Below are positions 1 to 64,000 of a stretch of 64,000 nt of DNA, piece after piece. A program made the position numbers and the translations under genes. Position 1 is the stretch's first letter. Each line of letters opens with the position of its first letter. The stretch spans positions 62,001 through 126,000 of the forward strand of contig JAGYKW010000003.1 in NCBI GenBank assembly GCA_018401275.1, given 5' to 3'. The notes beneath the pieces are model-generated. The model was not told where the DNA came from. It made no database searches and saw only the letters and a program-made list of their open reading frames with translations. Origin of the DNA: Nitriliruptoraceae bacterium (lineage in GTDB: Bacteria; Actinomycetota; Nitriliruptoria; Nitriliruptorales; Nitriliruptoraceae).

Positions 1-1187
1 GCGTCCTGCGCGCTCGCCGAGCTGACCGACGTCGAGCTGACCGCCGTCGGGGTGAGCTCGCCCTGCAGCGTCGCGCTCGGCTGCGTCTCGGCGGTCCCGA
101 AGGCACCCGGTGCAGGCTCACCGGCGATGCGCTCGAGGACCGCCTCGAGGTAGGCCCACAGCCGCGGGGCGATGCGGCCGAACAGCGGCGCGATCTCGGC
201 GTCGCTGCGCCGACGCATGGCCTGGACCGTACGGCGCCGACGGAGCGTGCCCGGCAGGTTCACGACGTTCCAGACCCATGCGGAGACCGTCGCCCGGGCG
301 TCCGAGATCCTGCGGGTGACGAGGAACCCGGCGACCTTCGCGAGGCCGACGCCGAGTGCGAGGGGAAGGACGACGAGGAGCCGCGGCCGCCCATAGTTCA
401 TCAGCAGTGCGGTCAGGGTGTTGCGCTCGGCGAGGTAGCGGGGTCCGAGCTCTGCGACGCGACCGGTGCGGCGATGCTCGGCGGCGAGCGCAGCATGGCT
501 CCCGACCGCTGCCGGGACGACCTCGACGTCGTGCCCTGCGACCGCCGCACGCCAGCACAGGTCGAGGTCCTCGCGGAAGGCGTGCGCGCGTGGGTCGAAG
601 CGCCCGAGCTCGTCGAGGACCTGACGTCGGATGAGCATCCCGGCGGTCGGGACGAACAGGACGCGACGATCGCCGTCACGCTGGCCCTGGTCGAGCTCGT
701 CGGGGTCGATGCCGTCGTCGACGCGACCGGTGAGATCGATCGTCGCGCCGACCGACTGCAGGCGCTGCGGATCGTCGGCCCAGCGCAGCTTGGGCCCGAC
801 GATGGCGACGCGCTCGTCTGCTTCGAGGGCCGCGACCAGCAGCGCGACGGCGTCGGGGGCGAGCTCCAGATCGTCGTGGACGAGCAGGACCAGGTCGTCC
901 GGTCGAGGTCCGCTGCGGCCGTGGCGGGCGTCCTGGGCGTCCAACGCGTCGAGCGCGAGGTCGAGCGCGACGGGCACGCCGAGGTCCTGGTCGGAGAGCA
1001 GCACACGATCGGGGCCGAGGAGGTCTACGAGCAGCGCCCCGGTGCCGTCCACGCTCGCGTTGTCGACGGCGAGGACCTCGATGCCGGGCTGCGTCTGCGC
1101 GGCCAGGGCGGTGAGCGTCCCGCGCAGCGATGCGGCACCGTCATGGGTGATGAGGACAGCCACGACGCGCGGACCGGTGGACGTCAC
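1..1187 (-). CDS. Glycosyltransferase family 2, 3'-truncated by window edge
   Basis: At least 395 residues of a GT-A glycosyltransferase; the frame runs off the left edge without a stop. It starts at GTG 1187 with GGAGAG about 10 nt upstream. The order is typical of GT2: an N-terminal strand and loop (VVAVLITHDG), the nucleotide-binding AVDNASVDGT near residue 40, an acidic LLVHDDLEL near 105 as metal-binding DxD-like site, and REDLDLCW near 200 carrying the catalytic acid. A hydrophobic stretch (LLVVLPLALGVGLAKVAGF) suggests membrane association. It probably adds a sugar such as rhamnose or galactofuranose to a cell-envelope glycan, in line with the rhamnose genes nearby; the actual donor and acceptor cannot be read from sequence. 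Confidence 0.85.
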   Translation of the reverse strand, partial: MTSTGPRVVAVLITHDGAASLRGTLTALAAQTQPGIEVLAVDNASVDGTGALLVDLLGPDRVLLSDQDLGVPVALDLALDALDAQDARHGRSGPRPDDLVLLVHDDLELAPDAVALLVAALEADERVAIVGPKLRWADDPQRLQSVGATIDLTGRVDDGIDPDELDQGQRDGDRRVLFVPTAGMLIRRQVLDELGRFDPRAHAFREDLDLCWRAAVAGHDVEVVPAAVGSHAALAAEHRRTGRVAELGPRYLAERNTLTALLMNYGRPRLLVVLPLALGVGLAKVAGFLVTRRISDARATVSAWVWNVVNLPGTLRRRRTVQAMRRRSDAEIAPLFGRIAPRLWAYLEAVLERIAGEPAPGAFGTAETQPSATLQGELTPTAVSSTSVSSASAQD

Positions 1188-1327
1188 GATGCTCGGGCTC
1201 TCCGGTCCGATGCTGCGGGAACGGCAGCGGTTCGACCTCGACGCGACCTGAACCTAGCAGCGGGGCCGGAGCACGAATCTGGCGGACCGTCCGGAAGACC
1301 GCACCTCGCCGACCGGCGGGTCGGGCG

Positions 1328-1624
1328 TCAGGCGCTCAGGCGCCGGACACGTGCAGGGCCGACGCGCTTGGCACGGCGACGCTCACGCTCGGAGAGTCCG
1401 CCCCAGATCCCGAAGCGCTCATCGTTCTCGAGCGCGTACTGCAGACAGTCATCGCGCACCGGGCAGGCGGCGCAGATGCGCTTGGCCTCGCGCGTCGAGC
1501 CACCCTTCTCCGGGAAGAACGCTTCAGGGTCGGCGTCGAGGCAGCGGGCCTCGAGCATCCAGTCGCTGCCATCCTCGCCATCGGCGCCGAGGACGGTGGA
1601 GAGTTCGGTGGGCAGGGAGGTCAA
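1328..1624 (-). CDS. whiB: WhiB-family iron-sulfur transcription regulator
   Basis: A 98-residue Wbl protein. The four [4Fe-4S]-binding cysteines are C28, C51, C54 and C60 (RCLD, then CAACPVRDDC), followed by the turn GIWGGLSERER and a basic C-terminal tail. Translation starts at TTG 1624, with GAGGAG 6 nt upstream. The position beside the fbiA/fbiB genes matches M. tuberculosis whiB2 (Rv3260c), the septation regulator orthologous to Streptomyces WhiB, so this is likely the WhiB2 type. Such proteins act with the principal sigma factor or with WhiA; the partner here is inferred, not seen. Confidence 0.93.
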   Translation of the reverse strand: MTSLPTELSTVLGADGEDGSDWMLEARCLDADPEAFFPEKGGSTREAKRICAACPVRDDCLQYALENDERFGIWGGLSERERRRAKRVGPARVRRLSA

Positions 1625-1673
1625 GCGGGGCTCCTCAGTGCGACGATGACAGGACCGGAACTACATGACGGTC

Positions 1674-1701
1674 ATTCTGCCTGCCACGGGCCACCTGTCA
1701 A
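1674..1701 (-). promoter_or_regulatory. Candidate whiB promoter
   Basis: On the minus strand TTGACA (1696-1701) is followed after 16 bp by CAGAAT (1674-1679), a good housekeeping-type -35/-10 pair. The inferred start near 1667 leaves a leader of about 43 nt that contains the whiB ribosome binding site. Confidence 0.55.
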
Positions 1702-1744
1702 GGGGACCACCACTCCAGATTGCGGACCTGTGGACATCGCGGCA

Positions 1745-1757
1745 CCACATGATGTGG
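1745..1757. promoter_or_regulatory. 13-bp perfect palindrome upstream of whiB
   Basis: CCACATGATGTGG is a perfect inverted repeat with a single central base. It lies about 45 bp upstream of the whiB -35 element, a usual position for a regulator site. The rest of the 253-bp gap between whiB and the sigma gene (1625-1877) shows nothing else I recognise. Confidence 0.35.
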
Positions 1758-1877
1758 TTCGAAGTGGATTCAGTCAGTGCGGAGCGCTCAGCGCTCAAGG
1801 GATGCGCTCAGCGCGCATGCGAACCGCACGGAGCTCCGTCTCGCGGCGCCCGGCGGAGGGGCTGCAGCGCCGGACGC

Positions 1878-2489
1878 TCAGATCAGGCCGTCGAGCGCTT
1901 CTCGCAGCCGCACCAGCCCGTCGCGCAGCCGAGACTTCGCGGTCCCCTCGGGGATCCCGAGCACCCGAGCCACGTCCCGGTACGTGTGACCCGCGAAGTA
2001 GGCCAGCTCGATCGCCTCCCGCTGGCGATCGCTGAGCTCCGCGAGCGCCTTGCGGACCTGCCAGTGCTCGAGCCGGACCTCGACCTCGTCGGCGACCACG
2101 TCGACGTCACGGACCTGGTTGCGGCGGGCGACGCGATCGTCGCGGTTGCGGCCGGCCTGCTCACTGCGCACGCGGTCGACCGCGCGCCGTCGCGTCAGCG
2201 TTGCGACCCAGCCGGTGATGGTCCCGCGCTCCGGGTCGAAACGGTCGGCCTTGAGCCAGATCTCAGTGAGGACCTCCTGGGCGACCTCCTCAGCGATCGA
2301 GGGGTCCCGGACCACGCCACGCGCGACACGCAGGGTCTGCGGCCGGATGCGCGCGACGAGCACCGCGAAGGCGACCTCGTCACCTGTGGCGGCAGCGACC
2401 AGGAGCGCCTCGCTCGACACGTCCGCGGTCGCGGCCACGGCCGCCGAGGGCGACGGTGCAGCGGTGGCGGCCAGCGTGGCGTTCGACAC
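1878..2489 (-). CDS. ECF sigma factor, SigK-like
   Basis: A 203-residue sigma-70 family factor with region 2 (VAQEVLTEIWLKADRFDPER) and region 4.2 helix-turn-helix (TYRDVARVLGIPEGTAKSRL) directly before the C-terminus; its best resemblance is to SigK-type ECF factors. I place the start at GTG 2489, which has GAGGAG 6 nt upstream. A longer frame opening at TTG 2543 is rejected because that TTG is the first half of a -35 hexamer. SigK-type factors normally sit beside a membrane anti-sigma factor (RskA), but the next gene on this strand is whiB and no anti-sigma gene is visible. Confidence 0.88.
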   Translation of the reverse strand: MSNATLAATAAPSPSAAVAATADVSSEALLVAAATGDEVAFAVLVARIRPQTLRVARGVVRDPSIAEEVAQEVLTEIWLKADRFDPERGTITGWVATLTRRRAVDRVRSEQAGRNRDDRVARRNQVRDVDVVADEVEVRLEHWQVRKALAELSDRQREAIELAYFAGHTYRDVARVLGIPEGTAKSRLRDGLVRLREALDGLI

Positions 2490-2514
2490 GTTCGACTCCT
2501 CGACTCGGCCTCGG

Positions 2515-2543
2515 AGTATGACATTCTGTCGAGGTTCTGTCAA
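2515..2543 (-). promoter_or_regulatory. Promoter of the ECF sigma gene
   Basis: TTGACA (2538-2543), a 17-bp spacer and CATACT (2515-2520) on the minus strand, with a predicted start near 2508, about 20 nt before GTG 2489. The -35 begins 1 nt after the fbiC stop codon (2545-2547). The consensus match suggests control by the principal sigma factor. Confidence 0.65.
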
Positions 2544-2544
2544 G

Positions 2545-5160
2545 CTATTGATGAAGCTCTCGGTTCCCAGCGGGGACCCCGACCAGCGTGTAGTCCGTCA
2601 TGCGCTGGGCGACCGGCCGCCCCGTCGCCCGGGCCGCCGCCTCGAGCGCCTCGGGCGACTGCCGGACCCCATGAGCGGACCCGGCCATGCGCGAGATCGT
2701 CTCCTCCATCAGCGTGCCCCCGAGATCGTTGCAGCCTCCCTCGAGCAGAACACCCGCCGCATCCAGGCCGAGCTTGACCCACGACAGCTGCACGTTGTCG
2801 ATCGCGCCGGCGAGCAGCAGGCGTGCGACGGCATGGACCCGCCGGTCCTCCTCGAACGTCGACCCGGGCCGAGCGATGCCCGCGAGGTAGATCGGTGCGA
2901 GCTGATGCACGAACGGGAGCGGGACGAACTCGGTGAAACCACCGCTCTGCTCCTGGAGCCGGCGGAGAAGCTTGAGGTGCGCGACCCAGTGATGCGGCTC
3001 GTCGACGTGGCCGTACATCATGGTCGACGTCGACGGGATGCCGAGTGCATGCGCGGTCGTCACGACCTCGATCCACTGCGCCGTCGGCAGCTTGCCCTTC
3101 GTCAGGACCCAGCGGACCTCATCATCGAGGATCTCGGCCGCGGTCCCCGGGATCGATCCGAGGCCTCGGGCACGCGCCTCCTCGAGCCACTCACGCACCC
3201 CGATGCCCATCTGCCCCGCACCGCTGACGACCTCCATCGGGCTGAAGGCATGCACGTGCATACCCGGCACGCGGGCCTTCACCGCGTCGAGGATCCGGAA
3301 CGCGTGGTCGCCGGGAAGGTCCGGGTGGATGCCCGACTGGATGCAGACCTCGGTCGCGCCGACCGCCCAGGCCTCCTCCGCACGGTCCGCGACCTCCTCG
3401 AGCGAGAGCGTGTACGCATCAGGATCGTCACGACGCTGCGCGAAGGCGCAGAAGCGGCAGCCCACGTAACAGATGTTCGTCGCGTTGATGTTGCGGTTCA
3501 CGACATAGGTGACGAGCGGCCCGACGCGTTCCTCACGGACCTCGTCGGCGGTCCGCGCGAGCGCCTCGAGCTCGACGCCGGTCGTGCTGAACAGCAGCAG
3601 CGCGTCCGCATCATCGAGCACCGTCCCGCCGGCCGCGAGCGCGAGCACGCGCGCGACGTCACGCCGGATGCGCGAGCGTGGCGGCGCCTCCACACGTGGC
3701 GCGTTGGCCGCCACCACGCCCTCGGCGACCGCGTGCACGTCACCGAACACGGCCCGGTGCACCGCATCGTCCCGGTCCGCAGCGCGTGCGTTGCGTCCAT
3801 CAGCGGCGTCGGGTCCGCCCCCACGGCCGTCACCCTCGATGACCGCCCGCATCGCGACCGTCATGCCGTGCGGGACGACGACGGGGTCCTGCCACGCCTG
3901 CCCCACCGCCCTCGTCGTGACGTCGGCCAATCCGTCCCGACCGGCGAGCGCGGCGACCGGTCCCCGCATGCGACCAGCGAGCCACGGGTCGGGTGTCGAC
4001 GCGTACTCCGGGTAGACGGTGAGCCGCTCGCTGAGCACGAACCCGCCGGCCTCGCTGACCGCGGCCAGACGCTCGAGTTCGGGCCACGGCGCCTCGGGAT
4101 TGACATGGTCGGGCGTCACCGGGGACACGCCGCCCCAGTCGTCGATGCCCGCGGCGAGCACCCTGCCGAGGTCATCGGGTGAGAGGTTCGGTGGTGCCTG
4201 CAGATGCATGGTCGGACCGAGCACGATGCGAGCGGTGGCGACCGCGGCGACCATCTCGTCGCCGTCGGGTTCGGGCGCATCACGCATCGCCGTGTCCGGC
4301 TTGGCCCGGAAGTTCTGGACGATGACCTCCTGGAGGTGCCCGTAGCGGCGGTGGGTGTCGCGCAGGGCACGCAGCGTGTCGACCCGCTCCCCCGGTGTCT
4401 CGCCGATCCCGATGAGCATCCCGGACGTGAACGGGACCGCCAGCCGGCCCGCGTCCTCCAACGTCCGCAGCCGCACGTCAGCGCGCTTCGTCGGCGCATG
4501 ACGGTGCGCACCGCCGGGCTCATGCAGTCGGTCGCTGACCTGCTCGAGCATGATCCCCATCGACGGCGCGACCTGCTTGAGCGAGGCGAGGTCGGACCAC
4601 GCGAGCAGCCCGGGGTTCAGGTGCGGCAACAGACCGGTCTCCTCGATCACGAGGATGGCCATCGCCCGCAGGTACTCCAGCGTCGAGGCGTAGCCGCGCG
4701 CCGCGAGCCACTCGTGGGCCGACGGGTAGCGCTCCTCCGGCCGGTCGCCGAGGGTGAACAGCGCCTCGCGGCAGCCTGCTGCTGCGCCCGCGCGCGCGAT
4801 CGCGAGCACCGCCTCCGGCGACAGGAAGGCCGGGCTGTCGGCACGCGGTGGGTGCGCGAACGTGCAGTACCCGCAGGCGTCACGGCACAGGTGCGTCAGC
4901 GGGATGAACACCTTGCGCGAGTACGTCACGCGCGGTCGCCCGTCCGGTGCGCGTCCCCACGCGCCCTCGCGGTACCACGGCGCCGCCGCACGGATCGTCC
5001 CTGCGATGGCGATCAGCCGCTCGAGGTGCTCACCGCGCGCCGTGAACAGGGCTGCGGCCTCGGTGCGCGTGAGCGCACGACCGTCCTGCGCGCGACGCAG
5101 GGCGCGCGGCAGGGTTCGGGTGAGCTCGTCGGCCGACGGCTCCGCGGACGCTGCGGTCAC
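2545..5160 (-). CDS. fbiC: FbiC, 7,8-didemethyl-8-hydroxy-5-deazariboflavin (Fo) synthase, CofG-CofH fusion
   Basis: An 871-residue fusion of two radical SAM enzymes that makes Fo, the deazaflavin chromophore of coenzyme F420, from 5-amino-6-ribitylaminouracil and tyrosine. The N-terminal CofG half carries CRDACGYC (C92, C96, C99) and the C-terminal CofH half carries CYVGCRFC (C564, C568, C571); each CxxxCxxC binds a [4Fe-4S] cluster that cleaves S-adenosylmethionine. The fused form is typical of Actinobacteria; most archaea and cyanobacteria have two genes. GTG 5160 overlaps the stop of the upstream FrhB-like gene by 4 bp (GTGA), so the two are probably translationally coupled. The poorly conserved linker is around residues 440-500. 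Confidence 0.97.
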   Translation of the reverse strand: MTAASAEPSADELTRTLPRALRRAQDGRALTRTEAAALFTARGEHLERLIAIAGTIRAAAPWYREGAWGRAPDGRPRVTYSRKVFIPLTHLCRDACGYCTFAHPPRADSPAFLSPEAVLAIARAGAAAGCREALFTLGDRPEERYPSAHEWLAARGYASTLEYLRAMAILVIEETGLLPHLNPGLLAWSDLASLKQVAPSMGIMLEQVSDRLHEPGGAHRHAPTKRADVRLRTLEDAGRLAVPFTSGMLIGIGETPGERVDTLRALRDTHRRYGHLQEVIVQNFRAKPDTAMRDAPEPDGDEMVAAVATARIVLGPTMHLQAPPNLSPDDLGRVLAAGIDDWGGVSPVTPDHVNPEAPWPELERLAAVSEAGGFVLSERLTVYPEYASTPDPWLAGRMRGPVAALAGRDGLADVTTRAVGQAWQDPVVVPHGMTVAMRAVIEGDGRGGGPDAADGRNARAADRDDAVHRAVFGDVHAVAEGVVAANAPRVEAPPRSRIRRDVARVLALAAGGTVLDDADALLLFSTTGVELEALARTADEVREERVGPLVTYVVNRNINATNICYVGCRFCAFAQRRDDPDAYTLSLEEVADRAEEAWAVGATEVCIQSGIHPDLPGDHAFRILDAVKARVPGMHVHAFSPMEVVSGAGQMGIGVREWLEEARARGLGSIPGTAAEILDDEVRWVLTKGKLPTAQWIEVVTTAHALGIPSTSTMMYGHVDEPHHWVAHLKLLRRLQEQSGGFTEFVPLPFVHQLAPIYLAGIARPGSTFEEDRRVHAVARLLLAGAIDNVQLSWVKLGLDAAGVLLEGGCNDLGGTLMEETISRMAGSAHGVRQSPEALEAAARATGRPVAQRMTDYTLVGVPAGNRELHQ

Positions 5161-6281
5161 GGCACGATCGGGAGCATCGCCGGCGCCCGTCGATCCTCCG
5201 GGAGCGAGTCCGCCGGCCAGCGCTTGCGGGAGATCCTCGACAGCTTGATCAGCAGGCCCATCGCGACCGGGTCGCTCTCCCCGGGCCGGACCTCGACGAG
5301 CCCGGCGTCGACGACGCCACGCATCCAGTCCTCACCGCGCTTGGTGCGCACGACGGCGAGCGTCCAGTCGTTCTCCGCGCCGATGCCGCCGCAGGAGATG
5401 TCCGCATGCTCGGCAGCGAAGTCGGGGCACAGCTGGCAACCGGGTCGCGTGTGCGCGTGGAACAGCTTGAGCGGGATCTCGTGGTAGCCGCCGTCCCGCG
5501 TCCAGACCTGGAACACGCCCTTGATGTTGATCTTGATGACGTCGGCGATGTCGATGCCGTGCTCCGCGAGCACCTGCTGCTGCCCGTCGTAGGTGAAGGT
5601 CTTCGAGCACAGCAGCCCCAGCGTGAGTGCGATCCGACGCGCGTACTTGTTCACCCCGCGCGCTGGGAGGCTGCCGTTGATCGACGCCTGGCACGACATC
5701 CCGACGAGCGCGAGCTGCTTGAGCCCTCGCTCCTCCGCCTCCGCCATCGCGAGCGGCGTCGCCGCGTACGTGTAGCGCGAACCGGCGGTCGCGAGCACCT
5801 CCTCGCGAGTGGTCACGACGGTCGGAACGACGTCGAAGGGTCCGCGGCCCGAGTCCTCGATGCGCGACGCGAGCGCCCCGTCGATCAGTCCCTCACGCAG
5901 TCCCCAGACGAGCAGCGAGGACACGAGCCCGCCATCCTGTCCGACCTCGGCGATGGCCCTGTCCGTCGTGCGGGCCAGGAGGACGGCGCGCGCGACGCCG
6001 TAGACCTCCTCGGGCTCCCGGACCCGGCCGAACAGCTCGGTGTCGAGCTCGCTCTCCCAGTCGCGGAAGCGCGGGCAGGCACGCGTGCAGATGTCGCAGC
6101 CACGGTCCCCGATGACACACTCGTCGTGCCCCATCCCCTCACCGATCTGGACGGGGTAGTACTCGTCGGTGTAGCCGAGGACGTCTCGCGGACAGGCCAT
6201 CACGCAGGCCGCGCACCCCGTGCACAGCCCGGTGTCGACGACCTCCCGGTAGAGCTCACGCCAGTGCGCCTCGCCCATCAC
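5157..6281 (-). CDS. Coenzyme F420 hydrogenase/dehydrogenase beta-subunit (FrhB/FqoF-like) iron-sulfur flavoprotein
   Basis: A 374-residue protein of the FrhB family, which uses FAD and [4Fe-4S] clusters to exchange electrons between F420 and another carrier. The N-terminus has a full CxxCxxCxxxCP motif (C20, C23, C26, C30) and a second cysteine set (C55, C62, C65, C69); the FrhB N- and C-terminal domains follow, with more cysteines in GCQLCPDF. No hydrogenase or complex-I subunit is adjacent, so its partner is unknown; a ferredoxin is possible. Coupling to fbiC points to F420 redox chemistry or a late step in F420 synthesis. The start is GTG 6281 or the ATG next to it (6278). Confidence 0.9.
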   Translation of the reverse strand: MMGEAHWRELYREVVDTGLCTGCAACVMACPRDVLGYTDEYYPVQIGEGMGHDECVIGDRGCDICTRACPRFRDWESELDTELFGRVREPEEVYGVARAVLLARTTDRAIAEVGQDGGLVSSLLVWGLREGLIDGALASRIEDSGRGPFDVVPTVVTTREEVLATAGSRYTYAATPLAMAEAEERGLKQLALVGMSCQASINGSLPARGVNKYARRIALTLGLLCSKTFTYDGQQQVLAEHGIDIADVIKINIKGVFQVWTRDGGYHEIPLKLFHAHTRPGCQLCPDFAAEHADISCGGIGAENDWTLAVVRTKRGEDWMRGVVDAGLVEVRPGESDPVAMGLLIKLSRISRKRWPADSLPEDRRAPAMLPIVP

Positions 6282-6441
6282 GCCACCCCGCAGGGACCGT
6301 CCTCGAGGGTCGTCCGACGATCACTGCCGTCGTCGAGACTACCGACCGGCCTCCAGCGCTCGGCCGGGACGGTGCCTGCCGTAGCATCGTGCGACGGCAC
6401 AGACGCAGCCCGGCGCAGTCCGATGACGCGAAGGAGCGAGG

Positions 6442-7419
6442 ATGGTCGTCGTCCTCGCTGGTGGTGTCGGCGCCGCGCGCTTCCTCCGCGGTCTCACCGC
6501 GGTCGTCGCACCGGAGGACATCACCGTCATCGTGAACGTCGGTGACGACCTCGAGCTGCATGGCCTGCGCATCTGCCCCGACCTCGACTCCATCACCTAC
6601 TGGCTGGCCGGGCTCGTCCATCCGGAGCAGCAGTGGGGCCGGGCCGACGAGCGCTTCACCGTCCGTGACGAACTGATCCGTCTCGGCCACGAGCCGTGGT
6701 TCACCCTCGGCGACCGGGACCTCGCGCTGCACGTGCACCGCACGGCACTGCTGCGTGAGGGGATGGCGCTCTCGGCCGTGACCGCCGACGTGACCCGGCG
6801 CCACGGGCTGACGCTGCGGCTGCTGCCCGTCACCGACGACCGCCTCGAGACCCGCATCCACACGGTGGACGGCCGCGACCTGCACTTCCAGCAGTGGTGG
6901 GTCGGTGAACGTGCTGTCCCCGACGTCGCGCGCGTCGAGTACCGCGGCGCCCAGGCGGCACGCGCCGCGCCCGGCGTGGTCGAGGCCATCGTGGATGCGG
7001 ACGTCGTCATCGTCGCACCCTCCAACCCGGTCGTGTCCGTCGCACCGATCACCGCGGTGCCCGCCGTCGCCGCTGCGCTGGCGAGCACCGCGGCCCGTGT
7101 CGTGGGGGTCTCCCCGATCGTCGGCGGGCGCGTCGTGCGCGGCATGGCGCACCGCCTCCTCCCCGCCGTCGGTGCGGACGTCGACGCGACCGGCGTGGCC
7201 GCGTGGTACGGCGCACGGTCGTCGGGCGGTCTGCTCGACGCATGGATCGTGGACTCGGTCGATGCCGGCGCGCTGCCCGACGTCCGCGCGCTGGGGATGA
7301 CGGCGAGTGCGACGGACACCCTCATGGACGATCCTGACATCGCTGCAGCGCTCGCCCGCACCGTCCTCGGTCTCGGCCACGCCTGGCCGCAGGACGATCG
7401 GCCGGGTGGTCCGGCATGA
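6442..7419 (+). CDS. fbiA: 2-phospho-L-lactate (phosphoenolpyruvate) transferase CofD/FbiA
   Basis: A 325-residue CofD-family enzyme that transfers the phospho-organic acid moiety of an activated GPP derivative (lactyl-2-diphospho-guanosine or enolpyruvyl-diphospho-guanosine) onto Fo, giving F420-0 or dehydro-F420-0. Family signatures are GGVGAARFLRG at the N-terminus, VNVGDD, DLDSITYWLAG, LGDRDLA and the late APSNPVVSVAPI. The ATG follows AAGGAG by 6 nt. Its stop overlaps the fbiB start (ATGA, 7416-7419). Divergent from the FrhB-like gene across a 160-bp gap (6282-6441), where TAGCAT at 6382-6387 is a possible -10. Confidence 0.96.
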   Translation: MVVVLAGGVGAARFLRGLTAVVAPEDITVIVNVGDDLELHGLRICPDLDSITYWLAGLVHPEQQWGRADERFTVRDELIRLGHEPWFTLGDRDLALHVHRTALLREGMALSAVTADVTRRHGLTLRLLPVTDDRLETRIHTVDGRDLHFQQWWVGERAVPDVARVEYRGAQAARAAPGVVEAIVDADVVIVAPSNPVVSVAPITAVPAVAAALASTAARVVGVSPIVGGRVVRGMAHRLLPAVGADVDATGVAAWYGARSSGGLLDAWIVDSVDAGALPDVRALGMTASATDTLMDDPDIAAALARTVLGLGHAWPQDDRPGGPA

Positions 7420-8831
7420 GCGAGGCCGTCCCGATACCCCCGGACGTCCGCGTCCTCGCGCTCCCGAGCGCACACCGCTTCGCGCCGGGTGACGACCTCC
7501 TCGGACCACTGCTCGCTGCCCTGGATGACGCCGGACTGACGCTCGACGACGGCGACATCATCTGCGTCGCCTCGAAGGTCGTCGCACTGTCCGAGGGCGC
7601 CCTGCTCGAGGACCCGCGGACGGGCGCACCGAGCGACACCGACGACGCCGAGGGCACCGACGGCACCGACGGCGAGAGCGATCGCGATCGTGCGGCCGTC
7701 CGGGCGCTCGCCCGTGCCCGTGCGACCGAGATCGTCACCGAGGCCCCGTGGGTCACGATCACCCGGACCCACCACGGGTTCGTCGCCGCGAACGGTGGCA
7801 TCGATCGCTCGAACGTCCCGGGCACGTCGTGGCTCGATCTTCCGACCGACCCGGACGCGAGCGCCGACGCGCTGCGCCGGGAACTCGCGGCAACGACCGG
7901 CCGCGACGTCGGGGTCCTCGTGACCGACACGTTCGGACGGCCATGGCGGCTCGGGCAGACCGATGTCGCGCTCGGCGCGTCCGGGCTGGCGGTGCTGCGC
8001 GACGAGCGGGGGACGACCGACCTCGACGGCCGACCGCTCGCCGTCACGGTGGCCGCGGTCGCGGACGCGGTCGCCGCCGCCGCGGATCTGGTCCGGAGCA
8101 AGGCGAGCGGGACGCCCTTCGTGCTCGTCCGCGGGCTGCTGCCGCTGACGGTGGCCGGCGGCGCGCCCGGCGGGAGCGGCGCCGACCTCGTCCGCCCGCT
8201 CGCCGAGGACCTGTTCCGGCGCGGAGCTGCGGAAGCGACGATCGAGGGTCTGTCCGCGCGGCGCACCGTGCGTCACTTCGACACGCACCGCCCGGTGCCG
8301 ATCGAGCTGCTCGCGGAGGCCGTCGCCGCAGCGACCACCGCACCGGCTCCGCACCACACGCGCCCGTGGCGCTTCGTGCGTCTCACGGCGGAGGCACGCG
8401 GACCGCTGCTCGATGCCATGGCGCAGGCGTGGCGCGCCGACCTGCGGGCCGACGGACTCCCCGAGGCGACCATCGACGCGCGCCTGGCGCGCTCGGACGT
8501 GCTGCACCGCACGGCACCCGTGCTGCTCGCCGCGTTCGTGGACCTCGCGGGCGCTCACGACTACCCCGATCCACGGCGCGCTCAGGCCGAACGCGACCTG
8601 TTCGTGCTCTCGGGTGGCGCAGCCATCGAGGCGCTCCTCGTCGCACTCGCCGCGCGCGGACTCGGCGGGGCATGGACCTCCTCGACGGTCTTCTGCGCCG
8701 ATGTGGTCCGGGACGTCCTCGACCTGCCCCCGGCCTGGGAAGCGCTCGGGACGATCGCGGTCGGCTGGCCGGACGGCCCCGTCCCGGCCCGTCCCACACC
8801 GTCGGCGGACGGCCATCTCGAGCAGCGCTGA
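7416..8831 (+). CDS. fbiB: FbiB, F420-0:gamma-glutamyl ligase fused to a nitroreductase-type dehydro-F420 reductase
   Basis: A 471-residue two-domain protein. Residues 1-260 are the CofE ligase, adding glutamates to F420-0 with GTP (motifs VASKVVALSEG, TDTFGRPWRLGQTDVALG). The remaining C-terminal part is an FMN-binding nitroreductase fold (SARRTVRHFDTHRPVP, TAPAPHHTRPWRF) which in mycobacterial FbiB reduces dehydro-F420-0. ATG overlaps the fbiA stop by 4 bp. An acidic low-complexity insert (residues about 66-92, rich in D, G, T) sits inside the ligase domain and is unlike the compact archaeal CofE. Together with fbiA and fbiC it makes the Fo-to-F420 pathway nearly complete here; only the guanylyltransferase (fbiD/cofC) is missing from the window. 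Confidence 0.96.
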   Translation: MSEAVPIPPDVRVLALPSAHRFAPGDDLLGPLLAALDDAGLTLDDGDIICVASKVVALSEGALLEDPRTGAPSDTDDAEGTDGTDGESDRDRAAVRALARARATEIVTEAPWVTITRTHHGFVAANGGIDRSNVPGTSWLDLPTDPDASADALRRELAATTGRDVGVLVTDTFGRPWRLGQTDVALGASGLAVLRDERGTTDLDGRPLAVTVAAVADAVAAAADLVRSKASGTPFVLVRGLLPLTVAGGAPGGSGADLVRPLAEDLFRRGAAEATIEGLSARRTVRHFDTHRPVPIELLAEAVAAATTAPAPHHTRPWRFVRLTAEARGPLLDAMAQAWRADLRADGLPEATIDARLARSDVLHRTAPVLLAAFVDLAGAHDYPDPRRAQAERDLFVLSGGAAIEALLVALAARGLGGAWTSSTVFCADVVRDVLDLPPAWEALGTIAVGWPDGPVPARPTPSADGHLEQR

Positions 8832-8874
8832 CGCGGCGAGCCTTCCCTGTCCGAACGGCCAGGTCGCTTAGGGT

Positions 8875-8905
8875 GCGCGCTGTCGGGGACGTCCCGACGG
8901 CGCGC
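8875..8905 (+). terminator. Strong stem-loop after fbiB
   Basis: Thirteen-base arms (8875-8887 and 8893-8905, one T-G wobble) enclose a 5-nt loop, 44 nt after the fbiB stop. It has no T-run, which is common for actinobacterial terminators. TAGGGT at 8870-8875 just before it could alternatively be a -10 for the permease, making this a leader hairpin. The rest of the 214-bp gap shows only the permease ribosome binding site. Confidence 0.5.
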
Positions 8906-9045
8906 GGGGCGACCCGGGCGAGCGCACGACGGCGGACCTGGCGCGGCCACGGGAGAGCGCGCCGGCAGGTCGGACCGCCGACATCCCCGAGGACGAACGG
9001 GCGCCCCACCCGTCCACCGTCCGACGGACGACTCCGGAGGAAGAC

Positions 9046-10395
9046 GTGACCGCATCCACCAGCACCAGTTCGGGTGTGCTCGAGCGGTACTTCGAGCTCA
9101 CGAAGAAGGGCACGACCGTGAGGACGGAGGTCCTCGCAGGCGTGACGACCTTCCTGGCGATGGCGTACATCGTCGCCCTGAACCCCATCATCCTCTCCGA
9201 CGCCGGGATGGACTTCGGCGCCGTGTTCACCGCGACAGCGCTCGCCGCCGCGATCGGCACGATGATCATGGGCCTCTGGGGCAAGCTGCCCATCGCCCAG
9301 GCGCCCGGCATGGGCCTGAACGCGTTCTTCGCCTACACGGTCGTGCTCGGCCTCGGCATCCCGTGGGAGACGGCCCTCGCGGGCACGCTCGTCTCGGGCC
9401 TGCTCTTCCTCGTCCTCGCCCTGACCGGTCTGCGCAAGTTCGTGATCGACGCCATCCCGCTGCCCCTGAAGCTCTCGGTCGGGGCGGGCATCGGCCTGTT
9501 CATCGCGTTCATCGGCCTCAAGGAGGGCGGCGTCATCGTGGCCGACCCAACCGTGCTCGTCGGACTCGGTGACCTCGGCAGCACGAAGGTCCAGCTCGCG
9601 CTGTTCGGCGTCGTCATCACGGCGGTCATGCTGGCGCGCGGCCTGCGCGGCGCGGTCCTCTACGGCATCGTGGCGACCACGGTCGTCGGCATCGTCGTCG
9701 GTTTCATCGCCGCCCCAGAAGCCGTCGTCGGACCGATCCCGAGCCTCGCCCCGACGTTCGGTGTCGCGTTCGCCGCGCTGCCGGACCTCCTGTCCCTCGA
9801 CCTGCTCCTGGTCGTCTTCGCCATGCTGTTCGTCGACTTCTTCGACACCGCAGGCACGCTGATCGCCGTCACGAAGCAGGCCGACCTGCTCACCCCGTCG
9901 GGCGAGCTGCCCAACGGGAACCGTCCGCTCGTCTCCGACGCGGTCGCGACCGTGTCGGGAGCGATCCTCGGCACGTCGACGACCACCTCCTACATCGAGT
10001 CCTCCTCGGGTGTCGGGGCCGGTGGTCGCACAGGCCTGACGTCGGTCACGACCTCGCTGATGTTCGTCGCGATGCTGTTCCTCCAGCCGCTGATCTTCAC
10101 GATCCTCGACCACCGCGAGGTCACCACGGCCGCGCTCGTGCTCGTCGGGCTGATGATGGCACGCCCGCTCGGTGAGATCGCGTGGGACCGCTGGGAGATC
10201 GCCGTCCCATCCTTCGCAGCGGTGATCATCATGCCGCTGACGTACAACATCGCGTACGGGATCGCGTTCGGTCTCGTGCTCTACCCCATCATGATGATGG
10301 CGCGCGGGAAGGCACGGGAGGTCTCCGTGACCATGTACGTCCTCGCGGTCCTGTTCATCGCCTACTTCGTGGTCAGGACGTTGTCCTTCAGCTGA
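9046..10395 (+). CDS. NCS2-family (AzgA/PbuG-type) purine permease
   Basis: A 449-residue integral membrane protein with about 12-14 hydrophobic segments. It has the signatures of the hypoxanthine/guanine branch of nucleobase:proton symporters: an N-terminal RTEVLAGVTTFLAMAYI, GMGLNAFFAYTV, VDFFDTAGTLI and TSTTTSYIESSSGV. It would import adenine, guanine or hypoxanthine; exact substrate preference cannot be told. GTG 9046 follows GGAGGAA by 3 nt. The gene stands alone between fbiB and a convergent glycosyltransferase. Confidence 0.93.
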   Translation: MTASTSTSSGVLERYFELTKKGTTVRTEVLAGVTTFLAMAYIVALNPIILSDAGMDFGAVFTATALAAAIGTMIMGLWGKLPIAQAPGMGLNAFFAYTVVLGLGIPWETALAGTLVSGLLFLVLALTGLRKFVIDAIPLPLKLSVGAGIGLFIAFIGLKEGGVIVADPTVLVGLGDLGSTKVQLALFGVVITAVMLARGLRGAVLYGIVATTVVGIVVGFIAAPEAVVGPIPSLAPTFGVAFAALPDLLSLDLLLVVFAMLFVDFFDTAGTLIAVTKQADLLTPSGELPNGNRPLVSDAVATVSGAILGTSTTTSYIESSSGVGAGGRTGLTSVTTSLMFVAMLFLQPLIFTILDHREVTTAALVLVGLMMARPLGEIAWDRWEIAVPSFAAVIIMPLTYNIAYGIAFGLVLYPIMMMARGKAREVSVTMYVLAVLFIAYFVVRTLSFS

Positions 10396-10418
10396 TCACC
10401 TCGAGTTCCAGCGATCCC

Positions 10419-10448
10419 CGTCGGGGCGGCGTCCGCGCCGCCCCGACG
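10419..10448. terminator. Bidirectional stem-loop terminator
   Basis: Perfect 13-bp arms (10419-10431 and 10436-10448) close a TCCG tetraloop, placed between the convergent permease (stop 10395) and glycosyltransferase (stop 10467). Its symmetry and position fit a two-way terminator; no T-run is present. Confidence 0.75.
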
Positions 10449-10466
10449 CGTCGCTCGGGCGATCGG

Positions 10467-11492
10467 TCAGCGCAGGCCGCGGCGGGCAGCCGCACGCAGC
10501 CAGTCGCGCGGCATCGGCTCACGCCAGCGGGCGACGACGTCCGCCAGTGGCACCGTCGCACGCTCACGGTCCTGCCGCCCTCGCCGCAGCGCCGCCGGCA
10601 GCAGCCGCAGGCGTCCGATGGCGAGCAGCATCGCGACGGGTGATCGCACAGCTCCCACGACGAACCGGAGCAGCCACAGCGGGACGATCACGTGGGCGTC
10701 GCGCGCGAGGCTGGCCCACCCCTCGCTGCCGATGACGACGAGTGCATGGTTCGAGAGGTTCAGGACGCGGACGCGACGCCGACGGCGCTCCGACGCACCG
10801 GCGCGCGCGTGGCGGCCGACCGCCATCGGTTCGTAGCGCGCGGTCCAGCCGCGCTGCCGAGCGCGCAGGTCGAGCTCGACGTCGTCGAAGTAGGCGACGA
10901 GTTCCTCCGTGAGGTACTCGCGGGCCTCCGGCACACCGCGTGCGACATCGTCGAGCATGGCGCGACGGTGCAGCACCAGAGCACCGGACGCCCCGAACAC
11001 CTCGCCCGCCTCATCGAAGCCGCCGTCGTCCGGCCGCCCGGCCCCACGGTTGAGCAGGAGTCGCGGGCGCGTCAGGACGTGTCCCGTCGTGTCGATGATC
11101 GCCGGAGCGTCGGGCGCGCCCGGCCGCAGACGCAGCAGCTTGGGCTGGACGGTCCCGCAGCGTGGGTGCTCGTCGAGCACGCGCATCATCACGGCGACCG
11201 CGTCCGGATCGATCGTCGCATCGGGGTTGACGAGCAGCACCGCATCGGCGTCCGACGAGCGGATCCCGAGGTTCACCGCACCGCAGAAGCCATGGTTGTG
11301 CGACAGGCTCCGCAGCGTCAGCGGATGGCGACGGGTGCGCGCGAGGAGCGTCTCCACGCGCGCGACGGTGTCATCGCTGCTGGCGTTGTCGAGCACCACG
11401 ATCTCGAAGGCGTCATGTCCGACCGCCTCGAGCGAGGCGAGGCAGCGTCCGATGTCGCGCGCCGAGTCCCACGTGACGACGATCGCGGTCAC
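10467..11492 (-). CDS. Glycosyltransferase family 2
   Basis: A 341-residue GT2 enzyme of the rhamnosyltransferase-like group. Seen are VTAIVVTWDSA at the N-terminus, VVLDNASSDDT, the donor-site VLLVNPDATIDPDA and YFDDVELDLRARQRG with the catalytic acidic residues; the last 100 residues are basic with a hydrophobic helix, suggesting peripheral membrane attachment. The start is GTG 11492, 10 nt downstream of the pyrophosphorylase stop; the open frame extends upstream into that gene but those residues are arginine-rich and family-unlike. It is the last gene of the cell-wall operon running from the LCP genes. Confidence 0.87.
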   Translation of the reverse strand: MTAIVVTWDSARDIGRCLASLEAVGHDAFEIVVLDNASSDDTVARVETLLARTRRHPLTLRSLSHNHGFCGAVNLGIRSSDADAVLLVNPDATIDPDAVAVMMRVLDEHPRCGTVQPKLLRLRPGAPDAPAIIDTTGHVLTRPRLLLNRGAGRPDDGGFDEAGEVFGASGALVLHRRAMLDDVARGVPEAREYLTEELVAYFDDVELDLRARQRGWTARYEPMAVGRHARAGASERRRRRVRVLNLSNHALVVIGSEGWASLARDAHVIVPLWLLRFVVGAVRSPVAMLLAIGRLRLLPAALRRGRQDRERATVPLADVVARWREPMPRDWLRAAARRGLR

Positions 11493-11502
11493 GCTGCCCA
11501 CG

Positions 11503-12600
11503 TCAGCCGTCGACTTCCGTCGGCGCGATCGACGGCGCGATCGACGGCGGGCCGATGGTCCGTCCGGTGCAGACGGATCCTGCCGGCAGCGCGGCACCCG
11601 CGGCGAGAAGACTGTCGCTGACGACGCCCCGCGCTCCGACGACGGCGCCCTCGGAGAGCAGCGCATCGCTGACGTCCGCTCCTTGCTCGATCGCTGCTCC
11701 GGCTGCGGCCACGACGTAGGGACCCACCGCCGCACCGTCCCCGACGGTCACCCCGGCCCCCAGGATCACGGGTCCATCGATGCGGATGTCCCGGCCGAGC
11801 TGCACGCCATCGCCGCAGCGTGCACCCGGATGGTCGGGATGCTCGACGAGATCGTCGAACGGTGGCCACGAGACTGCACCGTCGAGCACGAGACGCTGCC
11901 CCTCGAGGAAGCGGTCCGGTGTCCCGAGATCGGTCCAGACGCCGTCATGGACGAGGCCCGCGATCGTCTCGCCCTGAGCGAGCAGCGTCGGGAAGACCTG
12001 CCGCTCGAAGCTCAGCGGACCCGGAGCGAAGCGGTCGAGCACACCGGCGGACAGCACGTACGCGCCCGCGTTCACGGTGTCATGCCCCGGGAGCGATCCC
12101 GGCGCGGGCTTCTCGACGAAGGAGGTGATGCGGTCCCCCTCGAGCACGCACACGCCGAACGTCGAAGGGTCCTCGACGCGGGTCAGCGCGATCGTCACGG
12201 CCGCGTCCGCCGCACGGTGCGCGGCGACCAGCGCACCGAGGTCGAGGTCGCTGAGCACGTCCCCGTTGAGGACGAGGACCGGCTCGTCGAGCCCGGTCGT
12301 CGCGGCGCGTACCCCGCCGGCCGTGTCCAGCGGGGTCGGCTCAGCGACGAGGTCGACCTCGAGCCCGTACGGAGCCAGCAGGTCGATGAGCGGCGCGAAC
12401 GGTGCGGTGTCCGCGCCGACGACGAGACCGATACGCCGCACGCCGGCCTGCCCGAGGCGCCGAGCGAGCCCGGCGAGGAACGGTGCCCCGCAGAACGGCA
12501 GCATGGGCTTGGGGACCTGCGCGGTCAACGGGAGCAACCGCGTGCCACGCCCACCGGCGACGATCAGCGCGGTCGTCGGCACCGTCATCGGCCCGGTCAT
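11503..12600 (-). CDS. NDP-sugar pyrophosphorylase (mannose-1-phosphate guanylyltransferase-like)
   Basis: A 365-residue nucleotidyltransferase. The N-terminal GT-A-like domain has ALIVAGGRGTRLLPLT, VPKPMLPF (the sugar-phosphate lysine) and VLVLNGDVLSDLD; the C-terminal part (after residue ~245) is a left-handed beta-helix of hexapeptide repeats (DIRIDGPVILGAGVTVGDGA). The position next to wbbL-like and rmlD genes matches M. tuberculosis Rv3264c, annotated as ManB/GDP-mannose pyrophosphorylase, so GDP-mannose synthesis is the likely role; glucose-1-phosphate use is not excluded. ATG 12600 overlaps the stop of the upstream glycosyltransferase (ATGA). The frame is open much further upstream, but that part is antisense-like filler. 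Confidence 0.88.
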   Translation of the reverse strand: MTGPMTVPTTALIVAGGRGTRLLPLTAQVPKPMLPFCGAPFLAGLARRLGQAGVRRIGLVVGADTAPFAPLIDLLAPYGLEVDLVAEPTPLDTAGGVRAATTGLDEPVLVLNGDVLSDLDLGALVAAHRAADAAVTIALTRVEDPSTFGVCVLEGDRITSFVEKPAPGSLPGHDTVNAGAYVLSAGVLDRFAPGPLSFERQVFPTLLAQGETIAGLVHDGVWTDLGTPDRFLEGQRLVLDGAVSWPPFDDLVEHPDHPGARCGDGVQLGRDIRIDGPVILGAGVTVGDGAAVGPYVVAAAGAAIEQGADVSDALLSEGAVVGARGVVSDSLLAAGAALPAGSVCTGRTIGPPSIAPSIAPTEVDG

Positions 12601-13490
12601 CGACGTCGCTCCCCCGTCGTGCTGCGATCCGTACCTCTCACGGCGGTGGCCAGCGACGTGGCCGCGACCCATGCGGCCAGCCCGGGCCAGAGCAGCGGCC
12701 GCAGGTAGCGGGCAGGGCCGCGCCCCTCGCGTGAGAGGTAGCGCTCGAGTGCCCGCGCGTGGTCGATGCGCGCGCGCAGCGGCCGATGCTCGGTGGAAGC
12801 GCCGACGCGATGCTCCACGAGCGCGTCGGGGACGAAGCGGATCCGTCGACCCCGCGCCCTCAGACGGTCGCACAGGTCCACGTCCTCGACGAACAGTCGG
12901 TAGCCCGGATCGAAGCCACCGGCCGCGTCGAAGTCGCTGCGGCGCACGGCGAACGCGCAGCCCGAGACCCAGTCGACGTCCACGGACGCGTGGACGTCCG
13001 GTCCCGTCAGGTCGAGCGCGTGGTAGCGGCGGGTCGCCGGGTTGTCCGGGACGAGCCAGCCGATCGCCGCATGGCCGAGCGCTGTGGCGATGGACGGCGA
13101 TCGCCGCGCGGATGCCTGGTGCGAACCGTCGGGATAGCGGACGCGCGGCCCGACGAGCGCGACACCGGGGTCGCCGGCCAGCGCGTCGACGAGCACGCCG
13201 ATCGCACCCGGGGCGAAGCGCACGTCCGCGTTCGCGGCGACGATCACGTCGACGTCGCCCGGCAGTGCCGCCACCCCTGCGTTCACCCCGCGGCCGTACC
13301 CGACGTTGTCGAGCTCGAGCACATGGACCTCGGGATGCTCCGCACGCACGGCCGCCGCCGTCCCGTCGCTCGAGCCGGAGTCGACGACGACCACCGGTCC
13401 CGGGTGCCCGGCCAACGAGGCGAGCGCACCGAGGACCTCGGTGCGCGTCGTGTGCGTGACGAGCACGACACCGGCCGTCGCCGGGGTCAT
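12597..13490 (-). CDS. WbbL-like rhamnosyltransferase, GT2
   Basis: A 297-residue GT2 glycosyltransferase with VVLVTHTTRT, VVDSGSSDGT, IVAANADVRFAPG and FVEDVDLCDRLRARG. It lies directly downstream of rmlD and overlaps it by 4 bp, the same arrangement as wbbL1 (Rv3265c), which adds rhamnose to decaprenyl-diphospho-GlcNAc to form the arabinogalactan linker. A linker role is plausible but, without arabinan genes in view, the acceptor is uncertain. A C-terminal hydrophobic stretch (PLLWPGLAAWVAATSLA) suggests membrane contact. Confidence 0.87.
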   Translation of the reverse strand: MTPATAGVVLVTHTTRTEVLGALASLAGHPGPVVVVDSGSSDGTAAAVRAEHPEVHVLELDNVGYGRGVNAGVAALPGDVDVIVAANADVRFAPGAIGVLVDALAGDPGVALVGPRVRYPDGSHQASARRSPSIATALGHAAIGWLVPDNPATRRYHALDLTGPDVHASVDVDWVSGCAFAVRRSDFDAAGGFDPGYRLFVEDVDLCDRLRARGRRIRFVPDALVEHRVGASTEHRPLRARIDHARALERYLSREGRGPARYLRPLLWPGLAAWVAATSLATAVRGTDRSTTGERRR

Positions 13491-14365
13491 CTCGCCCCCG
13501 GACCGCGCGCTCCGAGCTCATCGAGCAGTCGGCCGAGCGCGTCACGCCAGTGCGGCAACGGTCCGATGCCCATCGTGCGCGCGTGCGTCGTGTCGAGCAC
13601 CGACCACGCCGGTCGTGGCGCCGGTCGATCGAGCGTGCTGGAGCGCTGCGGCGTGAGGTCGACCTGCCGACCGGCGAGTGCGAACACCGCCTCGGCGACG
13701 TCGAACCAGGTGGCGCTGCCCTCGTTCGCGAGATGGACCGTGCCGTGACGGCCGCTGACGGCCAAGGCCCTCACGGCCGCAGCGAGATCGCGCGTCGTCG
13801 TCGGGGAGCCCGTCTGGTCGTCGACGACCCGGACCGGACCGCCGGCGTCGGCGAGACGCAGCATGGTCCGCACGAAGTTGCGTCCCCGTGCGCCCGAGAC
13901 CCAGGCCGTGCGCACGATGTGGTGCTCGCTCAGCGTCTCACGCACCAGATGCTCGCCCGCGGCCTTGCTGCGTCCGTACACGCTGAGCGGTGCCACCGGG
14001 TCGTGCTCGGTGTAGCCACGTGGCGAACCGCCCGGCCCGGACGGTGCAGTGCCGCCGAACACGTAGTCCGTCGAGAACGTGACGAGCGTCGATCCGGTCC
14101 GCTCGCAGGCGCGCGCGAGCCACCACGGGCCGAGTGCGTTCGCGCGGTGCGCGCCCTCCGGGTCGGACTCGCAGCCGTCCACGTCGGTCGCGGCCGCCGC
14201 GTTCACCACCAGCGCAGGTCGCAGGGCTGCGACGGCCTCGGCGACCGCGGCCTCGTCGGTGACGTCGAGCTGGGCACGCGTGAGCCCGACCGTGTCGTGG
14301 TCGGCGAAGGCTTCGAGCAGGTCGAGCCCGAGCTGCCCTCCTGCCCCGGTGATCAGGACCTTCAC
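13487..14365 (-). CDS. rmlD: dTDP-4-dehydrorhamnose reductase RmlD
   Basis: A 292-residue short-chain dehydrogenase that performs the last, NAD(P)H-dependent step to dTDP-L-rhamnose. It shows the glycine-rich VLITGAGGQLG, NAAAATDVDGCE, FSTDYVFGG and the catalytic pair YGRSK. GTG 14365 overlaps the rmlB stop (GTGA, 14362-14365), and its own stop overlaps the next start. The open frame continues upstream across rmlB and rmlA but those residues are serine/arginine-rich shadow sequence. Confidence 0.95.
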   Translation of the reverse strand: MKVLITGAGGQLGLDLLEAFADHDTVGLTRAQLDVTDEAAVAEAVAALRPALVVNAAAATDVDGCESDPEGAHRANALGPWWLARACERTGSTLVTFSTDYVFGGTAPSGPGGSPRGYTEHDPVAPLSVYGRSKAAGEHLVRETLSEHHIVRTAWVSGARGRNFVRTMLRLADAGGPVRVVDDQTGSPTTTRDLAAAVRALAVSGRHGTVHLANEGSATWFDVAEAVFALAGRQVDLTPQRSSTLDRPAPRPAWSVLDTTHARTMGIGPLPHWRDALGRLLDELGARGPGAR

Positions 14366-15354
14366 GTGGTCGTCCCCCGTCGGGTGGACGCACCGCCGGC
14401 CTTGAGCGGACGCCACCAGTCCTCGCGCTCGCGGTAGAAGGCGATCGTGCGGTCGAGCCCCTCCTCGAACGAGACCTTCGGCTCCCAGCCGAGGGAGCGG
14501 ATGCGCGTCGTGTCGACGGAGTAGCGCAGGTCGTGGCCGGGACGGTCGGCGACCCGGTCGATGCGCTCCTCCCCGACGCCGAAGCGCTCGAGCAGGATCA
14601 TCGTGAGCTCGCGGTTGGTGAGCTCGTTGCCGGCCCCGACGTTGTAGATGCTGCCGGGTTCGGCCTCGGTGAGCACGAGCCACTGTGCAGCCGCGTTGTC
14701 GACCACGTAGGTCCAGTCGCGCACGTTGCGTCCGTCGCCGTAGAGCGGCACGTTCAGACCGTCGATCAGGTTGGTCACGAACAGCGGGATGACCTTCTCC
14801 GGATAGTGGTACGGGCCGAAGTTGTTCGCCGTGCGGGTCACCGAGATGGGATAGCCGTACGTGACGCCGTAGGCGCGCGCGAGCAGGTCCGCGCCGGCCT
14901 TCGACGCCGAGTACGGGCTGTTCGGCTCGAGCGCGTCCCCTTCCCGGAACGAGTCCGGCTCCTCGACCGAGCCGTAGACCTCGTCGGTGGAGATGTGCAG
15001 CACGCGCGGGACCTCGGCACGCCGGCAGGCCTCGAAGACGACCCCGGCCCCGGTGACGTTCGTGTCGAGGAACGCGGCCGGCCCCTCGATGGAGCGGTCG
15101 ACGTGCGACTCGGCGGCGAAGTTCACGACCATGTCCGCACCGGCGACGGTCGCCGCGACGAGCTCGGCGTCGCGGATGTCGCCGTGGACGAACGAGTAGC
15201 GCCGGTCCTCGGCGACGTCGGCGAGCGACGCCGGGTTGCCCGCGTAGGTCAGCGCATCGAGGTTGACGATCTCCACGTCGTCGGTCTGCTCGAGCACGTA
15301 GCGGATGAAGTTCGACCCGATGAAGCCGGCGCCGCCGGTGACGATGAGCCTCAC
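14362..15354 (-). CDS. rmlB: dTDP-glucose 4,6-dehydratase RmlB
   Basis: A 330-residue extended SDR enzyme that converts dTDP-glucose to dTDP-4-keto-6-deoxyglucose. It has the NAD-binding MRLIVTGGAGFIGSN, ISTDEVYGS with the catalytic Thr-Asp-Glu triad, and YSASKAGAD with the Tyr and Lys. Length is normal for the family. GTG 15354 overlaps the rmlA stop by 4 bp. No rmlC epimerase gene is present in the window, so the pathway is completed elsewhere. Confidence 0.96.
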   Translation of the reverse strand: MRLIVTGGAGFIGSNFIRYVLEQTDDVEIVNLDALTYAGNPASLADVAEDRRYSFVHGDIRDAELVAATVAGADMVVNFAAESHVDRSIEGPAAFLDTNVTGAGVVFEACRRAEVPRVLHISTDEVYGSVEEPDSFREGDALEPNSPYSASKAGADLLARAYGVTYGYPISVTRTANNFGPYHYPEKVIPLFVTNLIDGLNVPLYGDGRNVRDWTYVVDNAAAQWLVLTEAEPGSIYNVGAGNELTNRELTMILLERFGVGEERIDRVADRPGHDLRYSVDTTRIRSLGWEPKVSFEEGLDRTIAFYREREDWWRPLKAGGASTRRGTTT

Positions 15355-16427
15355 AGGCGTCCCTCCGTGATCTCGATGTCCGCGTGATCGCCCAGCAGGA
15401 AGCGGTGCGCGGCGGGACGTCGCTCCGTGCGAGAGATCCGCACGTCGCGGCCGAGCAGCGAGCCCTCCATGCGCGGCACGTCACGCAGCTGGCAGCGCTC
15501 CATGAGCACCGAGTACTCGACCTCGCAGCGCTCAAGGGTGCAGTCCGCGGCGACCGAGGTGAAGGGTCCGATGAAGACGTCCTCGAGCACGCTCCCCGCG
15601 CCGATGATCGCCGGACCACGCACGTGGCTGCGCACGAGCCGCGCGCCGGCCTCGATGACGACGTCGTCCGTGACGCTCGACTCCGCGTCGAGCTCGCCGT
15701 CGACGCGTCCACGGATGGAGGACAGCACGATCCGGTTCGCCTCGAGCAGCTCGTCCTTCTTGCCGGTGTCGAGCCACCAGCCCTCGACGAGCGAGGCCCG
15801 GACCTGCTGGCCCTCCTCCACGAGCAGCTGGATGGCGTCGGTGATCTCGAGCTCACCACGCCATGACGGCTCGATGCGGCGTGCCGCGTCGAGGATCGCC
15901 GAGGTGAACAGGTAGACGCCCACGAGTGCGAGGTCGGACGGCGGGTCCTTCGGCTTCTCGACGAGCCGGACGATCGCGCCCTGGTCGTCGAGCACGGCGA
16001 TCCCGAACCGCTGCGGATCCGGGACCTTCTTGAGCAGCAGTTGCGCAGCGGGCGCATCGCGCACGAACGCCTCGACCACGTGCCGGATGCCGCCCTCGAT
16101 GAGGTTGTCGCCGAGGAACATGACGAAGTCGTCGTCGCCGAGGAACGCTTCGGCGGTCAGCACCGCGTGGGCGAGGCCGAGCGGTGCGTCCTGCGGGATG
16201 TAGGTGATGGTGAGGCCGAAGGCGGAGCCGTCGCCGACCGCGGCACGGATCTCGGGGCCCGTGTCGCCGACGATGATGCCGACCTCGGTCACACCCGCGT
16301 CACGGATCTGCTCGAGCCCGTAGAACAGGATCGGCTTGTTCGCGACGGGCACGAGCTGCTTCGCGCTCGTGTGCGTGATGGGGCGCAGCCGACTGCCCGA
16401 GCCACCTGCCAGGACGAGTCCCTTCAC
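15351..16427 (-). CDS. rmlA: Glucose-1-phosphate thymidylyltransferase, long form
   Basis: Makes dTDP-glucose from glucose-1-phosphate and dTTP, starting the rhamnose pathway. Seen are MKGLVLAGGSGSRLRPIT, the Lys of SAKQLVPVANKP, FVMFLGDN and VEKPKDPPSD. At 358 residues it is longer than the roughly 290-residue RmlA of enterobacteria because of a C-terminal hexapeptide-repeat (beta-helix) extension from about residue 240, as in StrD-type enzymes of Streptomyces. GTG 16427 follows GGAGG by 8 nt. It leads the rmlA-rmlB-rmlD-glycosyltransferase chain. Confidence 0.94.
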   Translation of the reverse strand: MKGLVLAGGSGSRLRPITHTSAKQLVPVANKPILFYGLEQIRDAGVTEVGIIVGDTGPEIRAAVGDGSAFGLTITYIPQDAPLGLAHAVLTAEAFLGDDDFVMFLGDNLIEGGIRHVVEAFVRDAPAAQLLLKKVPDPQRFGIAVLDDQGAIVRLVEKPKDPPSDLALVGVYLFTSAILDAARRIEPSWRGELEITDAIQLLVEEGQQVRASLVEGWWLDTGKKDELLEANRIVLSSIRGRVDGELDAESSVTDDVVIEAGARLVRSHVRGPAIIGAGSVLEDVFIGPFTSVAADCTLERCEVEYSVLMERCQLRDVPRMEGSLLGRDVRISRTERRPAAHRFLLGDHADIEITEGRL

Positions 16428-16490
16428 GTGCTGTCCTCCCGGGTGCGGCCTCGCGCACCGTTCTGTCGCCAGTCCTGCTGCCGGTCGGCG

Positions 16491-17798
16491 TCAGGAGGTG
16501 GCGTCCTCCCCGACAGCGACCACCACCTGCGCACCGTCGGGCACGCGCACGCCCTCCGGGAGCGGGATCATCGGTGCACCGAGCACCGCCGCGACCCACT
16601 CCGCCCGGAGTTCCTGCTCCGGGAGCGAGTAGACGGTAGTCGTGGCGAGCGCATCGACACGGGCCGGACCGGGTCCTGCCGTCCCGAGGCTGCGGAAACC
16701 GCTGCTGAGCAGCGTGTCCTGCACGATCTGGGTGCCGGCCTCGCGGCCGCCCGAGAACAGCACGACGGTGGTCTGGCTGCGGGTCTGTGCCGTGCCCCGC
16801 GGTGCGGGCGGCCGTCCATCACGCAGGTCGTCCAGCAGCGCCCGGGCGCCCGGGCCGTACGGAAGGACGTAGGCGCGCCCCGCGACGGTGCGGGGGTAGC
16901 TCGGCAGCGTCATCATCGGCAGCCCATCGCGTACGACGCCGAGCATCTCCGTCGACAGCGACCGCATCTCGGCCAGGCCCAGCCGGTCGTCGGTCACGAG
17001 GTTCGACGCGACGTCGTCGACGAGCTGGTAGACGCGAGCCGGATCGGTGAGCAGGCGCCCGTCGAGCAGACGCACGAGCACGGAGCGGATGAACTGCTGC
17101 TGGCGATCGATGCGCTCGAAGTCCGAGCGCGGCCCGCTGCGCGAGCGGACGAACGCCAGCGCGTCGCGCGGGCCCATCTCGTGGCAGCCGGCCTCGAAGT
17201 CCGCGCCGCTCTTGACGTCGACCAGTGGTCGCTCGAGGCAGACCTCGACGCTGCCCAACGTTCGGACGATGTCGATGAAGCCACCGAGCGACACCATCGC
17301 GAAGTGGTTGACGGGCAGCCCGAGGTTGCTGCGCAGGGCACGCAGCAGCGGGTCCGGGCCGCCGGCGAACAGGTCGGTGAGCTTGCGCGGCTGACCGTCC
17401 GCGTCGAACACGAGCAGGTCACGTGGGATGCTCACGAGCGTGACGGTGCTGCGGTCCTCGCTGATCGCGACGTAGATCACGGTGTCGCTCTGCTGTCCGG
17501 TGAAGTTCCCGAGCGTCAGCTCGGCACGGTCGATCTCGCTGAGCCCTGCACGTGAGTCCGAACCGACGACCAGGAACGAGCTCGCCTGCGCCGTCGAATC
17601 GACGACGTCGAGCTCGGGCACCTGGATCCGGGTCAGGCTGGCATCAGCCTGACGGAGCAGGAGCGTCCCGCTGACCGCCGACACCGACACGAGCAGCACG
17701 AGGACCGCACCGAGCAGCGTGCCGGTCCGGCGCAGGCCTCGGTGGCTCTGACCACCATGGTGCTCCGCACTCCAGGCGAGACGATCACGCGAGCGCAT
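16491..17798 (-). CDS. LytR-CpsA-Psr (LCP) family glycopolymer transferase
   Basis: A 435-residue membrane-anchored protein: cytoplasmic tail, one transmembrane helix (about 27-48), extracellular LCP domain (about 70-240) and C-terminal LytR_C domain (about 345-430). LCP enzymes attach undecaprenyl-linked glycopolymers to peptidoglycan. The conserved polyprenyl-pyrophosphate-binding residues are present: SDTVIYVAIS, SIPRDLLV with the catalytic Arg and Asp, and AFVRSRSG. ATG 17798 follows GGAGG by 7 nt and lies 3 nt after the stop of the second LCP-like gene. The position beside rhamnose-linker genes matches CpsA-like Rv3267. Confidence 0.93.
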   Translation of the reverse strand: MRSRDRLAWSAEHHGGQSHRGLRRTGTLLGAVLVLLVSVSAVSGTLLLRQADASLTRIQVPELDVVDSTAQASSFLVVGSDSRAGLSEIDRAELTLGNFTGQQSDTVIYVAISEDRSTVTLVSIPRDLLVFDADGQPRKLTDLFAGGPDPLLRALRSNLGLPVNHFAMVSLGGFIDIVRTLGSVEVCLERPLVDVKSGADFEAGCHEMGPRDALAFVRSRSGPRSDFERIDRQQQFIRSVLVRLLDGRLLTDPARVYQLVDDVASNLVTDDRLGLAEMRSLSTEMLGVVRDGLPMMTLPSYPRTVAGRAYVLPYGPGARALLDDLRDGRPPAPRGTAQTRSQTTVVLFSGGREAGTQIVQDTLLSSGFRSLGTAGPGPARVDALATTTVYSLPEQELRAEWVAAVLGAPMIPLPEGVRVPDGAQVVVAVGEDATS

Positions 17799-17801
17799 CG
17801 C

Positions 17802-19067
17802 TCACCCTCCGGTTCCTGCCGTCAGCTCACGGCCGAGACGCACGATGATCGCGACCGGAGCGCCCTCGTACAGCACTGGGCCGTCGATCGCTTCGATGGC
17901 AGCGGTGGGGAACTGCTCGGCGAGGAGGAACGCCACCGGTTCGGCCTCACGGTCCCCTCGAAGGTAGTTGATGACGGTCCGCTCACGGTCGAAACGCTCG
18001 TCGTTCCCGGTGCCCACGACGACGAAGCCCGCGCTGCGCAGCTCCGCCTCGTACAGCGCGGCGAGTCCGGCCACGCCGGCCCCGTTGAGCACCGCGATCT
18101 GGGTGACGCTGCGCAGCCGCTCCACGTCCTCCACGGGGTCGATCGCGTCGAACGGCAGTCCGTCCCGCAGGCGCTGGAAGCGGATCATCGCCGACTCCTC
18201 GAGCACGACCAGCTCGCCCGTGGTCGGGTTACGCACCATCGGCAGGCGGTCGACATCCAGACGGGTCGGGACTCCGATGCCGGGCGACAGCTCGAGCAGC
18301 CGCCGGATCCCGAGATCGACGTCGGTCACGACCTGTTCCGCGAGCACGCCCACGACCGCTCGGCCGAGCAGTGGCGAGCGGACGAACATCGAGACGTCGA
18401 GGTCGCTCGCGAGCGCGCGCAGCACTGCCGTGCTCCGGGCGAGCACCACCGCGGGATCGGGGTCGCGCTGCCATGCACGCACGTCGTCCGGGGTGGGCTC
18501 GTCACAACCCCAGCCACCGCACACCTCGAGTGGCCCGAGCAGGCGGATGAGGCTCGGAAGGGCCTCCGTCGAGAGCGCGACGACATGGTCGAGCCGCACC
18601 TCGGTGTAGTCGATGACCGCTCGTGCGAGCCGGTCGGCGCCGAGCTCACGCTGGATCTCGTCGAGCCGCATGAGGCCACGGCCGTCGACGAGGACCTCGA
18701 TGCTCTCCGGGAGGACGAGCGCCGCCGGGGCCTCGCGGTCCCCTCCGAGCTGGAGGATGATCGGGGGTGCAGCGAGCGGCGTCGGACGGAGCACCGTCGG
18801 ATCGAGCGGCTCGACCAGCAGCACGAGGATGGTGGTGCTCTCCTCGGGAGCTCGCGCGCCCGAGGCGCCGAGCATGAGCACGTCATCACGCAACGAGGAC
18901 AGCGGGACGCCCTCGATCCGGCTCGACCCGACGAGCCACAGCACGCCGACGAACGCGCCCCACAGCAGCGCGAGGATGATCGCGCCGATCGTGAGCCGCA
19001 GCACGACGCGCAGGATGCGGACGGACGGACGTCGCCGTGCCAGCGAGAAGCCCTGCGAGAGCGACAC
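17802..19067 (-). CDS. Degenerate LCP-like protein with LytR_C domain
   Basis: A 421-residue protein with the same layout as the downstream LCP gene: basic cytoplasmic end, transmembrane helix (about 22-46), a region alignable with the LCP core, and a C-terminal LytR_C domain (IAVLNGAGVAGLAALYEAELR onwards). Where the active LCP has SIPRDL this one has VLPESI, and the later Arg-rich AFVRSR is replaced by DVRAWQ, so the catalytic arginines appear lost. It may be a non-catalytic partner. The start is GTG 19067 (GGAAGG about 10 nt upstream); the frame stays open to 19982 but those residues are not family-like. Confidence 0.72.
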   Translation of the reverse strand: MSLSQGFSLARRRPSVRILRVVLRLTIGAIILALLWGAFVGVLWLVGSSRIEGVPLSSLRDDVLMLGASGARAPEESTTILVLLVEPLDPTVLRPTPLAAPPIILQLGGDREAPAALVLPESIEVLVDGRGLMRLDEIQRELGADRLARAVIDYTEVRLDHVVALSTEALPSLIRLLGPLEVCGGWGCDEPTPDDVRAWQRDPDPAVVLARSTAVLRALASDLDVSMFVRSPLLGRAVVGVLAEQVVTDVDLGIRRLLELSPGIGVPTRLDVDRLPMVRNPTTGELVVLEESAMIRFQRLRDGLPFDAIDPVEDVERLRSVTQIAVLNGAGVAGLAALYEAELRSAGFVVVGTGNDERFDRERTVINYLRGDREAEPVAFLLAEQFPTAAIEAIDGPVLYEGAPVAIIVRLGRELTAGTGG

Positions 19068-19182
19068 GGGCGCCGTCCCTTCCGCGGACCCGTCCGTGCA
19101 TCGGAGGGCCTGCTGCGTCGGAGCGTAGAGGGGCGCATCGCTAGCCTCCCGGCTTCGACGCCCGCCGTATGGACGGACCAGC

Positions 19183-20001
19183 ATGCGCATCGCAGGTGTC
19201 GGGGACCGCCCACCGTCCGCACAGGACATCGCCGCCGCGCTCGCGGGCGCAGTGTCCGCGCTCGGGCAGCGTCCGGCCATCACGGGCCTGCGACCGGACG
19301 GCCGTCGCGAGCAGGGGTTCGCGTCACTGTCGGGCTGGGTCGCGAAGGGCGCGAACCTCCTCGCCGGCGAGTTCGGACTGGGTCCCGGGGACCGGGTCGG
19401 CCTGGCCGGTCCCCCGAGCTGGCCGCTGGCCGCCGCCGCACTCTCCGCATGGTGGGTCGGTGTCACGGTCGTCGCGGCGAGCACGGACGGCATCGACCTC
19501 GCCATCGTGCACGTCGCGGCGAGCGGTTCCGACTCCAGCTCGACGCACGCCTCACTCCCGTCCCCGCTCCCGTCCCCGCTCCCGTCCGAAGTGCTCTGGT
19601 TCGGCGACGCACTCGACGCGACGGGCGATGCGACGGACGACATCGCGCCCGGACCAGCGTCACCGTCAGGAGAGTGGTGGGCGGACGCGGTCACACCGCA
19701 TCCGGACCGGCCACCTGCGGCCGCGCACGACGGGACCCTCGTCGCACTCATCACGCCGGACGGCAGCACCGTGTCGCAGCGAGCACTGCTCGACATGCTC
19801 GCGACCGACCCCGGTGGAGCGATCGGCATCCTCCGCTCGGGTGCGAGCGACGTGCTGCAGCGTGACGACACGGCCCTGCTGCTGGCGACGCTCGCGCTCC
19901 GACCGCTCGTGACCGGATCCGCGTCGGTCGTGGTCGAGGCCGACGACGACGCCCGGGAGCGCATCGTCGCGGCGGAGCGCATCGCGCGCTGGTACGCCTG
20001 A
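19183..20001 (+). CDS. TIGR03089-family protein (AMP-binding-enzyme-like)
   Basis: A 272-residue protein matching the actinobacteria-restricted TIGR03089 family, distantly similar to the N-terminal part of acyl-adenylate ligases. The segment with a domain-like flow (SLSGWVAKGANLLAGEFGLG and DRVGLAGPPSWPLAAAALSA) recalls the start of AMP-binding domains, but the adenylate P-loop and the C-terminal lysine domain are missing, so catalysis is unlikely. Its place next to LCP genes matches Rv3268. A Pro-Ser run in the middle is encoded by a 12-bp tandem repeat. TAGCCT at 19142-19147 may be its -10. Function unknown. Confidence 0.8.
   Translation: MRIAGVGDRPPSAQDIAAALAGAVSALGQRPAITGLRPDGRREQGFASLSGWVAKGANLLAGEFGLGPGDRVGLAGPPSWPLAAAALSAWWVGVTVVAASTDGIDLAIVHVAASGSDSSSTHASLPSPLPSPLPSEVLWFGDALDATGDATDDIAPGPASPSGEWWADAVTPHPDRPPAAAHDGTLVALITPDGSTVSQRALLDMLATDPGGAIGILRSGASDVLQRDDTALLLATLALRPLVTGSASVVVEADDDARERIVAAERIARWYA
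19555..19587 (+). repeat. 12-bp tandem repeat inside the TIGR03089 gene
   Basis: Two full copies of CTCCCGTCCCCG and a 9-bp partial third. The unit is a multiple of three and encodes a Leu-Pro-Ser-Pro repeat, so copy-number change would alter only a flexible linker. Confidence 0.8.
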
Positions 20002-20036
20002 CCGCACGGCCCGCGCGTCGCAGCCGGCGCTCGCGT

Positions 20037-21830
20037 TCAGACGCCGGCGCGGTCCGGGGTGAGCGCGTAGAGGTCGTCCGAGCCCGCGGTGACGATCGGC
20101 GCGAGGCCGTGCACGCAGGGCAGGATCCGCGTCACGAGCACACGCGCGCGCAGCGTCCTTGCCTCGAGGGTGCCGTCGGGCAGGCCGGGCAGCGACCCGT
20201 CGACCGCAGCGGCATGGGCCGCCGCGACGCCTCGGACGACGAGTCCGGTCGCGATCACCGTGCTCAGCAGCCGCAGGTAGGCGCTCGCGCCGGCCAGGAC
20301 ATCGACGGGACGGTCGCTGCGACCCAGCAGGTCGACGGTCACGGCACGAGCGACGTCGCGTGCGGCAGCGAGCGGTCCTGCGAGATCGGACAGGGCCCCG
20401 GGGAGCTGGTCGGGCACGAGCGTGTCGAGCACGCCGAGCACGGACGCGCCGCCGTCGACGGGCAGCTTGCGCATCACGAGGTCGACGGCCTGGATGCCGT
20501 TCGTCCCCTCGTAGATCGGGGCGATGCGAGCATCCCGCAGGTGCTGGGCGACACCGGTCTCCTCGACGTAACCCATCCCGCCGAACACCTGGAGGGCGGT
20601 CGAGGTCAGCTCGACCCCGAGGTCGGTGCACCATGACTTCGCGAGCGGCGTCAGCAGGTCGGCCATCCGCTGCCCGGCCCGCCGGCCGTCCTCGTCGACG
20701 GCGTTGAGCGAGAGATCGATGGCCCGGGCGTTCTCGTAGCAGAGCGCCCGCATCGCATCGATGGTCGCACGCGTCTCGAGCAGCATGCGCCGGACGTCCG
20801 GATGGTCGATGATGGGCGACTGCACGCCCGGCGCGGCACCGGGTGCGCGCCCCTGGAGCCGGTCGCGCGCGAACGCCTCCGCGTGCTGAGCGGCGCGCTC
20901 CGCGACGGCGAGCCCCTGCAGACCCACGCCGAGCCGCGCATCGTTCATCATCGTGAACATCTGGCGCATGCCGTCATGCGGGTCCCCGACCAGCTCACCG
21001 ACAGCACCGTCACCGTTCTCACCGAACGCCATCACGCACGTGGGTGAGGCGTGGATGCCGAGCTTGTGCTCGAGGGAGACGACCTGGACGTCGTTGCGCG
21101 CACCGAGCGTCCCGTCATCGCTCACGAGGAACTTCGGCACGAGGAAGAGCGAGATGCCCTTCGTCCCCGGAGGTGCGTCGGGCAGTCGCGCGAGCACGAG
21201 GTGGACGATCTGCTCGCTGAGGTCGTGGTCGCCGTAGGTGATGTAGATCTTCTGCCCGAACAGGCGGTACGAGCCGTCGCTGACCGGCTCGGCACGCGTC
21301 GTGACGGCGCCGACGTCGGAGCCGGCCTGCGGCTCGGTCAGGTTCATCGTGCCGGCCCACTCGCCGGTGATCATGTGCGGCAGGTAGCGCGCCTGCTGGT
21401 CCGCGGATCCGTGGTGGGTGAGCAGGTGGACCGCGCCTGTAGTGAGCAGCGGGTTGAGCGAGAACGCCATGTTCGCGCTCGTGATGAGTTCCTTCACCGC
21501 GAGCGCTGCGAGCAGAGGGAACCCACCGCCCCCGTGCTCCTCCGGGTGCTGCATCGCGCCCCAGCCGGAGGACACGTAGCGCTCGTAGGCCGCGTGGAAG
21601 CTGGCGGGCGTGACGACCCCACCGTCGACGATCCGTGCCCCCTCGCGGTCGCCGTCACGGTTCGTCGGCGCCACGACCTCCTCGGCGAAGCGGCCGGCCT
21701 CCTCCAGGAGCGCCGCCATCGTCTCGCCGTCCGCATGAGCGAAGGCCGAGAGCGAGGACAGCGTCGAGAGCGGCACGACATGCGCGAGCGTGAAGCCGAT
21801 GTCGGTCAGCGGGGCACGGTAATTGTCCAT
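20037..21830 (-). CDS. Acyl-CoA dehydrogenase, FadE5-like long form
   Basis: A 597-residue flavoprotein of the large acyl-CoA dehydrogenase subgroup with an added C-terminal domain (from about 480), as in mycobacterial FadE5 and DmdC-type enzymes. It introduces the alpha-beta double bond into acyl-CoA using FAD. The core shows NLTEPQAGSDVGA, TYGDHD, the flavin/substrate loop GVGLQGLAVAERA and IYEGTNGIQ carrying the catalytic glutamate. Electron-transfer flavoprotein genes are not in the window. It stands convergent to the TIGR03089 gene (35-bp gap), 9 nt downstream of the unknown gene 21840-22640; a fadE gene lies at the same place in M. tuberculosis. Confidence 0.93.
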   Translation of the reverse strand: MDNYRAPLTDIGFTLAHVVPLSTLSSLSAFAHADGETMAALLEEAGRFAEEVVAPTNRDGDREGARIVDGGVVTPASFHAAYERYVSSGWGAMQHPEEHGGGGFPLLAALAVKELITSANMAFSLNPLLTTGAVHLLTHHGSADQQARYLPHMITGEWAGTMNLTEPQAGSDVGAVTTRAEPVSDGSYRLFGQKIYITYGDHDLSEQIVHLVLARLPDAPPGTKGISLFLVPKFLVSDDGTLGARNDVQVVSLEHKLGIHASPTCVMAFGENGDGAVGELVGDPHDGMRQMFTMMNDARLGVGLQGLAVAERAAQHAEAFARDRLQGRAPGAAPGVQSPIIDHPDVRRMLLETRATIDAMRALCYENARAIDLSLNAVDEDGRRAGQRMADLLTPLAKSWCTDLGVELTSTALQVFGGMGYVEETGVAQHLRDARIAPIYEGTNGIQAVDLVMRKLPVDGGASVLGVLDTLVPDQLPGALSDLAGPLAAARDVARAVTVDLLGRSDRPVDVLAGASAYLRLLSTVIATGLVVRGVAAAHAAAVDGSLPGLPDGTLEARTLRARVLVTRILPCVHGLAPIVTAGSDDLYALTPDRAGV

Positions 21831-21839
21831 GCAGCGAGT

Positions 21840-22640
21840 CTACTTGCGCGGCACGAGGCGGTCCCTGACCCCCTCGAGGTCGAGCCGGTGCCGTCCGAGC
21901 CGTGGACGGCGAAGGACCGACAGCGTGGCCCGCGGACCATCGAGTCCGGGACCGCGGTCCACCCCGGCGCGCCCGAGGCCCGGCCAGGCGGCGGGCAGTC
22001 CGGGCCACACCTCGAGCACCGGGACGAGCCGCAGCGCCGTGCCGTCGGGGAGCGACAGTGGTGCATCGAGTCCCCCGGCCACCAGCTGCCCGGCGACACG
22101 ATCGAGGACCGCGACGGCAGCCTCCGCCGCGCCCGCCGGCACGCCGTACAGCTCGAGGTCGGGGACGCCGAAGCGCGCCGCGCCATGGGTGAGGATCCAC
22201 CCGGCCGGAGGCGCCTGCGCACCGACGACGCTCACGACAGCATCATGCACCTCGACCACGCCGGCGGAGACGCGTGTCATCCAGACCTCGTCACGATCGA
22301 CCCGGGCGGAGAGATCGCGCACCCCTCGGACCCGTCCGGGCAGCGCGCGGGCGAGCGCGGCGAGGAGAGCCGCCTGGCGCGAGAGTCCCTCTGCGAGCCC
22401 GTCGGAGGCGATCACGACCTCCGTACGCAGCAGCGGCGTCCCTGCGTCGTCGATCGCCCGGACGACGGCCCGCTGCATGCGGCCACCCCAGTGCACGTCC
22501 TGCGCGAGGGTCCCGTCGGTCCGATGCGCGGACGCGCGATCGATCCCGCCGGCCGCGCGGGCTGCGGCGACGACCTCGGCGACGTCCTCGACAGGCCGGT
22601 CGAGGATGAGTGCGAGCAGCGAGGGCCGTGCTCCGCTCAT
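21840..22640 (-). CDS. Conserved-looking protein of unknown function
   Basis: A 266-residue protein I cannot assign. It is soluble-looking with no signal or membrane helix. Alternating hydrophobic strands and small residues (LLALILDRPVEDVAEVVAAA, then VVRAIDDAGTPLLRTEVVIA) suggest an alpha/beta fold. The DNA composition is like its neighbours and the frame is tightly embedded: ATG 22640 overlaps the birA stop (ATGA) and its stop is 9 nt from the acyl-CoA dehydrogenase start, so it is real and co-expressed with birA. Its context hints at biotin or acyl-CoA metabolism, but that is only positional. Confidence 0.75.
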   Translation of the reverse strand: MSGARPSLLALILDRPVEDVAEVVAAARAAGGIDRASAHRTDGTLAQDVHWGGRMQRAVVRAIDDAGTPLLRTEVVIASDGLAEGLSRQAALLAALARALPGRVRGVRDLSARVDRDEVWMTRVSAGVVEVHDAVVSVVGAQAPPAGWILTHGAARFGVPDLELYGVPAGAAEAAVAVLDRVAGQLVAGGLDAPLSLPDGTALRLVPVLEVWPGLPAAWPGLGRAGVDRGPGLDGPRATLSVLRRPRLGRHRLDLEGVRDRLVPRK

Positions 22641-23494
22641 CGGTGCTCCTCACGCCCTGATGGGTGACCCACAGCGTCGCGGACGGTGCCGGCGAGGATG
22701 GCCTCCGTCCCGTCGGCGCCCGCGACGACCAGGCGTCCCTCGTCGTCGACCCCCGTCGCACGGCCGACGACGCGACGGCCGCCAGGCAGCGTGACCTCGA
22801 CCGCACGGCCGATGGTCTCGCACCGGGTCCGGTAGTCGGCCAGCAGTGCTCGTGGCGCGTCGCCGAGCCGGACGATCACGTCGTCGAGTGCAGCGAGGAG
22901 TGAGGCGAGCAGCACGGGCCGCACCGGCGACGCACCGGTCAGCGAAGCGAGACAGATGCGGTCGGGTGGCAGCAGACCTCGCAGGTCGACGTTGAGCCCG
23001 ATGCCGCACAGCAGAACGTCACGGTCCGCGGCCTGCTGACGTTCGATGAGGATCCCGGCGAGCTTGCGCAGCCGACCGTCCTCGTCGGAGCGCACGACGA
23101 CGTCGTTCGGCCACTTCAACAGGGGGATGGCGGCCGTCAGCTCGACCGCTGCGGCCGCTTCGACCGCTGTGACGACCGCCAGACCGAACGCGTGCGGCGC
23201 GAACGCCGCGATCGCGGGCGTGTCGATGATGACGGTCAACGCCAGCGTCCCACCATCGCGATCGTCGTCCCAGGTGCGGCCGGACCGCCCGCGGCCCGCG
23301 AGCTGACGGTCGGCGAGGACCACCGTCCCGTCCCTCGCCCCGTCGGCGACGGACGCCGATGCAGCGTCCTGCGTCGAGTCGACCTCCCCGACCGGCAGGA
23401 CCTCACGCAGCCGTCGGTTGCGCACCAGCACCTCCCTCACGCGCGAATCATCCAGATGCGGGCTCCACGCGCTGGTGCCGTCGACGGCTCCCAC
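22637..23494 (-). CDS. birA: Biotin-[acetyl-CoA-carboxylase] ligase, monofunctional
   Basis: A 285-residue biotin protein ligase. It activates biotin to biotinyl-AMP and attaches it to the lysine of the carboxyl-carrier domain encoded at 26600-28348. The active-site loop [16 protein letters not shown] and the C-terminal SH3-like domain ([20 protein letters not shown]) are clear. There is no N-terminal helix-turn-helix, so it is the group I form that does not repress biotin genes. GTG 23494 has a GAGAGGT-type site upstream. Divergent from accD across 84 bp. Confidence 0.94.
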
Positions 23495-23578
23495 GATGCC
23501 GACCTCTCGATCGCTCTCTCACTCGATGCTGCGGGGTCGGACACTAGGCTGACTCCGCCAGGACCGGAGGATGCAGCG

Positions 23579-25135
23579 GTGAGCAGCACGACATCGGCTC
23601 GACTCGAGGAACTGCGACGACGGCGCAGCGAGGCGGTCCTCGGCGGCGGACCCGAGGCGGTCGCGCGGCAGCATGAGCGCGGCAAGCTCAGCGCGCGCGA
23701 GCGGATCGACCTGCTCGTGGACGAGGGCTCGTTCACCGAGACGGACGCGTTCGCGCTGCACCGCGCGGCCGGGTTCGGCGTCGAGGCCCAACGTCACCCG
23801 GGCGATGGCGTCGTGACGGGCCACGCGACGATAGACGGGCGCGCCGTGTGCCTGTACAGCCAGGACTTCACCGTCCTCGGCGGATCGCTCGGCGAGGTCC
23901 ACGCCGGGAAGATCATCAAGGTCATGGAACTCGCCGTCCGCATGGGGGTCCCGCTCATCGGTCTGAACGACTCCGGGGGGGCACGGATCCAGGAGGGCGT
24001 GGTGAGCCTCGGCGGCTACGCCGACATCTTCCTGCGCAACGTTCGGGCATCCGGGGTCATCCCGCAGATCAGCGCGATCCTCGGGCCCTGCGCCGGCGGG
24101 GCCGTCTACTCCCCGGCGATCACCGACTTCGTCTTCATGGTGCGCGACACCTCGCACCTGTTCGTCACCGGACCTGACGTCATCCGGACCGTCACCGGTG
24201 AGGAGGTGACGATGGAGGACCTGGGCGGTGCGATGACGCACGCGTCCCGGTCCGGCGTCGCGCACTTCGCGGCAGCGGACGAGCAGGCGGCGCTGGAGGA
24301 CATCGCGCTGCTGCTGTCGTTCCTGCCGTCGAACAACCTCGAGGAGGCCCCCCGGGTCGAGCCGACGGATGATCCCGACCGTGCGTGCACGTCGCTCGAC
24401 ACCTTCATGCCGGACACGGCGAACGTGCCCTACGACGTGCGCGACATCATCGCCGAGGTCGTGGACGACGGTGAGCTGCTCGAGGTCGCGGCGGAGTACG
24501 CGCAGAACATCGTCGTCGGCTTCGCTCGTCTCGACGGGCGCTCGGTCGGGATCGTGGCGAACCAGCCGCAGCACCTCGCCGGCGTCCTCGACATCCAGTC
24601 GTCGACGAAGGCTGCCCGGTTCGTGCGGACGTGTGACGCGTTCAACGTGCCGATCATCACGTTCGTCGACGTCCCCGGCTTCCTCCCAGGCACGTCGCAG
24701 GAGTTCGATGGCATCATCCGGCACGGGGCGAAGCTGCTGTACGCCTACGCGGAGGCGACCGTGCCGAAGCTCACGGTGATCCTGCGCAAGGCCTACGGCG
24801 GCGCGTACGACGTGATGGGTTCGAAGCACATCGGGGCCGACCTGAACCTGGCCTGGCCGACCGCCGAGATCGCAGTGATGGGCGCACGCGGCGCCGTCAA
24901 CATCCTGCACCGCCGCGAGCTCGCCGACGCCGAGGATCCGGCGACGATGCTCGCCGAGTTCGAGAGCAGGTACGCGCAGGAGTTCGCCAACCCGTGGCGC
25001 GCAGCCGAGCGCGGGTATGTCGACGCGGTCATCCTGCCGTCGGAGACCCGGCAGCAGCTCGTCCGCGGTCTGCGCTTCACGTCGACCAAGCGTGAGCCCG
25101 GTCCTGCGCGCAAGCACGGGAACATCCCGCTGTGA
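23579..25135 (+). CDS. accD: Acyl-CoA carboxylase carboxyltransferase (beta) subunit
   Basis: A 518-residue carboxyltransferase of the AccD5/PccB type, which moves CO2 from carboxybiotin to acetyl- or propionyl-CoA. Key segments are the [12 protein letters not shown] region, [14 protein letters not shown] (first oxyanion glycine region), [12 protein letters not shown] and [19 protein letters not shown] (second). GTG 23579 follows GGAGG by 8 nt; the frame is open upstream to 23192 but that part overlaps birA. TAGGCT (23545-23550) could be the -10. The stop overlaps the epsilon-subunit start (GTGA). Substrate choice between acetyl- and propionyl-CoA is not decided from sequence; the neighbouring mutase favours propionyl-CoA. 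Confidence 0.95.
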
Positions 25136-25380
25136 GGCCGACGGATGGGCACGGCCGACGTGACGGCCGACGTGTGGAGCTCGATGTCCGCATCACCGCC
25201 GGCGGCGAGCTCACCGCGATCGAGCAGGAGGCGATCGTGACGGCGGTCTCGCGGCTCGTGCGGGACCGGACGGCGGAGCGTGCGCGACCTCCATCGGCCT
25301 GGGCGCTCGCAGGTCGCCTCGAGGCGAGTGGCGCGACGACCATCAGGTCGCGAGCTGCACTTCCACTCGGGACTGACTGA
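25132..25380 (+). CDS. accE: Acyl-CoA carboxylase epsilon subunit
   Basis: An 82-residue small protein with the pattern of actinobacterial AccE/PccE: an acidic-hydrophobic first half ([16 protein letters not shown]) and the SAW motif followed by an arginine-leucine segment ([14 protein letters not shown]). The epsilon subunit binds between alpha and beta subunits and raises activity. GTG 25132 overlaps the accD stop by 4 bp, matching accD5-accE5 in mycobacteria. Its stop is 15 bp from the convergent cupredoxin gene. Confidence 0.83.
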
Positions 25381-25395
25381 GCGGAAGTTCCAGGA

Positions 25396-25872
25396 TCACA
25401 TCCCGGACGGCGCTCCAGAAGCCTCACCGGCCGCTCGTGCCTCCTCCGGCGTGGCATAGACGGTGATGACGGTCTCCATGCCGGCAGCCCGGTGACCGGG
25501 CACCGTGCAGATGACCGTCCACTCGCCGGGGAACAGCAGGACCGTGCCCACGCCCGTCTGGTTGCCGTCGGCCTCGGGGATGTCCGAGCCGTCCGCAGCG
25601 CCGAGGAACTGGGCGTTGTGGTAGGCGTCGCTGACGTTCACGACGGTGACCTCGACCGCGCCCGTGACAGCGGATGCATCAGTGACATCGAAGAAGAAGT
25701 TGCCCATGTCCATCGCGATCGTCCCGCCGGGACCGACCGGCTGGATCGGATCGCAACCCTCAGTACCGGGCGGGCAGACGAGTGGACTCGCGTCGACCGC
25801 ACCCTCCGGCAACGTGGCGCAGCCGGTGAGCATCAGGACGGAAGCAGCAGCGGCGAACAGACGCAGGCGCAC
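25396..25872 (-). CDS. Cupredoxin-like lipoprotein
   Basis: A 158-residue secreted copper protein candidate. The signal peptide ends in the lipobox LTGC, so it should be a membrane lipoprotein. The type-1 copper ligands can be placed as His in DAYHNAQF, Cys in VICTVPGH, the His of the same motif and Met in AAGMET. Start GTG 25872 has GAGG 5 nt upstream; an upstream ATG at 25911 lacks a site. It resembles plastocyanin/azurin-type electron carriers, but no oxidase or nitrite reductase is nearby. It is transcribed after the second cupredoxin gene (98-bp gap). Confidence 0.85.
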   Translation of the reverse strand: MRLRLFAAAASVLMLTGCATLPEGAVDASPLVCPPGTEGCDPIQPVGPGGTIAMDMGNFFFDVTDASAVTGAVEVTVVNVSDAYHNAQFLGAADGSDIPEADGNQTGVGTVLLFPGEWTVICTVPGHRAAGMETVITVYATPEEARAAGEASGAPSGM

Positions 25873-25970
25873 GGTGACCTCGCTGGGGGGCGAACGGGAC
25901 GGGTGGAGCATACCGGCGCGGAGGAGGCGACCTCCGTCAGCACGGGACCGCAGCGGAGGCGCGGGAGCGC

Positions 25971-26360
25971 TCAGCGGACCTCGAGCACACCGCGCATCGT
26001 GACCTCGTGACCGGGGACCGTGCAGACGTAGGTGTACAGGCCGGGGTCGAGCGTGACCTCACCGAAGGCGGTCTGGCCGGGCGCGCAGGCGGCGACCTCC
26101 GCGCCGGTCTCCTCGATCACGAGGTTGTGGTTCGCGCCGCGCTCACACACGATCGCGACGCTGAGCGTGCCGGCGTCCACGGTGACCCGGTCGGGCTCCC
26201 ACCGCAGCATGTCGGTCCCGAGCAGCGCGATGTCCGCGTCCGGGAGACCATCGGCGGACCCACCCCCGCAGGCGGCGAGGACGACGGCTCCCGCGCTGAA
26301 CAGCACCGCGATGTGGTTCCGAGCGCGGCGACGGACGGGGCGACTCGATTCGGGGGTCAT
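25971..26360 (-). CDS. Cupredoxin-like lipoprotein
   Basis: A 129-residue lipoprotein with a twin-arginine-free signal peptide, lipobox LAAC and a compact cupredoxin domain. Ligand pattern: His in GANHNLVI, then Cys, His and Met in YVCTVPGHEVTM, the normal blue-copper C-terminal loop. ATG 26360 follows GGAG by 5 nt; the frame is open further upstream without a site or family similarity. It shares the VCTVPGH loop with the gene downstream, so they are probably ancient tandem duplicates with diverged N-terminal halves. Both interrupt the carboxylase genes. Confidence 0.87.
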   Translation of the reverse strand: MTPESSRPVRRRARNHIAVLFSAGAVVLAACGGGSADGLPDADIALLGTDMLRWEPDRVTVDAGTLSVAIVCERGANHNLVIEETGAEVAACAPGQTAFGEVTLDPGLYTYVCTVPGHEVTMRGVLEVR

Positions 26361-26599
26361 GGGAGCTCCTGCGGACAGAGGGCCGACGGCCTCGAAGGTA
26401 CCGAGCGCCATCCTGCCCCTTCTCGCCGCAGCCCTCCCCACAGCAGTTCTTCGAGGACCGAGCAGGAGCCGGATGGGATCCGGACGGCCCGCACTACCCT
26501 TGCGGAGTCCTGACCAGCAGTGGACCGCTGACCCGAGGGTCAGCACCGCAGCAGCCCGTCCACCGCGCCACGGACGCCTCGTCGTGGAAGGTGTCGACC

Positions 26600-28348
26600 G
26601 TGTTCGAGTCCGTCCTCATCGCGAACCGTGGCGAGATCGCCGTCCGCATCGCGCGCGGCTGTCGCGAGCTCGGCATCAGGACCATCGCGGTCTACAGCGA
26701 CGTCGATCGCGACGCGCTGCACGTCCACGTCTGCGACGAGGCCTACCTGCTCGGCCCGGCCGACCCCGCGTCCTCCTACCTCGACATCGCGCGCATCATC
26801 GACGTCGTGCGTCGTTCCGGCGCCCAGGCCGTCCACCCGGGCTACGGGTTCCTAGCGGAGAACGCGGACTTCGCACGCGCCGTGACGCAGGCCGGTGCCG
26901 TCTTCATCGGTCCGTCGCCGGACGCCATCGAGCGCATGGGCGACAAGCTGTCCGCCCGCGCCGTCGCGCGCGCCGCTGACGTCCCGATCGTCCCGGGAAC
27001 CGTCGAACCGACCGACGACGTGGCGGTGGCGATCGCCTTCGGCGAGGAGCACGGCTACCCGGTGGCGGTGAAGGCCATGTTCGGTGGTGGCGGCCGCGGC
27101 ATGAAGGTCGTGCGCGACGCGTCGGAGATGGCAGCTGCCTTGACGTCCGCTGCCCGCGAGGCAGGCGTCGCGTTCGGACGCAGCGAGTGCTACCTCGAGC
27201 GCTACCTCGAACGGCCACGTCACGTCGAGGTCCAGGTCATCGGCGACCAGGACGGCACCGTCCTCCACCTCGGGGACCGGGACTGCTCACTGCAGCGCCG
27301 CCACCAGAAGCTCATCGAGGAGGCGCCTGCTCCGCGCATCGACCCTGCCGTACGGGCGGCGCTCCACGAGGCTGCGGTCCGGGTCTCCCGGGAGATGAAC
27401 TACACGAACGCCGGCACGTGCGAGTTCCTCCTCGACGAGGACGGGCAGCGCTTCTACTTCCTCGAGATGAACACGCGCCTCCAGGTCGAGCACCCGGTGA
27501 CCGAGCTCGTCACCGGCATCGACCTCGTCCATGCCCAGCTGCGGGTCGCAGCCGGCGACGGGCTCGGGTTCACCCAGGCCGACGTGCAGCTGCGCGGACA
27601 CGCGATCGAGGCGCGCATCAACGCCGAGGATCCCGGAGCGGGCTTCATGCCGAGCCCGGGTGCCGTCATGCGCCTCGAGGCACCGCTCGGTCCGGGCGTG
27701 CGTCTCGACACCGGACTGCGCAGCGGAGACGTCATCGCCCGCGAGTACGACTCGATGGTGGCCAAGCTCATCGTGTGGGCCGAGGACCGCGAGACGGCCT
27801 GCCGTCGGTTGAGCATCGCGCTCGAGGGCCTGACCGTCGACGGCGTGCCCACGACCATCCCCTTCCATCGTCTCGCGGTCGCCCACCCGGCGTTCCTCGC
27901 CGCGGAGCACGCGACATCGTCGGTCGAGCGTGAGTGGGACCTCTCCACGCTCACCCCGGCGGACACTGCTGTGGATCGGGGTGCTCCGGATCGCCACCGC
28001 GAGGAGCTGCTGACCGTCGAGCTCGACGGACGCCGGTTCGACGTCCGGGTCCACTCCCCCATCCGCTCGACGCATCCGCTCCGGCGCGCGTCCAGCGCGA
28101 CCTCACGGGCGTCGGCGGGCAACGCCGCTTCGGGTGATGTCCTGGCTCCGATGCAGGGCACCGTGATCGGCTACGCCGTGGAGCCGGGCGCACGGGTCGC
28201 GGTCGGCGATCCTGTCGTGATGCTCGAGGCGATGAAGATGGAGAACACGTTGCGGGCGACCATCGCCGGCACCGTGGCGTCCACGGGAACGGCCCCCGGC
28301 ACGGTCGTCCAGCCGGGCGCACTGCTCGCCGTCATCACCCCGGACTGA
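26600..28348 (+). CDS. accA: Acyl-CoA carboxylase alpha subunit (biotin carboxylase + biotin carboxyl carrier)
   Basis: A 582-residue protein of the AccA3/PccA type. Residues 1-445 are biotin carboxylase (VLIANRGEIAVRIARG, GGGGRGMKVV, EMNTRLQVEHPVTE) and the last 70 residues are the biotinyl domain with EAMKMEN, Lys546 being the biotinylation site; an Ala/Ser-rich linker joins them. It carboxylates biotin with ATP and bicarbonate for AccD. GTG 26600 has GGAAGG 8 nt upstream; the in-frame GTG at 26591 would sit inside that site. TACCCT at 26495-26500 is a possible -10. It ends base-to-base against the mutase stop codon. Confidence 0.96.
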   Translation: MFESVLIANRGEIAVRIARGCRELGIRTIAVYSDVDRDALHVHVCDEAYLLGPADPASSYLDIARIIDVVRRSGAQAVHPGYGFLAENADFARAVTQAGAVFIGPSPDAIERMGDKLSARAVARAADVPIVPGTVEPTDDVAVAIAFGEEHGYPVAVKAMFGGGGRGMKVVRDASEMAAALTSAAREAGVAFGRSECYLERYLERPRHVEVQVIGDQDGTVLHLGDRDCSLQRRHQKLIEEAPAPRIDPAVRAALHEAAVRVSREMNYTNAGTCEFLLDEDGQRFYFLEMNTRLQVEHPVTELVTGIDLVHAQLRVAAGDGLGFTQADVQLRGHAIEARINAEDPGAGFMPSPGAVMRLEAPLGPGVRLDTGLRSGDVIAREYDSMVAKLIVWAEDRETACRRLSIALEGLTVDGVPTTIPFHRLAVAHPAFLAAEHATSSVEREWDLSTLTPADTAVDRGAPDRHREELLTVELDGRRFDVRVHSPIRSTHPLRRASSATSRASAGNAASGDVLAPMQGTVIGYAVEPGARVAVGDPVVMLEAMKMENTLRATIAGTVASTGTAPGTVVQPGALLAVITPD

Positions 28349-29941
<1,593 letters not shown>

Positions 29942-29944
29942 GGT

Positions 29945-30697
29945 TCAGGCGCTGCGACGGTTGCGAGAGAGCGCCTTGCGGTAGTCGCGGTTCATCGCCG
30001 CGATGAAGTCGACCGAGATGCCCTTGGGACAGGCGGCCTCGCACTCGCCGTAGTTCGTGCACGACCCGAAGTGCTCCTCCATGACCTCGACCATGGCGAC
30101 GGTGCGCTCGTAGCGCTCCGGCTGGCCCTGCGGCAGGCTGTTGAGGTGCATGAGCTTCGCCGCGGTGAAGAGCTGACCAGCACCGTTCGGGCAGGCAGCC
30201 ACGCACGCGCCGCACCCGATGCAGGCAGCGGCGTCCATCGCGATGTCCGCGGAGTCCTTCGCGATCGGGATGAGGTTCGCGTCCTGCGCCGAACCGGTCG
30301 CGACACTGACGTAGCCGCCGGACTCGATGATGCGGTCGAACGCGGACCGGTCGACGACGAGGTCCTTCACGATCGGGAAGCCTGCAGCGCGCCACGGCTC
30401 CACGATGATCTCGTCGCCATCGGAGAAGGTGCGCATGTGCAGCTGGCAGGTCGTCGTCCGCTCCGCCGGACCGTGGGCCTGTCCGTTGATCATCAGCGCG
30501 CAGGTGCCACAGATGCCCTCCCGGCAGTCGTGCATGAACTCGATCGGTTCATGGCCGGCGCCGATGAGACCCTCGTTCACGGTGTCGAGCATCTCCAGGA
30601 ACGACGAGTCCTCGGAGACGCCCTTGGCCTCATACGTCTCGAAGCGGCCGGGCGCGGTCGGGCCGGCCTGTCGCCACACGCGGAGGGTGAGGTTCAC
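29945..30697 (-). CDS. sdhB: Succinate dehydrogenase iron-sulfur subunit
   Basis: A 250-residue subunit carrying three iron-sulfur clusters that pass electrons from the flavoprotein to the cytochrome b. Visible are the [2Fe-2S] loop CREGICGTC with the later Cys in TTTCQL, and the ferredoxin-like motifs [15 protein letters not shown] and [18 protein letters not shown] 30697 overlaps the sdhA stop (GTGA, 30694-30697). Order on the strand is sdhC-sdhA-sdhB. Confidence 0.96.
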
Positions 30698-32613
30698 TTG
30701 TAGCTCCTCGTCGCGAGCTGGACGGACTCGTACCGCAGTTCCTCACGGTGCTCGATGGGGTTCGAAGGATCGCCCGACCACTCCCAGGCCGTGACGTGCG
30801 CGAACTCGTCATCGTTGCGCAGCGCCTCGCCGTCCTCGGTCTGGTACTCGACGCGGAAGTGTCCACCGCACGACTCCTCACGAGCGAGCGCGTCACGGCA
30901 CATCAGCTCCGCGAGCTCGAAGAAGTCGGCGACACGGCCAGCCTTCTCGAGCGACGAGTTCAGCGTGTCCGCCGATCCGAGCACGCGCACGTTCGCCTCG
31001 AACTCGGTGCGCAGCGCGGGGATCTCCGAAAGGGCCTTCTCCAGACCCTCGCGGCTGCGCTCCATGCCGCAGTAGTCCCACACGATCCGGCCGAGCTCAC
31101 GGTGGTAGTGGTCCACCGTCCTCGTCCCGTTCGTGCTCAGGAAGCGCTCGTTCTGCTCGTGGACCGCGCGCTCGGCCTCGGCGAACTCCGGGGCCGACGT
31201 GTCGACCTTCGGCTTGCCGAGCATCGGTGCGAGGTAGTTCCCGATCGTCGCCGGGAGCACGAAGTACCCGTCGGAGAGGCCCTGCATGAGCGCCGAAGCG
31301 CCGAGGCGGTTCGCTCCGTGGTCGGAGAAGTTCGCCTCGCCGATCGCGAACAGGCCGGGGATCGTGGTCTGGAGCTCGTAGTCGACCCACAGACCACCCA
31401 TGGTGTAGTGCGGAGCGGGGTAGATGCGCATCGGCACCTCGTACGGGTTCTCGCCGGTGATGCGCTCGTACATCTCGAAGAGGTTGCCGTACTTCTCCTC
31501 GATGACGTCGCGGCCGAGCCGCTCGGTGGCCTCGGAGAAGTCCAGGTAGACCCCGTTCTTCAGCGGACCGACGCCGTACCCCGCGTCGACACGCTCCTTC
31601 GCCGCACGGGAGGCGATGTCGCGCGGGGCGAGGTTCCCGAAGGCCGGGTAGCGGCGCTCGAGGAAGTAGTCACGGTCCTCGTCGGGGATGTCCGCCGGGC
31701 CGCGCTTCTCGTCGAGGTCCTTGGGGACCCAGATGCGGCCATCGTTGCGCAGCGACTCCGACATGAGCGTGAGCTTCGACTGCAGCTCGTCGCTGTTGGG
31801 CAGTGCGGTCGGATGGATCTGCGTGAACGACGGGTTGGCGAACATCGCACCCTTGCGGTGCGCGCGCCAGATCGCCGACGTGTTGCAGGCCATCGCGTTC
31901 GTCGACAGGTAGTACACGTTGGAGTAGCCGCCGGTGGCGAGCACGACGGCGTCGGCCGCGTGGGAGGTGATCTCGCCGGTGTGCAGGTGGCGCGTGACGA
32001 TCCCGACCGCACGCCCGTCGACGACGACGATGTCGAGCATCTCGGTGTTGTTGAAGAGCTCGACGGTCTTCGCCTTCACCTGCGCGGAGAGCGACTGGTA
32101 GGCACCGAGCAGCAGCTGCTGGCCGGTCTGGCCGCGCGCGTAGAAGGTGCGGCTGACCTGTGCGCCACCGAACGAGCGGTTGTCGAGCAGGCCGCCGTAC
32201 TCGCGCGCGAACGGCACACCCTGCGCGACGCACTGGTCGATGATGTTGTTCGACACCTCGGCGAGGCGGTGGACGTTCGCCTCGCGCGAACGGAAGTCGC
32301 CGCCCTTGACGGTGTCGTGGAAGAGCCGGTGGACCGAGTCGCCGTCGCCGTGGTAGTTCTTCGCGGCGTTGATGCCACCCTGGGCCGCGATCGAGTGGGC
32401 GCGACGGGCCGAGTCGTGGAACGTGAACGCCTTGACGTTGTAGCCCAGCTCCCCCATCGTCGCCGCGGCCGATGCACCGGCGAGCCCGGTCCCGACCACG
32501 ATGACGGAGAACTTGCGCTTGTTGGCCGGGCTGACCAGCTTCATGGCGAAACGGTGGTCGTCCCACTTGGTCTCGATCGGACCCTCGGGGACCCTCGCGT
32601 CGAGGACGGTCAT
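30694..32613 (-). CDS. sdhA: Succinate dehydrogenase flavoprotein subunit
   Basis: A 639-residue flavoprotein that oxidises succinate to fumarate. It has the FAD dinucleotide fold ([20 protein letters not shown]), the [15 protein letters not shown] loop with the expected covalent-FAD histidine region, the substrate site [10 protein letters not shown] and the capping arginine region [18 protein letters not shown]. The ATG follows AAGGAG by 8 nt. The length and sequence fit the B. subtilis/actinobacterial class (not the enterobacterial class), consistent with the single cytochrome subunit upstream. Confidence 0.97.
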
Positions 32614-32700
32614 CTGCTCGGCTCCTTCGTTGCGGTGTGCGACGTGGACAGCGCGTGGTGGTTCGTCACGAGGCCCGAGCCGGACGGCTCGAGCCGTCGA

Positions 32701-33417
32701 CTACGAGATGATCCCGAGCTGGACGGCGATCGGGAACGACAGGTTGCCGCCGACGACGACGAGGGTGAACCCCGTCGCGAACGAGCGGCGCAGGTGGTTG
32801 AAGCGGCGGTTGTTCCAGCCCATCGACTGGAACAGGCTCCAGACCCCGTGGTAGAGGTGCAGCCCGAGCGCGGTGTTCGCCACCAGGTAGAAGGCCGCGA
32901 TGGGCAGCGACGAGAAGCTCGCGATGACCTTCTCGTACGGCGTCGAGCCGGACGGCGCCGGGTTGACCCAGCCCAGCGTCAGGTCAGCGAGGTGGTAGCC
33001 GATGAACAGCAGGACGATGACACCCGTCCAGCGCATCGTGCGCGCAGCGAAGTCGGCGACCACGTAGTCACGAGGGCCCTTGTAACGCTCGGGTCGCGCC
33101 CTGCGGTTCATGACCGTGAGCTGGTAGGCGGAGACGACGTGAACGACGAGCGCGGCGATCAGCACCAGGCGCAGCAGGTTGAGCGTGCCGCTCTCCGGCA
33201 GGATCGGGTAGAGCAGACGGCGGAGGAACGCGGCGTACGCGTTGAAGTCCTCGGCGCTCTGGTAGAGCTTGAGGTTGCCGAGCATGTGGGCGAAGACGTA
33301 GCCGAGGCCGACGATGCCCGAGACCGCCATCAGGTACTTCTTGCCCAGCGCCGACCGGTAGAGGTCGAGCAGGAACCCGGAGCGAGCGGGACGGGCGGGG
33401 GCGGACGTGGTGGCCAT
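32701..33417 (-). CDS. sdhC: Succinate dehydrogenase cytochrome b subunit (single-subunit, diheme type)
   Basis: A 238-residue membrane protein with five predicted helices, as in B. subtilis SdhC and the actinobacterial Sdh1 form that replaces SdhC plus SdhD. Likely heme ligands are among His44, His93, His142 and His187/His190, each within a helix, enough for two hemes b. It anchors SdhAB and reduces menaquinone, the usual actinobacterial quinone. ATG 33417 has GAGGAG about 10 nt upstream. The 168-bp gap upstream (33418-33585) holds several CCGG-rich short repeats and probably the sdh promoter, though no clear hexamers stand out. Confidence 0.94.
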   Translation of the reverse strand: MATTSAPARPARSGFLLDLYRSALGKKYLMAVSGIVGLGYVFAHMLGNLKLYQSAEDFNAYAAFLRRLLYPILPESGTLNLLRLVLIAALVVHVVSAYQLTVMNRRARPERYKGPRDYVVADFAARTMRWTGVIVLLFIGYHLADLTLGWVNPAPSGSTPYEKVIASFSSLPIAAFYLVANTALGLHLYHGVWSLFQSMGWNNRRFNHLRRSFATGFTLVVVGGNLSFPIAVQLGIIS

Positions 33418-33585
33418 CGCGGTCGGACTCCTCTGCGCCGGACGCGCCGGTCGCGCCGGTGTTCGCCGGACGAGCCGGCGGGTCGTGCTCGCAGGAACGC
33501 GCCGGGAGCACGAACGCCGAGAGCGCGGACCTGATGGCAGGACGGTACCAGCGGGCTGGGGGTGCCTCCCGTCGCTCCGCCGGGC

Positions 33586-34611
33586 TCAGGCCGGCGGGAG
33601 CAGCCCCATCGCCAGGCGAGCACGCTCGAGCGTCGGCGCGGCGATCTCGCGGGCACGCGCGGCCCCGTCGGCGAGGATGCGCTCGAGCTCGGCCTGGTCG
33701 GCCGCCAGCTCGAGGGAGCGGGCCCGTATCGGCGCCAGGAACGCGATGACGGCCTCGGCCACCGCGGTCTTCAGTGCGCCGTAGCCGCTGGCCGCGTGCT
33801 CGTCGGCGGCCTGCTCGACGGTGCGTGACGTCGTCGCCGCCAGGATCTCGAGCAGGTTGGTCACACCGGGCTTGGCCGCACGGTCGACACGCACCTCGCC
33901 ATCGGAGTCGGTCACCGCGGAGCGGAACTTCGCTGCGACCGCGTCGGGCTCGTCGAGGATGAACACGACGCCCTTCTCCGAGGACGCCGACTTCGACATC
34001 TTGCGCGTCGGCTCCTGCAGGTCCATCACGCGAGCGGCGACGGGCGGGAGGATCGCGGTCGGGAGCGTGAACACCTCACCGAAGCGATGGTTGAAGCGCT
34101 GTCCGATGTCACGCGCCAGCTCGATGTGGTGACGCTGGTCCTCCCCCACCGGCACCTTCGTCGCGTGGTAGAGCAGGATGTCGGCGGTCTGCAGCACCGG
34201 GTAGTCGAACAGGCCGACGCTGACCGACGCGTCGCGACCGGCTGACTTGTCCTTGAACTGCGGCATGCGACCGAGCTCACCGAACGTGGCGACGCAGTTG
34301 AACAGCCACGCCAGCTCCGCATGCTCCCGCACGTGCGACTGCACGAACAACGTGCTGCGCGCAGGGTCGACCCCGACACCGAGCAGCGCCGCCGCGAGGT
34401 CCAGGGTGCGCTGGCGCAGCAGCGCCGGGTCGTGATCGTCCGGTGCGGTGATCGCGTGCAGGTCGACGACGGAGTAGACGCAGTCGGCATCCTCCTGCAG
34501 CGTGACCCAGCCGGTCAGCGCACCGAGCAGGTTCCCGAGGTGCACCGCACCCGATGGCTGCATGCCGGAGAAGACCCGAGCCCTCCCCGTCGACGCAGCG
34601 CCGTCGGTCAC
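33586..34611 (-). CDS. trpS: Tryptophanyl-tRNA synthetase
   Basis: A 341-residue class I synthetase charging tRNA-Trp. The HIGH-equivalent AVHLGN (near residue 22) and KMSKS (near 207) are intact, along with the tryptophan-site loop [13 protein letters not shown]. Length is typical. GTG 34611 overlaps the malate dehydrogenase stop by 4 bp (GTGA), with no separate promoter, so its translation is tied to a TCA enzyme; this pairing is unusual. Confidence 0.96.
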
Positions 34612-35597
34612 AGCAGCTCCGCCACCGCTGCCCGCTCCTCCTCGAGCTCGGCGATGGTGCGGGCGAGTCCCGCCTGCGTCGTGGGCGACAGCTCAAGCCC
34701 CTGCACGATCTCGTAGCCGCCCGCACCGTCCGTCGTGACCGGGAAGCCGGAGATCAGACCCTCGGGGACGCCGTACGACCCGTCGGACACGACCGCCATC
34801 GAGTGCCAGTCCCCCGGCGCGGTGGCACGCCCACCGGCCCAGGTCGCGACGTGATCGACGAGCGCGTTCGCGGCCGACGCCGCGGACGAGGCGCCACGCG
34901 CGTCGATGACGGCCTTGCCGCGCTGCTGGACGGTGGTGAGGAACTCGCCCTCGAGCCAAGCGCGGTCGGTGATCACCTCGGTCACCGGACGACCACCGAT
35001 GCGTGCGTTGTCGAAGTCCGGGACCATCGTCGGCGAGTGGTTGCCCCAGATCGCGAGGTTCGTGACGTCCTCGACCGATACCCCGGCACGCTTCGCGAGC
35101 TGGGTCAGCGCACGGTTCTCGTCGAGACGGACCATCGCGGTGAAGCGCTCGGACGGGACACCGTCGGCGTTCGCCGCAGCGATGCTCGCGTTCGTGTTCG
35201 CCGGGTTGCCCACCACCGCGATGCGCACATCGCTGGCGGCGTTCGCTGCGATCGCGCGTCCCTGCGCGCGGAAGATCTGGCCGTTGTCCTTGAGCAGGTC
35301 CGAGCGCTCCATCCCCGGTCCGCGCGGCTTGGCGCCGACGAGGCAGAGCATGTTCGCGCCGTCGAAGGCTGTGTCCGCCGAGTCGGTCAGCTCGACGCCG
35401 CTGAGCAGCGGGAACGCGCAGTCCTCGAGCTCCATCGCCACACCCTCGAGTGCAGGCAGCGCCGGCGTGATCTCGAGCAGGCGCAGCTCTACGGGCCGGT
35501 CCGGACCGAACATCTGGCCCGACGCGATACGGAACACGAGGGCGTAGCCGATCTGCCCGGCTGCTCCGGTCACTGCGACACGGACGGGGGTGGTCAT
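34608..35597 (-). CDS. mdh: Malate dehydrogenase
   Basis: A 329-residue cytosolic-type NAD-dependent malate dehydrogenase. The Rossmann loop is [14 protein letters not shown]; catalytic residues are in [13 protein letters not shown] and [14 protein letters not shown] (the proton-relay His). The [11 protein letters not shown] loop includes the substrate-binding arginine. This longer form is the one of Actinobacteria and eukaryotic cytosol rather than the 310-residue LDH-like form. ATG 35597 follows GGAG by 6 nt. It extends the succinate dehydrogenase region into the malate-to-oxaloacetate step. Confidence 0.96.
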
Positions 35598-35737
35598 CGC
35601 TGGCTCCTGGCGCGAGATGCACGGCGCGGGGCATGCGCCGCAGTGGGATGCTCACGAGCCTAGCCCTCGCACCCCTACGCTCGTTCCGTCACTCGACCCG
35701 TCGCCGACGCGCGAGCCGGCGCCGCAGGAGGTCGACG

Positions 35738-36391
35738 ATGGCAGGTCTGTCGGCCGCCGCGGGACGCGTCTACGACCGGCTCTTCGCCGCCGTCTACGAC
35801 CCCATCCTCGCCGGGCCTGAGCGGGCGGGCCTTGGCGATGCGCGCACCGGACTGCTCGCGCACGCCTCGGGCCACGTGGTCGAGATCGGTGCGGGCACGG
35901 GCGTCAACCTGCGCCACCTCCCCCGCGGACTGCGTTCGCTCGTCCTCGTCGAGCCGTCGGGACCGATGCGCGCACGGCTCGAGTCCGCGGTCGCCGCCGT
36001 CCAGGCCGAGCTGCCCGCTGACGTCCGGGTCGTCGACGGCACCGCCGCAGCGCTGCCCGTCGCTGACGGTTCGGTCGACACGCTCATCTCGACGCTGGTG
36101 CTCTGCTCGGTCCCCGACCCGCAGGCGGCCATCGCGGAGCTGCGGCGTGCGCTCGCCCCGGACGGTCGGCTGCTGCTGATCGAGCACGTCGCGGGCCACG
36201 GTCGCACGCGGCGCCTGCAACGCATCATCGATCCGGCCTGGCGCATCGTCGGCCGCGGCTGTCGGCTGGTGCGCGACACGCGTGCGGAGCTCGAGCGCGG
36301 CGGCTTCGACACGACGCAGGTCGACGACTGGGCGCTGCCGGGCGGGGGGATCACCGGTCCGGCGCTGCTGGGGACCGCCCGCCCGCGCTGA
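35738..36391 (+). CDS. Class I SAM-dependent methyltransferase
   Basis: A 217-residue Rossmann-fold methyltransferase of the UbiE/COQ5-like Methyltransf_11 group. Motif I is VVEIGAGTGVNLRHLP (SAM binding), motif II the acidic LVLVEPSG, then VDTLISTLVLCSVPDP and a post-motif LLLIEHVAG. ATG 35738 follows AGGAGG by 6 nt; the frame opens earlier without a site. The substrate is not predictable; close relatives methylate small molecules or lipids. Divergent from mdh across 140 bp in which TACGCT at 35677 is a possible -10. Confidence 0.85.
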   Translation: MAGLSAAAGRVYDRLFAAVYDPILAGPERAGLGDARTGLLAHASGHVVEIGAGTGVNLRHLPRGLRSLVLVEPSGPMRARLESAVAAVQAELPADVRVVDGTAAALPVADGSVDTLISTLVLCSVPDPQAAIAELRRALAPDGRLLLIEHVAGHGRTRRLQRIIDPAWRIVGRGCRLVRDTRAELERGGFDTTQVDDWALPGGGITGPALLGTARPR

Positions 36392-36414
36392 CGCGGATCT
36401 GACCGGCCCGACCC

Positions 36415-36428
36415 GACCCGAGAGGGTC
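36415..36428. terminator. Short stem-loop between convergent methyltransferase and folD
   Basis: GACCC and GGGTC enclose a GAGA tetraloop in the 56-bp convergent gap. The stem is only 5 bp but stable GC-rich; a weak two-way terminator is the likeliest reading. Confidence 0.35.
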
Positions 36429-36447
36429 CCGACCGGGCGGGCGTGGC

Positions 36448-37314
36448 TCAGGCGAGTCCGCGCCGACGCCGCGCGGCGGTCAGCGTGTTCTGCAGCAGCA
36501 TCGTGACCGTCATGGGCCCGACGCCCCCGGGCACGGGGGTGATGGCCCCTGCGACGGCGGACACGGCATCGAAGTCGACGTCACCCACGAGCCGTCCGTC
36601 CGCCGTGCGGTTGGTGCCGACATCGATCACGACCGCACCCGGACGGATCATGTCGGCAGTGACCAGGCCCGGCTGGCCGGCGGCAGCGATGACCACGTCC
36701 GCACGGCGGCAGACCTCGGCGAGGTCGCGCGTGCGCGAATGGGCCAGCGTGACCGTCGCGTCGCGTCCCTTGAGCGTGAGCATGATCGAGAGCGGACGCC
36801 CGACGAGCGTGGAGCGCCCGACGATGACGATGTCCGCGCCGGCACATTCGACGCCTGCCTCGTCGAGCAGCTCGAGCACCCCGGCGGGCGTGCAGGCGAG
36901 GAAGCTCGGCTCGCCGTTCGCGAGCAGACCGGCCGTGTAGGGGTTGAGCGCGTCGACGTCCTTCTCCGGGGCGACGCGCCGCTGCACCTCGCGCGCGTCC
37001 AGCGCGTCGGGCAGCGGCAGCTGCACGAGGATCCCGTCGACCGACTCGTCGACGTTCAGGCGGTCGATGAGCGCGAGCAGCTGCGCCTGCGTCGTGTCCG
37101 CGGGCAGCACGTGCTGCTGCGAGCTCATGCCGGCGGCCTCGGTCGCGCGGTGCTTCATGCCGACGTAGGTCTGGGACGCAGGGTCGTCGCCGACGAGCAC
37201 CGCTGCGAGCCCCGGGACGATCCCGTGCTCCGAGGTCAGGCGCGCCACGTCGTCAGCGATGCGGGCGCGCACGCGGTTCGCGAGCGCTCGGCCATCGATG
37301 ATGCGTGCGGTCAT
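36448..37314 (-). CDS. folD: Methylenetetrahydrofolate dehydrogenase/cyclohydrolase FolD
   Basis: A 288-residue bifunctional enzyme interconverting 5,10-methylene-, 5,10-methenyl- and 10-formyl-tetrahydrofolate with NADP. Family motifs are intact: YVGMKHRATEAAG with Tyr50 and catalytic Lys54, VQLPLPDALD, EKDVDALNPY, the NADP-binding IVGRSTLVGRPLS and PVPGGVGPMT. It supplies the 10-formyl-THF used by PurH and PurN, encoded just upstream on the same strand (45-bp gap to purH). Confidence 0.97.
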   Translation of the reverse strand: MTARIIDGRALANRVRARIADDVARLTSEHGIVPGLAAVLVGDDPASQTYVGMKHRATEAAGMSSQQHVLPADTTQAQLLALIDRLNVDESVDGILVQLPLPDALDAREVQRRVAPEKDVDALNPYTAGLLANGEPSFLACTPAGVLELLDEAGVECAGADIVIVGRSTLVGRPLSIMLTLKGRDATVTLAHSRTRDLAEVCRRADVVIAAAGQPGLVTADMIRPGAVVIDVGTNRTADGRLVGDVDFDAVSAVAGAITPVPGGVGPMTVTMLLQNTLTAARRRRGLA

Positions 37315-37359
37315 GGCTGCTCCGAGCCTGCTCGGGGGACGACCTCGTCCGCGCCGGGC

Positions 37360-38973
37360 CTAGTGGCGGAAGTGGCGCCGGCCGGTGAGCACCATCGCGA
37401 TGCCGTGCTCGTCGGCCGCAGCGATGACCTCCTCGTCACGCACCGACCCACCGGGCTGCACGACCGCGACGATACCGGCCGCCGCCAGCGAGTCGACGGC
37501 ATCGCGGAACGGGAAGAACGCGTCGCTGGCCGCGACCGCACCTTCCTGGCGTCCACCGGCCCGCTCGACGGCGAGCCGAACGCTGTCGACGCGGCTCATC
37601 TGTCCAGCGCCCACACCGACGACCTGCTGGTCGCGTGCCGCGACGATCGCGTTGGACGACGCGTGCTTCGCGACGATCCAGGCGAGCCGCAGGTCGGCCT
37701 CGAGTGCGGCATCGAGCGGCCGGGCACTCACCGTGCGCCACTCGTCCCACGGCTCCGCGCCCGCGTCGGTCGTCTGCACCAGCAGACCACCGTCGATGGA
37801 TCGGACCTGCCACTCGGGGCCTCGCCGCGCAGCGTCGGCATGCTCGAGCACGCGCAGGTTCGCCTTCGCCGCGAGCACCTCGCGCGCCTCGGCGTCGTAG
37901 CCGGGGGCGACGACGACCTCGGTGAAGATCGCCGTGATCGCGCGCGCCGTCGCACCGTCCACCGGGCGGTTGAGCGCGACGATGCCGCCGAACGCGCTGA
38001 CCGGGTCCCCGGCGAGCGCGCGCTCGTAGGCCTCGAGCAGTGTCGGGGCGATCGCGACGCCGGACGGGTTCGTGTGCTTGATGATGACGACGGCCGGGGA
38101 GTCGAACTCGGCGACGAGCGACCATGCGGCGTGCGTGTCCAGCAGGTTGTTGAACGACAGCTCCTTGCCGCCGAGCTGCCGTGCGCCGGCCACCCCGCGC
38201 CGCGCTCCCGGCAGTCGGTACAGGGCCGCCTGCTGGTGGGGGTTCTCGCCGTAGCGCAGGGCCGCGGTGCGCTCGAGGGCCAGGCCGAGGAACGCGGGCG
38301 GCGTCGACGCCGCCGCCTGTCCGTCCGCTGCCTGTCCGTCCGCCGCCTGGCCGTCCGCGACGGCCTCGTCCCGCTGCGCGAACCAGGTCGCGATCGCCGC
38401 GTCGTAGGCGGCCGTGTGCCGGAACGCTGCCGTCGCGAGCGACCGACGCAGCCCCGACGTCAGCCCACCGTGCTCCGCAAGCTCCGCGAGGACCCGTGCG
38501 TGATCGGCGGGGTCGACGACGACGCCGACCGAGCCGTGGTTCTTCGCGGCAGCGCGCAGCATCGTCGGACCGCCGACGTCGATCATCTCGACGACCTCCG
38601 CGTCGGTGGCGCCCGAGGCGACGGTCCGCTCGAAGGGATAGAGGTTGACGACGACCAGGTCGATCGGGTCGATGCCGAGCTCGTCGAGCTGCGCCACGTG
38701 TCCCGCGTCGGTGCGGTCGGCGAGGATCCCGGCATGCACGCGCGGGTGCAGCGTCTTCACGCGACCACCGAGGCATTCGGGGAAGCCGGTCAGGTCGGCG
38801 ACCTCGACGACGTCGACGCCGGCCTCACGGATCGACGCGGCGGTCGAACCGGTCGAGACGATGCGCACGCCGTCCGCCGCGAGCGCGGCCGCGAGCTCCG
38901 GCACACCCGTCTTGTCGAAGCAGCTGATCAGCGCGGTGCGCACAGGGGTCACGTCCGGATCCGGCGAGCTCAT
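37360..38973 (-). CDS. purH: Bifunctional AICAR transformylase/IMP cyclohydrolase
   Basis: A 537-residue enzyme for the last two steps of IMP synthesis. The N-terminal cyclohydrolase (to about 200) has ALISCFDKTG, GGRVKTLHPRVHAGIL; the transformylase has ALRYGENPHQQAALY, IIKHTNPSGVA with the catalytic Lys-His pair and ASDAFFPFRDAV. A linker near residues 205-220 contains three ADGQA copies coded by a 15-bp repeat. ATG 38973 overlaps the purN stop (ATGA). Confidence 0.97.
   Translation of the reverse strand: MSSPDPDVTPVRTALISCFDKTGVPELAAALAADGVRIVSTGSTAASIREAGVDVVEVADLTGFPECLGGRVKTLHPRVHAGILADRTDAGHVAQLDELGIDPIDLVVVNLYPFERTVASGATDAEVVEMIDVGGPTMLRAAAKNHGSVGVVVDPADHARVLAELAEHGGLTSGLRRSLATAAFRHTAAYDAAIATWFAQRDEAVADGQAADGQAADGQAAASTPPAFLGLALERTAALRYGENPHQQAALYRLPGARRGVAGARQLGGKELSFNNLLDTHAAWSLVAEFDSPAVVIIKHTNPSGVAIAPTLLEAYERALAGDPVSAFGGIVALNRPVDGATARAITAIFTEVVVAPGYDAEAREVLAAKANLRVLEHADAARRGPEWQVRSIDGGLLVQTTDAGAEPWDEWRTVSARPLDAALEADLRLAWIVAKHASSNAIVAARDQQVVGVGAGQMSRVDSVRLAVERAGGRQEGAVAASDAFFPFRDAVDSLAAAGIVAVVQPGGSVRDEEVIAAADEHGIAMVLTGRRHFRH
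38315..38359 (-). repeat. 15-bp tandem repeat inside purH
   Basis: Three near-identical copies of GCCTGTCCGTCCGCY on the plus strand, in frame, encoding the ADGQA linker repeats between the two PurH domains. Length change by one unit would keep the frame. Confidence 0.8.
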
Positions 38974-39599
38974 GGCGTGCTCCGTTCATGGGTCGATGCA
39001 GGATGGTCGAGATCGCGGGCGAGCTCGTCGACGCAGCGCGGGAGCAGGCGATGCTCGACCTCGTGCAGGCGAGCGAGCAACGTCTCGCGCGTGTCGCCGG
39101 GCAGGACGGGCACCGGCTCCTGTGCGAGGATCGGCCCATGGTCGACGAGCTCGTCGACGAGGTGGACGCTGACCCCGGTGACGTCGACACCGGCGGCGAG
39201 CGCGTCCCCGACGGCGTCCGCGCCGCGGAACGCCGGCAGCAGCGACGGGTGCACGTTGACGACCCGGTCGGGCCAGCGAGCGAGGAACGCGCCGCTGAGG
39301 ATGCGCATGAACCCGGCGAGCACGACGAGGTCCGCATCCTGCGCGGCGACCGCGTCGGCGAGCCTCGCCTCCCACGCACCGCGGTCCGTCCGATCGAACG
39401 GCACGGCGATGGCCGGGATGCCGCGCTCGGTCGCGCGCGCGAGCGCCGGGGCGTCAGCGACGTCGCTCACCACCGCGACGACGTCGGCCGCGACCTGGCC
39501 GCGGGCGGCCGCGTCAGCGAGCGCGACCATGTTGCTCCCGGTCCCGGAGACGAGCACGACGACCCGAGCGCGGGCTCCATGAGCGGCGGGGAGGTCCAC
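38970..39599 (-). CDS. purN: Phosphoribosylglycinamide formyltransferase PurN
   Basis: A 209-residue 10-formyl-THF-dependent enzyme that formylates GAR in purine synthesis. Seen are VLVSGTGSNMVAL (phosphate-binding), FMRILSGAFL, VNVHPSLLPAFRG with the catalytic Asn-His, and VDELVDHGPILAQE with the catalytic Asp. The start is GTG 39599; I see no strong ribosome binding site. It leads the purN-purH-folD series, all using the same folate pool. Divergent from the tRNA gene across 116 bp. Confidence 0.96.
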   Translation of the reverse strand: MDLPAAHGARARVVVLVSGTGSNMVALADAAARGQVAADVVAVVSDVADAPALARATERGIPAIAVPFDRTDRGAWEARLADAVAAQDADLVVLAGFMRILSGAFLARWPDRVVNVHPSLLPAFRGADAVGDALAAGVDVTGVSVHLVDELVDHGPILAQEPVPVLPGDTRETLLARLHEVEHRLLPRCVDELARDLDHPASTHERSTP

Positions 39600-39715
39600 G
39601 CCACGCCTCCCGCTCGATGCTGCTGGGGCCGACGTGACTGAAGAGGCCGTCGGCGCGTCGAGCGTAACGGGCGGGCCCGCCGGGCCGAGCCCCTCACCTC
39701 TACCCTCCGCACCGA

Positions 39716-39789
39716 GCGGGCGTATCCCAATCGGCAGAGGAAGGGGACTTAAAATCCTCCCAGTGTGGGTTCGAGTCCCACCGCCCGCA
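39716..39789 (+). tRNA. Class-I tRNA with anticodon UAA (Leu, UUA codon)
   Basis: A full cloverleaf of 74 nt. The acceptor stem pairs 39716-39722 with 39782-39788; discriminator A39789; CCA is not encoded. D-arm 39725-39741 with GG in the loop; anticodon stem 39743-39747/39755-39759 with loop CTTAAAA, anticodon TAA at 39750-39752; T-stem GTGGG/CCCAC. The variable loop is only 5 nt (39760-39764). Bacterial tRNA-Leu normally has a long variable arm, so identity by anticodon (Leu) and by structure disagree. A -10-like TACCCT lies at 39701-39706. Confidence 0.9.
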
Positions 39790-39824
39790 CACGAACTGCC
39801 AGCACCCGAACGGCCCGCACGCGA

Positions 39825-40280
39825 TCAGCCGGCCTCGACACCGAGCTCGACGATGAGGCCACGGACCCGCCGCTCGATCTCGTCGCGGATCGGCCTCACC
39901 GCGTCGACGCCCTGACCGGCCGGGTCATCGAGCGGCCAGTCCACGTACCGCTTGCCGGGCAGCACGGGGCAGGTGTCCCCGCAGCCCATCGTGACCACGA
40001 CGTCGGCGGACTCCAGGTCGGCCATGTCCCAGCGGCGGGGCGCACGCCCTCGCAGGTCGATACCGACCTCGTCCATCGCGGCGACGGCCGACGGGTTGAT
40101 GGACTCCGCGGGTTCCGAGCCCGCCGACAGGACGTCGATCTGCCCGTCCGCGAGATGCTGCAGCCAGCCGGCGGCCATCTGCGACCGTCCGGCGTTGTGC
40201 ACGCACAGGAACAGCACCGAGGGCCGGCCTGACGCACTCGTGGCGGATCCGTCCACTGACCCGTCCTTCATGTCGCTCAT
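39825..40280 (-). CDS. arsC: Arsenate reductase, LMW-phosphatase-fold type
   Basis: A 151-residue enzyme of the low-molecular-weight tyrosine phosphatase fold that reduces arsenate to arsenite. The P-loop is C26-VHNAG-R32-S; further cysteines C100 and C104 lie in GCGDTCP, and the general acid is in DWPLDDP. Sequence style is that of the mycothiol- or thioredoxin-linked actinobacterial ArsC; which reductant is used is not decided. Start ATG 40280 has GAGG 5 nt upstream; GTG 40310 is an alternative. No arsR, arsB or acr3 is present; it sits downstream of phoU beside a PHO-box-like repeat, logical since arsenate enters through phosphate uptake. Confidence 0.88.
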   Translation of the reverse strand: MSDMKDGSVDGSATSASGRPSVLFLCVHNAGRSQMAAGWLQHLADGQIDVLSAGSEPAESINPSAVAAMDEVGIDLRGRAPRRWDMADLESADVVVTMGCGDTCPVLPGKRYVDWPLDDPAGQGVDAVRPIRDEIERRVRGLIVELGVEAG

Positions 40281-40354
40281 CGTGTCCTCATCCCCGCTCG
40301 CCGCATCCACGCTCCGCGGTCCAGGCTCCGCCCGTCCCGACCGTGCGGACCAGC

Positions 40355-40398
40355 GTTCACCGTCCGTTCACCCTGCCGCAAGCCGCTGCTCCTAGCGT
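40355..40398 (+). promoter_or_regulatory. PHO-box-like promoter reading towards phoU antisense
   Basis: Two 11-bp direct repeats beginning GTTCACC (40355-40365, 40366-40376) followed at 40393-40398 by TAGCGT, giving repeats over the -35 region. The orientation is plus strand, opposite to arsC and phoU. It lies in the 207-bp gap 40281-40487, where I see nothing else. Confidence 0.5.
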
Positions 40399-40487
40399 TG
40401 CCGCAGCGCGTCCGAGTCGTGTCGGCGCGCCGCCGACGTGACGGCCGACGCGACGAGGGACGCGCGAGGATGACAGCGCAGACAGTC

Positions 40488-41156
40488 TCACACCGCATCG
40501 CGTCCGGAGAGCTCCACGTTGATGCCGGTGGCGACGAACACGACCTGCTCGGCGATGTCGACCCCGTGGTCCGCGTAGCGCTCGATGCGGCGGCCGAGTC
40601 CGATCATCTCCGCGGCCCAGGGCAGGCGCCCGGCCTTCGCGCCGGCGCCGTCGACCAAGGTCTCGAAGATGCGCATCTCGAGACGGTCGACCCGGTCATC
40701 AGCGACCGCGACGCTGCGAGCGGCCGCCTCGTCGAGGCTGAGCAGCGACCTGATGGCCGTGCGTCCGACCTCCTGCGCGTGGCCACCCATCTCGACGATC
40801 AGCTGGATGACGGGCTCGTCACGGGGATGGTCGAGCACACGGATCGCTCCGCGCGCGACCGAGACCGCATAGTCAGCCATGCGCTCGAGGTGCAGCCCGG
40901 AGTGGAGGAACCCCGTCAGCAGCCGGAGGTCGCGACCGACGGGCGCCTGCAGCGCGACGGTCGTCAGCACGGCGTGCTGGACCTCGACGTGGCGCTGGTC
41001 CACCGCGCGGTCGGCGTAGATGACCTCCTCGGCTCGGATGCGGTCCCCCTCGGCGAGCGCCGTCACGGCCTTGCCGAGCATGTCGTCCGCACGCTCACTC
41101 ATGTCGGCGAGCATGCTGCGCAGCTCGTCGAGCGCCCTGTCCAGTTCTTCACGCAT
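40488..41156 (-). CDS. phoU: Phosphate signalling protein PhoU
   Basis: A 222-residue all-helical protein with the two PhoU repeats (GKAVTALAEGDRIRAEEVIY and, later, LLSLDEAAARSVAVADDRVD) each including metal-binding acidic/His residues (E..D...D pattern). It links Pst transport to the histidine kinase, keeping PhoR in phosphatase mode when phosphate is plentiful, and prevents toxic uptake. ATG 41156 has AGGAG about 9 nt upstream. It is divergent from phoB (47-bp gap) and not in the pst operon, as in mycobacteria. Confidence 0.95.
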   Translation of the reverse strand: MREELDRALDELRSMLADMSERADDMLGKAVTALAEGDRIRAEEVIYADRAVDQRHVEVQHAVLTTVALQAPVGRDLRLLTGFLHSGLHLERMADYAVSVARGAIRVLDHPRDEPVIQLIVEMGGHAQEVGRTAIRSLLSLDEAAARSVAVADDRVDRLEMRIFETLVDGAGAKAGRLPWAAEMIGLGRRIERYADHGVDIAEQVVFVATGINVELSGRDAV

Positions 41157-41203
41157 GGCTCTGCTCTCCTGGTCCTAAGGTGGGCATCCCCGGAGGTCCG
41201 ATG

Positions 41204-41917
41204 ATGCCGAAGATCCTGCTGGTCGAGGATGAACGTTCGATCGCTGAAGGCCTGAAGGTCAGCCTAGAGTCCGAGGGCTTCCAGGTCGGGTGGGCGAAGG
41301 ACGGGAACGAGGCGCTGGCGGCCTGGGACCGCACCCGGCCCGACCTGATCGTCCTCGACCTGATGCTGCCGGGGATGTCCGGGACCGAGGTCTGCCGCAC
41401 GATACGCGCCCGATCGGACGTCCCCATCATCATGCTGACCGCCCGTGACACCGAGGTCGACCGGGTCGTCGGGCTCGAGATCGGTGCGGACGACTACCTG
41501 ACGAAGCCGTTCTCCACGCGGGAGCTGATCGCCCGCATCCGTGCCATCCTTCGCCGTGCGCCGCTCGGCTCGACCCCTGCCACCGATGAGCCGCCGGTCG
41601 AGGCATGCGGGGTCCGAGTCGACCGCTCGCGACACGAGGTGACGGTCGACTCGCGGACCATCGAGCTCCCGCCGAAGGAGTTCGAGCTCCTCGCCGTGCT
41701 GGTCGAGTACGCAGGTCGTGTCCTGACCCGCAACCAGTTGATCGACGAGGTGTGGGGCTCGGACTACGTCGGGGACACCAAGACGCTCGATGTCCACGTG
41801 CGGCGACTCCGTGGCCGTATCGAGGCCGACCCGCAGCACCCCCAGCGGATCCGCACGGTCCGTGGGGTCGGCTACCGCTTCGCGGACCACCTCGGCGAGG
41901 AAGGCGGCGCGACGTGA
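41204..41917 (+). CDS. phoB: Response regulator of the PhoB/RegX3 type
   Basis: A 237-residue OmpR-family regulator. Receiver domain: acidic pocket VEDE (residues 7-10), phosphorylation site Asp52 in LIVLDLML, MLTARD and Lys of LTKPF; winged-helix DNA-binding domain from about 135 with RTVRGVGYRF at the end. It would bind the GTTCACC repeats of the pst promoter. Start ATG 41204 (GGAGG 7 nt upstream); the adjacent ATG 41201 and a GTG at 41180 are less well placed. Co-transcribed with the kinase at 41973. Mycobacterial counterpart: RegX3. Confidence 0.94.
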   Translation: MPKILLVEDERSIAEGLKVSLESEGFQVGWAKDGNEALAAWDRTRPDLIVLDLMLPGMSGTEVCRTIRARSDVPIIMLTARDTEVDRVVGLEIGADDYLTKPFSTRELIARIRAILRRAPLGSTPATDEPPVEACGVRVDRSRHEVTVDSRTIELPPKEFELLAVLVEYAGRVLTRNQLIDEVWGSDYVGDTKTLDVHVRRLRGRIEADPQHPQRIRTVRGVGYRFADHLGEEGGAT

Positions 41918-41928
41918 CGCGCCCGGTC

Positions 41929-41960
41929 GCCGATCGGGCAGCCGATCGGGCAGCCGATCG
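41929..41960 (+). repeat. 12-bp tandem repeat between phoB and phoR
   Basis: Two copies of GCCGATCGGGCA and an 8-bp partial third, lying in the 55-bp spacer just before the phoR ribosome binding site. Copy number would change the spacing between the two genes and perhaps their coupling. Confidence 0.75.
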
Positions 41961-41972
41961 CGAGGTCGCCAC

Positions 41973-43136
41973 ATGGAGCTGATGTGGCCCTCCGGCGTCA
42001 CCGGCGTGCTGCTGCTGGCCGTCGTGCTCACGTTGCTCGCGACGCGCGTCGTCGCACGCCGCCGGACGGCAGCACACACCGTCCGGCCAGACCGTGAGGC
42101 CGAGGAGCGGGCCCGCGCAGCGGCCCGCGACGAGGAGCGGCCCTGGCGCACGCAGCTCGTCGATGCCCTCAACCAGCCGGCGCTGCTCTTCGACGACGCC
42201 GGGCGCCTCCATGCTGCGAACGCCTCCGCCCTCGAGCTGATGGCGATCCGCACGGCTGAGCGCGGCGCCTCGATCCTCGAGACGACCGCGTCGACCGCGA
42301 TCGTCGAGATCGCCGCGCGGGTCCGGGCCGACCGCGAACCGATGACGGTCGACGTCGAACGCGCTGGGCGCGAACTGCGAGTGAGCGTGTCCCTCATCGG
42401 CGACGAGGCCCTGATCGTGCTCGCCGACCGCACCCGGGAGCGCCAGATCGAGGACCTGCGGCGCGACTTCGTCGTCAACGCGTCGCACGAGCTCAAGACC
42501 CCGGTGACCGCCATCCAGACCCTCGGCGACGCGATCGCGGTCACGCTGCCCACCGATCCGGTCCGCGCCGCGAGCCTGCTCAAGCGCCTCAACGATGAGA
42601 GCGAGCGGTTGGCTCGCCTCGTCGGCGAGCTGCTCGACCTGCGGCGCCTCGAGGTCGCGGGTCCACTCGAACGTGTCCCGGTCAACCTCTCGGAGGTCGT
42701 CCGGCTCGTCGTCGCCGACCTGCTCTCCCGTGCGGAGGGGAATGGCATCGAGATCGACGTCGACGTCCCGGACAACGCACCCATCGCCGGCGTGCACGCG
42801 GACCTCGAGGCGGTCGTGAAGAACCTGGTCTCGAACGCGGTCAAGTACAACCGCGTCGGAGGCAGGGTGAGCGTCGGACTGCGCACCGAGGGCGGAGCCC
42901 GGATCCTCACGGTGGCCGACAGCGGGATCGGGATCCGCCAGCAGGACCTGCCCCGCATCTTCGAGCGCTTCTACCGCGTCGACACCGCACGCTCGCGTGA
43001 GACCGGCGGCACAGGCCTCGGACTGTCCATCGTCCGGCATGCGGTCGAGCGCCACAGCGGGACCGTCCAGGTCGAGAGTGCCCTCGGGGAAGGGACGACC
43101 TTCCGGGTCACCCTGCCCATCGGCGCCGACGGCTGA
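41973..43136 (+). CDS. phoR: Sensor histidine kinase of the PhoR/SenX3 type
   Basis: A 387-residue kinase: one N-terminal transmembrane helix (about 8-28), a PAS-like domain (about 60-155), DHp domain with His172 in NASHELKTP, and HATPase domain with NLVSNAVKYN, DSGIGI and GTGLGLSIV. It has no sizeable extracellular sensor, in line with phosphate sensing through PhoU and Pst. ATG 41973 has GAGG 7 nt upstream. It phosphorylates the upstream regulator. Stop is 35 bp from the convergent pstB. Confidence 0.94.
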   Translation: MELMWPSGVTGVLLLAVVLTLLATRVVARRRTAAHTVRPDREAEERARAAARDEERPWRTQLVDALNQPALLFDDAGRLHAANASALELMAIRTAERGASILETTASTAIVEIAARVRADREPMTVDVERAGRELRVSVSLIGDEALIVLADRTRERQIEDLRRDFVVNASHELKTPVTAIQTLGDAIAVTLPTDPVRAASLLKRLNDESERLARLVGELLDLRRLEVAGPLERVPVNLSEVVRLVVADLLSRAEGNGIEIDVDVPDNAPIAGVHADLEAVVKNLVSNAVKYNRVGGRVSVGLRTEGGARILTVADSGIGIRQQDLPRIFERFYRVDTARSRETGGTGLGLSIVRHAVERHSGTVQVESALGEGTTFRVTLPIGADG

Positions 43137-43171
43137 GACCGTCCTGCCGCGCGACACGGACCAGGATCGGA

Positions 43172-44122
43172 TCAGCCGAACCGCCCGGAGACGTAGGCCT
43201 CGGTGCGCGGGTCGCTCGCGTTCGTGAAGATCCGGTCGGTCCGGTCCATCTCGACCAGCTCACCCGTGCGCTGCCCCGACTCGTCGTCGATGTCCACGGT
43301 CAGGAACGCCGTGTAGTCGGAGACGCGTGCGGCCTGCTGCATGTTGTGGGTCACGATGACGATGGAGTACTCGTCCTTGAGCTCGCGCATCAGGTCCTCG
43401 ATGCGCAGTGTCGCGATGGGGTCGAGCGCCGAGCACGGCTCGTCCATGAGCAGCACGTCCGGCTTCGTCGCGATCGCTCGCGCGATGCACAGGCGCTGCT
43501 GCTGACCGCCTGACATCCCGAGCGCCGACTGGTCGAGGCGGTCCTTCACCTCGTCCCACAGGGCGGCGCGGGTCAACGACTCCTCGACGACGTCGTCGAG
43601 GTCGGACTTCTTCCACTTCAGGACGCGAGGCCCGTAGGCGACGTTGTCGTAGATCGACTTCGGGAACGGGTTGGGCTTCTGGAAGACCATCCCGATCTTG
43701 CGTCGCACGATCACCGGCGAGACGCCTTCGCCGTAGACGTCCTCGCCGTGGTAGCGCAGGCCACCCTCGACGCGCGCGGACGCGATGAGGTCGTTCATGC
43801 GGTTGAAGCTGCGCAGCAGCGTCGTCTTCCCGCAGCCCGAGGGACCGATGAACGCCGTGATCTCCTTGGCGTGGATCTGCATCGAGACGTCGCGCACGGC
43901 CTGGAAGTCGCCGTAGAAGACGCTCAACCGGTCGGCCTCGAACACCACCTCAGCGCGGGCCCGTTCCTCGTCGTCCGCCCGTGCGCCGCCCAGGGCGGTC
44001 GACAGGTCGAAGCCCGTCGACGCGGTCTCCGAGGAGCCGCTCCCGCCCGGCATGGACGAACCCACCGTCGGTGCCGCGGCGGCATCGGGGAGGGCGTGCT
44101 CAGGGGTCGGGTCTGCATTCAT
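43172..44122 (-). CDS. pstB: Phosphate ABC transporter ATP-binding protein PstB
   Basis: A 316-residue ATPase, longer than the usual 250-280 because of a Gly/Ser/Pro-rich N-terminal extension of about 55 residues. Walker [10 protein letters not shown], signature [10 protein letters not shown], Walker B VLLMDEP and the switch His of THNMQQA are intact, as is the PstB-typical SFNRMNDL. The start ATG 44122 has GGAGG 7 nt upstream. A GTG at 44176 overlaps the pstA stop and would add 18 residues; less likely. Confidence 0.95.
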
Positions 44123-44172
44123 CGCGGTACCTCCGTGGGGCGTCGTGCGCTGCGTCGCGGGCTGAGAGGGGG

Positions 44173-45087
44173 TCACTGGAGCGGACGTTCGTAGCGGTTG
44201 CGGAGCCAGATGGCGAACGAGTTCATGAACAGCACCAGCACGAGCATGACGAGCACGCCGGCGAAGGCCAGGAGACGGAACGATGCCTGCGGGCGGGTCG
44301 CGTACTGGTAGATCATCACGGGGAGCACGGAGTACCCGTCCGACCAGAAGCGCGGGTTGAACGTCACGAACGTGACCGCCCCGACGAGCAGGAGCGGAGC
44401 CGCCTCACCGAAGGCGCGCGCGACCGAGAGGATCGCGCCGGTGAGCACTCCCGGAGCGGCGTAGGGGACGACCTGCGTCCACACCGCCTTCCATGGCGTC
44501 GCACCGAGGGCCAGCGCCCCCTCCTTGAGGGAGCGCGGGACGCCGCGGATCGCTTCCCGGGACGAGACGATGATCGTGGGGAGCACGAGCAGCGCGAGGG
44601 TCAAGGAGCCCGCGGCCGCGACGAACCCGATACCGACGGGACCACGGACGATGAACGCGAGACCGAGGATCCCGAACACGATGGCCGGTACGCCGGCCAG
44701 GTTCTGGATGTTGAGATCGACGAGCCGCGCGAACCGGCTCGTGCGATCCGAGAACTCCTCGAGGTAGAGCGCCGTGCCCAGCCCGATCGGGATGATGAGG
44801 ACGATGACCCCGGCGATCACGTACAGCGACCCGAAGATGGCCGTACGGAAGCCCGCCGTCTCGATGCGAGCGGTCGACGGGGCGTTGGTGAACAGCCCCC
44901 AGTCGAGGCGCGGGAGACCGGCGGAGACCGCCCAGATCAGGATCGCGGCGAGGCCACCGAGCGCGACGAAGATGCCGAGGCCGAGCACCGCGGAGAAGGC
45001 GATGCTGAACGCACGCTCACCGGCCGGTGGCGCGCCCCGGATCGAGTCCCGCTGCGGGAGGCTCGCGGTGGAAGAGGTGATGGACAT
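44173..45087 (-). CDS. pstA: Phosphate ABC transporter permease PstA
   Basis: A 304-residue inner-membrane permease with six helices and the EAA-type loop that docks PstB ([22 protein letters not shown]). It forms the phosphate channel with PstC. The ATG directly abuts the pstC stop (TAG then ATG), giving tight co-translation. Normal length. Confidence 0.95.
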
Positions 45088-46062
45088 CTACTCGTAGACC
45101 TCCCGGAAGCGACGGACGAAGCGGATCGCGAACAGGTTCAGCGACAGCGTGACGAGGAACAGCAACGACCCGACCGCGAAGACCGTGTCGTAGATGAGCG
45201 TCCCCTGCGCGATGTCCCCGGTCGCCTTGCCCGCGATGAAGGCGGTCATGGTCTGCACGCCGGCGAAGAGGTTGAACGACAGGTTCGGGTTCCCGGCTCC
45301 GGCAGCGAGCAGCACGATCATGGTCTCCCCCACGGCCCGTGATGCGGCCAGGACGATACCCGCGACGATGCCGGAGATGGCCGCGGGGACGACGACCCGG
45401 ATGGCCACGCGCGCCTTGGAATCACCAAGGGCGTAGGCCGCCTCGCGCAGCGACTGAGGGACCTGGCGCATCGCGTCATCGGACACGGAGGCCATGAGCG
45501 GGACGGTGATGAGCCCGACCGCCATGCCACCGATGAGGATGGCGAAGGGTCCGGTCCAGGGGAGGTTCGGGAACGCCTCCTGAGCGGTGGGACGGAGGAA
45601 CCAGAAGGCGAACAGGCCGACGGCGACGGTCGGCACGCCTTCGAGGACCTCGAGCGCCGGCTTGATGATCCTGCGCACCCGTGCCGGTGCGTACTCCGAC
45701 AGGTAGATGGCCGAGAGGAGACCGACGGGCACGCTCACGAGCAGCGCGAGGACGACGACGATGCTCGAGCCGACGACGATCGGCAGGACGCCGAAGGACG
45801 GGTTCGCGAAGTCGGGTGCCCAGAACGTTCCGGTGGCGAACTCGAGGAAGCTGACCCCGTGGACGGTCTGGACCTCGCGGAAGAAGGAGATCGCGGCCGG
45901 GAAGAGGGAGGCGACGATCCCGGCGGTGGTGAGGATCGCGATGGTCGCGCTGCCGCGCAGGAACTGCAGGATGGCCCATTCACCGGGCCGACGGGTGGGG
46001 TCCTGCAGGCCCCGGTGCGATGCACCGGGGCCTGCAGGCCGTGCTGATGTCGAGGTCGTCAC
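45088..46062 (-). CDS. pstC: Phosphate ABC transporter permease PstC
   Basis: A 324-residue permease with six helices; the cytoplasmic coupling loop is SLREAAYALGDSKARVAIRVVV. GTG 46062 is 4 nt past the pstS stop (46067-46069). No later in-frame start precedes the first helix, so the coding region must include the 37-nt palindrome described separately. The first 30 residues are Arg/Gly/Pro-rich and not conserved. Confidence 0.94.
   Translation of the reverse strand: MTTSTSARPAGPGASHRGLQDPTRRPGEWAILQFLRGSATIAILTTAGIVASLFPAAISFFREVQTVHGVSFLEFATGTFWAPDFANPSFGVLPIVVGSSIVVVLALLVSVPVGLLSAIYLSEYAPARVRRIIKPALEVLEGVPTVAVGLFAFWFLRPTAQEAFPNLPWTGPFAILIGGMAVGLITVPLMASVSDDAMRQVPQSLREAAYALGDSKARVAIRVVVPAAISGIVAGIVLAASRAVGETMIVLLAAGAGNPNLSFNLFAGVQTMTAFIAGKATGDIAQGTLIYDTVFAVGSLLFLVTLSLNLFAIRFVRRFREVYE
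46002..46038 (-). promoter_or_regulatory. 37-nt perfect palindromic hairpin at the start of pstC
   Basis: Arms 46002-46018 and 46022-46038 are exact 17-base complements with a GAT loop. It lies 29 nt after the pstS stop and inside codons 9-21 of pstC. No T-run follows. The position between the binding protein and permease fits a structure that protects or truncates the pstS message, so more PstS than PstC is made. Confidence 0.7.
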
Positions 46063-46066
46063 CGGG

Positions 46067-47071
46067 TCAGTTGCCGGTAAGTGCGCGGACCTTCGCGCGC
46101 TGGACCTCGATCTGCTCCGGGGTCATCGGGACGAAGTCCGCGAGGCCGGCGATCTCGATGGCGTTGTCGAGCACGAACTCGGCGAACGCGACCGTCTCCG
46201 GCTTGGCGAGCGCGACGTCACTGAAGTACGTGAACAGTCCACGACCGAGCGGCGTGTAGGTCAGCCCGAGCACGTTCTCCGGGGTCGGCTCGATGCAGCC
46301 GTTCCCGTCGTCGATTGCGATGCCCTTCACCTGGTCCTTGGTCTCCTGGTAGTAGGAGAAGGGGATGAAGCCCATGCCGCCCGGCGTGCCGGCGACGCCG
46401 ACGACCGCTGCAGTGTCGTCCTCACCGATGTCGGTGTAGGTCGTGTTGATGCGGCCGGACTCGCCGTTGATCTCATCGGTGAAGAAGTCGAACGTGCCGG
46501 AGTCGGTCCCCGGGCCGTAGAGCGTGACCGGCGTCGAGGCGAAGGCAGCCGGGAGGTCGAGGCCGTCGACGTCACCCCACGTGGTGACCGTCGAGCCCTC
46601 GTCCCAGATCTGGCTGACCTGGTCGACCGTGAGGCACTGGATCGGGTTGTCGTTGTTGATGACGACCGAGAGGGCGTCGTTCGCGACCTGGATGAAGTCG
46701 TAGGCGATGTTATTCGCCTTGCACTTCTCTTCCTCGGACTCCTTGATCTGACGCGACGCGTTCGAGCCGTCGGTCTCACCGGCACAGAACTTGTCGAATC
46801 CACCACCGGTGCCGGAGATGGCGACGGTGACGCGGACGCCGGAGTTCTCGTCCATGAAGAGCTCGGCGGCGACCTCCTGGAACGGACCGACGGTGCTGGA
46901 GCCGTCGAGGTTGACCGAGCCCGAGAGCGCGGCGGGAGCAGCAGGAGCAGCGGGGGCGGAGGTGGAGGGCGCGGAAGGCGCCGGCGCTGCCGGCTCCTCT
47001 TCGGACCCACACGCCGCGAGGACGAGGGCGGTGGCTGCCAGGACGGCAGCGGTTCGGGTGAGGCTTCGCAT
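46067..47071 (-). CDS. pstS: Phosphate-binding lipoprotein PstS
   Basis: A 334-residue periplasmic-type binding protein held at the membrane by a lipid (lipobox LAAC), then a Pro/Ala/Ser linker of about 30 residues, then the SBP fold. Phosphate-contacting motifs include LDGSSTVGPF, AISGTGGGFDKFCAGE and GTDSGTFDFFTDE. ATG 47071 is 11 nt after GGAG; frames upstream (to 47248) lack similarity. First gene of pstS-C-A-B, with PHO-box repeats about 100 bp upstream. Confidence 0.95.
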   Translation of the reverse strand: MRSLTRTAAVLAATALVLAACGSEEEPAAPAPSAPSTSAPAAPAAPAALSGSVNLDGSSTVGPFQEVAAELFMDENSGVRVTVAISGTGGGFDKFCAGETDGSNASRQIKESEEEKCKANNIAYDFIQVANDALSVVINNDNPIQCLTVDQVSQIWDEGSTVTTWGDVDGLDLPAAFASTPVTLYGPGTDSGTFDFFTDEINGESGRINTTYTDIGEDDTAAVVGVAGTPGGMGFIPFSYYQETKDQVKGIAIDDGNGCIEPTPENVLGLTYTPLGRGLFTYFSDVALAKPETVAFAEFVLDNAIEIAGLADFVPMTPEQIEVQRAKVRALTGN

Positions 47072-47164
47072 GGTGATGGCGACTCCGTGTCGTATGGGTT
47101 TGGGATGCCGGCCTTCCAGCCGGTCCGTGCGACGGCGGTGGGATCTCCCACACCGACGACCGGG

Positions 47165-47219
47165 ACCGTAGGCAGCGCAGGTGAAGCGCCGACCCGACGA
47201 AGGCGAACGGAAGGTGAAC
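47165..47219 (-). promoter_or_regulatory. PHO box and promoter of pstSCAB
   Basis: On the minus strand 11-bp units starting GTTCACCTTCC (47209-47219) and GTTCGCCTTCG (47198-47208), a poor third unit (47187-47197), then CTTCACCTGCG (47176-47186), 5 nt and a -10 TACGGT (47165-47170). This matches the 11-nt GTTCACC repeat bound by actinobacterial PhoP/RegX3. The leader to pstS is about 90 nt with no other recognisable element. Confidence 0.65.
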
Positions 47220-47257
47220 GGCGACCGAACCTTCGGGGCGAGCGTCATGCGGGCTCG

Positions 47258-48727
47258 TCAGCGCGCAGGGAGGTCCGTCTGGTGAGGGGTCCCGGCGTCA
47301 CCGGCAGCGCTGTCGACCATCAACCGCACGACCGGACCGTGCGCGAACAGGTCGCGCGGCACCCCGTGCACGCCCACCGCGGCCCACGCAGCCGCCGGCA
47401 CCCCGAGATCGGCGAGATGCAGGTCACCGAGGAACGCCTGGGCGCCCGGCGCCACACAGGCCTGCGTCGGCAGACCGAGCGCGACCGTGACGTCCGCGGT
47501 CACGCACGGGCCTCGGATGCCCTCGTCCGGACCCATGCCGCTCGGGACGTCCACGGCGAGGACGGGGACGTCGTGGCGTCGCAGCCAGCGCGCGATCGTG
47601 GCGGGACGTCCCTGCAGCGGCGGACGAGCACCCACGCCCAGGACCGCATCGATGACCAGAGCGCCGGGTGTCGTGGCGTCGTCGAGCGGATGGCGCTCGA
47701 GCACCGTCACCTCGACGCCGATGCCGCGCAGGAGATGGGTCTGGGCGGGCAGCCGGGGTGGTCCCACCGTGAGGACGCTGACGTCGTGTCCTGCGGCGGC
47801 GAGCAGGCGGGCCGCGACGAGCCCGACCGTCCCGTTGGAGGAGGGTCCGGCGAGGACCGTGATCGGGCCGTCGACGGTCGCGGCGCTCGCGAGCATCACC
47901 TGCGCGGCCGACGCCACCGCACGCCCGGCCTGCTCAGCGCGCTGCGACGGTCCGAGCCCGTGCGCGTCCAGCCACGCCCGGACCGCACGGACCTGGGTGA
48001 CACGCACGTGCGGGACCGCGTCCTGCGCGATCTCCGGGAACGTGGCGCCGAGCCGGGCCCTCCGGGGCAGCCTGGGGGTCAGCGTCCACGGTTCCTCCGC
48101 GCGACCAGGACCGAGATCGTCCGGCGTCACTCCCCCGTTCCATCCCGGCAGCGCCGCATCGAGCAGCATGCGGACCACGAGCGCGGTCGCTCCCCACAGG
48201 AGGTCGTCATCGAGCTGCCACGCCCACGTGGACCCCTCGCGCGGACCGTGCGGCGTGTGCCGCCACCGGCGCTCCTCGGTGAGCGTGTCGAGCCCGACGT
48301 GCAGGACCTGTGCGACCTCGCGTGGCTCGACCACGAGCGGATGCGGGGCGTGCCAGCGGGCGACGACCGGGACGACCCAGAACCGCGACGGGGGGATGTA
48401 GAAGGTCGGACCGTGACCCAGCACGCTGACGCTGCCCGGATCGAGCCCGATCTCCTCCGTGGCCTCGCGCAGTGCCGCCTCCGTCGCCGTCTCCCCCGGC
48501 TCGACGCGACCACCGGCGAAGGACAGCTGCCCGGGGTGCGAGCGCAGGTCGGGACGCCGCCGCGTCAGGACCAGCCGCAACGCCGCCTGCGCGTCCTGAC
48601 CCTCCTCGAGCAGGACGAGCACGGCACCGATGCGTGCCCCGGGCGGAGGCGTCCGCGCGTCCTCGGGGACCGTCGCGAGCGCCGCATCGAGACGGGTCCA
48701 GATGTCGTCCGCATGCGAGGCGCTCAT
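47258..48727 (-). CDS. Nudix hydrolase (CoA pyrophosphatase type) fused to a YjeF_N/NAD(P)HX-epimerase-like domain
   Basis: A 489-residue fusion. The first half is Nudix: LRSHPGQLSFAGGR and the Nudix box at residues 73-95 (G-x5-E-x7-RE-x2-EE-x-GL), the signature of NudL-type CoA/acyl-CoA pyrophosphatases. The second half (about 250-450) aligns with YjeF_N epimerases: VIDAVLGVGARPPLQG, AVDVPSGMGPDEG and the ending GDLHLADLGVP. But the GNNGGDG loop is SSNGTVG (residues 297-302) and the later Lys region is LPTQAC, so epimerase activity is doubtful. ATG 48727 overlaps the ppx stop (ATGA); it ends the operon from the S1 gene. Confidence 0.85.
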   Translation of the reverse strand: MSASHADDIWTRLDAALATVPEDARTPPPGARIGAVLVLLEEGQDAQAALRLVLTRRRPDLRSHPGQLSFAGGRVEPGETATEAALREATEEIGLDPGSVSVLGHGPTFYIPPSRFWVVPVVARWHAPHPLVVEPREVAQVLHVGLDTLTEERRWRHTPHGPREGSTWAWQLDDDLLWGATALVVRMLLDAALPGWNGGVTPDDLGPGRAEEPWTLTPRLPRRARLGATFPEIAQDAVPHVRVTQVRAVRAWLDAHGLGPSQRAEQAGRAVASAAQVMLASAATVDGPITVLAGPSSNGTVGLVAARLLAAAGHDVSVLTVGPPRLPAQTHLLRGIGVEVTVLERHPLDDATTPGALVIDAVLGVGARPPLQGRPATIARWLRRHDVPVLAVDVPSGMGPDEGIRGPCVTADVTVALGLPTQACVAPGAQAFLGDLHLADLGVPAAAWAAVGVHGVPRDLFAHGPVVRLMVDSAAGDAGTPHQTDLPAR

Positions 48728-49665
48728 GCGAGCAGCCGTGCCGCGAGCGCATCGAGCGAGTCGGCCTCGCTGACGACGAGCTCGGGTCGTCCGAGCAGCC
48801 GTAGCGCGCGCGACAGCACGATCGCACCGCCGTGCAGGACCTCGGCGCGTCCGGGCTGAACAGGTCCGAGGGCCGCGCGCTGCGCGACGCTCATGCCGGC
48901 GAGTCGCGCGGTGATCGCATCGAGCGCGCCGGCGTCGACGCTCGTGCCGTGGATGCGCGACTCCTCGTAGTCATCGAGCCCGAGGTGCAGCGCCGCGAGC
49001 GTCGTGGCGGTCCCGGCGACGGCGACGACGGTGCGCACGTCCGCGACGCTCAGGCCGTGCGGGGCGAGGCCGTCCGCGAGCACCGCGATACCCGCGGTGA
49101 GCACCGCGTCCGCGGTGCGCGTCGCCGCGACGAGCTCGGCCGGATCGGCCGGATCGTGGTGGAGGTCGCGCTCGGTGAGGCGCACGCAGCCGAGCTGGGT
49201 GGACACGCTCGCGAGCACCTCGCCGCCGCGTCCGACCACCAGCTCGGTCGAACCACCACCGACGTCGATGACCAGGCACGGGTCCCGTGTGGGGACCGCG
49301 CCGGTCGCACCGGCGAAGCCGAGCGCAGCCTCCTCGATGCCGCTGATCACGTCGACGCGCAGACCGACACGGTCGGCGACGGCGTCGAGGAAGCGGTCGC
49401 GGTCGCTCGCGTCACGCACGGCGGACGTCGCCGCGATGCGGACGTGCTGCGTATCCGTCGCGACGTCGTGCTGCTCCCACACGGCACGAAAGGCGGCGAT
49501 GGCGTCGACGGTGCGCACGATCGCCTCGTCGGCGAGCCGTCCGGTCCGGTCCACGCCCTGCGCGAGCCTGGTGGTGGTGATGCGCCGCAGCACGCGGGTG
49601 CCGTCGTCGGCGAGCACGAGGAGTCGCACCGAGTTCGACCCGACGTCGACGGCGGCGACGCTCAC
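48724..49665 (-). CDS. ppx: Exopolyphosphatase/guanosine pentaphosphatase family protein
   Basis: A 313-residue member of the actin-like Ppx/GppA family. Phosphate loops are VAAVDVGSNSVRLLV and VIDVGGGSTELVVG; the length (no C-terminal HD domain) is that of the short actinobacterial Ppx (Rv1026/Rv0496 type), which hydrolyse polyphosphate and influence (p)ppGpp. GTG 49665 overlaps the DUF501 stop (GTGA); the frame extends 5' but without a site. The order S1-DUF501-ppx downstream of ftsB and eno parallels Rv1023-Rv1026. Confidence 0.92.
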   Translation of the reverse strand: MSVAAVDVGSNSVRLLVLADDGTRVLRRITTTRLAQGVDRTGRLADEAIVRTVDAIAAFRAVWEQHDVATDTQHVRIAATSAVRDASDRDRFLDAVADRVGLRVDVISGIEEAALGFAGATGAVPTRDPCLVIDVGGGSTELVVGRGGEVLASVSTQLGCVRLTERDLHHDPADPAELVAATRTADAVLTAGIAVLADGLAPHGLSVADVRTVVAVAGTATTLAALHLGLDDYEESRIHGTSVDAGALDAITARLAGMSVAQRAALGPVQPGRAEVLHGGAIVLSRALRLLGRPELVVSEADSLDALAARLLA

Positions 49666-50228
49666 GGCCGATCGCCATCGGACGCGACGTCGACGCACGG
49701 TGCTGGACAGGCCATCGGGAGCAGCGTGTCCGCGACGTACGCGCCGACCGGGTTGTCGCCCGTCGCCAGATGATGCGCGAGGTGCACATGGAGGCACTTG
49801 ACGCGCCGTGGCATCCCGCCGGCGGTCGGGCCGCCCTCGAGCGGCTCGTCCGGTCCGCCCAGCCGGTCGCGGAACGCGACGTACTGCTCGGCGGTCAGGG
49901 TGTAGTCGGCCTGGAACGACGCGTCCTCCGCGAGGCGCTCGTTCAGCCGCACCATCTCGTGGTCGGCCTCCATGCGCCCGACGGCGGAGCGCAGCAGCGG
50001 ACAGGCCAGCCAGAAGGTCGTCGGGAACGGCGTGCCGTCCTCGAGGCGTGGATCGACGCGCACGACCGTCGGCAGCCCGTGCCCGCAGCGGTGCATGACC
50101 GCAGGACGGCCGCGTGCGGGCCGGCCGAGCTGCTCGGTGATGACCGCGATGGTCGCGTCGTCCGCCGGAGGGGCGTCGAACGCTGGGCCGTAGCCCGCGG
50201 ACGGGTCACGCTGGACGGCGTCGATCAC
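49662..50228 (-). CDS. DUF501 protein
   Basis: A 188-residue protein of the actinobacterial DUF501 family (Rv1025 type). Conserved features visible: MHRCGHGLPTVV, PFPTTFWLACPLL and the C-terminal CLHVHLAHHLATGDNPVG, with Cys and His residues that could hold a metal. Function is unknown; gene-order conservation with ftsB, eno and ppx suggests a link to division or to phosphate/polyphosphate metabolism. GTG 50228 overlaps the S1 gene stop by 4 bp. Confidence 0.88.
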   Translation of the reverse strand: MIDAVQRDPSAGYGPAFDAPPADDATIAVITEQLGRPARGRPAVMHRCGHGLPTVVRVDPRLEDGTPFPTTFWLACPLLRSAVGRMEADHEMVRLNERLAEDASFQADYTLTAEQYVAFRDRLGGPDEPLEGGPTAGGMPRRVKCLHVHLAHHLATGDNPVGAYVADTLLPMACPAPCVDVASDGDRP

Positions 50229-50608
50229 GTGCCGACACGACCGCGCTTCTGGCGACGGGCCTCGCCCTGGATCATCTGCGACTTGTGCATGAAGCGGCGC
50301 AGACGCTTGTTGAAGTCCTTGTCCAGCTTCGAGCGGAGGTTCGGAGCCTCCTCATCGACCCACTCGGGGTCGGCGCGCTTGATGGACAGGTCCACCTTGC
50401 CGTCGTCCTTGATGTCGAGGACCCGGACGTCGACCTCGTCGCCCTCGGCGAGGTACGCGTAGATGTTCTCGACGTAGTCGACGGCGACCTCGGAGACGTG
50501 CACGAGGCCCGTCGCGAGGACGCCCTCGATGTCGACCTCGACGAACGCGCCGTACTCCTCAAGACGGACGACCTTGCCCTTCACGATCTCTCCCAGCAGT
50601 TCGACCAA
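50225..50608 (-). CDS. S1 RNA-binding domain protein
   Basis: A 127-residue protein: one S1 OB-fold (residues 5-75: GKVVRLEEYGAFVEV, GLVHVSEVA, VDVRVLDIKDDGKVDLSIK) and a basic C-terminal tail (from about 88). Such proteins bind RNA or ribosomes. The start is uncertain: TTG 50608 overlaps its own GAGGAG, while GTG 50584 (residue 9) has GGGAGAG 3 nt upstream and would clip the first strand. It is the first gene of the chain S1-DUF501-ppx-Nudix. Confidence 0.82.
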   Translation of the reverse strand: MVELLGEIVKGKVVRLEEYGAFVEVDIEGVLATGLVHVSEVAVDYVENIYAYLAEGDEVDVRVLDIKDDGKVDLSIKRADPEWVDEEAPNLRSKLDKDFNKRLRRFMHKSQMIQGEARRQKRGRVGT

Positions 50609-50740
50609 CTCCTCTCGGGTCCTTGCCGACCTCGTCGGCGTGCCTCCCTGACCGGCGCTTCAGCGCGGCGGCCCCTCGTCCTCGCTGCGGCCGCAGGACG
50701 GCCTGAACGGGTGGACGGGGTCGGAACTTCCGTGGGAGTC

Positions 50741-50759
50741 GCGTCGGACACGCCGACGC
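50741..50759 (-). terminator. Stem-loop after ftsB
   Basis: GCGTCGG and CCGACGC enclose ACACG about 33 nt past the ftsB stop. The rest of the 183-bp gap to the S1 gene (50609-50791) shows no clear promoter hexamers. Confidence 0.4.
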
Positions 50760-50791
50760 AGCGGCAACGGTAGCCGGAGCAGGGCAGGGCG

Positions 50792-51217
50792 TCAGCCGAC
50801 GCGGGCCCGCAACCAGGCCAGCAGCCGGTCGAGCAGGTCGTCCTCGGACGTCGCCTGCTGCGGTGCATCGCGGATCCGAGGGACGTCGACCTCCGGTGCG
50901 ATGAGCACGTAGGGGACCTCCCCGGGTCGCACCAGCCCCTGCTGGGAGCGCGCGAGCAGCTCGATGGTGACGTCATCGTCGAGGTCCACGACGCGCCGTT
51001 CGAGCCGCTGGTTCTCGGTGTCGAGCGCGAGGGCCTGCTGCTCGAGCAGCGCGACACGCTGCCGGGCCACGACGTACTGCTCGAACGGCGGGGCGAGCAG
51101 CACGGCACCCAGTCCGAGCGCACCGAGCAGCAGCACACCGAGCAGGAGGTCGACGGCCGAGCCGCGACGCCGTGTCCGTGCCCGTTGCCGTGCCCGTTGC
51201 CGTGTCGATGCCCTCAT
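50792..51217 (-). CDS. ftsB: FtsB/DivIC-type septum formation initiator
   Basis: A 141-residue single-pass protein: very basic N-terminus (RQRARQRART, coded by a 12-bp repeat), transmembrane helix (about 24-44), coiled coil (VARQRVALLEQQALALDTEN) and a short DivIC-type C-terminal segment (RSQQGLVRPGE). FtsB-FtsL-FtsQ recruit septal peptidoglycan synthases. Start ATG 51217 follows GGAGGAGG by 8 nt; GTG 51226 would touch that site. The position downstream of eno is the same as Rv1024. Confidence 0.9.
   Translation of the reverse strand: MRASTRQRARQRARTRRRGSAVDLLLGVLLLGALGLGAVLLAPPFEQYVVARQRVALLEQQALALDTENQRLERRVVDLDDDVTIELLARSQQGLVRPGEVPYVLIAPEVDVPRIRDAPQQATSEDDLLDRLLAWLRARVG
51176..51204 (-). 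repeat. 12-bp tandem repeat in the ftsB N-terminus
   Basis: Two copies of CCGTGCCCGTTG (plus-strand reading) and a 5-bp partial third, in frame, coding Arg-Gln-Arg-Ala repeats just before the membrane helix. Confidence 0.75.
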
Positions 51218-51280
51218 GCTCGCCACCTCCTCCCTGTGTCTCGTCCCGAGCGCGCTTCTGTCGTGCTGGTCCGGCCCGTC

Positions 51281-52711
<1,431 letters not shown>

Positions 52712-52713
<2 letters not shown>

Positions 52714-52960
52714 AGCCCGGCAGGCGCCACATCCTGCGTGCGACGATCGCACCGGCGAGTCCGAGCACCCCGCCGACCTGGGCCCGCACGAGCGGATGGC
52801 GGCCTCCGAGGGCGAGTCCGGCCACCATCCCGGTGATCATCGCCCCGACGGCGACGACGGTGTCGGTGGGGAACGGCGCTCGACCGTCGAGGACCGGCGG
52901 CGGGCCGGCCGGGTCCCAGCCGGCGAGGACATCGTCCGCGGACCGGTCCGCCTCGCTCAT
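52712..52960 (-). CDS. Small two-helix membrane protein, unknown
   Basis: An 82-residue protein with an acidic soluble N-terminus (SEADRSADDVLAGWDP) and two hydrophobic segments (VVAVGAMITGMVAGLALGG; VGGVLGLAGAIVARRMW) forming a helical hairpin. ATG 52960 has GGGGA a few nt upstream. It lies between mazG (67 bp) and eno on the same strand. No family is recognised; frame, codon use and hydrophobic pattern support a real gene. Confidence 0.6.
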
Positions 52961-53027
52961 GTCGTCCCCTGTCGGTGGTGCGCCGGGTGCCGTGCTGCGT
53001 CGTGCACCGTCCGGTGCTGGAGCGAGG

Positions 53028-54203
53028 CTAACCCTGCGTGGGGACGGCGTCGCCGGGTGCGCCCGCAGCATCCGCCCACGGCGCGTGCCGATCGGTGGCG
53101 GGTGGACCAGCATCCGCGCTCGTGCCGGCCGCGACGGCCGCATCGACCTCGCGGCGCAGCCGCGCCGCCGTCGCCCGTGCCGCGGCATCGGCCTCGACAC
53201 CGAGCACGCGCGCGAGCGCTGCGGCCTGAGCGATCAGCCGACCGACGAGGTCGGTGGTCACCTCGCTGCCGGAGCTCGTCGTTGCGAGCGCATCGAGCGT
53301 CGCACGCAGGTCCTCGACGATCGGCTCGGGTGTGCCGGGCATCATGTCGAGCCGCAGGACCCGCCGCAGCAGGGCGTCGAGCAGTGCGAGTCCGGGCATG
53401 CTCGCCGGCACGCCGTCGAGCGGACCGCGACCGCCCTTCTCGTCGGCCTTGAGCCGGTCCCAGCTGCGCTGCACATCGTCCGCGTCCTCGCCGCCGTCCG
53501 CATCCGTGAACACGTGCGGATGCCGGCGGACGAGCTTGTCGGTCAGCGCGCGCGCGACGTCGTCGACACCGAAGGCGTGGCGCTCGGCCGCGATGCGCGC
53601 ATGGAAGAGCACCTGGAGCAGCACGTCCCCGAGCTCCTCCTTGACGTCGGCGTCGTCCTCGGACGTGATGGCGTCGAGCAGCTCGTAGGTCTCCTCGACG
53701 AGGTAGCGGCCGAGCGAGTGATGGTCCTGCTCGAGGTCCCACGGGCAGCCACCGTCTGGGTCGCGCAGACGGTCCATGATCGCGACCGCACGCAGCAGCT
53801 CGGTACCCCGCGGGAGCTGCGCGAGGAAGACCAGCTCGATCTCGATGTCGTGCTCGGCGACCATCCCGGCGAGAGCGGGCGCGAGCCCACGCTCGTCGTC
53901 CTCGAGGAGATAGACGACCCGTCCTCGCTCACGCGCCGCGGCCACCAGCGACTTGGCGAGCCGACGGTCATCGGGTGCACCGGGGCGCGTCAGCAGGAGG
54001 TCACCACGGTCGAGCGGGGTCGGATCGAGCGCGACGAGGTCGAGCCCGGCCAGGTGCAGCGACGGCGCCGAGGGGTGCGCGGCGGGGTCGCGCACGAGCA
54101 CGACGTCCGCGGTCGCGAGCGCGTCCCAGGCCTGGAACGGCAGCATCCCGGGCAGGAGGTCCGACGTCTCGACGAGGACGACGCGTCCTCCGGGGTCGCT
54201 CAC
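53028..54203 (-). CDS. mazG: MazG nucleoside triphosphate pyrophosphohydrolase
   Basis: A 391-residue protein. Residues 1-135 look like a worn-down tetrapyrrole-methylase-type domain (as in YabN/MazG fusions); the MazG domain follows at about 145-265 with GCPWDLEQDHHSLGRYLVEE, ETYELLDAI and EELGDVLLQVLFHARIA, containing the Mg-binding Glu/Asp residues. A second, more degenerate helical region is C-terminal. It hydrolyses (d)NTPs, including oxidised ones. GTG 54203 follows GGAG by 6 nt, shortly after the parvulin stop. Neighbourhood with mfd and eno matches Rv1021. Confidence 0.92.
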   Translation of the reverse strand: MSDPGGRVVLVETSDLLPGMLPFQAWDALATADVVLVRDPAAHPSAPSLHLAGLDLVALDPTPLDRGDLLLTRPGAPDDRRLAKSLVAAARERGRVVYLLEDDERGLAPALAGMVAEHDIEIELVFLAQLPRGTELLRAVAIMDRLRDPDGGCPWDLEQDHHSLGRYLVEETYELLDAITSEDDADVKEELGDVLLQVLFHARIAAERHAFGVDDVARALTDKLVRRHPHVFTDADGGEDADDVQRSWDRLKADEKGGRGPLDGVPASMPGLALLDALLRRVLRLDMMPGTPEPIVEDLRATLDALATTSSGSEVTTDLVGRLIAQAAALARVLGVEADAAARATAARLRREVDAAVAAGTSADAGPPATDRHAPWADAAGAPGDAVPTQG

Positions 54204-54220
54204 CGTCGGCTCCGGTCGCG

Positions 54221-55102
54221 TCAGGAGGCGGGGGTGATCGCGCCGGTCAGCGGGTCCCACACCCCGATCGTCGGGTCGACGGTGACGGCCGCGGCCTGGA
54301 AGGCGGCGGTGATCACCTCCTCGAGCTCCGCACTGGCGAGTCCGCGACGCTCCTGCGAGCCCAGCTCCGAGGCAGGCGTCGTGTCGATGGCGGTCACCTC
54401 GATGACGTGGAACCCGAACTCGGACTCCACGGGCGCGAGGACGGTCCCGATGCGACCCGACCAGACCGCTTCCTCGAACGGCGGGACGAAGGTGCCGCGC
54501 TGCTGCGGGCCGAGGTCCCCGCCCTGCGCGCCACTGCCGGGGTCGGCGGAGCGCTCGATGGCGAGCTCGGCGAAGTCGGCACCGTCCTGCAGGAGGGCGA
54601 AGATCTCGTCGGCCTCCTCCGCCGTGTCGACGAGGATGTGGCGGGCCGTGCGGGTCTCGAGCGTGCGGCCATCGACCAGCGAGAGGACCAACGTCTCCAC
54701 GCTCGCCTCGACCGCGAGGAAGACGTCGTCGAAGTAGTCCTGCGGGAAGCCGATCTCGACCAGGGTCGCCTCGAGCGACAGCGCACCCCCGACCTGTGCG
54801 GTGATGGACTCGCGGATCTCCGCGAGCAGCGCCGGGTCGACGGTGAGCCCGCGCTCGGCGAGCAGTGCGTCGATGATGCGCTGCTGGATGACGCGCGCCA
54901 GCAGGTCCGCCTGCAGGCCGACCGCATCGACGTCAGCGTTCGCGTCGGTCGCCGTGCGCACCCAGCCCTCGAGCAGTGCACGGGGGACCTCGACACCGTC
55001 GACGGTCGCGACGGGACCGGTCGATGCGGAGGTGCAGGCGGCGAGCACGAGCGATGCGGCGCCGATGGCGAGCACCCCACGAAGGGTTCGAGAGCGGGAC
55101 AC
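54221..55102 (-). CDS. Parvulin-type (SurA/PrsA-like) peptidyl-prolyl isomerase lipoprotein
   Basis: A 293-residue exported lipoprotein (lipobox LAAC) with a SurA-N-like helical region (LEGWVRTATDAN to about 135) and a parvulin domain (ARHILVDTAEEADEIFALLQ, DFAELAIERSADPGS, GGDLGPQQRGTFVPPFEEAV). It would fold secreted proteins on the outer face of the membrane. GTG 55102 follows GGAGG by 5 nt; 17 bp separate its stop from the mazG start. Divergent from the Fur-family gene (104-bp gap). Confidence 0.9.
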   Translation of the reverse strand: MSRSRTLRGVLAIGAASLVLAACTSASTGPVATVDGVEVPRALLEGWVRTATDANADVDAVGLQADLLARVIQQRIIDALLAERGLTVDPALLAEIRESITAQVGGALSLEATLVEIGFPQDYFDDVFLAVEASVETLVLSLVDGRTLETRTARHILVDTAEEADEIFALLQDGADFAELAIERSADPGSGAQGGDLGPQQRGTFVPPFEEAVWSGRIGTVLAPVESEFGFHVIEVTAIDTTPASELGSQERRGLASAELEEVITAAFQAAAVTVDPTIGVWDPLTGAITPAS

Positions 55103-55194
55103 GGGGGCCTCCGGGGCCGGGAGATGGCGCACTGCGCCGGATGTCCTTCGAGTCTAACGGTCTGACCGCTCCGCGCCGGCGCTGGGGCCTCGCC

Positions 55195-55206
55195 TACCCT
55201 GCCCGT
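55195..55206 (+). promoter_or_regulatory. -10 element of a leaderless Fur-family transcript
   Basis: TACCCT at 55195-55200 lies 6 nt before ATG 55207 and no ribosome binding site is present, so transcription probably begins at the start codon. No clear -35 is seen. Confidence 0.45.
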
Positions 55207-55650
55207 ATGGCCGAGGACCCGCACACCGTCGTCGCTGACCGCCTGCATCGAGGGCGGCAGCGCTACACCGGTGGCCGACGGGCGCTGATGACCGTGCTGA
55301 TGGGGGCGGGTCGTCCCCTGACGATCGCCGAGCTGCTGCGCGACGTCGACGGTGGTGGCGCCTGGTCACAGAGCTCGCTCTACCGCAACCTCAGCGTGCT
55401 CGAGGCGTGTGCGGTCGTCGTCCGCCTGCCGTCCTCGGACGGCGTCGCACGCTTCGAGGTGACCGAGGAGCTGTCGCGCCACCATCATCATCTGGTGTGC
55501 TCGGGCTGCGGGCGACTCGACGACGTCGACCTGCCCGACCGTGTCGAGGCGACCCTGCACGCGGTGACGGCCCAGGCCGGGGAGGCGCTCGGCTACGAGG
55601 TCGACGAGCACCGGCTCGAGCTCATCGGGCGGTGCGCGAACTGCCGCTGA
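55207..55650 (+). CDS. zur: Fur-family metalloregulator, probable zinc regulator (Zur)
   Basis: A 147-residue repressor: winged helix with the recognition segment (GAWSQSSLYRNLSVLEACAV), the metal-binding HHHHLVCSGCGRL and a second CxxC (CANC) that together form the structural zinc site. Its 3' end overlaps znuB by 29 bp and znuC lies beyond, so zinc control of uptake is the best reading; Fe or Mn sensing is possible. ATG 55207, apparently leaderless. The longer frame starting near 54976 overlaps the divergent gene and is rejected. Confidence 0.87.
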   Translation: MAEDPHTVVADRLHRGRQRYTGGRRALMTVLMGAGRPLTIAELLRDVDGGGAWSQSSLYRNLSVLEACAVVVRLPSSDGVARFEVTEELSRHHHHLVCSGCGRLDDVDLPDRVEATLHAVTAQAGEALGYEVDEHRLELIGRCANCR

Positions 55651-56467
55651 GGCTGGTCGCAGCGAGCACGACGAAGAACCCGAGCACGCTGACCCCGGCG
55701 ATCGTCGCGGCGGTCGCCGTGGCCAGGTGGTAGCTCAGGAGCAGACCGACGAGCACGGCGAGCGACCCGAACCCGATCGCGGCGAGCATCACGACGGGCA
55801 CGCGGCGTGCGACGAGCACCGCCGTCGCGGGCGGCGCGATCAGGAACGCGAACACCAGCAGCGTCCCGACCGAGCGGAACGAGGTCACGACGACGACCGC
55901 GACGAGCGCGAGCATCACGATGTGCGCGAGTCCGGGGCGCATCCCGAGCGTCGCAGCCTTCGCACGGTCCGCGGTGAGCGCGAGGAACGGCCGGTAGGCG
56001 ACGACGCTGACGATGACGGTCACCACCGTCGCAGCGAGCAGCGTCCACAGCGCGTCGGTGCGCACCCCGAGCGGGTCGCCGAACAGGATGGTGGTGAGGT
56101 CGCCCGCGTACGCGCCACGTGCCGAGATGATGGCCACACCGAGCGCGAGCATCCCCACGAACAGCAGCCCGATCGCGGTGTCCTCGCCGATCCGACTGCG
56201 TGCGGTGACGAGCGAGATGCCGCCGACCATCACGGCCGCGCCGAATGCGGCACCGAGCAGCAGGTTCCCGCCCAGCAGGTAGGCGATCGCGATCCCGGGC
56301 AGGACCCCGTGGGCGAGCGCGTCGCCGATGAACGCAAGGCCGCGCATCACGACCCACGTCCCCACGAGCGAGCTCGCGATGACGGTCAGGAGCCCGGCAG
56401 CCAGTGCGTTGCGCATGAAGCCGTAGCGGAACGGTTCGAGGAGCAGGTCGGCCATGACCTCGACCAT
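55622..56467 (-). CDS. znuB: Metal ABC transporter permease (ZnuB family)
   Basis: A 281-residue permease with about eight helices, of the Mn/Zn/Fe ABC-3 family (FMRNALAAGLLTVIASSLVG, VVMRGLAFIGDALAHGVLPG, LLFVGMLALG). Start ATG 56467 has GGAG 6 nt upstream; ATGs at 56479 and 56443 are alternatives. The 3' end overlaps the regulator gene tail to tail. The ATPase is divergent at 56584, unlike the usual operon; a solute-binding ZnuA gene is missing from the window. Confidence 0.9.
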   Translation of the reverse strand: MVEVMADLLLEPFRYGFMRNALAAGLLTVIASSLVGTWVVMRGLAFIGDALAHGVLPGIAIAYLLGGNLLLGAAFGAAVMVGGISLVTARSRIGEDTAIGLLFVGMLALGVAIISARGAYAGDLTTILFGDPLGVRTDALWTLLAATVVTVIVSVVAYRPFLALTADRAKAATLGMRPGLAHIVMLALVAVVVVTSFRSVGTLLVFAFLIAPPATAVLVARRVPVVMLAAIGFGSLAVLVGLLLSYHLATATAATIAGVSVLGFFVVLAATSLSGSSRTAR

Positions 56468-56480
56468 GCGATGCTCCATC

Positions 56481-56522
56481 CCGTCGCGCTCGTGCCGTCG
56501 CGCTCGTGCCGTCGCGCTCGTG
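56481..56522 (+). repeat. Three perfect 14-bp tandem repeats
   Basis: CCGTCGCGCTCGTG occurs three times without change in the znuB-znuC divergent region. The 14-bp unit would break a reading frame, which argues that this segment is non-coding and that znuB starts downstream of it. Confidence 0.85.
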
Positions 56523-56542
56523 GTCACGAGCCTCCCCGCCGA

Positions 56543-56561
56543 TACTATGGGAATCGTTCCC
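56543..56561 (+). promoter_or_regulatory. znuC promoter -10 with candidate Zur operator
   Basis: TACTAT (56543-56548) is followed at once by the inverted repeat GGGAATCGTTCCC (56549-56561), which would cover the transcription start. TGGTCA at 56521-56526, 16 bp upstream, is a possible -35. A repressor site here could control znuC and possibly znuB. Confidence 0.5.
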
Positions 56562-56583
56562 GAAGATTCGCGACAGGCCCAGG

Positions 56584-57411
56584 ATGACCGAGCAGCGCAC
56601 GCCGGCCGCCGAGCTCGACTGCGTGTGCGTCCGCTACGGCTCCGTCGAGGCCCTCCACGACGTCACGTTGCGCATCCCTCGCGGCGTCTCGGTCGCCGTC
56701 ATCGGTCCCAACGGATCGGGCAAGTCCACGCTCCTCGGCGTGCTGTCCGGGCTCGTCCCCATCTCGAGCGGGTCGGCGCAGGTGCTCGGTGCGCCCGTCC
56801 CACCCCGCCACGGACGCGTCGCCCACGTGCTGCAGGAGACGCCCGTGCGGCCGGAGGTCGCGATGACCGTCGCAGAGACGATCCGTCTCGGGACCTACGC
56901 CGAGCTCGGCCTGCTCCGCCGCCAGTCCGCAGCCACCAAGGAGCGGATGCGCGCCGCCGTCGAGCGGCTCGACATCGCGGACCTGCTGCAGCGCCAGCTG
57001 CTCGAGCTCTCCGGCGGGCAGCGCCAGCGGGTGCTCATCGCGCAGGGACTCATCCAGGACGCGGAGCTGCTGCTGCTCGACGAGCCGGTCGCCGGACTCG
57101 ACGTCACCAGCCAGCGCATCATCCTCGACGTGATCGAGGCCGAGCGTGACCGCGGCCGCACCGTCATCACCACGACCCACGACATCGGCTCGGCGTCACG
57201 CGCCGATCTCGTCGTGCTCGTCGCGACCGACGTCATCGCGTCCGGACCGCCCGAGGACGTCCTGACCCCCGAGCATCTCGCGCGCGCGTTCGGCGGCCAC
57301 CTGCACGTGCTCGCCGACGGCACGCTCGTGATCGACGACCCGGCGCACCACGGCACCCCGACCGCACCACACGTCACGACGCTCGACCATCGCCACGCGC
57401 ACGACGAGTGA
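56584..57411 (+). CDS. znuC: Metal ABC transporter ATP-binding protein (ZnuC family)
   Basis: A 275-residue ATPase. Walker A GPNGSGKST, signature ELSGGQRQRV, Walker B LLLLDEPVAGLD and the switch His (TTHDIGSA) are intact. The C-terminus is His-rich (GHLHVL, HHGT, HRHAHDE), which may bind the transported metal. ATG 56584; the ribosome binding site is weak (AGG). A longer open frame from 56506 is not used because it would cross the promoter. Confidence 0.92.
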   Translation: MTEQRTPAAELDCVCVRYGSVEALHDVTLRIPRGVSVAVIGPNGSGKSTLLGVLSGLVPISSGSAQVLGAPVPPRHGRVAHVLQETPVRPEVAMTVAETIRLGTYAELGLLRRQSAATKERMRAAVERLDIADLLQRQLLELSGGQRQRVLIAQGLIQDAELLLLDEPVAGLDVTSQRIILDVIEAERDRGRTVITTTHDIGSASRADLVVLVATDVIASGPPEDVLTPEHLARAFGGHLHVLADGTLVIDDPAHHGTPTAPHVTTLDHRHAHDE

Positions 57412-57435
57412 GCGGCTCACGCGGTCAGCGGCCGC

Positions 57436-57461
57436 GGTCAGCGGGCCAGGTCAGCGGGCCA
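57436..57461 (-). repeat. 13-bp direct repeat at the xthA 3' end
   Basis: GGTCAGCGGGCCA occurs twice in succession, with a 9-bp partial copy at 57423. The second copy contains the xthA stop codon, so the end of the gene appears duplicated into the 39-bp intergenic gap. Confidence 0.75.
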
Positions 57462-58230
57462 GGTCGACGACGAGCGGCGCATGGTCGGACGGCTTGTCCC
57501 CGGCCTCGTTGTTGCGGCGGGCCGTGCGGTCGACGGTCACCGACGTCACGCCGAGCCCTGCGACGTACGCGAGGTCGATGCGCAGCCCGTGACCGCGGTG
57601 GAACGCGCCCCCGCGGTAGTCCCACCAGGTGAACGCCTCGCCGTCGGGCAGCACCGCCCGCTGCGCATCGACCATGCCGAGCGCGACGATCGCTGCGAGC
57701 CCCGCCCGCTCCGGGGCCGTCACGTGCGTCGAACCCTCGGGGAACGCGGCCATGTCCCACACGTCCCGGTCCTCCGGCGCGACGTTGAAGTCGCCGGCGA
57801 CCACGGTCGGCCCGTCGGCGCACAGCACCGCAAGCCGGTCGCGCATCGCGGCGAGGAAGTCCAGCTTGCGCGGGTACCACTCGCTGACGACCTCACGCCC
57901 GTTGGGGACGTAGACCGACGCGACGCGCACGCCGTCCACCGTCGCCTCGATCCAGCGCGCCTCCTCCGGGACGGGCCCACCGGGGAGGTCACGGACCACG
58001 TCGGTCACCTCGAGCCCGTCGCGCACGAGCAGCGCGACACCGTTCCAGCGCCCCTCGGAGGCCTCGACGGCCGAGTAGCCGACCTCGGCGAGCGCAGCGT
58101 GCGGGAACGCGTCAGCAGCGAGCTTCGTCTCCTGCAGGCACACGACGTCCGGCGCATGCGCCTCGAGGACCTCGGGCACGCGCGGCCAGCGGGCCTTGAG
58201 CGAGTTGACGTTCCACGTGATGAGGCGCAT
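57451..58230 (-). CDS. xthA: Exodeoxyribonuclease III
   Basis: A 259-residue AP endonuclease/3' exonuclease of the EEP fold for base-excision repair. All signature boxes are present: ITWNVNSLKAR, VVCLQETK (metal Glu), VYVPNG, VVAGDFNVAPED (Asp and Asn), TWWDYRGG, RIDLAYV and SDHAPLVVDL with the catalytic Asp-His. ATG 58230 lies 6 nt after a minus-strand TAGCGT (58237-58242), so the message may be leaderless; that -10 is part of a palindrome shared with the divergent transporter. Confidence 0.95.
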   Translation of the reverse strand: MRLITWNVNSLKARWPRVPEVLEAHAPDVVCLQETKLAADAFPHAALAEVGYSAVEASEGRWNGVALLVRDGLEVTDVVRDLPGGPVPEEARWIEATVDGVRVASVYVPNGREVVSEWYPRKLDFLAAMRDRLAVLCADGPTVVAGDFNVAPEDRDVWDMAAFPEGSTHVTAPERAGLAAIVALGMVDAQRAVLPDGEAFTWWDYRGGAFHRGHGLRIDLAYVAGLGVTSVTVDRTARRNNEAGDKPSDHAPLVVDLAR

Positions 58231-58236
58231 GCCTCC

Positions 58237-58263
58237 GACGCTAGCCGCAGCGCGGCTAGCGTC
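58237..58263. promoter_or_regulatory. 27-bp perfect inverted repeat in the xthA-MFS divergent promoter
   Basis: Arms GACGCTAGCCGC (58237-58248) and GCGGCTAGCGTC (58252-58263) around AGC. Each arm end provides a TAGCGT -10 for the gene it faces, so a dimeric regulator bound here would touch both promoters. Confidence 0.6.
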
Positions 58264-58323
58264 CGACGTGCACCGACCCCGAGAGGATCTGATGCGGCCG
58301 TGATGCGGCGAGACGCGGCGTGA
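58257..58323 (+). promoter_or_regulatory. MFS-gene promoter and leader with two tiny coupled ORFs
   Basis: TAGCGT (58257-58262) predicts a start at about 58268, exactly at a GTG opening an 11-codon ORF (stop 58301-58303). That stop overlaps a GTG (58300) opening a 7-codon ORF whose stop (58321-58323) overlaps the MFS GTG 58320. No ribosome binding site precedes the MFS gene, so ribosomes may reach it by repeated GTGA coupling. Confidence 0.4.
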
Positions 58324-59582
58324 AGCGTGAGCTGCGCAGGCCGGGCTGGCTGACCACGCCCATCCTCGCCGTCTCCGGCCTGTCCATCGGCTCGGGGATC
58401 GCGCAGTTCGGGGTGACGGCCGTCATCGGCGATGTCGCGGGCGCCTTCGGCGAGGTCGGCAACGGCACCGACCTGACGTCCCAGATCGGGCTGCCCGCGA
58501 CCACCGTCGGGCTCGCGCTCGCGCTGATCCGACTCACCTCGCTCGCTGCCCTGCCCGTCGCCGCGATCGCGGACCGACGCGGGCGGCAGCGGGTGCTCGT
58601 CGCGCTGTCGGTCATCGGGCTCGGGCTGACCGTGTTCGCCGCGCTCGCCCCCAGCTTCTGGTGGTACGTCGCGCTCGTCGCGCTCGCCCGACCGGCACTG
58701 TCCGGGGTGAACGCGGTCGCCGGCGTCGTCGCGAGCGAGGAGACGCGCACCAAGGACCGCTCGGCGGCGATCGCGCTCGTGACCGCCGCCTACGGGCTGG
58801 GCGCCGGACTGATCGTCGTCGGGCGGGCGGCTGCGGGGACGTTCGCGACCTTCCGTGTCGTGACGGCCGCGGCGATCGTGCCGCTGCTGCTGATGCCGCT
58901 GATCGTGCGCGGCACCCGGGAGCCACGCATCGCGCGCGGGCATCTGCGCGAGCACGGCATCCCCGGCGCGGTGCCGCGCGAGTACGTGCGCAGCGTCGCG
59001 GTGCTGAGCGTGCTGAGCGGCCTGATCGCGCTGGCCACCGGGCCCGCGTTCTCCTACCTGTTCGTGTACGGCGAGCGCGTCCTCGGCGTCGCGCCGGGTC
59101 TGCTCGCGCTGCTCGTCGTGCTCGCAGGGCCGGCCGGTCTCGTCGGCATCCTGCTCGGCCGGGCCGCCGCGGACCGGATCGGACGCAACGTCGCGGCCGG
59201 CGTCGCCATGGCCGGCACCGGCGCGGCGGTCGCGTGGGCCTACGGCGGGACGACCTACCAGCTCGCGGTCGGCTACCTGCTGGCGATCGCCTCGTCGAGC
59301 GCGTTCGCGCCACCGACCGGTGCTCTGGGCGCGGAGCTCGTCCCGACACGGATCCGCGCGACGCTCGCCGGCTGGATCACGTTCGCCGGGGTGCTCGGTG
59401 CCGTGATCGGCATCGCCGGCTTCGGCATCCTCGCGGACGCGACGGGCGGCTTCGACCGTGCCGCCCGCACGATCGGGATCGTCACCGCGATCACGTCCAT
59501 CGGGTTCCTGCTCCTGCCCGAGACGCGCGACGTCGAGCTCGAGGACCTCGAGGACCCGGCCAGCGAGGACCCGGCCACCTGA
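58320..59582 (+). CDS. Major facilitator superfamily transporter
   Basis: A 420-residue protein with about twelve hydrophobic helices and the MFS loop 2-3 motif ADRRGRQRVLV, a weaker copy in the second half (AADRIGRNVAAG), and an acidic C-terminal tail. The GTRE and PTRIRAT segments are typical of drug or sugar/organic-acid exporters, but no substrate can be named. GTG 58320 overlaps the stop of a tiny leader ORF. It is divergent from xthA and converges on mfd (28-bp gap). Confidence 0.85.
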   Translation: MKRELRRPGWLTTPILAVSGLSIGSGIAQFGVTAVIGDVAGAFGEVGNGTDLTSQIGLPATTVGLALALIRLTSLAALPVAAIADRRGRQRVLVALSVIGLGLTVFAALAPSFWWYVALVALARPALSGVNAVAGVVASEETRTKDRSAAIALVTAAYGLGAGLIVVGRAAAGTFATFRVVTAAAIVPLLLMPLIVRGTREPRIARGHLREHGIPGAVPREYVRSVAVLSVLSGLIALATGPAFSYLFVYGERVLGVAPGLLALLVVLAGPAGLVGILLGRAAADRIGRNVAAGVAMAGTGAAVAWAYGGTTYQLAVGYLLAIASSSAFAPPTGALGAELVPTRIRATLAGWITFAGVLGAVIGIAGFGILADATGGFDRAARTIGIVTAITSIGFLLLPETRDVELEDLEDPASEDPAT

Positions 59583-59610
59583 ACGGTCCGGCTCAGCGGC
59601 CCGACGGGGC

Positions 59611-62600
59611 TCAGCCGCGCCTGCGGGGCGGCGGGAGCAGCTCGACGAGGGTGGCCGACGCCCAGGCGATGAGATCGGTCGGTCGCGGTCTCGGGAGCGG
59701 GATCGTCAGCAGGTGCGACGCCGGACGCAGCTCGGCCCCGGGGTGGAGCCGCTGGAGGCGCACCTGCGCCGACTCGGGCAGCTCGACCGGCTGGACGCGC
59801 AGGCGGTCCCCGCGCGCGACGACCAGCTCCTCGATGCCCCACCGGGCGAGCAGCACCTTGAGCGCGGCCAGCGCGGTCAGACGGCCCGCGGGCTCCGGCA
59901 GCGGACCGAACCGGTCGAGCAGCTCCGCCTCGAGCGCGCGCACACCGTCCGCGTCGCGCACCGCGGCGAGCCGGCGGTACAGGTCGAGACGCGTGTCGCT
60001 GTCAGCCACGTAGTCCTGCGGCAGGTGCGCGTCGACGGGCAGCTCGACTCGGATCTCCTGCTCGACGGGGATCGGTTCGCCGCCCAGGCGGGCGAGCTCC
60101 TCCTTGAGCAGCTGCGTGTACGCGTCGAAGCCGATGGCCGCGACCTGGCCGGACTGCTCGGCGCCGATGACCGCACCCGCACCGCGCAGCTCGAGGTCGC
60201 GCATCGCGATGGCGAGTCCGGACCCCAGCCGGCTGCGCTCGGCGATCGTCGCGAGCCGCTCGTGCGCCTGCTCCGTCATCGAGGCGTCGGGCGGGAACAG
60301 CAGGTAGGCGTAGCCGCGTTCGCTGGAGCGTCCGACGCGACCACGCAGCTGGTGCATCTGCCCGAGCCCGAGCAGGTCCGCACGTTCGACGATGAGCGTG
60401 TTCGCGTTGGGGATGTCGAGCCCGGACTCGATGATGGTGGTGCAGACGAGCACGTCGATGTCACGCTCCCAGAAGCGCAGCATGACCTTCTCGAGCGACC
60501 GCTCGTCCATCTGCCCGTGCGCGACCCCGACGCGGGCGTCGGGCACGAGCCGCAGGATGCCGTCCGCCGCCTCGTCGATCGTGTCGACCTGGTTGTGCAC
60601 GTAGAAGACCTGGCCGTCGCGCAGGAGCTCGCGCCGGATGGCCAGCTCGATCTGGCGCTCCTCGAAGGGCTGCACGATGGTGACGACGGGCTGACGGTCC
60701 TCCGGCGGCGTCTCGATGACGGAGAGGTCGCGGATCCCTGACAGGGCCATCTCGAGCGTGCGCGGGATCGGTGTCGCCGACATCGTCAGCACGTCGACCG
60801 CGGCGCGCAGGTGCTTGAGCCGCTCCTTGTGCGCGACGCCGAAGCGCTGCTCCTCGTCGACGATGACGAGGCCGAGGTCGTGGAAGCGCACCGACGGGGC
60901 CAGCAGCGCGTGGGTGCCGATGACGATGTCGATGGTCCCGTCGGCGACCCCGTCGAGCACGGCCCGACGCTCGACGTCGGGGACGAAGCGGCTGACCACC
61001 CCGATGCGCACCGGGAAGCCGGAGAAGCGCTCGCGGAACGTCTCCGCATGCTGCTGCGCGAGGATCGTCGTGGGCACGAGCACGGCGACCTGCGCACCGT
61101 CGAACACGGCCTTGCCGGCCGCGCGCACCGCGACCTCGGTCTTGCCGAACCCGACGTCGCCGGCGAGCAGGCGGTCCATGGGGAGCGGCGCCTCCATGTC
61201 GCGCTTGATCTCCTCGACGACGGTCAGCTGGTCGACGGTCTCCACGTGCTGGAACGCGTCCTCGAGCTCCCTCTGCAGCTCGCCGTCCGGAGCGGCCGCG
61301 CGGCCCGGTGCGTGCAGGCGCGCCGTGTACAGCCGCACCAGGTCCGCCGCGAGCTCGGCCGCCGCCCCGCGCGCCTTGCTGCGTGCGCGCTCCCACTGCG
61401 CGCCGCCGAGGCGCATGACGGTGGGCTCGTCGCCGCCGCGGTAACGGGTGAGCGCGTCGACCTGGTCCGACGGCACGAACAGCGTGTCGCCACCGTGGTA
61501 CTCGACGACGACGTAGTCACGCTTGACGCTGCGGCCGTCGAGGCCCTCCGATGCGCGGGTGACCATCCCGCGGAAGATCCCGACGCCATGCGTGCGGTGC
61601 ACGACCGCGTCACCGTCGGACAGCGAGACGACCGCATCGGCCGCACGCATGCGCGTCCCGAGGCGACGGCTCGCGCGGCGGCGGCGCGGACCGAACACGT
61701 CCGTCGTCGCGAGCAGCGCGACACCGAGCGATGGCGCGTCGAACCCGGCGGGCAGGCGCGACACGACGACCTCGACGCGCGCACCCTGAGGCCGCGCCGG
61801 CAGCGCATCGAGCGCGTCGGCGGCGACCCCGTGCTCGCGCAGCACGTCGACGACGCGCCGCGCAGGGCCGTCGGCGTCGACGCTGACGACGACGCGTCTC
61901 CCGTCGGCGAGCAGCGCACGCACCCGGGTCGCGAGCGCGTCCACGTCGCCGCGCAGCGAGTCCCACGGTGCGACGTCGAGCGTCTCGTCCCCGGCGCTCG
62001 CGAACGGGCCGACGCGCCAGACCGCTCCCCCGCGCTGTGCGACGGTGCGCGTGAGCTCGTCGGGCTGCGCGAACGACACGGTCGCACGCTCGCCCCCCAG
62101 CTGCCACGTCACCTCGGCCAGCCCCTCGGCCTCGGCGAGGATGGTGCGTGCGCGCTCGTCGCAGCGCACGGGATCGACCAGCAGCAGGCCGGCACCGGCC
62201 GGCATCAGCCCGGCGAGCAGCGTGGCGTCACCGCGCAGCGCGAGCGCGAGCGACTCCGCGCCCTCGACGGTGCGTCCCTCAGCCAGCGCGATGAGCGCCT
62301 CGGTGTGCGCCGGCGCGTCAGCGACAGCGGCGCGAGCGAGCGCGACGAGCTCCGCGTCGGCGACGAGCTCGCGCGCAGGATCGATGCGGACGCGGTCGAC
62401 CGGCCCGAGGGAGCGCTGGTCCCCGACTCCGAAGGCCCGCAGGCCGTCGATCTCGTCCCCGAACCATTCGATGCGCACCGCGAGCTCGGCGGCCGCCGGG
62501 AACACGTCGAGGATCCCGCCGCGGACCGCGAACTGGCCGCGCGACTCGACGTGGGGCAGTCGTTCGTAGCCGAGCGCCACGAGCTGCTCGACGACACGGT

Positions 62601-63111
62601 CGAGCACGGCCGGTCCGAGCGCGAGCTCGAGCGGACGACGCTGCGCGACCCGCGGGTCCATCGGCTGCAGGGCCGCACGGACCGGTGCGACGACGGCGAG
62701 CAGCGGCTCGTCGTGCGCTTCGGGGTGGGCGAGACGGTCCACGACGGCCAGGCGTCGCCCGACGGTCGCGGGCTGGGGCGAGAGCCGCTCACTGGGCAGC
62801 GTCCCCCAGGCGGGGAAGACCTCGACGCGTCCCTCGCCGAGCACGGCGGAGAGCGCGTCGGCCATCGCGCGCGCGTCCGCACTGCGCGGGGTCACGACGA
62901 GCAGCGGCCGTGCCCGCTCGGCGAGCAGCGCAGCGACGATCGGGTGCGCGACGTGCGGCGCGACGAGGGCCTCGTCGATCCCGACGGCGTCCCACTCGGC
63001 ACGCGCCGGACGCAGCACGGCCGCGAGCGGACCGACCGCGAGGCCCGGGTCGAGGACGTCGTCGACGTCCGCCGGCGGCCGGGCCGCGGCCGGACGGTCC
63101 GCGCCGCTCAC
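59611..63111 (-). CDS. mfd: Transcription-repair coupling factor Mfd
   Basis: A 1166-residue SF2 translocase that removes stalled RNA polymerase and recruits UvrA. Order: UvrB-like N-terminal domains (to about 420; RSADARAMADAL, ESRGQFAVRGGILDVFP), RNA-polymerase-interacting domain (GDAVVHRTHGVGIF, DYVVVEYHGGDTLFVP), motor with Walker A LAGDVGFGKTEVA, DEEQRFGV, SATPIPRTLEMA, and the TRCF C-terminal domain. GTG 63111 overlaps the DUF4191 stop (GTGA). Length is normal for Actinobacteria. Confidence 0.97.
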   Translation of the reverse strand: MSGADRPAAARPPADVDDVLDPGLAVGPLAAVLRPARAEWDAVGIDEALVAPHVAHPIVAALLAERARPLLVVTPRSADARAMADALSAVLGEGRVEVFPAWGTLPSERLSPQPATVGRRLAVVDRLAHPEAHDEPLLAVVAPVRAALQPMDPRVAQRRPLELALGPAVLDRVVEQLVALGYERLPHVESRGQFAVRGGILDVFPAAAELAVRIEWFGDEIDGLRAFGVGDQRSLGPVDRVRIDPARELVADAELVALARAAVADAPAHTEALIALAEGRTVEGAESLALALRGDATLLAGLMPAGAGLLLVDPVRCDERARTILAEAEGLAEVTWQLGGERATVSFAQPDELTRTVAQRGGAVWRVGPFASAGDETLDVAPWDSLRGDVDALATRVRALLADGRRVVVSVDADGPARRVVDVLREHGVAADALDALPARPQGARVEVVVSRLPAGFDAPSLGVALLATTDVFGPRRRRASRRLGTRMRAADAVVSLSDGDAVVHRTHGVGIFRGMVTRASEGLDGRSVKRDYVVVEYHGGDTLFVPSDQVDALTRYRGGDEPTVMRLGGAQWERARSKARGAAAELAADLVRLYTARLHAPGRAAAPDGELQRELEDAFQHVETVDQLTVVEEIKRDMEAPLPMDRLLAGDVGFGKTEVAVRAAGKAVFDGAQVAVLVPTTILAQQHAETFRERFSGFPVRIGVVSRFVPDVERRAVLDGVADGTIDIVIGTHALLAPSVRFHDLGLVIVDEEQRFGVAHKERLKHLRAAVDVLTMSATPIPRTLEMALSGIRDLSVIETPPEDRQPVVTIVQPFEERQIELAIRRELLRDGQVFYVHNQVDTIDEAADGILRLVPDARVGVAHGQMDERSLEKVMLRFWERDIDVLVCTTIIESGLDIPNANTLIVERADLLGLGQMHQLRGRVGRSSERGYAYLLFPPDASMTEQAHERLATIAERSRLGSGLAIAMRDLELRGAGAVIGAEQSGQVAAIGFDAYTQLLKEELARLGGEPIPVEQEIRVELPVDAHLPQDYVADSDTRLDLYRRLAAVRDADGVRALEAELLDRFGPLPEPAGRLTALAALKVLLARWGIEELVVARGDRLRVQPVELPESAQVRLQRLHPGAELRPASHLLTIPLPRPRPTDLIAWASATLVELLPPPRRRG

Positions 63112-63755
63112 CTCGACTTGGGGCGACCCCGCCGCACCGCGGTCGGGTCGATGCCGCCCGGGATGGGCAGCGCACGGGTCAGCGGCTTGAGGCGACGCTC
63201 GAGCTTCGCCACGTCCTTGCGGCGCAGCTTCGCGGGCAGCTTGGTGACCCGCGCCTGCAGCTTCGCGAGCGGCACCAGGTCCTCACCGTCACCGACGACG
63301 AGCGTGTGGATCGGGACGTCGCCCACGGCGCGCGACAGGCGCTTGCGCTCCTGGGCGAGCAGGCCCTTCACGCGCTGCGCCGCACCCTCACCGACGAGCA
63401 CGACGCCGGGCCGTCCGACGACCCGGTGCACGAGGTCCTGCTTGCCGTTCATGGCGACGGCGGGCGTCACGAACCATGCACCGCGCATCTGCTGGAGGAC
63501 GGCCGCCGCCGCACCGAGCTGTCCCTCGATCGCGCCGTACATCGCGCGCCGGGCTCGGATGTTGAAGACGATGAGCGCCGCGAGGACACCCGTCAGCAGC
63601 GCCATCGGGACGATGGCCCACAGCGACAGCAGGAACCCGACGCCACCGCCCAGCGCGAGCCCGCCGGCGGCGGCGAGGATGATCCAACCGGCCGCCTTCG
63701 GGTCCAGCGTGCGGAGCTGACGCCAGACCTCGGCCAGGTTCCGGAACCTCTCCAT
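63108..63755 (-). CDS. DUF4191 membrane protein
   Basis: A 215-residue actinobacterial protein: two adjacent transmembrane helices (about 22-66), then a cytoplasmic domain with GAWFVTPAVAMNGKQDLVHR, GRPGVVLVGEGA and a basic C-terminal tail. It matches the DUF4191 family, often annotated only as a membrane protein. ATG 63755 overlaps the upstream pth stop by one base (TGATG). Function unknown; coupling to mfd is notable but may only reflect gene packing. Confidence 0.85.
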   Translation of the reverse strand: MERFRNLAEVWRQLRTLDPKAAGWIILAAAGGLALGGGVGFLLSLWAIVPMALLTGVLAALIVFNIRARRAMYGAIEGQLGAAAAVLQQMRGAWFVTPAVAMNGKQDLVHRVVGRPGVVLVGEGAAQRVKGLLAQERKRLSRAVGDVPIHTLVVGDGEDLVPLAKLQARVTKLPAKLRRKDVAKLERRLKPLTRALPIPGGIDPTAVRRGRPKSR

Positions 63756-64000
63756 CAGCGGTCCTCCTCGGAGCTCGTGGCCGTCCGGCCGTGGTAGCGG
63801 TTCTGCGTCGCCTCGAGCCCCTCGGTGAGGAGCGTGGACACCGCCTCGGCAGCGGTGGTGAGCACCGTAGCGACGACCCCGCGTTCTCCGGCCGAGAACG
63901 GCCGCAGCACGTGGTCGGCGGCCGGCGAGTTCCCCGGCGGGCGTCCGACGCCGACCCGGACCCGCAGGTAGTCGGTCGTCCCGAGCGCCCGGTCGAGGTC
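63755..64000 (-). CDS. pth: Peptidyl-tRNA hydrolase, C-terminal part (cut by window edge)
   Basis: The last 81 residues of Pth, which recycles peptidyl-tRNA released during translation. The visible YLRVRVGVGRPPGNSPAADH and VLRPFSAGE match the C-terminal third of the family, including the loop after the catalytic region; the start and active-site His lie outside the window. The stop TGA (63755-63757) overlaps the DUF4191 ATG by one base. M. tuberculosis pth (Rv1014c) is likewise near mfd. Confidence 0.9.
   Translation of the reverse strand, partial: DLDRALGTTDYLRVRVGVGRPPGNSPAADHVLRPFSAGERGVVATVLTTAAEAVSTLLTEGLEATQNRYHGRTATSSEEDR

Follow-up and report, generated by a model that had tools for sequence, protein, structure and literature searches.

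The window, a stretch of 64,000 nucleotides from a Nitriliruptoraceae bacterium, contains on its reverse strand a gene that joins a Nudix domain through a linker to a YjeF_N domain (Table 1). The preliminary description of this DNA, made from the sequence alone, had proposed a fusion of a CoA-type Nudix hydrolase with a worn YjeF/NnrE-like domain, and the presence of both domains is confirmed by Pfam and by fold comparison. NUDIX and YjeF_N are the sole families above cut-off in the Pfam scan of the fusion protein, which shows neither an LSm nor an FDF part. The two strongest curated NCBIfam models are TIGR00197 (NAD(P)H-hydrate epimerase), a narrow miss at 84.2 bits against a cut-off of 88.6, and PRK10707 (CoA pyrophosphatase equivalog), with 68.2 bits against a cut-off of 134. 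Since both scores lie below the curated cut-offs, the two halves are to be seen as relatives of these families. Sequence matches in the PDB are led by the CoA pyrophosphatase 1nqy from D. radiodurans for the first half (E 1.3e-16) and by TM0922 for the second half (E 1.2e-11), followed there by AI-BP and yeast YNL200c.

Table 1. Features of the fusion gene and of the genes upstream of it, in window positions
Feature	Position	Strand	Remarks
Whole fusion gene	47258..48727	(-)	489 aa, ATG start; Nudix + linker + YjeF_N
NUDIX domain, residues 35-148	48284..48625	(-)	PF00293, E 5e-16, 59.4 bits vs cut-off 21.1
CoA-type upstream signature, residues 54-73 (LTRRRPDLRSHPGQLSFAGG)	48509..48568	(-)	R58 at [SA] position, FAGG for FPGG
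Nudix box, residues 73-95	48443..48511	(-)	Intact: G73...E79...REATEEIGL 87-95
Linker, residues 196-225	48053..48142	(-)	Conserved W196, G199, P213, W214
YjeF_N domain, residues 263-422	47462..47941	(-)	PF03853, E 3.3e-30, 105.7 bits vs cut-off 24.9
Altered NNGGDG loop, residues 294-302 (GPSSNGTVG)	47822..47848	(-)	Asp replaced by V301, N298 kept
D360	47648..47650	(-)	Kept in 50/50 fusion rows
D393-V-P-S-G397, with the invariant pocket Asp of the fold	47537..47551	(-)	Retained; D in 39/50, E in 11/50 fusions
T421, at the catalytic Lys position (E. coli YjeF K192)	47465..47467	(-)	Alignment column
ppx/gppA, upstream neighbor	48724..49797	(-)	Stop overlaps fusion start by 4 bases
Remaining upstream row: eno, divIC-like, S1-domain protein, DUF501	49662..52627	(-)	Pfam; eno read from sequence

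An AlphaFold2 model of the fusion protein (mean pLDDT 74.7) is very good in the Nudix half and falls below a pLDDT of 50 at residues 219 to 241, 365 to 370, 396 to 439, and 458 to 489. The second domain is weak because 3 of the 40 rows of the input alignment covered it, and with a pTM of 0.54 the interdomain geometry of the model is not interpretable. The second half of the model matches mouse AI-BP with a Z score of 16.1 (rmsd 5.3 over 174), TM0922 with 13.4 (rmsd 3.0 over 139), yeast YNL200c with 13.3 (rmsd 5.7 over 185), and human Edc3 with 12.6 (rmsd 5.5 over 196). An unrelated Rossmann domain in the C-terminal half, which the preliminary description had regarded as a challenge to its own reading, is ruled out by these structural matches together with the Pfam result and the PDB sequence match to TM0922; the fold found is that of YjeF_N.

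The fusion gene closes a row of genes in the order eno, divIC-like, S1-domain, DUF501, ppx, and fusion. Among 43 related loci, some of them short or at contig ends and 6 of them Nudix-only, truncated, or cut, an ORF of the ppx cluster occurs in 33, and the clusters assigned by resemblance to eno, DUF501-like, and DivIC-like genes occur in 20, 20, and 19, respectively. In 23 of the 30 loci measured, a same-strand ppx ORF is found upstream, at a rough distance of -4 to about 4300 bases. The Nudix-only loci L092, L094, and L095 show ppx upstream on the same strand, as in the fusions, and L093 contains an unplaced ppx in the locus. A pstS-pstC-pstA-pstB-like row is found directly downstream of the fusion on the same strand (window positions 43172 to 47248), its first gene being assigned to the PBP type by Pfam and the rest read from sequence; this row is not among the gene clusters common to the related loci within about 5 kb. 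The neighborhood is a housekeeping one and gives no indication of the substrate.

The Nudix half and its likely substrate

The window protein contains the pattern of the Nudix superfamily, GX5EX7REUXEEXGU, together with the match to PF00293. The box residues R87, E88, E91, and E92 are invariant in 30 aligned fusions; the final glycine of the box varies in part of the class, and the strict pattern is found in 18 of the 30 rows. The strict upstream motif of CoA-cleaving Nudix enzymes is TxR[SA]x3Rx3Gx3FPGG. The window protein departs from it at R58 and at FAGG. The [SA] position is occupied by arginine in 27 and by glutamine in 3 of the 30 fusions, compared to alanine or serine in 29 of 37 rows from outside the class, and arginine or glutamine is found there in most Nudix-only members of the class as well. 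This exchange indicates that the substrate preference may differ from that of the classic CoA pyrophosphatases. Nothing on the CoA motif was found in PMC5389931 or PMC2707057.

The nearest solved relatives of the Nudix half are CoA diphosphatases. In the structural comparison NUDT11 ranks first (Z 22.6), followed by NUDT7 (Z 21.5) and the CoA pyrophosphatase 1nqy/1nqz (Z 18.5 for 1nqz). With the CoA pyrophosphatases, among them 1nqz from D. radiodurans, NUDT7, and E. coli NudL/PRK10707, the Nudix half shares the Nudix box, an upstream signature of the HPGQxxFPGG type, and the structure (Z 18.5 to 22.6, NUDT11 included). In contrast to these enzymes, the fusion clade shows arginine or glutamine for serine or alanine in the CoA signature, a conserved W/PW tail, and the fused YjeF_N domain. 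Much of the linker (residues 196 to 225) is also present in Nudix-only relatives of the class: the W..G...P..L tail after the Nudix domain (window residues 196 to 214) is largely common to the Nudix-only members L092 to L095, the final PW less so. Most of this tail is therefore part of the Nudix half and not of the fusion. Judged by its nearest relatives in structure and sequence, the Nudix half is most likely a CoA-type pyrophosphohydrolase, for which CoA or a related dinucleotide containing ADP would be the substrate.

Distribution of the fusion within the class

The class sample comprises the genome of the window and its 60 nearest relatives, 61 genomes of the Nitriliruptoria in total. A single match spanning both domains is found in 48 of these 61 genomes, the window's own included, and in five families. 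An assembly or frame artefact is ruled out by this recurrence. The fusion locus is cut by a contig end in six class genomes (G003, G021, G023, G044, G049, and G056), and in G046 the fusion (L090) is cut short inside the second domain. A Nudix gene lacking the second domain occurs in four genomes (G039, G041, G054, and G060), with no match to the second domain in the flanks of these genes; G036 and G057 show no match to the fusion protein in the search of the 61 genomes. The fusion gene L079 of G042 contains an in-frame stop, which, like the shortened copy in G046, may reflect either a genuine loss or an error in the sequence.

An even draw of the phylum, comprising 149 genomes, includes 13 of the window's class, of which 10 contain the full fusion, 1 a contig-cut copy, 1 the Nudix part alone, and 1 no match. 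The other 136 Actinomycetota genomes (101 with listed matches, 21 with weaker matches alone, and 14 with none) show no match spanning both domains among the matches listed, and the same holds for the matches listed for 61 Chloroflexota genomes. Six single genomes from further records contain no spanning match. A contig scan with two Nudix peptide patterns returned at least 80 loci, at least 2 of them full-length fusions, which says little about the spread.

A quick tree of the Nudix domain was built from 30 fused rows, 5 rows taken as Nudix-only, 1 truncated row, and 26 rows from outside the class; one of the five, L096, is contig-cut and does not count among the losses. In this tree the class rows lie together on one side of a branch with a support of 94. 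The Nudix-only rows nest among the fused rows in two places with supports of 88 to 90, although a single change is all that the starred branches by themselves require. The simplest history suggested by this tree is a single fusion event, after which the second domain was lost at least once.

To our knowledge, the partners of YjeF_N domains comprise NnrD, the PPOX of plants, and the LSm/FDF parts of Edc3, with a Nudix domain in cis not among them. Searches of mostly open literature gave no account of such a fusion: in the parts retrieved, YjeF with Nudix led to eukaryotic decapping or to gene lists, and NADHX with Nudix to a review on NAD, and the combinations of YjeF_N, Nudix, and fusion and of Nitriliruptor and Nudix likewise gave none. 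The absence of a Nudix and YjeF_N fusion from the literature searched, with subscription journals barely covered, is weak negative evidence. A comparable case is the plant NnrE-PPOX fusion (At5g49970), in which YjeF_N is likewise joined to a partner other than NnrD (PMC5938422). There, in contrast to the fusion described here, YjeF_N is a validated epimerase and its partner an oxidase of vitamin B6 salvage.

Residues, pocket, and origin of the YjeF_N domain

The second domain was compared in an alignment of 50 fused domains, 35 bifunctional Nnr proteins, and 23 further rows that lack a dehydratase part (referred to here as stand-alone). In the iterated profile search, bifunctional proteins showed additional weak matches toward their C-terminal end, and for each ORF the best match alone entered the comparison. 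The aspartate of the GGDG motif is present in all 34 bifunctional rows with a letter at this position, in 2 of the 23 stand-alone rows, and in none of the 50 fused rows; the two stand-alone rows that keep it, L124 and L129, both group with bifunctional proteins in the quick tree. The catalytic lysine is found in 33 of 35 bifunctional, 22 of 23 stand-alone, and 5 of 50 fused rows, and across the fusions its column is filled by T, L, K, S, A, W, V, R, or Q. In the window protein the NNGGDG columns read S297, N298, G299, T300, and V301, in a loop with the sequence SSNGTVG. The loss of the GGDG and Lys motifs noted in the preliminary description is borne out by these replacements, the aspartate by V301 and the lysine by T421. 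With respect to NnrE, the fold and the PF03853 match are present, whereas the score lies under the TIGR00197 cut-off and the catalytic lysine and the NNGGDG aspartate are absent. NnrE and NnrE-NnrD proteins such as YjeF and TM0922 share with the fused domain the YjeF_N fold, the pocket aspartate, and the DxPSG and DAxxG loops; in contrast to them, the fused domain lacks the GGDG aspartate, the catalytic lysine, and the dehydratase (Carb_kinase) partner and has a Nudix partner instead.

With both the lysine and the GGDG aspartate gone, NAD(P)HX epimerization by the window protein is unlikely. The same two losses weigh against the view that the second domain has remained catalytic through other residues, be it as an epimerase or with another NAD-modifying activity: at least 95% of the epimerase activity of E. 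coli YjeF is lost with the exchange K192A (PMC5938422), and a column with nine residue types is loose for a catalytic site. This view, which we regard as unlikely, draws on the retention of D393 and D360, on the lysine kept in 22 of the 23 stand-alone rows and in the five fusions, and on the modification of NAD by Edc3 in vitro reported in PMC4059234. Since five fusions keep the lysine, some members of the class may have an enzyme function that is residual or altered.

The pocket of the fold is retained in the fused domain. D393 corresponds by alignment to D147 of TM0922 and to D188 of AI-BP, with an inferred chain offset of 12 residues, a position described in PMC4059234 as the "invariant aspartate." Position 396 is S or T in all 50 fused rows. 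Among the rows from the order of the window, 33 of 34 keep N298, compared to 3 of 15 in the rest of the class, where the ligand may therefore differ or be absent. Of 29 strongly conserved positions, 12 fall within the 21 pocket-loop positions of the 184 in the domain (3.3 expected, p 3e-6), the three loops having been set from canonical motifs after the list of conserved positions was known; without glycine the figure is 6 of 19 (p 0.003), so that the glycines account for part of the enrichment.

The second domain is under purifying selection. Its dN/dS lies between 0.08 and 0.41 in all 18 chosen pairs, with values for the Nudix half between 0.045 and 0.395, and the second domain is at or above the Nudix half in each of the 18 pairs. 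Values this far below 1 show that "worn," as the domain had been called, is not correct if it is taken to mean decay, and a change of role seems to have taken place. A decaying leftover without a role, which the higher dN/dS relative to the Nudix half and the absence of the domain in some relatives might suggest, is largely refuted by the selection result, and the retention of both domains in the 48 genomes from five families adds to this, making it a very improbable explanation. A retained pocket under selection suggests binding, which supports the earlier interpretation in part.

The origin of the domain was addressed in a careful tree of 67 rows, chosen as 18 of the 50 fused rows, 11 of the 35 bifunctional ones, and 19 of the 23 stand-alone ones, to which 19 new rows from further genomes were added; other phyla are represented in it. 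The excluded stand-alone rows are L061 (partial), L124 and L129 (bifunctional pieces), and L229 (very long branch, no lysine). The fused rows form one group (100/100) within an Asp-less clade that includes stand-alone proteins (98/98), with a bootstrap that had not settled (0.982), and the Asp-keeping rows lie on the side opposite to this clade; in the first quick tree the fused group had a support of 74. An eroded copy of a bifunctional Nnr is ruled out by the grouping of the fused domain with Asp-less stand-alone proteins. The missing aspartate is thus no mark of wear in the fused domain, since the stand-alone YjeF_N clade in which this domain falls lacks the aspartate already.

The stand-alone Asp-less proteins form a YjeF_N family found in Actinomycetota and Chloroflexota, in which the aspartate is replaced (mostly as GGGG) and the lysine mostly kept. 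Examples with the lysine are L222, L223, L224, L225, L227, and L230 and the Chloroflexota members L250, L251, and L252, among others. They share with the fused domain the clade and the loss of the GGDG aspartate and differ from it in being unfused and mostly Lys keeping. The simplest history indicated by these sequences is that the aspartate was lost first in a stand-alone ancestor and the lysine later within the fused line. In several genomes (e.g., G013, G042, G043, and G055), a stand-alone Asp-less protein occurs beside an ordinary bifunctional Nnr. Across 18 loci of stand-alone proteins, no neighbor is common to four or more, apart from an ABC-type ATPase cluster in six.

Possible roles of the fused YjeF_N domain

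The genome of the window (G000; 96% complete, 1.73 Mb) shows no other YjeF_N, no canonical NnrE, and no NnrD-type Carb_kinase match, so that no partner is known in it with which an epimerase could work. Each of three congeners has a Carb_kinase match, and the finding in G000 reflects either an assembly gap or a loss of NAD(P)HX repair. Carb_kinase, the dehydratase family, lies above cut-off in 41 of the 61 class genomes, which means that most relatives have the ordinary repair partner. These observations bear on the earlier proposal of a hand-over, in which the second domain captures the damaged cofactor NADHX and passes it to the Nudix part for hydrolysis, a disposal instead of a repair. The retained pocket aspartate and loops, the lack of a repair-pathway dehydratase match in G000, and the binding of ADP-ribose-type ligands by YjeF_N domains described in PMC4059234 would agree with such a route; the frequency of Carb_kinase in the class speaks against it, and as an obligatory step it is countered by the Nudix-only genes of four class genomes. 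The literature searched for NADHX and Nudix together gave, in the parts retrieved, a review on NAD alone. The proposal is conceivable, found no support here, and appears quite improbable.

Dcp2 is a Nudix decapping enzyme that is served by Edc3, and we know of no epimerase role for the YjeF_N domain of Edc3. The pairing of Edc3 (LSm-FDF-YjeF_N) with Dcp2 resembles the fusion in placing a non-epimerase YjeF_N alongside a Nudix hydrolase, and the fold match to Edc3 was given above. Edc3, however, is a eukaryotic protein of its own that contains LSm and FDF parts and acts on mRNA, whereas here the YjeF_N domain stands in cis to a Nudix domain that is of the CoA type and not of the Dcp2 type. The fusion may work like Edc3 but is not a member of its family, since it has neither an LSm nor an FDF part and its Nudix domain is of another type. 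The likeness is a functional one, and common descent of the pairing is not claimed.

The Edc3 YjeF_N domain facilitates homodimerization (PMC8984151). This precedent, the disappearance of the epimerase residues, and the absence of the domain in some relatives are consistent with a purely structural role, in which YjeF_N dimerizes or stabilizes the Nudix enzyme with no ligand involved. The pocket loops and both pocket aspartates, however, are among the most conserved positions, more so than a scaffold seems to need, and we consider a purely structural role somewhat unlikely.

We favor, at about even chances, a reading in which YjeF_N is an accessory non-epimerase module of a CoA-type Nudix enzyme, binding a nucleotide-type ligand and/or dimerizing the protein. 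The Nudix half would cleave CoA or a related ADP-containing dinucleotide, the YjeF_N pocket would hold a nucleotide-type ligand and/or the domain would dimerize the protein, and the module would thereby tune the Nudix part in its stability or activity. The substrate, the ligand, the dimerization, and any coupling between the domains are inferred.

A more specific version, drawn by analogy and held with rather low confidence, takes the fusion as an in cis counterpart of Edc3-Dcp2, in which YjeF_N would sense a metabolite of the NAD(H)/ADP-ribose type and control the CoA-type Nudix domain, having arisen independently from the uncharacterized Asp-less YjeF_N family. For Edc3, PMC4059234 reports binding of NADH by the human protein with a Kd of about 163 uM, no detected binding of CoA, and an altered function of hEdc3 upon mutation of the pocket. 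The same source describes no effect of NAD on dimerization or RNA binding, and its authors doubt pure allostery; together with the modification of NAD mentioned above, these results mean that the Edc3 precedent does not establish a sensing role.

If the control of the Nudix domain by an NAD-type metabolite holds true, the fusion would couple the turnover of CoA to the NAD state in much of the class. The stand-alone Asp-less, Lys-keeping YjeF_N proteins of at least two phyla do not warrant an annotation as NnrE without a test. If the YjeF_N module of the fusion binds a regulatory ligand, the protein would provide a simple one-chain system for the role of a non-epimerase YjeF_N.
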